Positions 1 through 22,663 of a stretch of DNA of 22,663 nucleotides are shown one piece after another (positions within the stretch are counted from its first letter, which is position 1; each line of letters opens with the position of its first letter). The notes beneath the pieces are model-generated. The model was not told the origin of the DNA and did no database searches. It worked only from the letters and a program-made list of their open reading frames with translations. Origin of the DNA: a virus; IMG/VR virus record IMGVR_UViG_3300048590_000155, positions 1 through 22,663 of that record. The stretch is one strand, 5' to 3'. The position numbers and the translations under genes were made by a program.

Positions 1-79
1 GGATGAGCCACTCGCCATCGGGAGGGATGGCGCGACCGTCGCGCAGGGTAGCGCCAACAAAGTGATATGCGGTAATCAT
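1..79 (-). CDS. Partial phage early protein, N-terminus only
   Basis: The reverse strand reads from an ATG at 79-77 as MITAYHFVGATLRDGRAIPP followed by DGEWLI, and is then cut by the window edge, so only about 26 residues are visible. This opening resembles a family of uncharacterised phage and prophage proteins that begin AYHFV..TLRDGR.(I/V)P.DGE; that likeness is from memory. The start codon overlaps the stop of the upstream 34-codon gene in an ATGA arrangement, which supports the start and implies translational coupling. The function is unknown. It is the last visible member of the leftward operon. Confidence 0.7.
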   Translation of the reverse strand, partial: MITAYHFVGATLRDGRAIPPDGEWLI

Positions 80-180
80 GCGATCCATCCCATGATGACG
101 GCGACGAGCGCCGCGACGACGACAACCAGCACAACGCGGTCGCCGATCACGGCGAGATCGTCAGAGTCGAGGCGGCTCAT
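76..180 (-). CDS. 34-residue membrane peptide
   Basis: This very short gene begins at the ATG at 180-178, which overlaps the stop codon of the upstream 129-codon gene (ATGA), and its own stop overlaps the next start in the same way. That double coupling is the main reason to call it real. The product has an acidic N-terminal stretch (MSRLDSDDLAVIGDR) followed by one strongly hydrophobic segment rich in V, A and I (about residues 16-34), so it should be a single-pass inner-membrane peptide. No family is recognised. A longer in-frame reading upstream to 300 would be arginine-rich and would overlap the preceding gene, so it was not used. Confidence 0.6.
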   Translation of the reverse strand: MSRLDSDDLAVIGDRVVLVVVVAALVAVIMGWIA

Positions 181-566
181 ACGTCCCCCCCGTACTCGCC
201 GAGGCTGTCCGCGTACTCGACCGCCGCGCGGGCGATCGGCTCGAACGCGCCCTGAATCTCGGCGATCATCGCGGACATGCGGTCCTCGGCCGTGATGCAT
301 GACGCCGGCTCACGGTGGCGGCGGATGGCGTCGAGGACGGAGCGGAGGACCGCGCCGGCGTCCTCCAGTTGCGACCATTCCTGCGCGTAGCGGATCATGT
401 CGTCGGCCTGTTTGACGCAGTCGTAGCCAGCGAACCGCGTCGCTTGGTCGATCCACCGCCGCGCGTACTCATCGAGTCGGTCCTCGTGCGCGTCAAGGCC
501 ATCCGTCCCCGCCATCTCGCGGTCATGGACCGCTTGGGTTACTCCGTCAGGAAATCCGCCGGCCAT
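177..566 (-). CDS. Hypothetical 129-residue early protein
   Basis: This is a soluble, acidic, helix-rich protein with no family I recognise. The start at 566-564 has a purine-rich GAGGTGGAG stretch just upstream on the minus strand. A second ATG 17 codons in is an alternative start. It overlaps the upstream HNH-like gene by 20 bp and shares an ATGA junction with the downstream 34-codon gene, so it sits in the middle of a coupled leftward operon. The sequence has WIDQATRFAGYDCVKQADDM near the middle and YADSLGEYGGDV at the C-terminus. There are no membrane segments and no obvious catalytic motif. Confidence 0.6.
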   Translation of the reverse strand: MAGGFPDGVTQAVHDREMAGTDGLDAHEDRLDEYARRWIDQATRFAGYDCVKQADDMIRYAQEWSQLEDAGAVLRSVLDAIRRHREPASCITAEDRMSAMIAEIQGAFEPIARAAVEYADSLGEYGGDV

Positions 567-1047
567 CGCTCCACCTCGTAGGTTGTTTGAATACGGAATA
601 GCGTGTGACGCCGTTCACCGGAATGGTGATGGCGTCGTGGTAGCTCCACCCCGAACGGACTCGCATCTTCACGGTGACATGCTTGAGCCCCATGACCTCT
701 TCCCATTCGGTCAGGCAGCGCGTGACGCCGTTGATCGTTATCAGCCGATTGCGCTGGCGGTTGCGAGCTTGCTGACTCGCCGTGGCCCAACGGCAGTTGT
801 CCGGCGTGTAGTCGCCATTGACGTCGATACGGTCAAGCGAGTGAGCCGGCGAGGGCTTGCGCCCCATGTCGGTGAGGAATGATGTGTAGGAGTCGACCCA
901 TCGCGCGCAAACCTTGATGCCGCGACCGCCGTAGAGGGGAAACTTCTGGTTCTTGGGGTTGTTGCAGCGCCCGAGCGCGGACGCCCAAGCAACAAACTCG
1001 ACATCGCGGCGAGTTGTTCGCCTTGCGCCGCCGTGCTTGTATCCCAT
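547..1047 (-). CDS. HNH-like phage DNA-binding/nuclease-like protein
   Basis: The 166-residue product matches a pattern common in free-standing phage HNH/homing-endonuclease relatives: LYGGRGI at residues 38-44, LDRID at 71-75 and DYTPDNCRWAT at 79-89, followed by QQARNRQRN. The tail (about 105-135) has an ING.TR.LTEW....GL..VTVKMRV..GWS pattern, which looks like a small helix-turn-helix module attached to such nucleases. Canonical zinc-binding CXXC pairs are not visible, so nuclease activity is not certain; it may only bind DNA. The start is supported by an AAGGGG Shine-Dalgarno sequence five bases upstream of the ATG. It is the second gene of the leftward operon and overlaps the next by 20 bp. 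Related YSPDN-type residues occur in the rightward protein at 1399-2187. Confidence 0.7.
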   Translation of the reverse strand: MGYKHGGARRTTRRDVEFVAWASALGRCNNPKNQKFPLYGGRGIKVCARWVDSYTSFLTDMGRKPSPAHSLDRIDVNGDYTPDNCRWATASQQARNRQRNRLITINGVTRCLTEWEEVMGLKHVTVKMRVRSGWSYHDAITIPVNGVTRYSVFKQPTRWSDGRRIS

Positions 1048-1154
1048 CTCGTCCCCTTCGTCGTCCCCGGCTCGTGCCGGTATGAGCGCAGTCTACTCGC
1101 CGCAGGGTAGCCGTCTACACATTTATTCTTATCGACGCGCAACGACCGATAGCG
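1048..1154. other. Intergenic leader between Cro-like and HNH-like genes
   Basis: This 107-bp gap lies between two leftward genes. It holds a Shine-Dalgarno sequence for the HNH-like gene close to 1048 and, in its right part, an A/T-richer tract (about 1115-1133) that could carry a weak leftward -10 element. I see no convincing complete promoter and no RNA gene in it. Confidence 0.35.
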
Positions 1155-1166
1155 TCAGGCTATCGG
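1146..1166. other. Inverted repeat over the Cro-like gene stop codon
   Basis: CCGATAGC (1146-1153) and GCTATCGG (1159-1166) form a perfect 8-bp stem around a 5-base loop. The right arm and loop include the last codons and stop of the leftward Cro-like gene. There is no T-tract on the minus strand after the stem, so it is not a standard intrinsic terminator. It could slow or protect the 3' end of the regulator message, or be an operator dyad. Confidence 0.45.
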
Positions 1167-1373
1167 CTCGTAGCGGACTACGCGGCGGTAGCCTAGGCCG
1201 CGAGCGACGGACGCCGAAACCACCTTGCGCCCCTTGCGAATGTCGCAGATCATTTGAGGCGATGACCCGATTGACCGGGCAAGCGCGGCCTGCCCTTGAT
1301 GGCGACACCGGTAGTCGATTAGATCGACCATCTCGTGCTCTGAAAGATTTTTGGGCTTCATGCTTGACATCAT
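1155..1373 (-). CDS. Cro-like helix-turn-helix regulator
   Basis: This is a 72-residue protein with the size and layout of phage Cro-type repressors: an HTH at about residues 26-47 (QAALARSIGSSPQMICDIRKG) followed by short beta-forming residues ending RRVVRYEPIA. It should bind operators in the adjacent divergent region and control early transcription. Its start is uncertain: ATG codons occur at 1373, 1370 and 1361 (residues 1, 2 and 5). A sigma70-like promoter (TTGTAA, 18-bp spacer, TATGAT) ends at 1369, which would place the transcript start next to the ATG at 1361 and make the message leaderless, as for lambda cI from PRM. No CI-like repressor or integrase lies in the window, so a temperate lifestyle is plausible but not shown. 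Confidence 0.7.
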   Translation of the reverse strand: MMSSMKPKNLSEHEMVDLIDYRCRHQGQAALARSIGSSPQMICDIRKGRKVVSASVARGLGYRRVVRYEPIA

Positions 1374-1392
1374 ACACCAGTTAGTTCATTCT
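1364..1392 (+). promoter_or_regulatory. Putative rightward early promoter (strong -35, weak -10)
   Basis: A perfect TTGACA hexamer lies at 1364-1369. With a 17-bp spacer the -10 would be CATTCT (1387-1392), only three of six matches, so activator help or another -10 may apply. A transcript starting about seven bases later would begin at the ATG at 1399. The sequence TGACATC occurs at 1365-1371 and again at 1400-1406, bracketing the region, and is a candidate operator half-site. The two divergent promoters overlap, which is typical of a competitive switch. Confidence 0.4.
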
Positions 1393-1398
1393 TTACAA
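1369..1398 (-). promoter_or_regulatory. Putative leftward early promoter
   Basis: On the minus strand there is a TTGTAA -35 (1398-1393), an 18-bp spacer and a TATGAT -10 (1374-1369), matching four and five of the six consensus bases. It points into the Cro-like gene. The -10 overlaps the first possible ATG, so the functional start codon would be the ATG at 1361. Confidence 0.5.
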
Positions 1399-2187
1399 AT
1401 GACATCCGGCGTCCCCTCATCGTGGTGCGAATGGCGCCCCATCCCCGGCGGACTGATCTACGCAAGGAAGCGCAACGAGCGGGCCGAGGCAATCGTGATC
1501 ATGTATCAAAGCGGTAAGACGCTGGCCCAAGTGGGCGAACACTTCGGGGTAACGCGGGAGCGCATTAGGCAGATCATTGCCAAATACGCGCGCACCAACA
1601 ATTGCCGGGTCGTCGGAGGACAAGCTGTTCAATCGTTCATTAAGGTGGACGACGCACACAAACGGAAGATCGAAAACCTTGAGCGAGCGGAACGAAGAAG
1701 CCTGCGCCTTTGGGGACTAACCCTCGACCAATATCGCGCCATCTCCTGTGAATTTGGCCCCCACACTCTCTCAAAAAGCCCATTCAACAAATTTACAAAG
1801 CAGCGCTACAGTTCCCGTAAACGCGGGATTGAGTGGCAATTCACTTTCGCCGACTGGTGGCGTATTTGGCAGGAGTCCGGCCGCTGGCAAGAGCGCGGAC
1901 GCGGGCAGGGCTACTGCATGGCCCGTTATGGTGACTCCGGCCCGTACTCGCCGGATAACGTCTACATCTGCACGGTCGGGCAAAACTGCAGCGATAGCCA
2001 CTTGATTGACCACCCACGCCGCAAGCGTAGCGCGATTGGTATGCGCGGCATGGAGTTGGTTCGCTACAAGGTGAAGGGCGGGTATCGATGGGGGGTCAAG
2101 GTTTCTGGTGCGCCCGGCAAGTATGCATTCAAGTCGATCGAAGATGCTAAATCATGGGCGCTCTCCGAATCCAGGATGTGCGCATGA
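1399..2187 (+). CDS. Modular HTH / HNH-like / AP2-like phage protein
   Basis: The 262-residue product starts with a basic N-terminus and a sigma70 region 4-like HTH at about residues 27-63 (YQSGKTLAQVGEHFGVTRER then IRQII). A middle segment (about 135-197) has RYSSRKRGIEW, RGQGYCMARYG and GPYSPDNVYICTVGQN, the signature of phage HNH-like proteins. The C-terminus (about 215-255) has VKGGYRWGVKVSGAPGKYAF then KSIEDAKSWA, like the AP2 DNA-binding modules found on such nucleases. The ATG at 1399 is preferred because it follows the predicted promoter; in-frame ATGs exist at 1351 and 1501. No Shine-Dalgarno is obvious. It is the first rightward gene and is followed by a strong terminator, so it is a separate unit from the replication operon. 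It could be a regulator or a mobile nuclease. Confidence 0.65.
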   Translation: MTSGVPSSWCEWRPIPGGLIYARKRNERAEAIVIMYQSGKTLAQVGEHFGVTRERIRQIIAKYARTNNCRVVGGQAVQSFIKVDDAHKRKIENLERAERRSLRLWGLTLDQYRAISCEFGPHTLSKSPFNKFTKQRYSSRKRGIEWQFTFADWWRIWQESGRWQERGRGQGYCMARYGDSGPYSPDNVYICTVGQNCSDSHLIDHPRRKRSAIGMRGMELVRYKVKGGYRWGVKVSGAPGKYAFKSIEDAKSWALSESRMCA

Positions 2188-2226
2188 CCCTCTCCCCTGC
2201 CGCGCGATCACCTGGCGCGCGGCTTC

Positions 2227-2262
2227 GCGCCGGCCGTGCTTACCTCCGGCCGGCGCTTTTTT
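2227..2262 (+). terminator. Strong intrinsic terminator after first rightward gene
   Basis: GCGCCGGCC (2227-2235) pairs perfectly with GGCCGGCGC (2248-2256), extended by one inner G-C pair, with a 10-base loop and a run of six T (2257-2262). It lies 40 bp after the stop at 2187 and just before the next gene. Read-through would therefore be needed to express the replication operon from the upstream promoter, which makes this a likely antitermination or attenuation point. Confidence 0.8.
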
Positions 2263-2274
2263 CTTCGAGGTAGC

Positions 2275-2841
2275 ATGGGCAACCGTCGCCGCGACTTCCC
2301 GCCGCATCCCCACGACGAGCGCATCCGCGTGCTAGAGGCCGAGCTGCTGGTTCTGCGGCACGCGCGGATGCGTGACCGCAAAAGGGACGCGCAACGCAAT
2401 CCAGAGATGGCGGCGAGGCGCGCGGCGCGATGCGCAGCGACATGGGCAGCGCGAACCCCGGAGGAACATGCCAAGCACGCCGCGAAGGTCAGCGCGGCCC
2501 TGCGCCGTCTGGAGCATCCCGCCCGCAAGGGGACGACGACGAGCATAGCCGCGCGGAAGCGGATGCGGGCGGCGCAGATCAAGGCGTGGGCGACAAAAAC
2601 CGACGAGGAAAAGCGCGCTCGCGCCGAGGCTATGAACATCGCCAAAGCCGCCCAAGCCGCAGCCAGGGCCGCCAACAAAGCGGCGCGCGCGCGCGCGGCC
2701 GCGTTCCTGCAGGAAGCGAAGCCGCCGAAAAAACCGCCCAACGTCGGCGTCCCGCACGAGTTTAGGCACCTCAAGAAGTCCGGCCGCGTCGCCGATGTTC
2801 CGATGATCGCCCGCCTCGCCGACCTCCTGGGGGCGACATGA
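2275..2841 (+). CDS. Basic Ala/Arg/Lys-rich protein, possibly DNA-binding
   Basis: The 188-residue product is highly basic and helix-forming. A first section (about 10-35) looks like a short coiled coil. The middle has repeated blocks of the type RTPEEHAKHAAKVSAALRRL and RKRMRAAQIKAWATKTDEEK, reminiscent of the NUMOD3-like helices that intron and phage nucleases use to grip DNA; this likeness is by eye only. The C-terminus (FRHLKKSGRVADVPMIARLA) is less biased. The ATG at 2275 is preferred to an upstream GTG at 2236, which lies inside the terminator loop; GAGG at 2267-2270 serves as Shine-Dalgarno. It overlaps the next gene by ATGA. The function is unknown. Confidence 0.55.
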   Translation: MGNRRRDFPPHPHDERIRVLEAELLVLRHARMRDRKRDAQRNPEMAARRAARCAATWAARTPEEHAKHAAKVSAALRRLEHPARKGTTTSIAARKRMRAAQIKAWATKTDEEKRARAEAMNIAKAAQAAARAANKAARARAAAFLQEAKPPKKPPNVGVPHEFRHLKKSGRVADVPMIARLADLLGAT

Positions 2842-3341
2842 CGCGCTTCTCCGAGGAATGGTGGGACGCGAAGCAGCGAAACGTCGCCGAGTGGAAGCGC
2901 CGCGAGGCGTCCCGCGCGGCCGCAGATCAACGCCCTAGCGCGGATGCCGCTAACCGACCGACGCCCCCGGAGGCAAAACCTCCCACGATGGCGCGGCGGG
3001 CCGACCGGACCCCCGGCGGTGCGGAAGCAGCGCGGGCACCTATCTATCCCCTCGTCGGCCTCTGCCGCGCGGCGGGCCTCCCTGAGCCGGTCCCTGAATA
3101 CCGATGGCACCCCGTCCGCCGGTATCGCGCGGACTACGCCCTCCCCCTGCACCGCGTCCTGATCGAGATCGACGGCGGGCTATGGGTCAACGGCGGGCAC
3201 TCGCGCGGCAGCGCCCGAATGCACGATATGGCGAAGGACCGCGCCGCGACGCTGCTCGGATGGAGGACGCTGCGGTATGCGCCGACCGAGCTGGCGACGG
3301 TCGTAGCGGACCTACGGATTCTGCTGGCAGGGGACCAGTGA
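2838..3341 (+). CDS. PD-(D/E)XK-type (DUF559/Vsr-like) endonuclease
   Basis: The 167-residue product has a variable N-terminal half and a nuclease-like C-terminal half (about residues 73-155). The core reads RRYRADYALP (Asp99), VLIEIDGGLW (Glu110, Asp112), NGGHSRG, DMAKDRAATLLGW and TLRYAPTEL. This matches the small phage nucleases related to Vsr/DUF559, which carry D...ExDGG, GGH and GW..LR blocks and are often found near replication genes in place of RusA-type junction resolvases. The expected role is cutting branched or mismatched DNA during replication or recombination; the exact substrate is not shown. The start overlaps the previous stop (ATGA), and the next gene follows directly after the stop. 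Confidence 0.75.
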   Translation: MTRFSEEWWDAKQRNVAEWKRREASRAAADQRPSADAANRPTPPEAKPPTMARRADRTPGGAEAARAPIYPLVGLCRAAGLPEPVPEYRWHPVRRYRADYALPLHRVLIEIDGGLWVNGGHSRGSARMHDMAKDRAATLLGWRTLRYAPTELATVVADLRILLAGDQ

Positions 3342-4220
3342 ATGGCTAGGGCGCGCAACATCAAACCATCGTTTTTCACAAACGAGCGGCTAGCGGAAAT
3401 TCAGCCGTTAGGGCGCCTCCTGTTCGCCGGCCTTTGGACGCTCGCCGATCGTGAAGGAAGGCTCGCGGATCGACCCCGGCGCATCAAAGCGGAGGTGTTG
3501 CCATACGACGGAGCCGACGTTGATGGACTTCTCAACGAGCTACTGGCGCGCGATTTTATCGTCCGGTATGAGGCCGGCGGCGAGCGTTACATACAGATCA
3601 TCGCATTCGGTAAGCATCAGAATCCACACATAAAAGAGGCTGCCAGCACCATCCCGGCGTGGGATGGGAAAAGGCCAGCACCGGAAATTCCCGCACTAGC
3701 ACCGGAAATTCCGGCGCTAGCCGGGCTGATTCCTGATTCCGGATTCCTGATTCCTGATTCCCCTTTCCTGATTCCTGATCCCCCCAAACCCCAAAGTCAA
3801 AAGATTGCAGACCCCCCCGCGAAAAAGACGCGGGGGGCTGCTGCGACCCTGACCGACGAACGAAAGGCGCAGGCAAGGGCGGTATGGCAGGCATACAGCG
3901 AGGCATACGCCATGCGCTACGCCGTGGCTCCTGTACGAAACGCGAAGGTCAGTGCGCAGGTGGTCCGCTTGCTAGACCTTATTCCTGCCGACGAGGCTCC
4001 CGAGGTGGCGCGGCATTTCGTCGGCAGTGGGGCGGCGTTCTACGTCGGGAGGGGGCATGACTTCGGGCTGCTGGTGGCCGACGCCGGCAAACTCCGTACC
4101 GAGTGGGCGACCGGGACGACGATCACAGCAACGGGCGCGCGGCAGTCCGACCGGACGGCGCAAACCGGACAGGTGTTTGGCAAACTGATCCACAAAGCGA
4201 GGGACGGGACCAATGGCTAA
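3342..4220 (+). CDS. Phage replication initiator-like winged-helix protein
   Basis: The 292-residue product has an N-terminal winged-helix domain (about 1-98) of the phage replication/primosome type: RNIKPSFFTNERLAEIQPLG, LFAGLWTLADREGRL, KAEVLPYD, LLARDFIVRY and IAFGKHQNPH. Next comes a Pro/Ile/Asp-rich linker (about 112-150) with two APEIPAL copies and three IPD copies, then a charged C-terminal domain (165-292) that probably contacts helicase or its loader. The layout resembles lambda O, a DNA-binding N-terminus with the origin inside its gene. The linker-coding DNA carries phased 7-bp repeats and a GC hairpin, listed separately. It starts immediately after the nuclease stop (TGAATG) and overlaps the next gene by 8 bp. 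Confidence 0.7.
   Translation: MARARNIKPSFFTNERLAEIQPLGRLLFAGLWTLADREGRLADRPRRIKAEVLPYDGADVDGLLNELLARDFIVRYEAGGERYIQIIAFGKHQNPHIKEAASTIPAWDGKRPAPEIPALAPEIPALAGLIPDSGFLIPDSPFLIPDPPKPQSQKIADPPAKKTRGAAATLTDERKAQARAVWQAYSEAYAMRYAVAPVRNAKVSAQVVRLLDLIPADEAPEVARHFVGSGAAFYVGRGHDFGLLVADAGKLRTEWATGTTITATGARQSDRTAQTGQVFGKLIHKARDGTNG
3677..3718 (+). repeat. Two 21-bp direct repeats within the replication gene
   Basis: The units 3677-3697 and 3698-3718 are identical at 19 of 21 positions and start with AGCACCGGAAATTCC. The second includes CCGGAA-A-TTCCGG (3702-3714), an inverted repeat around one base. They encode the APEIPAL repeat, so they could be a peptide repeat, but they also adjoin the 7-bp array and may be initiator-binding sites. 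Confidence 0.7.
3728..3783 (+). repeat. Eight phased 7-bp repeats, candidate origin iterons
   Basis: From 3728 the sequence runs in exact 7-bp steps: GATTCCT, GATTCCG, GATTCCT, GATTCCT, GATTCCC, CTTTCCT, GATTCCT, GATCCCC. Six of the eight units contain GATTCC. Seven is not a multiple of three, so the encoded peptide only repeats every seven residues; a 7-base period is more easily explained by selection on DNA or by slippage than by protein. A short A-rich tract (about 3786-3804) follows, as expected near an origin. Confidence 0.65.
3813..3837. other. GC-rich hairpin next to the repeat array
   Basis: CCCCCCGCG (3813-3821) and CGCGGGGGG (3829-3837) form a perfect 9-bp stem with the loop AAAAAGA, inside the replication gene and 30 bp after the 7-bp repeats. 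There is no T-tract, so it is unlikely to be a terminator. It may be part of the replication origin. Confidence 0.55.
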
Positions 4221-4842
4221 CCCGCGAATCGAACTGTTGCAGGCGCTCGCCGTCACAGCGGAGCTGACGAACACGGAACTATCCGAGGCCGCCGCGACCG
4301 TCATGGCGGACGACCTCTCGACCTATCCGCACGCACAAGTGCTGGGCGCGCTAGTCCGCTGCAGGCGCGAACTACGCGGGCGACTGACGATCGCCGCCGT
4401 CCTAGAGCGGCTGGACGATGGGCGCCCAGGCCCCAATGAGGCGTGGGCGATGATCCCGCAGGACGAGGATGGGTCGGTCGTGTGGTCCGACGAGATGGCG
4501 CAGGCGTTCGGGGCGGCGCAGCCGCTCATTTCCGCCGGGCAGACCATCGCGGCCCGGTCGGCGTTCCTTGAGGCGTATGAGCGGCTCGTTGCCCATGCCC
4601 GCGCCGAGGCCCGCCCGCCGCGATGGACGCCAAGCCTCGGCCACGACAAGCGCCACCGCGCCTCCGCCATCGAGACGGCGCAGCGGTTCGGGCGGATCAG
4701 CGCCGAACACGCGGCGATGCTCCTGCCGGCGCCGGAAAGCGCAACGGTGACGGCCCTGCTGGCTGCGCCACGGTCGGCGATGCCGGACGAGGTGCGGGAG
4801 CAGCTCGCCGCCTTCGCGCGCCGCATCAAAGCCGCCCCATGA
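4213..4842 (+). CDS. Conserved phage protein adjacent to replication initiator
   Basis: The 209-residue product is of a type I associate with phages and prophages of GC-rich proteobacteria, usually directly after a replication initiator-like gene. Recognisable blocks are ALVRCRRELRGRLTIAAVLE, DGRPGPNEAWAM, VVWSDEMAQAFGAAQPL, FLEAYERLVAHARAEARPPR and TPSLGHDKRHR. No catalytic motif is visible. The tight coupling (8-bp overlap with the initiator gene, ATGA with the next gene) suggests a replication role such as helicase recruitment, but that is inference. Confidence 0.65.
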   Translation: MANPRIELLQALAVTAELTNTELSEAAATVMADDLSTYPHAQVLGALVRCRRELRGRLTIAAVLERLDDGRPGPNEAWAMIPQDEDGSVVWSDEMAQAFGAAQPLISAGQTIAARSAFLEAYERLVAHARAEARPPRWTPSLGHDKRHRASAIETAQRFGRISAEHAAMLLPAPESATVTALLAAPRSAMPDEVREQLAAFARRIKAAP

Positions 4843-5249
4843 CCGACCTACTCGCCCGCGTCGCCGCGATCGCCGCCCGCGAACGCGCCAAAACATCCGC
4901 CAACCGTGAGGACATGCGTGCTCAACATCCTGAACTCGCTTCGAGCGTGGACGCGATCCGCGCTGTCTTTGGCGCTCCCCATGCCATCACGATTGCCGGA
5001 ACCCGCTACGGCAAGCCCCCCCTGCCATTCCGGCGGGACCAGCCAGAGCAACCCCCTATCCCAGGAGTCAGCGGCTATGGACACGAAGCAGGCGATCGTT
5101 CGGCATCTCGAGCAGCACCCCGGAAGCAGTCGAAGCCAGGTGGCGGAAGCTCTCGGAATCGACGCCCTGACGGCATCGCGGGAGCTGCGGAAGCTCGTCC
5201 GTGGTGGGACGCTGACGATGAGCGGGTCGCGGAGGGGGGCGAAATATAG
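4839..5249 (+). CDS. Hypothetical protein overlapping a winged-helix gene
   Basis: The start at 4839 overlaps the preceding stop (ATGA). The first 65 or so residues look like genuine protein (MTDLLARVAAIAARERAK, then SVDAIRAVFGAPHAITIAGT and RYGKPPLPF). The rest, from about codon 80 (5077 onward), runs in a different frame through the following winged-helix gene and is low in complexity (RKQSKPGGGSSRNRR), so the true C-terminus may be run-through after loss of an earlier stop. No family is recognised. Total reading length is 136 codons. Confidence 0.5.
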   Translation: MTDLLARVAAIAARERAKTSANREDMRAQHPELASSVDAIRAVFGAPHAITIAGTRYGKPPLPFRRDQPEQPPIPGVSGYGHEAGDRSASRAAPRKQSKPGGGSSRNRRPDGIAGAAEARPWWDADDERVAEGGEI

Positions 5250-5325
5250 CCTTGCGCGGGCGCAGGAGGGCGCTGGCGACGCGCAATCCGGGGAGGACGT
5301 ACCACCCTACCATCCAGCCGCCTAG
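5077..5325 (+). CDS. Small winged-helix DNA-binding protein
   Basis: The 82-residue product has a compact winged HTH in residues 1-60: MDTKQAIVRHLEQHPGSSRS, QVAEALGIDALTASRELRKL, then VRGGTLTMSGSRRGAKYSL, the usual recognition helix plus beta-wing pattern of MarR/IclR-like and phage regulators. A tail of about 20 residues is low complexity. The start at 5077 has AGGAG at 5062-5066 upstream. It overlaps the previous reading frame by 173 bp in another frame. The likely role is early-gene regulation. Confidence 0.65.
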   Translation: MDTKQAIVRHLEQHPGSSRSQVAEALGIDALTASRELRKLVRGGTLTMSGSRRGAKYSLARAQEGAGDAQSGEDVPPYHPAA

Positions 5326-5344
5326 AACGCGCTATACGTCGATT

Positions 5345-5351
5345 AAGGAGG
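5345..5351 (+). promoter_or_regulatory. Strong Shine-Dalgarno site (AAGGAGG)
   Basis: AAGGAGG lies four bases before the GTG at 5356. It is one of the best ribosome-binding sites in the early region and decides the GTG start, after a short 30-bp untranslated gap that breaks the chain of overlapping genes. Confidence 0.7.
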
Positions 5352-5355
5352 TTTT

Positions 5356-5595
5356 GTGTTCATAAGCCGCGCCGAACTGTATTATTTGCGGTCGGAGGTT
5401 AAGTCTTTGAAGGGGGAATTGCTTGCGCTGCGGGAGGGGTTGTCTGAGAACGCGACGCGCGACTATGTAACGAAATGGGCCGACGCCATTAGCGCGGACC
5501 TAAGCGTAGAGGTTGCACTACTGGCTAAGGCGTTGGGATATGTGCTGGATCGCGGCGCCCCGCACTATAGAAAGATGGATGAGAAGTCCAAATGA
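5356..5595 (+). CDS. Hypothetical protein with N-terminal coiled coil
   Basis: This 79-residue protein starts at GTG, supported by the AAGGAGG site. Residues 5-35 (AELYYLRSEVKSLKGELLAL then REGLSE) look like a short coiled coil; the rest is helical with a basic C-terminus (HYRKMDEKSK). Its base composition is less GC-rich than its neighbours. No family is recognised. It overlaps the next gene by ATGA. Confidence 0.6.
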   Translation: MFISRAELYYLRSEVKSLKGELLALREGLSENATRDYVTKWADAISADLSVEVALLAKALGYVLDRGAPHYRKMDEKSK

Positions 5596-5885
5596 AAGCC
5601 GCTGAAGCCGAACACCTATCCCGCGTCGCCTCCCTCGGCTGCATCCTATGCCGACACCTCGGGACGCCGGGAACCCCCGCCGAGGTGCATCACATCCGCG
5701 AGGGGCAGGGGGCGGCGCAACGGGGAAGCAATTGGACCACGGTACCACTATGTCCCGAGCATCACCGGGGCGCGTCCGGCCTCCACGGACTCGGCGTGCG
5801 CGGATTCACGGCGCGATACCGGCTCGCGGAACTCGACCTACTCGCTATGACGATAGAGGCTCTCCATGCCGCACTGCACAGGTGA
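5592..5885 (+). CDS. Ref-like HNH nuclease domain protein
   Basis: The 97-residue product has the zinc HNH pattern of the Ref family (P1 Ref is a RecA-dependent nuclease): CILC at residues 17-20, EVHHIREGQGAAQRGSNWT with paired His33-34, VPLCPEHHRG with Cys54 and His57-58, then GLHGLGVRGFTARY. It is about half the length of P1 Ref and corresponds to the nuclease domain alone. The probable role is targeted DNA cleavage in recombination or packaging-related processing. It starts in an ATGA overlap and overlaps the next start by 20 bp. Confidence 0.75.
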   Translation: MKAAEAEHLSRVASLGCILCRHLGTPGTPAEVHHIREGQGAAQRGSNWTTVPLCPEHHRGASGLHGLGVRGFTARYRLAELDLLAMTIEALHAALHR

Positions 5886-6129
5886 CACCCTCCGCGCAGT
5901 CATGCGGGAACTGCTTGAACGCCACGCCGCATCCAAAGCTGCCGAAAGACTGGGTAACGTGCCACAGGCTGAACCGGTGGACGCTCCTGCCCCGCCACGG
6001 CCCGTGCGTACTATCGCCACCGAGCTGGACTGCTGGCGCACGCTCGGCCGGCGGATGCTCGACCCCGAGGACCTCGGATGGGCCTGCTCCCAGGAGGTGA
6101 GGCAACAAGTCAGGAACCTCCTGCCATGA
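5866..6129 (+). CDS. Hypothetical 87-residue early protein
   Basis: It reads from the ATG at 5866, overlapping the Ref-like gene by 20 bp, to a stop that overlaps the next ATG (ATGA at 6126-6129). An ATG at 5902 is an alternative start. Helical N- and C-terminal parts flank a Pro-rich linker (EPVDAPAPPRPV). No family is recognised; coding status rests on the tight junctions and absence of a better frame. Confidence 0.5.
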   Translation: MPHCTGDTLRAVMRELLERHAASKAAERLGNVPQAEPVDAPAPPRPVRTIATELDCWRTLGRRMLDPEDLGWACSQEVRQQVRNLLP

Positions 6130-6575
6130 CCTTGGACGACGCCATCCGCAACTGGCAACGCTGGTGTACCGATACCTCCGACTGCTACCCGCACGGCTAT
6201 CCACCTGAATGGCCGATGGGGCGCGTATACCTCCCGTACAAAACCATGATCACAGAGGACGAGGCCCTAGACGAGCTGGAGGCGCACCGCGAACCCGACC
6301 GCATATGGGCCGAGCGGATCGAGGGATGGGTCCAACGTCTCCCCCTGTCCCGCCGCGTCGCGCTGCAAACGCACTATATCCACTGGCCCGAGAGCATGGG
6401 GCGGGCGTGGGATCTGTCGTCCGACCAACTAGCCGCCCGGCGGGCCAGGCGCCTCGCCCGCCTCACGGAATCCCGCGCCGACGTAGACGAATACCACCGC
6501 ACCGTGGGCGCCGCCATCGCGGACCTGCGGGATACGCTCATCTCATTCCTGCGAGGATCAAATGACGATAAGTAG
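6126..6575 (+). CDS. Possible late antiterminator (Q-like)
   Basis: The 149-residue product begins MTLDDAIRNWQRWCTDTSD and has a helical second half with ERIEGWVQRLPLSRRVALQT then HYIHW and RRARRLARLTESRADVDEYH. The N-terminal A.RNW.RW pattern and the later V..LP...R.AL..HY pattern recall small phage late regulators (antiterminator Q / sigma-like proteins). Its place, a few genes upstream of terminase and before an intrinsic terminator at 7162, fits that role. The ATG at 6126 is chosen over one at 6078 because it forms an ATGA junction. The functional call is tentative. Confidence 0.45.
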   Translation: MTLDDAIRNWQRWCTDTSDCYPHGYPPEWPMGRVYLPYKTMITEDEALDELEAHREPDRIWAERIEGWVQRLPLSRRVALQTHYIHWPESMGRAWDLSSDQLAARRARRLARLTESRADVDEYHRTVGAAIADLRDTLISFLRGSNDDK

Positions 6576-6867
6576 CAACCCGGCCACGCGCCGGAAGATT
6601 GCCGCAGCATTCAGGGAGGCGGCGAGGATTGTGGCGGAGGGGGATAATTGGACCGTTGTTTGGGATGGAGCCTGCGATGCTATTGCTTTTGCCACCAATC
6701 GAAAACACAACTATGAAATAGAGGATGCGGCGATCGACGCTTTTTACGATATTTATCAGGACGGCAGCGCAAAGCACCTTTACTGGTGGCCGCGCAACGA
6801 GGGGTACCGCTCCACCCGCGTCCTAGCACTCCTGTTCGCCGCCGAATATATGGAGTCCGAGCTATGA
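6562..6867 (+). CDS. Hypothetical 101-residue protein
   Basis: This gene overlaps the previous one by 14 bp and the next by ATGA. It is less GC-rich than the surrounding genes, with AT-rich third positions around 6650-6750. The sequence begins MTISSNPATRRKIAAAFREA, has a Trp-rich middle (NWTVVWDGACDAIAF) and ends VLALLFAAEYMESEL. The less biased codon use points to a more recent arrival. The function is unknown. Confidence 0.55.
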   Translation: MTISSNPATRRKIAAAFREAARIVAEGDNWTVVWDGACDAIAFATNRKHNYEIEDAAIDAFYDIYQDGSAKHLYWWPRNEGYRSTRVLALLFAAEYMESEL

Positions 6868-7118
6868 TCGAAGAGGATGACGAGCGCCCACAAACCGCGA
6901 CCGGCCCCGAGGCAGTCCTGTTCCTATCCATCATCGAGCAGGCATTCGCCGATGCCCGAGGCGGCGACATGAGCGCCCTTAACTGGCTCGCCAAACCGCA
7001 CAAGATGTGCGCGTTCTACTGCCTCATGCTCAACCTCTCACTCCTGCAAGTCCAGCGCACCGCAGAGGCAATTCGACAGGCTGCTATGGCAGCACTTGCG
7101 CTCCATGGGCGAAACTGA
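6864..7118 (+). CDS. Hypothetical 84-residue protein before late module
   Basis: The start at 6864 overlaps the preceding stop (ATGA). The product begins MIEEDDERPQTATGPEAVLF and contains a helical section with ALNWLAKPHKMCAFYCLMLN. No signal peptide or catalytic motif is visible. It is the last gene of the early rightward unit and is followed by an intrinsic terminator. A terminase-linked or regulatory role is possible but unproven. Confidence 0.55.
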   Translation: MIEEDDERPQTATGPEAVLFLSIIEQAFADARGGDMSALNWLAKPHKMCAFYCLMLNLSLLQVQRTAEAIRQAAMAALALHGRN

Positions 7119-7161
7119 TACGCTGGCAACCGTCACCCCGCACGCCCATAGGAAACGCAAC

Positions 7162-7184
7162 AGCCCGCCACAAGCGGGCTTTTT
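7162..7184 (+). terminator. Intrinsic terminator between early and late modules
   Basis: AGCCCGC (7162-7168) pairs with GCGGGCT (7174-7180) around a CACAA loop, followed by a T-run to 7184. It ends the early rightward unit and would need to be overcome, for example by a Q-like antiterminator, or bypassed by a late promoter. Confidence 0.75.
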
Positions 7185-7218
7185 GTTGCCACACATTCAA
7201 ACACTTGATTGAAAAACG
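7185..7218 (+). promoter_or_regulatory. AT-rich leader upstream of terminase, possible late promoter
   Basis: The short stretch between terminator and terminase gene is markedly more A/T-rich than its surroundings. It contains TTGCCA followed, after 17 bases, by TTGAAA, a weak sigma70-like pair, plus a TTCAA/TTGAA dyad (7196-7200, 7209-7213). No Shine-Dalgarno precedes the ATG at 7219. This is weak evidence only. Confidence 0.25.
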
Positions 7219-7560
7219 ATGGCCGGACATAAAGGGGGGCAACGCGGGAACGCGAACGCCGCCCGCCCATTCGCTGCGGCGCTACGAAACGCCATCGCCC
7301 ATTCGGGCACCGACCGCGCGGCCTTGCTCGCCATCGCCAATACACTGCTCGAAAAGGCAATGGCCGGCGACCTGAACGCCATCCGCGAGGTGGCCGACCG
7401 CCTCGACGGTAAGAGCGTCCAGGCCACCGAGATGACGATCACAGACAACCGGGCGGCGCGAGAAATCCCTGACGATGAGCTTGCCTATATCGCCACAGGA
7501 AGCGGCGCGCGTGCTGCTGGAGAGGCGGTCGGCGCGCAAGAGCCTGCCGGCCTACATTGA
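7219..7560 (+). CDS. terS: Terminase small subunit-like DNA-recognition protein
   Basis: The 113-residue product has the pattern of small terminase-like phage proteins (also classed as DUF5681-like): basic GHKGGQRGNANAARPFAAAL at the N-terminus, then RNAIAHSGTDRAALLAIANT, LLEKAMAGDLNAIREVADRL and DGKSVQ. It should bind the packaging site and feed DNA to the large subunit. The tail beyond residue 85 overlaps the large terminase frame by 86 bp. Assignment rests mainly on the sequence pattern and position directly before the large subunit. Confidence 0.7.
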   Translation: MAGHKGGQRGNANAARPFAAALRNAIAHSGTDRAALLAIANTLLEKAMAGDLNAIREVADRLDGKSVQATEMTITDNRAAREIPDDELAYIATGSGARAAGEAVGAQEPAGLH

Positions 7561-8947
7561 CGCGCTAGACCTCGGGATCATCCCGGCTAGGCATCATCAG
7601 TACCTGATCGACAAACTAGAGGCAGTCGAGCGCGGCGAGATTCGGCGCTTGATGGTATTTATGCCGCCGGGGTCGGCGAAGTCCACCTACGCATCGATCC
7701 TGTTCCCGTCGTGGTATCTGGGTCGGCATCCAGACCGCGCGATCATTCACGCCTCGCACACTACCGAACTAGCCGAGCGATGGGGCCGGCGCATCCGCAA
7801 CACGATTGCCGAGCCGGGATATATCACCATCTTCCCTGGGGCGGCTCCCGCGCTGGATAGCCAAGCCGCGGGCCGATGGGCGTTGCAGGCCGGCGGCGAG
7901 TATTACGCGGCGGGCGCCGGGTCCGCGATCGTGGGATTCCGGGCCGACCTGGGGATCATAGACGACCCCATCGCTGGCCGGGAGCAGGCCGACAGCGAGC
8001 GCGAGCGGGAGAAGATCAAAGAGTGGTATCGGGCGGACTTCGCCACGCGGCTTAAGCCCGGCGGGGCGATCGTGCTCATCATGCAGCGGTGGCACGAGGA
8101 CGATCTAGCAGGCTGGCTGCTATCGGAGCAGGCCAAGGGCGGCGAACAGTGGGAGGTGGTCCGCTTGAAGATGGAGGCCGGAGCTGACGATCCCCTGGGC
8201 CGCGCGGAGGGTGAGCCTTTGTGGCCCGAGTGGTACACGGACGACATGCGGACGCAGGCGAAGCGCGATCCTCGCACCTGGCTCGCGCTGTACCAGCAGG
8301 AGCCGCGCCCCGAGTCCGGCGGCGAGTTCAAGAAGGAGTGGCTGCAACGCTACCGCGACAAACCGCAGTCGGGCCAGAACGTCTATATCCTCGTTGATCC
8401 CGCGAGCGAGAAGAAGCGCACCTCCGACTATACAGCGCTGTTCGTCGTCGGCCTCGGCGGCGATCAGAATTACTACGTGCTGGACTTCATCCGCGACCGG
8501 CTATCGCTGACGCAGCGCGCGGACGCCCTGTTCCGGCTGCACCGCCAATACAAGCCACTAGGCGTCGGGTACGAGAAGTACGGCATCCAGGCGGACGTAG
8601 AGCATATGCGCGACCGGATGGAGCGCGAGCACTACCGCTTCCAGATTACCGAGCTTGGCGGGCAGCTCAAGAAGGAGGACCGCATCCGCCGCTTGATCCC
8701 GCTATTCGAGGCGGGTCGTATCTGGTTCCCGCAGACTCTCACATACACGCAGCACGACGGCCACAATACCGAACTGGTGCGCGACTTCATCGAGGACGAA
8801 ATGGCCCCATTCCCCGTCGGACGACATGATGACATGCTGGACTGTCTCGCCCGTATCGTGGACGCGGACATGAACGCCAGTTTCCCGCGAGAGCGCAAGG
8901 AAGGCCCGCGCCGGCACGCGGTTGCGAGCGACTGGATGGGCGCGTAG
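7475..8947 (+). CDS. terL: Terminase large subunit (packaging ATPase/nuclease)
   Basis: The 490-residue product is a clear large terminase. The ATPase half has the variant P-loop FMPPGSAKST (residues 62-71), Walker B GIIDDP (160-165) and a coupling motif LIMQRWHEDDLAGWL (201-215). The nuclease half has YILVDPASEKKRTSDYTA (Asp308 the first metal ligand), VGYEKYG (Glu367) and VGRHDDMLDCLAR (Asp452/453). It cuts concatemeric DNA and pumps it through the portal into procapsids. The P-loop lacks the classic second glycine, as in many phage terminases. The start lies inside the small-subunit gene, and the stop overlaps the portal GTG by one base. Confidence 0.95.
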   Translation: MSLPISPQEAARVLLERRSARKSLPAYIDALDLGIIPARHHQYLIDKLEAVERGEIRRLMVFMPPGSAKSTYASILFPSWYLGRHPDRAIIHASHTTELAERWGRRIRNTIAEPGYITIFPGAAPALDSQAAGRWALQAGGEYYAAGAGSAIVGFRADLGIIDDPIAGREQADSEREREKIKEWYRADFATRLKPGGAIVLIMQRWHEDDLAGWLLSEQAKGGEQWEVVRLKMEAGADDPLGRAEGEPLWPEWYTDDMRTQAKRDPRTWLALYQQEPRPESGGEFKKEWLQRYRDKPQSGQNVYILVDPASEKKRTSDYTALFVVGLGGDQNYYVLDFIRDRLSLTQRADALFRLHRQYKPLGVGYEKYGIQADVEHMRDRMEREHYRFQITELGGQLKKEDRIRRLIPLFEAGRIWFPQTLTYTQHDGHNTELVRDFIEDEMAPFPVGRHDDMLDCLARIVDADMNASFPRERKEGPRRHAVASDWMGA

Positions 8948-11097
8948 TGGACGGCGATAAGGTTCTATCGGCCAGCGAGTCCGAGGCGATCCTCGAGGAA
9001 GCGCGCGCCCGGTTCAAACTGGCGATCGAAGCCGAGAGCGAGAACCGCAAGGCGGCGCTCGATGACCTCCGGTTCCTGAACGGCGAGCAGTGGTCAGAGG
9101 ATGCGTCGCGGCTGCGGAAGGGCAGGCCGCAGTTGACAATCAACCGCCTTCCGCAGTTCGTGCGCCAGGTGGTCAATGAGCAGCGCAAGACGCGCCCGGC
9201 GATTGACGTTATCGCTGCCGACTCGCGCGCCGCGAAGCCTACCGCCGATATGCTGCAGGGTCTGGTGCGGCATATCGAGCGCACGAGCCGCGCGAAGATC
9301 GCTTACGACAACGCCTTTGAATACGCGGTGTCGTGTGGCATCGGTCACTTTCGCGTCTCTACGAAGTATTGCGATGACTCCAGTTTCGACCAAGAGATTG
9401 TGATCGACCGGATTGCGAACCCGTTCACGGTGTACCGCGATCCCATGTCGAAGGAGCCGGACCACGCCGACGACCGATTCACGTTCGTTACGGACTTGAT
9501 GGCGCCGAAGGACTTCGAGGCGGAGTACGGTTTCGCGCCTACGTCGCTGGAGGAAGCCGGCGAGGGCGACGAGATTCAGGACTGGTTCGAGGCGGACCAA
9601 GTGCGGGTCGCGGAGTATTGGCGCGTTGTGCATGAGGACGTAGAGGTACACGCGCTGGCATCGGGGCGGGTCGTAGAGGGGCCGATTGAGAAGTCGATGC
9701 GCAAGCAGTTGGAAGCCGCGGGAGATGGCGTCATCAAGTCGCGGACGACGCGGAAGGCGCGCGTAGAGCAATTCCTGATTACCGTCGACAAGGTCATTCA
9801 GCGCTCGGAGTGGGCGGGTAAGTTCATCCCGATCATTACTGTGATCGGCGGCGAGATGAACATCGGCGGCAAGGTGACGCTGACTAGCCTCGTGCGCTTC
9901 GCCAAAGACCCCGCGCGGATGTATAACTACTGGGCGTCGGCGGAGACGGAGGTAGTGGCGTTGCAGCCGAAGGCTCCGTGGATTGCGCCGGAGGGCTCGT
10001 TTGACGATCACGAAGCCGAGTGGGCGCGGGCGAACACCGAGAATACCGCGTACCTCGAATACAAGCCGATTCAGGGGCAGCCTGGGCCGCAACGGCAGTT
10101 CTTTCCCGGCGTCCCGCAGGGCATCCGTGAGGGCCGGATGGCAGCGGCGGAGGACATCAAGGCTGTCATCGGGATGTATGACGCGAGCCTTGGGGCGCGC
10201 AGTAACGAGACGAGCGGGGTTGCGCTCAAGGCGCGGCAGCAGGAGGGCGACACCGCGACGTATCACTATATCGATAATCAGGCTCGCGCGATTGAGCAGT
10301 GCGGGCGCGTGATTATCGACTTGATCCCACACGTTTACGACACTCCGCGCGCGGTGCGGATTCTCGGGCCGTCCGATGAGCAGGAGATGGCGGTCATCAA
10401 CCAAGTGTTCATTGATCCGCAGACGGGCCAGGAGGGAATGCACGATCTGTCGCTTGGCAAGTACGATGTCGCGGTGCGCGTTGGGCCGTCGTTTGAGTCC
10501 AAGCGGCAGGAGATGACGACTGCGATGATCGAGCTCGGGCACGCGAACCCGCAACTGCTTCAGTTGACGGGCGATCTGATTTTCAGGAACATGGATTGGC
10601 CGGATTCCGAGAAGATTGCGGAGCGGCTTGTGCCTCCGCAGTTCCGTGAGGGCGGTCAGCCTCCGCAGGAGCCGCCGGAGGTTGCTGCGGCGAAGGCGCA
10701 GGGTCAGGCGATCCTGCAGGCCGAGCAGATCAAGGCGCAATCGACCGAGGCGCGGGCGCAGATTGACGCGCAGGCGACGCTCAAGAAGGCCGAGATTGAC
10801 GCGCAGGCGACCATGCACACGGTCAACATCAAGGCTGAGGCCGAGCTTAAGAAGGAATACATCGCGCAGGCGTCGAAGATGATGATCGAAGCGGCGAGCC
10901 TGCAATTGGAAGAGCGCAAGGTCGCGCTCGACGCGCAGCAACAGATGGCCGAGCAGCAGATGGCGCAGCTACAGGGCGTTGCGGAGCGGGTCGCGGGGAT
11001 GGACATGGGTCCGGTTATGGAGCGGCTTGAACAGGTTGCGCGGATGGTGTCGGGTGAGCGTGAACTCCGAACGGGCGGCGGAATTGCTGCCACTTAA
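8947..11097 (+). CDS. P22-like portal protein
   Basis: The 716-residue product is close to the 725 residues of P22 portal (gp1) and resembles it in the N-terminal region: LDDLRFLNGEQW, RPQLTINRLPQFVRQVVNEQ, RPAIDVIAAD, and FRVSTKYCDD with ANPFTVYRDP. It should form the dodecameric ring at one capsid vertex through which terminase loads DNA. A long Ala/Gln/Lys/Glu-rich helical tail (about 580-690) matches the C-terminal barrel/coiled coil of P22-type portals. Translation starts at GTG overlapping the terminase stop (TAGTG). Confidence 0.9.
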   Translation: MDGDKVLSASESEAILEEARARFKLAIEAESENRKAALDDLRFLNGEQWSEDASRLRKGRPQLTINRLPQFVRQVVNEQRKTRPAIDVIAADSRAAKPTADMLQGLVRHIERTSRAKIAYDNAFEYAVSCGIGHFRVSTKYCDDSSFDQEIVIDRIANPFTVYRDPMSKEPDHADDRFTFVTDLMAPKDFEAEYGFAPTSLEEAGEGDEIQDWFEADQVRVAEYWRVVHEDVEVHALASGRVVEGPIEKSMRKQLEAAGDGVIKSRTTRKARVEQFLITVDKVIQRSEWAGKFIPIITVIGGEMNIGGKVTLTSLVRFAKDPARMYNYWASAETEVVALQPKAPWIAPEGSFDDHEAEWARANTENTAYLEYKPIQGQPGPQRQFFPGVPQGIREGRMAAAEDIKAVIGMYDASLGARSNETSGVALKARQQEGDTATYHYIDNQARAIEQCGRVIIDLIPHVYDTPRAVRILGPSDEQEMAVINQVFIDPQTGQEGMHDLSLGKYDVAVRVGPSFESKRQEMTTAMIELGHANPQLLQLTGDLIFRNMDWPDSEKIAERLVPPQFREGGQPPQEPPEVAAAKAQGQAILQAEQIKAQSTEARAQIDAQATLKKAEIDAQATMHTVNIKAEAELKKEYIAQASKMMIEAASLQLEERKVALDAQQQMAEQQMAQLQGVAERVAGMDMGPVMERLEQVARMVSGERELRTGGGIAAT

Positions 11098-11109
11098 CTA
11101 GAGGTCGAT

Positions 11110-11478
11110 ATGGCTGCATCGGGCACACTCTCTGTCGGCGGGTCGATTAGCGACATGCCTACCGGCTCGCGCACTGTCGGCCCGCTCACGATGACGTCGG
11201 CGGCGGCGAGCGGTGTCGTGATTCATGTCATTCTGCAAAGCGGTGCGAATACGATCACGCTGCCGACGGCGATTGCGCCGTCGATGGCCGTCATCAAACT
11301 GCCGGCGACGAATACCGCGCTGGTGACGCTCAAGGGCGTGACCGGCGATACGGGCATCGTCATCGGAAAGACGGGCTTCGCCGTCATCCCGTTCAATTCG
11401 GCGTCTCCGCCGACTGACTTCTGCCTTACGTCGGCCGCGACCCAGACCGGCCTGACGACTGAAATAACGTTTATCTAG
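11110..11478 (+). CDS. Beta-rich putative virion decoration protein
   Basis: The 122-residue product is rich in Thr, Ser, Val and Ala with alternating hydrophobic strands (VVIHVILQSGANTITLPT, TALVTLKGVTGDTGIVIG), as in small beta-sandwich head decoration or fibre proteins. AGAGG at 11100-11104 serves as Shine-Dalgarno. It lies between portal and scaffold, a place with no counterpart in P22. No enzymatic motif is seen; the decoration role is inferred from context and composition. Confidence 0.55.
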   Translation: MAASGTLSVGGSISDMPTGSRTVGPLTMTSAAASGVVIHVILQSGANTITLPTAIAPSMAVIKLPATNTALVTLKGVTGDTGIVIGKTGFAVIPFNSASPPTDFCLTSAATQTGLTTEITFI

Positions 11479-11509
11479 CACTAGCGCACCCCGGCGCTAC
11501 CGGGGGCAT

Positions 11510-11533
11510 AGGGCCGCTTCGTGCGGCCCTTTT
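11510..11533 (+). terminator. Hairpin with T-run before scaffold gene
   Basis: GGGCCGC (11511-11517) pairs with GCGGCCC (11523-11529) around a TTCGT loop, with a possible extra A-T pair, followed by four T (11530-11533). It is a modest intrinsic terminator or attenuator between the decoration gene and the scaffold. Confidence 0.65.
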
Positions 11534-11547
11534 CATTGGGGTTACCA

Positions 11548-12423
11548 ATGTCTGACATGCAGCAAGATGCACCCTCGGGAGCAGTCCCGTCCGCCGTGCC
11601 CGCCGATCAATCGTCGGCACCTGAAGCGCCGCAAATCACGGATGGCGCGAATACCTCGGCTGAATCCAAGCCGCCGGAACCCGTCAAGGACGATGCCGCT
11701 GCGGAAGCGCGGAAGGCGTTCAAGGGGGTCCAAAAGAGGATTGATGAGCTAACCCGCGCCCGCTACGAAGCGGAAGAACGGGGCAGACAAGAATCGGCAC
11801 ATTGGCAGCAACGCGCGCAGCAGCTCGAGGAAGCCATTAAGGCGTCCCAGGCTAACGCGCCGCTGCCGAAACTGGAACAGTACCCGGACATTGAATCGTG
11901 GGCGGCGGAAGTCGCCAAGGTGCAGGCCGAGCGGATCGTCGCGGAGCGGATGGAAGCGCAGCAGCGCACGCAGTACGAGGCGCAGCAGCAATACCAGAAG
12001 CAGGCGATGCAGCAGCAGGCCGTGCAGCGGTTCAATCAAGAGCTTGATGCTCGCGTGAAGTCAGCCGAGAAGAAGTATCCCGGCTTTCTTGAGAAGATCA
12101 CGAGCGCCGAGCTACCGGGGATGATAAACACGCCCGCATTTACTGCGGCGTGGGAGTCCGAGAGCTTCGCGGAGATCGCCAATCACTTGGCCGAGCATCC
12201 CGAAAAGGCTCACCAGATTGTGTCGCTGTCGCCTGTAGGCCAGATTCGGGAAATCGCCCGGATCGAGGCCGCGATTCAAGCCGGGAAAGTGGTTAGCTCA
12301 ACCCCTGCGCCGCCGTCCACTGTTGGCGGTGCGAAGGGGTCAGGCACGAAAGACCCTGCCGATATGTCCATCGACGAATTCTGGGCGTACCGGCGGAAAC
12401 AACTCGCCGCCAAGCGGCGATAA
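11548..12423 (+). CDS. P22-like scaffolding protein
   Basis: The 291-residue product is close to P22 gp8 (303 residues) in size and sits in the same place, between portal and coat. It has a disordered Pro/Ala N-terminus, a long charged, Gln-rich helical/coiled-coil centre (about 50-170: EARKAFKGVQKRIDELTRAR, ending QQYQKQAMQQQAVQRFNQEL), and a basic C-terminal helix pair (SIDEFWAYRRKQLAAKRR) like the coat-binding helix-loop-helix of P22 scaffold. It directs coat assembly and leaves the procapsid before packaging. The ATG at 11548 follows a weak GGGG site; a GTG at 11521 lies in the upstream hairpin and was not used. Confidence 0.85.
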   Translation: MSDMQQDAPSGAVPSAVPADQSSAPEAPQITDGANTSAESKPPEPVKDDAAAEARKAFKGVQKRIDELTRARYEAEERGRQESAHWQQRAQQLEEAIKASQANAPLPKLEQYPDIESWAAEVAKVQAERIVAERMEAQQRTQYEAQQQYQKQAMQQQAVQRFNQELDARVKSAEKKYPGFLEKITSAELPGMINTPAFTAAWESESFAEIANHLAEHPEKAHQIVSLSPVGQIREIARIEAAIQAGKVVSSTPAPPSTVGGAKGSGTKDPADMSIDEFWAYRRKQLAAKRR

Positions 12424-12446
12424 CCGCTCCCTGAAGGAAACGCATC

Positions 12447-13706
12447 ATGGCTAACTCTCTTACTACCCTCGACATGGTGGCGAAGGAGGCACTGCGCATC
12501 GCGCATGAGAAGGCTTCTTTCGTTGGCACCATCGACCGCTCTTACGACGACTCGTTCGGCAAATCCGGCGCGAAAATCGGCTCGACGCTCAAGGTTCGGA
12601 ACCCGAACCAATACACGCGGCGTACCGGCTCGCGCGTCATGGACGTTCAGGACCAGAGCGAGAGCACGCAGACCATCACCGTCGCAACGCAGGACGGCGT
12701 TGACATGCGCTTTAACTCCGCCGAGCTGGCGCTGACCATCGATGAGCTGTCGGACCGTTACATTTCGCCGGCTATGTCGGCGCTCATGTCCGGCATTGAC
12801 GGCGACTGCATCGTGACCGCGACGAAGGAAACCTACAACACCGCCGGCACCGCCGGTACGGTCGTTGGCGCCGTTACCTCCGGCTTCTCGGATACGTCGG
12901 CCCTCGGCGCGGCCCGCGCGAAGCTGAATCAGGGGCTTGCCCCGAAGGACGGCAATCGCGCGGTGCAAATGGATTCCGTCACGATGGCGTCGGTGTCGAA
13001 CGGCATCAAGGGGCTGTTCCTCCCGCAAGCGGAAGTCGAGCGGGCGTGGAAAGACGGTTTCATCGCGCACACGGCGATGGCTGACTTCTACGAAAACGAG
13101 CGCACCTGGAGCCTGACGAACGGCGACGACGTTGCCGGCGAGATCGATGAATCGGCGGCGACGAACTTCGTCGAAGGCGCGACCACGCTGCACATCGACG
13201 GCCTGGGAACCGGCAACATCACCGCCGGCCAGGTGTTCGACATCGAAGGCATCTACGCCTGCCATCCCGAAACGAAGGCGGCGTATTCCCACAAGCAGCA
13301 GTTCACCGTCACGTCAACGGTTGCGCTCAGCAACAACGAGGCAGACATCACCTTTACCCCGGCCATCTACACGACCGGCGCGAAGAAGAACGTCTCTACC
13401 TCGACGGGTGCAGACCTGACCTGGACGTATACGGGGCAGGATGGGAAGGACGTTACCTTCTTCGGCTCGGCCTCGGGGACATATCGCCAAAACCTGATGT
13501 ATCACAAGGACGCCTTCGCGTTCGTGACTGCCGACCTCCCGCTGATGGACGACGCCCACAAGTGCGTCCGTATGCAGAAGGACGGCATCGCGCTGCGCGT
13601 TTGGCAGGCGAGCGACATCCGTAACGACGAGCTGCTCATGCGTATTGACATCCTGTACGGATTCAAGACGCTGCGCCCGGCGTGGGCGTGCCGCATCTCG
13701 AACTAA
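12447..13706 (+). CDS. P22-like major coat protein
   Basis: The 419-residue product is close to P22 coat (430 residues). The first part (NSLTTLDMVAKEALRIAHEK, IDRSYDDSF, STLKVRNPNQY) and DMRFNSAELALTIDELSDRY fit the HK97-fold coat family typified by P22 gp5, which carries an inserted domain. It would build the T=7 capsid shell. AAGGA at 12434-12438 is a good Shine-Dalgarno. A UUCG-capped hairpin follows the gene, listed separately. Assignment rests on size, synteny with the scaffold and the N-terminal pattern. Confidence 0.85.
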   Translation: MANSLTTLDMVAKEALRIAHEKASFVGTIDRSYDDSFGKSGAKIGSTLKVRNPNQYTRRTGSRVMDVQDQSESTQTITVATQDGVDMRFNSAELALTIDELSDRYISPAMSALMSGIDGDCIVTATKETYNTAGTAGTVVGAVTSGFSDTSALGAARAKLNQGLAPKDGNRAVQMDSVTMASVSNGIKGLFLPQAEVERAWKDGFIAHTAMADFYENERTWSLTNGDDVAGEIDESAATNFVEGATTLHIDGLGTGNITAGQVFDIEGIYACHPETKAAYSHKQQFTVTSTVALSNNEADITFTPAIYTTGAKKNVSTSTGADLTWTYTGQDGKDVTFFGSASGTYRQNLMYHKDAFAFVTADLPLMDDAHKCVRMQKDGIALRVWQASDIRNDELLMRIDILYGFKTLRPAWACRISN

Positions 13707-13724
13707 TCGTCGGGTCAACTGATA

Positions 13725-13750
13725 GGCGGGGGCGCTTCGGCGTCCCTGCC
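13725..13750 (+). other. UUCG-capped RNA hairpin after coat gene
   Basis: GGCGGGGGCGC (13725-13735) and GCGTCCCTGCC (13740-13750) form an 11-bp stem with two G-U pairs, closed by a canonical C(UUCG)G tetraloop (13736-13739). No T-tract follows, so it is more likely a 3'-end stabiliser or attenuator than a simple terminator. It ends just before the Shine-Dalgarno of the next gene. Confidence 0.7.
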
Positions 13751-13767
13751 GAATGAAAGGAAACAAA

Positions 13768-14031
13768 ATGGCTGCCCAAGATTATGAACAAGTGACTTAC
13801 AACTCTCCGACCGGCGCTATGATCGGCAAGTCGGCGACGGAGAAGGTGTCGTTTTACGGTGCGATTCCCGTGGTTCAGGCGGCGACTATCGCCACTGTGA
13901 CCACGACTGGCGCTACCTCGACGACGAACGCTTACGCCTACACTACCGCCGCGCAAGCGGATGCCATCGTTACGTCGCTGAATAGCGTCGTGACGGCGCT
14001 TATCAATCTCGGCGTCGTCGCCGCGTCGTAA
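13768..14031 (+). CDS. Small putative head fibre/decoration protein
   Basis: The 87-residue product is Ala/Thr-rich. Its C-terminus (AAQADAIVTSLNSVVTALIN then LGVVAAS) is a heptad-like helix similar to those ending phage head fibre and decoration proteins. The N-terminus (MAAQDYEQVTYNSPTGAMIG) is a variable attachment segment. AAGGA at 13757-13761 supports the ATG at 13768; an ATG 15 bp upstream is less likely. The gene is flanked on both sides by UUCG hairpins, which suggests high, independently controlled expression. Confidence 0.6.
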   Translation: MAAQDYEQVTYNSPTGAMIGKSATEKVSFYGAIPVVQAATIATVTTTGATSTTNAYAYTTAAQADAIVTSLNSVVTALINLGVVAAS

Positions 14032-14036
14032 CACTT

Positions 14037-14066
14037 GGGGCGGGCTTCGGCTCGCCCCTCTCTTTT
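14037..14066 (+). terminator. UUCG-capped hairpin with T-rich tail
   Basis: GGGGCGGGC (14037-14045) and GCTCGCCCC (14050-14058) form a 9-bp stem with one G-U pair, closed by a C(UUCG)G loop (14046-14049), then TCTCTTTT to 14066. It resembles an intrinsic terminator or attenuator directly before the sugar cassette and would lower cassette expression relative to coat. Confidence 0.7.
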
Positions 14067-14077
14067 CTGGAGGATCG

Positions 14078-14842
14078 GTGACGCCCTATAAGGGTAAGGT
14101 GGCTATCTTCACGTCGTTTAATTCGTACCACGCCTACGCGCCATACGTCATATCGTTGGCGCAGACGTTGGGCGTGCTGTCGAAGCTTGGCATCGAATGG
14201 GACTACCTCGCGCGGCCCTCTGATTTTCACATTGAGCGCGCGATCAATAACACACTCACGGAGTTGATGGAGCGCGACGACTTCACGGATGTAATGCTCA
14301 TCGACTCCGACGAGTCGTGGAGGCCGGAGGATGTTGTGCGGCTGCTGCTGCACCCGCAGGACATTGTTGGCGGCTCGTACCGGATGAAGAACAATCCGAG
14401 CGAGTACGTCGGGTCGATCCGGTATGAGGACGGCGTGCCGTTGGGAATCATGCTGCCCGATGGCACGGGGATTCTGGAGGCCGAGCGGGTCGCGGCGGGC
14501 TTCCTACGGCTCAAGTTGAGCGCGCTGCGGGCGTGGGCGGCTGCCTATCCTGACTTGGCGAGCGACGAACCCGACGGGCGCAAGGTGCAGTTTTTCTCGC
14601 GGATGATCGGGCCTGATGGGGCGGACGGCAAACAGGTTGCCTACTGTCAGGATATGGCGTTTAGCAAGCGATGGCGCGACATTGGCGGGCAACTGTTCAT
14701 AGATCCATTCGTTAAAGTCGATCATTGGTGGATGGAGGCTCACAAAGGCGACCTTAACGCGCACCTACAGGACGCGAGTAAGGTTGCTGCTGCTTTTGAA
14801 ACGGTTAAGCAAATGGCCGCTGCGGTGCAAGCGCGTGATTAA
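14078..14842 (+). CDS. GT-A-like glycosyltransferase
   Basis: The 254-residue product has a GT2-like GT-A core as found in phage glycosyltransferases: DVMLIDSDESWRPEDVVRLL with the metal-binding DSD at residues 76-78, DIVGGSYRMKNN at 95-106, AAGFLRLK at 139-146, and a late acidic block VAYCQDMAF...RDIGGQLFIDP (187-210) followed by VKVDHWW. It should transfer a sugar from a nucleotide donor to an unknown acceptor. The GTG start at 14078 has a strong GGAGG (14069-14073). It overlaps the aminotransferase gene by 8 bp and is the first gene of a three-gene sugar cassette in the head module. No membrane segment is visible, so it acts in the cytoplasm. Confidence 0.8.
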   Translation: MTPYKGKVAIFTSFNSYHAYAPYVISLAQTLGVLSKLGIEWDYLARPSDFHIERAINNTLTELMERDDFTDVMLIDSDESWRPEDVVRLLLHPQDIVGGSYRMKNNPSEYVGSIRYEDGVPLGIMLPDGTGILEAERVAAGFLRLKLSALRAWAAAYPDLASDEPDGRKVQFFSRMIGPDGADGKQVAYCQDMAFSKRWRDIGGQLFIDPFVKVDHWWMEAHKGDLNAHLQDASKVAAAFETVKQMAAAVQARD

Positions 14843-15815
14843 GGTTCTGGTGCCTGACGTACCGACCGCCGATGATCTTCTGCCCTATTTGCGCCGGATA
14901 GACGCTGCCAGGTGGTATAGCAACAGCGGTCCCCTGGTGCAGGAGCTAGAGGCCCGCATGGGCGGCGTTTCGGTGTCGTCGGCGACGTTGGGGCTCGAGC
15001 TCGCGGCGCGGTGCCTGTTCGATTGGCGGCGGCGGGTGCGCGTTCCGGCGTTCACGTTTGCAGCGACTGCAACGGCGGTTATGCGGGCCGGTTTCGAGCC
15101 GATCCTGTGCGATGTTGGGCTGGATTGGTCGCTGATCGATCCAGCGGAAAAGCAGTCTCTAAACGTTTGCCCATTTGGTGCGCCGGTATCCGGCGGGACG
15201 CTGATCGACGCGGCGAGCGCGTGGGGTAATCAGACGGACGGCGTGCGGGTCTATAGCCTCCACGCGACGAAGTCCCTACCGGCGGGCGAGGGCGGCATTG
15301 TATGCGGCCCGCCCGAGCTGCTGGAGCGCGTGCGGAAGCTGGCCTGCTTCGGTTTCGACAGGACGGCCCATACGCACGGCGTTGTGGCCGAGGTCGGGAC
15401 GAACGCGAAGCTATCCGAGTATCACGCAGCGGTTGCCCTGGCTGCGCTTGATCGGTGGCCGGAGACGGTTGCATGGCGGCGGGCGCTCGACGCGGCCTAC
15501 CGCGAGCGGTTGGCGGGCGTTGTGGACTGCCAGCGCAGGCCGGAGGGCGTCTATACGTCGTTTCCTGTGCTGGTGCGTGACGCGGACGCCGTTGCCGCGC
15601 GCATGGCGGGGAAGGGGATCGAGACGCGCCGATGGTACACGCCGACGCTTAACCGGCACCCGGCGTTGCAGTGGATCAAGACGGAGGGCCAGTTGCCGAA
15701 TACAGCAACGCTCAACGATTCGCTGCTCTGCCTGCCGTTCCATCGCGGGATCACGGTCGCGGACGTTGACCACATTTGCGATCGGCTCAAGTGGGCGATT
15801 ACGAGCCGCGTCTAG
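14835..15815 (+). CDS. DegT/DnrJ/EryC1/StrS-type sugar aminotransferase
   Basis: The 326-residue product is a PLP-dependent nucleotide-sugar aminotransferase. Key blocks are RRIDAARWYSNSGPLVQELE, RVPAFTFAATATAVMRAGFE, DCVG-type region PILCDVG, TLIDAASAWGN (Asp125 to bind the pyridine nitrogen), YSLHATKSLPAGEGGIVCG (Lys146 the Schiff-base lysine) and GTNAKLSEYHAAVALAAL. The family converts a keto group on a nucleotide-sugar (often dTDP-keto-6-deoxyhexose) to an amine using glutamate. At 326 residues it is shorter than the usual 370 or so. The GTG at 14835 overlaps the glycosyltransferase stop; upstream in-frame ATGs lie deep in that gene. The family call is confident, the exact substrate unknown. 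Confidence 0.9.
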   Translation: MIKVLVPDVPTADDLLPYLRRIDAARWYSNSGPLVQELEARMGGVSVSSATLGLELAARCLFDWRRRVRVPAFTFAATATAVMRAGFEPILCDVGLDWSLIDPAEKQSLNVCPFGAPVSGGTLIDAASAWGNQTDGVRVYSLHATKSLPAGEGGIVCGPPELLERVRKLACFGFDRTAHTHGVVAEVGTNAKLSEYHAAVALAALDRWPETVAWRRALDAAYRERLAGVVDCQRRPEGVYTSFPVLVRDADAVAARMAGKGIETRRWYTPTLNRHPALQWIKTEGQLPNTATLNDSLLCLPFHRGITVADVDHICDRLKWAITSRV

Positions 15816-16309
15816 GCGGGTTGGTTCATCGGCTGGCAAACATTGCCGGCGATGTTGAATTGGGCGAGGGGACGCGCGTTGATGCGTTCGTGACGCTGAC
15901 GGGGCGCGTGCGGATTGGGCGCTTTTGCCACATATCGATCGGGGCTTGTGTGTTCGGCACCGAGGGCGTCGTGATTGGCGATTATTCGGGTCTGTCGGCG
16001 GGAGTGAAGGTGTTTACGGGCACCGAGGACTTGAGCGGCGAGTGGATGATGAATCCGACAATATCCGCGCGGTATCGCAAGTCCATCTCGCAGCCGGTAA
16101 GGATCGGCGCGCATTGTGTCGTCGGGGCCGGCAGCGTGCTGCTGCCTGGTGCGCATCTGCCTGATGGTGCGTGCGTTGGCGCGTTGAGCCTCGTCAAGTC
16201 GCCGGCTTCTGAATGGTCGATTTGGGCCGGCGTCCCGGCCAGATTCATTCGTGCGCGCTCTCGTCGCGCTCTTGAGCTACAGGCCGCGCTTGAGGCCGAC
16301 AAGGATTAG
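15791..16309 (+). CDS. Left-handed beta-helix acyltransferase (sugar N/O-acetyltransferase-like)
   Basis: The 172-residue product shows hexapeptide repeats of the LbH acyltransferase fold: VELGEGTRVDAFVTLTG, VRIGRFCHISIGACVFG, VVIGDYSGLSAGVKVFTG, and later PVRIGAHCVVGAGSVLLPGA, LPDGACVGALSLV with WAGVPARFI at residues 145-153. A loop (80-100) interrupts the helix, as in WcaF/QdtC-like sugar acetyltransferases. Next to a sugar aminotransferase, N-acetylation of the new amino sugar is the natural reading, as in the FdtB/FdtC and QdtB/QdtC pairs; O-acetylation is possible. The GTG at 15791 overlaps the aminotransferase by 25 bp; a TTG at 15776 is an alternative. Confidence 0.85.
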   Translation: MGDYEPRLGGLVHRLANIAGDVELGEGTRVDAFVTLTGRVRIGRFCHISIGACVFGTEGVVIGDYSGLSAGVKVFTGTEDLSGEWMMNPTISARYRKSISQPVRIGAHCVVGAGSVLLPGAHLPDGACVGALSLVKSPASEWSIWAGVPARFIRARSRRALELQAALEADKD

Positions 16310-16311
16310 CC

Positions 16312-16842
16312 ATGCTCTATAAGCTCGTTTTCCCGGCGCAGGCGGCAGGATCGAACAAGGTCTATTGGGATTTGTTCAATGCCAGCGGGTCGGGCATTGA
16401 TGTTGTAGTGGTGTCGCTCATGCCCTTTGTGGCCGGCTCGTCGATTGTCACCGGGACGCTGGCCGTTGACCTGTACCTAACGCGCACGACGACCATCGGC
16501 ACGGGCGGCACGGCAGCAAACTACGAGAGCGCGACCCTTACTACCCCTAATTTCGCGTCCCTGCGCGGTCGTGGATCGCCGGTTGATCGAGCGGTATCGG
16601 CGCGTGCTGCGCCTAGCGGCGGGGCTGCTGCGGGTTCGTTCCTGGCGCTCCGCAGCATATTCACCGAGGAAACGAACGCCGGCACGTATGCCCAAAGGAT
16701 CGATATGGCGCGGCCCGCCGTTGACGATATTGACGGGATCATTGTGCATCAAGGCTCGGGACTTCGCGTTGTGCAGGGAAGCGTGGCGAGCGTCGGTAAT
16801 ATCGCCTTCGATATGATCCTTCGGGTTGAGCGGCAGCAATGA
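16312..16842 (+). CDS. Beta-rich putative virion protein next to sugar cassette
   Basis: The 176-residue product is rich in Ser, Thr, Val, Gly and Ala (VVVVSLMPFVAGSSIVTGTL, GTGGTAANYESATLTTPNF), as in head decoration or fibre proteins. It has an AAGGA Shine-Dalgarno (16301-16305), one of the better ones in this stretch, so it may be made in larger amounts than the enzymes before it. It follows the acyltransferase by two bases and couples to the adaptor gene by ATGA. Its Ser/Thr content and position make it a candidate acceptor of the cassette's glycan, which is inference. Confidence 0.55.
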   Translation: MLYKLVFPAQAAGSNKVYWDLFNASGSGIDVVVVSLMPFVAGSSIVTGTLAVDLYLTRTTTIGTGGTAANYESATLTTPNFASLRGRGSPVDRAVSARAAPSGGAAAGSFLALRSIFTEETNAGTYAQRIDMARPAVDDIDGIIVHQGSGLRVVQGSVASVGNIAFDMILRVERQQ

Positions 16843-17501
16843 CGATCAGCACATACGCCGAGCTAAAGACGGCCATCGGGACGTACATGGGGCGCTCCGA
16901 CCTCACCGACCGCGCCGACGAATTCGTTGACAATCTGGAAGCCAAGATCACGCGCCGCCTGCGCGTCGGCCCGATGGAGACGACGGCCACCGGCACGTTC
17001 ACGGCGGACGCCGCGACGTTCAGCCTCCCGGCGGACTTCGTAGAGCTGCGGTCGTTCACCTACGACATCACGACGGACTCGCCGCGCAAGCTGGAATACA
17101 TCACGCCGGAGCAGGGCGACGCGCTCGAATACTCGTCGTCAGGCCCGCCGCTGTTCTATTCCATCGTCGGCAGCTCCGTTCGGATCTACCCGACGCCCGA
17201 ACAGGCGTATGCGTACACGCTGCGCTATTTCGCCAAGTTCGTCCCGCTGTCGGTGTCGAATACGACGAATGCGCTGCTGACCTCCTACCCGGACTTGTAC
17301 CTGTACGGCACGCTGCTAGAGGCGTGCGGGTACGTCGGCGACGACTCGCGTATCCCGCTCTGGAAGGCGGCGGTAGAGGAGTGCTATGCCGAGATCGCGC
17401 GCCACGACAAGCGCGCTCGCCACAAGCCGGCGACGGTGCAGTTGGACCCCGCGCTGGTGGGCATCGGCTATCGCTCCGACATTACGACGGACGGCTACTA
17501 A
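16839..17501 (+). CDS. Head-tail adaptor protein (P22 gp4 position)
   Basis: The 220-residue product begins TISTYAELKTAIGTYMGR and has DLTDRADEFVDNLEAKITRR, LRVGPMETTATGTFTADAAT, FSLPADFVEL and PDLYLYGTLLEACGYVGDDS. This pattern is typical of podovirus adaptor proteins bound below the portal (P22 gp4-like and similar phage adaptors). It closes the packaged head and provides the platform for tail proteins. It overlaps the upstream gene by ATGA and the downstream gene by one base (TAATG). It is longer than P22 gp4 (166 residues). Confidence 0.75.
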   Translation: MTISTYAELKTAIGTYMGRSDLTDRADEFVDNLEAKITRRLRVGPMETTATGTFTADAATFSLPADFVELRSFTYDITTDSPRKLEYITPEQGDALEYSSSGPPLFYSIVGSSVRIYPTPEQAYAYTLRYFAKFVPLSVSNTTNALLTSYPDLYLYGTLLEACGYVGDDSRIPLWKAAVEECYAEIARHDKRARHKPATVQLDPALVGIGYRSDITTDGY

Positions 17502-19000
17502 TGCCGAAGTGGATGCCAATCGATTGGACGCCTGACCTCGATTGCTCGTGGGAGGTTGCGCCAGGCTCGCTGAAGGTCTGCCGGGGTTTCTATCCGCTGC
17601 GGCGCGGCTCGTATGCGTCATGGGCGATGGAGGATCCGATTGCCACCTATACATCAACGACGGAGCCGCTGGTTGCTGGGATCACGCGCAAGAATGACGG
17701 GACCGCGCGGTTTTTCATCTTCAACAAGCAGAGCATCTACGAATATACAAGCACGACTGCCGCGAGCGATCGCTCGTCGGGGGCGTACTCGGCCTCTACT
17801 ACCGCGTGGACCTGGGCGCAGTTCGGCGACACGACCATTGCGACGAACCTCTATAACAATCCGCAGGCGTCGTCGTCTGGTGCGTTTGCTGACCTGGGAG
17901 GCTCTCCGCCGAAAGCTCAACTGATCGCGGTTGCGCTTGGCCAGGTAATGCTCGCCAACTATAACGATGGCACTGCGTATCCGGCGGGCTGGTACTGTTG
18001 CGACTACGACGACGCGACCGATTGGACGATAACCAGCACGAACGGGGCCGACAAGGGGAATCTATACGACACTCCCGGCCCGATTCGCGCGCTCGAGACG
18101 CTGCGGGATGGCTTCGTCGCGTACAAGGACGATTCGATCTATCTGGCCGAGTTCGTGGGCGATCCGAATTCGACTATTTGGGCGTGGCGGCTGGTATCGG
18201 ATAAGGTCGGATGCTCGTCGCCGCATAGCGTGGCGCGGCTGAATGACAAGCACTACTTCATGCACCGTTCGGGCTTTTACGAGTTCGACGGCGCGGCGGT
18301 GCGGTTGATCTCGCGGAAGGTGACTAACTACCTGTTCAACGGGATCACGAGCGCGTCGCCGTCAACGTGCCAAGCGACCGCCGATCAGAAAGAGAATGTA
18401 ATCGCATTCTGTTGGGAGGCAACGAGCGCCGGCAAGAAGGACGTGCAGGCGCTCTACAACGTTGAAACGGGGAAATGGTCGTACAACCTTGGGCAGACGT
18501 TCACGGCGGGCGCGTTTGCTTCCTACTACCCGACGGGCGTTGTGAAGGCGACGCAATCCGACTTGATCGCATTCGACGCGACCCTGACAACGAGCGTATC
18601 GTCCTTCGTGCTGATCGGCAAGGCGAGTTCAGCGATAACCGCGTATGCGGCAGAGTATCCGGGATCGGCGACGGAGCCGCACGCGCAGACGATCCGCATA
18701 GGGTCAATCGGAAACGTTGACGATGGTGTGATGCTGGACGGCATCAAGCCGCGCCTGCTGTATTTCGCCGGGTCGCCTACTGCGAATTTCATTGCCGACG
18801 ATAACGAGATGAATGTCATCTATGACTCGTCCGCGCCGGAGACTCCGCACACGACGAACGCGGCGGTATGGGAGTCTACGCTGCTCAAGTTCAACGGTCG
18901 CGCGTCTGGGAAGTACGTTACCGCCGACATGACGTTCACTGATTGCGTGATGGAGATTGCCGGGCTTTTCGTTGATGCGAAACTGGCCGGCAAGCGATGA
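17501..19000 (+). CDS. P22 gp10-like DNA stabilisation / tail hub protein
   Basis: The 499-residue product is similar in size to P22 gp10 (472 residues) and occupies the same place after the adaptor. It is beta-rich, with repeated short motifs suited to a beta-propeller: GITRKNDGTARFFIFNKQSI, FVAYKDDSIYLAEFVGDP, KVGCSSPHSVARLNDKHYFM, HRSGFYEFDG, DVQALYNVETGKWSYNLGQ. This layout is common in gp10-type stabilisation proteins, which seal the portal and receive the tailspike or needle. The ATG at 17501 overlaps the adaptor stop by one base, and the end overlaps the next start (ATGA). Confidence 0.7.
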   Translation: MPKWMPIDWTPDLDCSWEVAPGSLKVCRGFYPLRRGSYASWAMEDPIATYTSTTEPLVAGITRKNDGTARFFIFNKQSIYEYTSTTAASDRSSGAYSASTTAWTWAQFGDTTIATNLYNNPQASSSGAFADLGGSPPKAQLIAVALGQVMLANYNDGTAYPAGWYCCDYDDATDWTITSTNGADKGNLYDTPGPIRALETLRDGFVAYKDDSIYLAEFVGDPNSTIWAWRLVSDKVGCSSPHSVARLNDKHYFMHRSGFYEFDGAAVRLISRKVTNYLFNGITSASPSTCQATADQKENVIAFCWEATSAGKKDVQALYNVETGKWSYNLGQTFTAGAFASYYPTGVVKATQSDLIAFDATLTTSVSSFVLIGKASSAITAYAAEYPGSATEPHAQTIRIGSIGNVDDGVMLDGIKPRLLYFAGSPTANFIADDNEMNVIYDSSAPETPHTTNAAVWESTLLKFNGRASGKYVTADMTFTDCVMEIAGLFVDAKLAGKR

Positions 19001-19908
19001 GCGGTAGCAGCATTCGCGGGACGAGTCTGCCGAGGCTGACGCAGTTGCCGCAGGACTTGACGACGCTCTCGCCGGAGGATCAACAGGCGTACTGGCAATC
19101 ATTCTATGCATCCCTGTTCCGCGAATTGCGGAGCATCTACGCGAAAATACAGGCAGCCGTGACCGAGATCACTAAGACGACGCTCTACACAACGGCCGGC
19201 TCGGGCAACCACACCTGGTCGGCCGGGTCGGTCGGCGCGTTCGTGACGATCATCGGCGCGGGCGGCGGGGCGGCGGGCGGCGGAACCAATACGTCGGCGA
19301 AGGGCGGCGCGTCCGCCGGGATGGTCCTCGAGGTGTACTACCCGCGCGACGGCGCGACGACGACGGCATACGTCGTTGGGGCAAAGGGCGCGGGCGGCAC
19401 AGCGGCTGATGGAGGGGGCGGAGGCCAGTCGTCGTTTGGGTCGCTTGTTGCCCTTGGGGGGATCGGTAGCATCTATGCGAGCGCGGGGACTGGGTCGGCT
19501 GGCCCGACGTTCCCGACGCTGACGGGGCCGGCCGGCGGGGCGTCGGGCACGACGGGCGGCGACGGCGCCCCCGCAACGGAGATCAGCACGCACGCATCCT
19601 CCGGCGCGGCAGGCGGTGGCGGCGGCACGGCGAACAGCGGTGGCAAGGGGGGCACGAGTTGCACCGGCGTGCCGTCTGCTGCGGTTGCGACGGGCAACGG
19701 CACGCAGGGCGGCGGCGGCAACGGCGGCAGCGGCTACAACGGCCCGGGCGGCGTTGGCGGCAACGGGCCGAACGGCAACGGCAACGCACCGCCAGCGGGC
19801 ACCTACGGCGCAGGCGGCGGCGGGTCGGGCGAACGGACGACGGGGTCGCTGACCGGCGGCGACGGAAGCGACGGCGCCGTGATCGTCAGGGAAGTCATCG
19901 AGGCGTGA
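18997..19908 (+). CDS. Glycine-rich fibre/needle-like virion protein
   Basis: The 303-residue product has an N-terminal virion-attachment and helical part (about 1-60, QDLTTLSPEDQQAYWQSFYA) and then the pattern that opens glycine-rich phage fibre domains (TTLYTTAGSGNHTWSAGSVG with a GAGGGAAGGG stretch). Most of residues 80-300 is Gly/Ala/Ser/Thr, with runs such as GAAGGGGGTANSGGKGG that could form a polyglycine-II-type sandwich. It ends GSDGAVIVREVIEA, a closing strand typical of such domains. It sits where P22 has its needle gp26, so it is a candidate receptor-binding or plug protein. It starts in an ATGA overlap. Confidence 0.65.
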   Translation: MSGSSIRGTSLPRLTQLPQDLTTLSPEDQQAYWQSFYASLFRELRSIYAKIQAAVTEITKTTLYTTAGSGNHTWSAGSVGAFVTIIGAGGGAAGGGTNTSAKGGASAGMVLEVYYPRDGATTTAYVVGAKGAGGTAADGGGGGQSSFGSLVALGGIGSIYASAGTGSAGPTFPTLTGPAGGASGTTGGDGAPATEISTHASSGAAGGGGGTANSGGKGGTSCTGVPSAAVATGNGTQGGGGNGGSGYNGPGGVGGNGPNGNGNAPPAGTYGAGGGGSGERTTGSLTGGDGSDGAVIVREVIEA

Positions 19909-20315
19909 TGCTACACGAGGTTGACGCGCGGTATCTGTGCGACGTTTGGGATTGGGTCCGCGACGGCCTGGTAAAGATCGTCGCAAAGACGCGCGACGAT
20001 TGGCGGCCCGAGGATGTCTATACCGAGTTGCGAACCGGGGCCGCGAAGCTGCATCTGATCTACGTCGAGCAGGAAATGGTCGGCTTCGTGGTTACGCAAA
20101 TATGGCCTGGATACCATAGCGGGCCGCGCTTGTTTGTTCGCGCGTTGTGGGGCGAGCCTCATGCGCTCGCTCCGGTTGAGGTGGAATTGATGGACGCTAT
20201 ACGCGATCTCGCCCGCAAGGTCGGCGCGCGAGCGGTGCGCATGAATTCGCCGCGCCGATGGGATGCGCGCGAGGGTTGGCGGTTGACGCAATATATCTAC
20301 GAGACTGACGTTTAG
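19908..20315 (+). CDS. GNAT-like small virion-module protein
   Basis: The 135-residue product reads MLHEVDARYLCDVWDWVRDG, then LVKIVAKTRDDWRPEDVYTE, LHLIYVEQEMVGFVVTQI and LARKVGARAVRMNSPRRWDA. The order helix-helix, then a GFVV strand, then a C-terminal helix and RMNSPR fits small GNAT-like proteins found in podovirus tail modules, at the position of T7 gp13 and similar proteins. No clear acetyl-CoA-binding QxxGxG/A loop is visible, so it may be structural rather than enzymatic. The ATG overlaps the preceding stop (TGATG). Functional confidence is low. Confidence 0.6.
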   Translation: MLHEVDARYLCDVWDWVRDGLVKIVAKTRDDWRPEDVYTELRTGAAKLHLIYVEQEMVGFVVTQIWPGYHSGPRLFVRALWGEPHALAPVEVELMDAIRDLARKVGARAVRMNSPRRWDAREGWRLTQYIYETDV

Positions 20316-20323
20316 GAGGCTGT

Positions 20324-21211
20324 ATGGGTGGAGGCGGCGGCGAATCGAATACGGTGTCCGAGTTCAAGCCCCCGGACTATACGCAACAGCCGTGGCAGCA
20401 GTACGTCTCGGACCTGTCGGGCCTGACGGGGCAGGAAATGCCTCGCTATCAGGGGCAGACGGTTGCCGGCGTGAACGATCAGCAGGCGCTCGCCAATTCG
20501 ATGTTGATCAATACCGCCATCAATGGCAATCCCGCCGCGAACGAAGCGCAGTCAATGGCGTATCTGACGCTTAATGGCGCGTTCGACAACCCCTACGCGA
20601 CGCAGGCGAATCCCTACGGCACCGAGTCCGCGTATATGGATCAGGTTATCGACCGCGCGAATCAGAAAACGCTCGATGCCTATAACCTGAACCAATCGCA
20701 GAATCAGGCGGGGCACGCGCTCTCGCGGACGATGGGCAGCGGCAAGCAAATGCTGCAACAGCAGGACATGGCGGAGGCTCTCGGCGAGGGGATGCAGGGC
20801 AACGCGCTCAACGCGCTCAACCAGAACTACTACGGCAACCAGGGCATCGCCGAGAATCAACTGAACCGCGCGACGAGCGCCGTTGATGCGGAGCGCAATC
20901 GCCAAATGCAGGCGATGGGCATGGCGCCGGGGATGCAACAGATGGACTTGCAGGCGATCCAAGCCATGATGGGCGGTGGCGACGCGCTGCGCGGCTACGA
21001 GCAGGATTTGCTGAACGCGCAGATGCAGGATTGGACCGCGTGGCAGCAATCGCCCTACGCGCAGCTGGATGTCATGGGGTCGGGTCTGACGCGGGCCTCC
21101 GGCGGTGCGGGGACGACTAGCTCGCAGATTCTCGGCGGGATGAGTCCGTTGCAGGGCTTGCTCGGCCTCGGGATGCTCGGGGCCGGCGCTTACAACGCTT
21201 GGGGCGGTTGA
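20324..21211 (+). CDS. Putative internal/ejection virion protein 1
   Basis: The 295-residue product starts with MGGGGGESNTVSEFKPPDYT and is Gln/Asn/Met/Ala-rich and helical (QNQAGHALSRTMGSGKQMLQ, EGMQGNALNALNQNYYGN, NRQMQAMGMAPGMQQMDLQA). It ends in a hydrophobic Gly-rich segment (LQGLLGLGMLGAGAYNAWGG) that could insert in a membrane. Such composition is usual for DNA-ejection proteins released from the head at infection. A perfect AGGAGG at 20314-20319 precedes the start. It lies in the region where P22 encodes gp7, gp20 and gp16. The call is by context and composition. Confidence 0.6.
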   Translation: MGGGGGESNTVSEFKPPDYTQQPWQQYVSDLSGLTGQEMPRYQGQTVAGVNDQQALANSMLINTAINGNPAANEAQSMAYLTLNGAFDNPYATQANPYGTESAYMDQVIDRANQKTLDAYNLNQSQNQAGHALSRTMGSGKQMLQQQDMAEALGEGMQGNALNALNQNYYGNQGIAENQLNRATSAVDAERNRQMQAMGMAPGMQQMDLQAIQAMMGGGDALRGYEQDLLNAQMQDWTAWQQSPYAQLDVMGSGLTRASGGAGTTSSQILGGMSPLQGLLGLGMLGAGAYNAWGG

Positions 21212-21212
21212 G

Positions 21213-21770
21213 ATGACTGGCGCGGAACCGGCGATCATCGCAGCGGTAGCTCCCGAGATCATCGGCGCTGCGGCGGCTGGAACGGCTGCGGCTGGCACGG
21301 CGGCGGCTGCGGCAGCCCCCACCGCATTGGCGCTCGGCGAGGCCGGCGCGGGACTTCTAGGGGCCGGCATGGGCGGCGGGACAGCCTCCCTGTTCGGCGG
21401 TATGGCCGGCGCATCGCCGCTCGCGGCTGGGATGGTCGCGCCTGAGGCGGCGGCGCTTGGCGCCGGCATGGGTGGGGGCACCGCGTCCCTGTTCGGGCCG
21501 ATGACTGCCGGCGCATCGCCGCTTGCGACGCAGATGGCTACCGGCGCAGCGACACCCGGCGCGGGGATGAATTGGGGCGCGCTGATGAAGGGCATGGGGC
21601 AGGCCGGCAAGATGGCGGGCGGGCAGCAACAGCCCCAAGCCGCGCCGGCACAACGCCCGGTGCAAACGACCGCGCCGACGAGTAACGCGGACATCCTCGC
21701 GCGGATGCAGCGGCGCGTGCCGGGACGTAGCAATTTCGCTGGCCTGCTTGGCAATTTCGGAGGGTACTGA
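21213..21770 (+). CDS. Ala/Gly-rich protein with internal repeat
   Basis: The 185-residue product has a hydrophobic Ala-rich N-terminus (about 6-50), possibly membrane-inserting, then two near-identical units with LGAGMGGGTASLFG and AGASPLA (residues 49-71 and 82-105), and a polar Gln/Pro/Thr tail (about 135-170). It starts one base after the previous stop. It is likely a second ejection or internal virion protein; no family is recognised. Confidence 0.55.
   Translation: MTGAEPAIIAAVAPEIIGAAAAGTAAAGTAAAAAAPTALALGEAGAGLLGAGMGGGTASLFGGMAGASPLAAGMVAPEAAALGAGMGGGTASLFGPMTAGASPLATQMATGAATPGAGMNWGALMKGMGQAGKMAGGQQQPQAAPAQRPVQTTAPTSNADILARMQRRVPGRSNFAGLLGNFGGY
21357..21527 (+). repeat. Two 99-bp-spaced repeats in the Ala/Gly-rich gene
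   Basis: The unit encoding LGAGMGGGTASLFG...AGASPLA occurs at 21357-21425 and 21456-21527. The copies differ mainly in third codon positions and a one-residue insertion, so the duplication is maintained at protein level. Confidence 0.75.
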
Positions 21771-21771
21771 C

Positions 21772-22611
21772 ATGGGCGGAAACAGCGGAATCGTGCCGCA
21801 AAGCAAAGAGGGCTCCGGATCATGGGATTGGCCGCCGCCGGGAACCGGCGCACCGTCGCCTACGGGCGATCCGGTGTCGGCACCGACGACGCCATATAAG
21901 TCGCAGTCCGCGTACACGACGCCGACTTATGCGCTTAACCCATACTCGATGTATTCGGGCCTCGCGCAGCAAATCAACACCGCCATGAATCCGGGCCTCA
22001 CGCCCTACGCCGCGCCGCGATCGCAGATCACCGATATGCTCTACGCGCCATGGAATCAACTTTGGCAGCCTCCCGGCACGCCGCTCCCCGGCACACTGCC
22101 TGGTCCGACCCCCGGCGAACCCCATCCCGGCGTCCCGCCGACCGGCTCCGGCACGATCCCCAATCAGCCGCCCCCGCCGCCACCGCCGCCTGGCCCGCCG
22201 CCCCCGCCGACGCTACCCAACGACAGCACTGGAGGCGGTTATCCCCCCGGCACCGGGCCGGGTACGGGCGCGCCTCCGCCGTCTACGCGCCCCCCGCCGA
22301 CGGGGACAACCGGCAACAAGATGGACGGCGATCCGCGCTTTGCCCTCGGGTATAACCCGCTCATGGGCGGCGAGTTCGGCATGAACCTCCCGAACACCGG
22401 CCCCGAGGGCATGGATCTCGGGCAAGTGCTGTTCCCCGGCGGCGCACCCAACAAAATCCAGCACGGCGGCGGGCTGCTCAAGATGGGCGCGGGCGGTGGC
22501 CTGCCGTTCACAGGGCCGGGCGGGATGGACATCGGGCAAGCTCTGTTCCCGAATGGCGCGCCGCGCAAAATCCAGCATGGTCGCGGGCTAACGAATCCTG
22601 GCCGGAGTTAA
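21772..22611 (+). CDS. Pro/Gly-rich virion-module protein with C-terminal repeats
   Basis: The 279-residue product has an N-terminal part with a SGSWDWPPPG segment, Tyr/Ser/Thr-rich stretches (TPTYALNPYSMYSGLAQQIN), a proline tract (about 130-148, with a run of eight prolines) and two copies of a 30-residue C-terminal unit (see repeat). GGAGGG at 21759-21764 is a good Shine-Dalgarno for the ATG at 21772. No family is recognised. It follows two putative ejection proteins, so a virion role is likely. The flexible proline tract and paired repeats suggest a linker with two binding modules. Confidence 0.6.
   Translation: MGGNSGIVPQSKEGSGSWDWPPPGTGAPSPTGDPVSAPTTPYKSQSAYTTPTYALNPYSMYSGLAQQINTAMNPGLTPYAAPRSQITDMLYAPWNQLWQPPGTPLPGTLPGPTPGEPHPGVPPTGSGTIPNQPPPPPPPPGPPPPPTLPNDSTGGGYPPGTGPGTGAPPPSTRPPPTGTTGNKMDGDPRFALGYNPLMGGEFGMNLPNTGPEGMDLGQVLFPGGAPNKIQHGGGLLKMGAGGGLPFTGPGGMDIGQALFPNGAPRKIQHGRGLTNPGRS
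22387..22590 (+). repeat. Two 30-residue repeats, 114 bp apart
   Basis: Units 22387-22476 and 22501-22590 encode LPNTGPEGMDLGQVLFPGG... and LPFTGPGGMDIGQALFPNG..., both ending APxKIQHGxGL, with 23 of 30 residues identical. The repeat is easily seen by the shared TGPxGMD, LFP and KIQHG blocks. Confidence 0.8.
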
Positions 22612-22614
22612 GAC

Positions 22615-22663
22615 ATGGACCTGGACGCCTATCTGCAGAAGATGCTCGCGGGGCCGGATCCCG
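22615..22663 (+). CDS. Partial gene, N-terminus only
   Basis: The ATG at 22615 follows a GGAG Shine-Dalgarno (22604-22607) and reads MDLDAYLQKMLAGPDP before the window ends. It continues the late operon, three bases after the previous stop. Too little is visible to identify it. Confidence 0.6.
   Translation, partial: MDLDAYLQKMLAGPDP

Follow-up and report, generated by a model that had tools for sequence, protein, structure and literature searches.

A candidate amino-sugar synthesis and transfer cassette at the coat-adaptor junction of a P22-like virus and its possible link to a putative short capsid spike

Each half of a system in which a virus makes an amino sugar and places sugar on its own capsid has a precedent, since mimivirus makes an amino sugar for its own fibrils (PMC10117803) and glycosylated phage capsids are cited in two further papers (PMC11256854, PMC12619734). 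A197 of the Sulfolobus turreted icosahedral virus (STIV) is essential to that virus and has been proposed to glycosylate its coat protein (PMC10551542). In bacteria, Pseudomonas syringae carries a modified viosamine on its flagellin through vioA, vioB and the 1173-aa VioT, which are encoded in a protein-glycosylation island (PMC3927599). Among open papers we found no report of the combination of a virus-made amino sugar and capsid glycosylation at the junction described here, which is weak evidence.

Here we analyze a virus record of 22,663 bases (the window, by which we mean this whole stretch of DNA) that contains a P22-like late module, together with related loci. On balance, our results lean toward a phage that makes its own amino sugar and whose glycosyltransferase attaches that sugar to the phage's own short capsid spike.

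Enzymes encoded between the coat and the adaptor

The late module comprises a terminase, a P22 portal (PF16510, E 9.5e-181), a scaffold-like gene, a P22-type major coat protein (12447 to 13706; PF11651, E 6.5e-24; phrog_283 major head protein, E 4.1e-56), which anchored our survey, and an SU10-type head-tail adaptor (16839 to 17501; PF24175, E 3.5e-36), which forms the downstream border of the junction and served as a negative control. Between coat and adaptor lie, in this order and like them on the plus strand, a small gene (13768 to 14031), a 254-aa glycosyltransferase (GT; 14078 to 14842), a 326-aa PLP sugar aminotransferase of the DegT/DnrJ/EryC1/StrS family (AT; 14835 to 15815), a 171-aa left-handed beta-helix (hexapeptide) N-acyltransferase (LbH; 15794 to 16309) and a 176-aa gene of unassigned family (16312 to 16842). 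A sequence-only reading of this DNA had described three overlapping genes at 14078 to 16309 between coat and adaptor, and both the coordinates and the overlaps were confirmed; the same reading had omitted the small gene and the 176-aa gene of this interval. The latter has no Pfam or PHROG match, and its relatives occur in 8 loci, the tabulated cases of which all have a junction GT.

The GT starts at GTG 14078, preceded by a Shine-Dalgarno sequence (GGAGG, 14069 to 14073), while the most likely starts of the AT and the LbH are GTG 14835 and GTG 15794, giving overlaps of 8 nt with the GT and 22 nt with the AT, respectively; in a related locus (L005), the LbH has an ATG at the position aligned with the GTG of the window. 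A terminator-like hairpin with a T-rich tail (14037 to 14062, plus strand; 9-bp stem, -22.1 kcal/mol, z -4.0) sits between the small gene and the GT and is also listed by a terminator scan, which returned 10 such sites against 5.8 expected, and a second hairpin, without a T-tail, lies between the coat and the small gene. These signals would fit high levels of coat and spike and lower levels of the enzymes, whose expression the hairpin at 14037 to 14062 may reduce relative to coat and spike. Base skew over 14000 to 16500 differs strongly and was inspected gene by gene; it fits later acquisition of the AT and the LbH and also a different codon use, and we draw no claim from it.

The GT matches phrog_1574 (E 6.8e-13), whose function is unannotated in PHROG, and has no match to a Pfam family; compared with solved structures, its sequence gave no match at E values up to 5, and it was placed by fold search alone. 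An AlphaFold2 model built from 26 phage sequences (pLDDT 90.1, pTM 0.85) predicts a GT-A fold, with STIV A197 as the best match in the PDB (Foldseek E 2.2e-8, Z 17.3, 2.6 Å over 164 residues), followed by the LH3 glycosyltransferase domain, mimivirus R699, yeast Mnn9, COLGALT1 and many other GT-A enzymes. Several of these fold relatives glycosylate proteins. In GT-A enzymes, roles are assigned to the DxD motif, to a conserved acidic residue ahead of the final helical region and to a C-terminal His; D76 and D78 of the DSD motif (D76-S77-D78), D192 and H216 are invariant across 27 relatives of the window GT. D192 lies in CQDMAF in the window and in GEDYAF in most relatives, so that the preceding residue is Gln rather than Glu, a point against the reading proposed below, and a DNA pattern for this acidic motif had no match in the window. 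Hydropathy analysis found no membrane segment in the GT, which appears to be soluble.

The AT matches PF01041 with an E value of 1.5e-39 (136.7 bits against a cut-off of 19.8). Read from the start at 14835, its PLP-binding Lys146 falls in SLHATKSLPAGEGG (SxHxTK) and Asp125 in LIDAASAWGN; both the Lys and the upstream Asp are kept in L005, and the Lys is also found in 3ju7. The LbH matches PF00132 (E 1.4e-11, 44 bits against a cut-off of 27). The sequence-only reading had called a GT-A-like glycosyltransferase with a DSD motif, a DegT-family aminotransferase with Lys146 and Asp125 and an LbH acyltransferase, and these assignments hold, as does its view of the three genes as an amino-sugar synthesis and transfer cassette within the head module, which is supported by the families and by the retention of key residues.

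The route that this pair of enzymes would take can be judged from their closest families. The best NCBIfam model for the AT is DesI (dTDP-4-dehydro-6-deoxyglucose aminotransferase; E 2.9e-34), and since its 118.8 bits fall below the equivalog cut-off of 650, we regard the AT as similar to DesI and do not file it as DesI; its best solved relative is 2po3 (E 8.6e-27, 97 bits), which we take to be DesI. For the LbH, the NeuD/PglB/VioB family scores best in NCBIfam (8.1e-18; 64.7 bits, below the subfamily cut-off of 160.8) and the best solved relative is 3vbi (E 2.7e-28, 102 bits), from a series deposited as galactoside O-acetyltransferase that presumably represents AntD, which acylates dTDP-4-amino-4,6-dideoxyglucose. 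Compared with the mutant structures of that series, the LbH keeps the Ser of 3vbk/3vbm and has Glu in place of the Asp of 3vbn/3vbp. Taken together, the best family models and solved relatives of both proteins point to C4 amination followed by 4-N-acylation, so that a resemblance of the pair to the C4 route (DesI/VioA plus AntD/VioB) rather than the C3 route is favoured from sequence comparison.

By analogy with the FdtB/FdtC and QdtB/QdtC pairs, the product might instead be a 3-amino-3,6-dideoxyhexose, as the sequence-only reading had proposed. The superfamilies are identical, and the PDB matches include both QdtB and QdtC, but QdtB (3frk; 29 bits, 4e-6) and QdtC (3fs8; 31 bits) trail the C4-type models and structures by about 70 bits, and no 3,4-ketoisomerase was recognised among the scanned open reading frames of the window, a scan that took in part of the small ones; we consider a 3-amino product improbable. 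The earlier reading had also held that the cassette requires a host precursor and that a ketoisomerase was missing. Dependence on a host dTDP-sugar stands, whereas the second point falls away, because the C4 route starts at dTDP-4-keto-6-deoxyglucose and needs no ketoisomerase, and host RmlA/RmlB activity would suffice.

A scan of genome contigs found 80 bacterial relatives of the AT, with identities up to 45% and mainly from Proteobacteria. The best LbH matches near these relatives include two Rhodanobacter loci (L224 and L228), in both of which FliD and flagellin genes lie immediately upstream of the AT-LbH pair; in L224 the AT and LbH genes overlap by 4 nt and are followed by a gene for a 1183-aa GT2 protein. 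Identity to the pair of the window is 42% for the AT and 38% for the LbH, and flagellin or FliD occurs near the AT in 12 of the 80 bacterial loci. A 723-aa open reading frame in L228, considered as a possible AT-LbH fusion, was rejected as a read-through frame that overlaps the AT, the genes being separate. These pairs stand beside flagellin and FliD genes, as in vioA/vioB/vioT islands, so that a link to protein glycosylation can be drawn for some of the closest pairs in bacteria.

Two forms of the small gene beside the coat

The small gene can be read from ATG 13753, but a Shine-Dalgarno sequence (aaagga) at 13756 to 13761 leads us to favour ATG 13768 as its start. Members of its family stand directly 3' of the coat gene in most of the surveyed loci and occur in two forms with a common N-terminal motif, which is conserved in the short form as YEQVTYNSP(D/T)GA..IG.SATEKV.FYG..PVVQ. 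The short form has about 67 to 114 aa and often combines a stretch rich in Ser and Thr with a helical C-terminal part; in the window, the motif is followed by such a stretch (AATIATVTTTGATSTTNAYAYTT) and then by a helix-like C-terminal segment. The long form has about 156 to 186 aa and is rich in beta structure, and in Rhizobium phages, too, its relatives come after the gene for the major head protein. A model of the long form (pLDDT 81) has as its best match the capsid spike of Pseudomonas phage Pa223 (PDB 9ny6; Foldseek E 9.5e-5, Z 10.5, about 99 residues), with other phage fibre proteins close behind. The short form of the window does not contain the domain that matches Pa223 and has only its position and the N-terminal motif in common with the long form, and on this basis we propose it as a candidate capsid spike or head fibre.

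Three coat-seeded scans yielded 163 distinct loci, with 134 complete coat-adaptor junctions, 132 of which have a recognised small gene. A GT occupies the junction in 69 of the 83 loci with the short form and in none of the 49 with the long form, so that the four classes (short with GT, short without, long with GT, long without) count 69, 14, 0 and 49 (Fisher 8e-24); the 14 short-form loci in which no GT was recognised weigh against the small protein as acceptor, whereas in the 56 long-form loci, neither a GT nor a methyltransferase of these families was found in any of the fetched DNA. The junction GTs belong to the family of the window in 62 loci, to a DUF115/MptE-like kind in 6 and to another GT-like kind in 1, with the MptE-like match of one locus (L030, 31.7 bits) falling just below the Pfam cut-off of 34.6. 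In 23 loci, the GT comes together with a methyltransferase.

Because related loci are not independent, the association was also assessed on a coat tree. On well-supported branches of this tree, the small gene switches form 19 times or more, and across independent pairs that differ in form, the GT follows in the same direction in 16.7 and in the opposite direction in 0 (p about 1.5e-5). The pattern was first noticed on the first 84 loci and was replicated on 67 complete, previously unseen loci from the later scans alone, where the four classes counted 27, 9, 0 and 31 and the pairs 7.2 against 0 (p 0.016). The negative control, the adaptor, showed no coupling to the GT (3.2 against 3.3 pairs), and adaptor type was rejected as a driver of GT presence. 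Within the short form, Ser/Thr residues cluster more densely in the tail where a GT is present (7.0 versus 5.1 per 15 residues, p 7e-5), in a comparison that includes just 9 loci without GT and uses a statistic that ignores relatedness.

A further line of evidence comes from the sequences themselves, in 52 loci that combine the short form with a single-domain GT. It bears on the target of the GT, which could be the major coat or another virion protein instead of the small spike-like protein, as on some mycobacteriophage capsids. The GT adjoins the coat in the head module, a major coat protein is the proposed target of its nearest fold relative, A197, and glycans are found on mycobacteriophage capsids and tail tubes (PMC11256854, PMC12619734). 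GT presence and sequence nevertheless fail to track coat phylogeny: presence changes at least 22 times on supported branches, and the distance correlation between coat and GT is 0.04 to 0.07 and that between coat and small protein 0.08, compared with 0.51 to 0.53 between small protein and GT. The partial correlation of small protein and GT given the coat remains at 0.51 (p 0.0005); for GT and adaptor, the value is 0.22 (p 0.017). A coat target is unlikely in our judgment, and the small protein is the acceptor that these data favour.

Another reading is that the small gene and the GT are mere neighbours, carried along together without any enzyme-substrate relation; they are usually adjacent, and recombination can transfer both. 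In 20 loci, however, another gene lies between them and the coat is the nearer neighbour, yet the small gene still tracks the GT (0.49) and not the coat (0.06). Moreover, the downstream adaptor is uncoupled, and GT families of three kinds, unrelated to one another, are found at this one position. Inheritance of adjacent genes as a linked block may contribute to the coupling of form and GT, but as the whole explanation we rate it as doubtful as a coat target.

The complete trio of GT, AT and LbH was found in only two of the surveyed loci, the window and L005, which are 77% (coat), 67% (GT), 71% (AT) and 67% (LbH) identical; relatives with a GT and without the pair are common, so that the survey of this junction suggested by the sequence-only reading recovers its GT widely and its trio rarely. 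Searched alone against viral contigs, the AT had no match, and an AT alignment retrieved the L005 contig only. As nothing appeared beyond that contig, the trio cannot be surveyed widely.

A proposed route to a sugar-tipped spike

Position, coupling to form, sequence co-variation and structural relatives lead us to consider the small protein as the acceptor, and this capsid-spike-like gene directly before the GT, missed in the sequence-only reading, is the best candidate. As a first step, host dTDP-4-keto-6-deoxyglucose, made for rhamnose and similar sugars, would be taken as the precursor; no genes for making it were found in the window. The AT would then aminate C4 to give a dTDP-4-amino-4,6-dideoxyhexose, either viosamine or its galacto epimer, judging from its closest families, and the LbH would attach an acetyl or a short hydroxyacyl group at the 4-amino position. 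Finally, the soluble GT would transfer the sugar in one direct step, with no need for a lipid carrier or for export across a membrane, to a virion protein produced in the same cytoplasm, most likely to Ser/Thr residues in the Ser/Thr-rich stretch of the short spike protein encoded upstream. Most relatives, which have a GT without AT and LbH, would presumably use an unmodified host sugar, with a methyltransferase in some loci, and the trio would add a dedicated sugar donor to the GT.

Serotype-converting phages use glycosyltransferases, and the bacterial relatives of the AT and LbH work in surface-glycan and flagellin loci, so the sugar might instead go to a glycan on the host surface, such as O-antigen, or to a protein of the host, such as flagellin, and change a receptor or block superinfection. 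For a system of the Gtr type, the cassette lacks a membrane protein, a flippase and a lipid-carrier enzyme, and no membrane segment was found in the GT; the cassette also sits in the late head module, and GT presence goes with the form taken by a virion gene rather than with tail or receptor genes. We regard a host target as improbable. The preference of the sequence-only reading for a virion protein over host glycan is supported by that location, by the soluble GT and by the coupling. Modification of phage DNA bases has to be considered as well, as a diverse set of glycosyltransferases acting on DNA is known from phages (Pyle 2024, cited in PMC12619734). No base hydroxylase or hydroxymethylase was found in the scanned open reading frames of the window or in the annotation of two complete relatives, and such a role fits poorly with the head-module position and the coupling to a capsid gene, which makes it very unlikely. 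On our evidence, the small protein is a better candidate than the coat, and a target on the virion is likelier than host glycans or DNA.

These results lead us to speculate, with somewhat less confidence than we place in glycosylation of the window's own spike, that P22-like phages switch the kind of spike at one position, between a long, protein-tipped form that requires no enzyme and a short form that is sugar-tipped through a phage GT, with methyltransferase or amino-sugar genes as options; the trio of the window would be a variant in which the phage itself produces the rare amino sugar of the tip. If this is true, spike glycosylation would be common in a large and mostly uncultured P22-like group (69 of 132 junctions) and would reach beyond a mycobacteriophage oddity, and the swap of protein and sugar tips would let close relatives reveal the purpose of the spike, be it adhesion, spreading or escape from binding proteins. 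The locus offers a specific and inexpensive test of phage virion glycosylation, as it specifies a candidate acceptor of 88 aa, the enzyme and the sugar to be expected. Each site would gain 187 Da from a 4-acetamido-4,6-dideoxyhexose residue and more from sugars with other acyl groups.

Comparison with described systems

Among solved structures, the Pa223 capsid spike (PDB 9ny6) comes closest to the long form of the small protein, and the short form of the window lacks that domain. STIV A197 is the closest solved fold to the GT and likewise a minimal, soluble viral GT-A enzyme, but it belongs to an archaeal virus, is about 18% identical over the aligned residues and has no dedicated sugar-making genes beside it. 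Che8 and its relatives (Freeman et al. 2023, as cited in PMC11256854 and PMC12619734) also encode glycosyltransferases and carry sugar on virion proteins; these mycobacteriophages belong to another phage group, their GT genes lie near the 3' end of the genome and not at the coat, and their glycans are reported on capsid and tail tube rather than on a coat-adjacent spike.

The viosamine island of P. syringae (VioA, VioB, VioT; PMC3927599) resembles the proposed trio in that a DegT aminotransferase and an acyltransferase yield a dTDP 4-N-acyl-4-amino-4,6-dideoxyhexose and in that a transferase puts the sugar on a self-assembling protein fibre. It differs in being bacterial and in targeting the rhamnose glycan of flagellin; its transferase, at 1173 aa, is of a different family from the 254-aa GT of the window, and its hydroxybutyryl genes are absent from the window. 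Mimivirus (R141/L136/L142; PMC10117803) is a giant eukaryotic virus that uses a UDP-sugar and its own 4,6-dehydratase, an enzyme that the window does not encode, but it is alike in that a virus-encoded aminotransferase and an N-acetyltransferase, the latter fused to a GT, provide UDP-N-acetylviosamine for the fibrils of its own capsid.

Base composition and hairpins around the small gene

Across positions 14000-16500 of the window, AT skew (a base-composition measure) is negative over the small coat-adjacent gene (13768-14031), the glycosyltransferase, aminotransferase and acyltransferase genes and the gene that follows them, and positive in the surroundings, a possible mark of separate origin. 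Strong hairpins lie 3' of the coat gene (13724-13750, without a T-rich tail) and 3' of the small gene (14037-14062, with a T-rich tail), and they may set the expression ratios of the coat, the proposed capsid spike encoded by the small gene, and the enzymes.

Genes following the trio and the adaptor

The gene following the trio (16312-16842) belongs to a 176-aa family found at 8 loci, including the surveyed loci L053, L071, L128 and L137, and in the tabulated cases the coat-adaptor junction carries a glycosyltransferase. This family could represent a second surface protein. At L049, the same slot is occupied by a seemingly unrelated 164-aa gene. A family of about 150-170 aa with a cupin-like appearance recurs 3' of the adaptor (L037, L058, L063, L035, and others), and no confident family match was found for it.

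Variation of the junction glycosyltransferase

At six loci (L016, L030, L039, L041, L057, and L011), the glycosyltransferase is replaced at the junction by an MptE/DUF115-like protein, a domain that also occurs in Maf flagellin glycosyltransferases. Elsewhere, including L002, L047, L064, L065, L069, L074, L126, and L142 among others, it appears in long versions of 386-748 aa with an additional domain, one long version giving a weak methyltransferase-like match. A small methyltransferase gene adjoins the glycosyltransferase at 23 junctions (for example, L014 7337-7846 and L058 1809-2303), a pairing reminiscent of the viosamine methyltransferases VioM and R132 of mimivirus.
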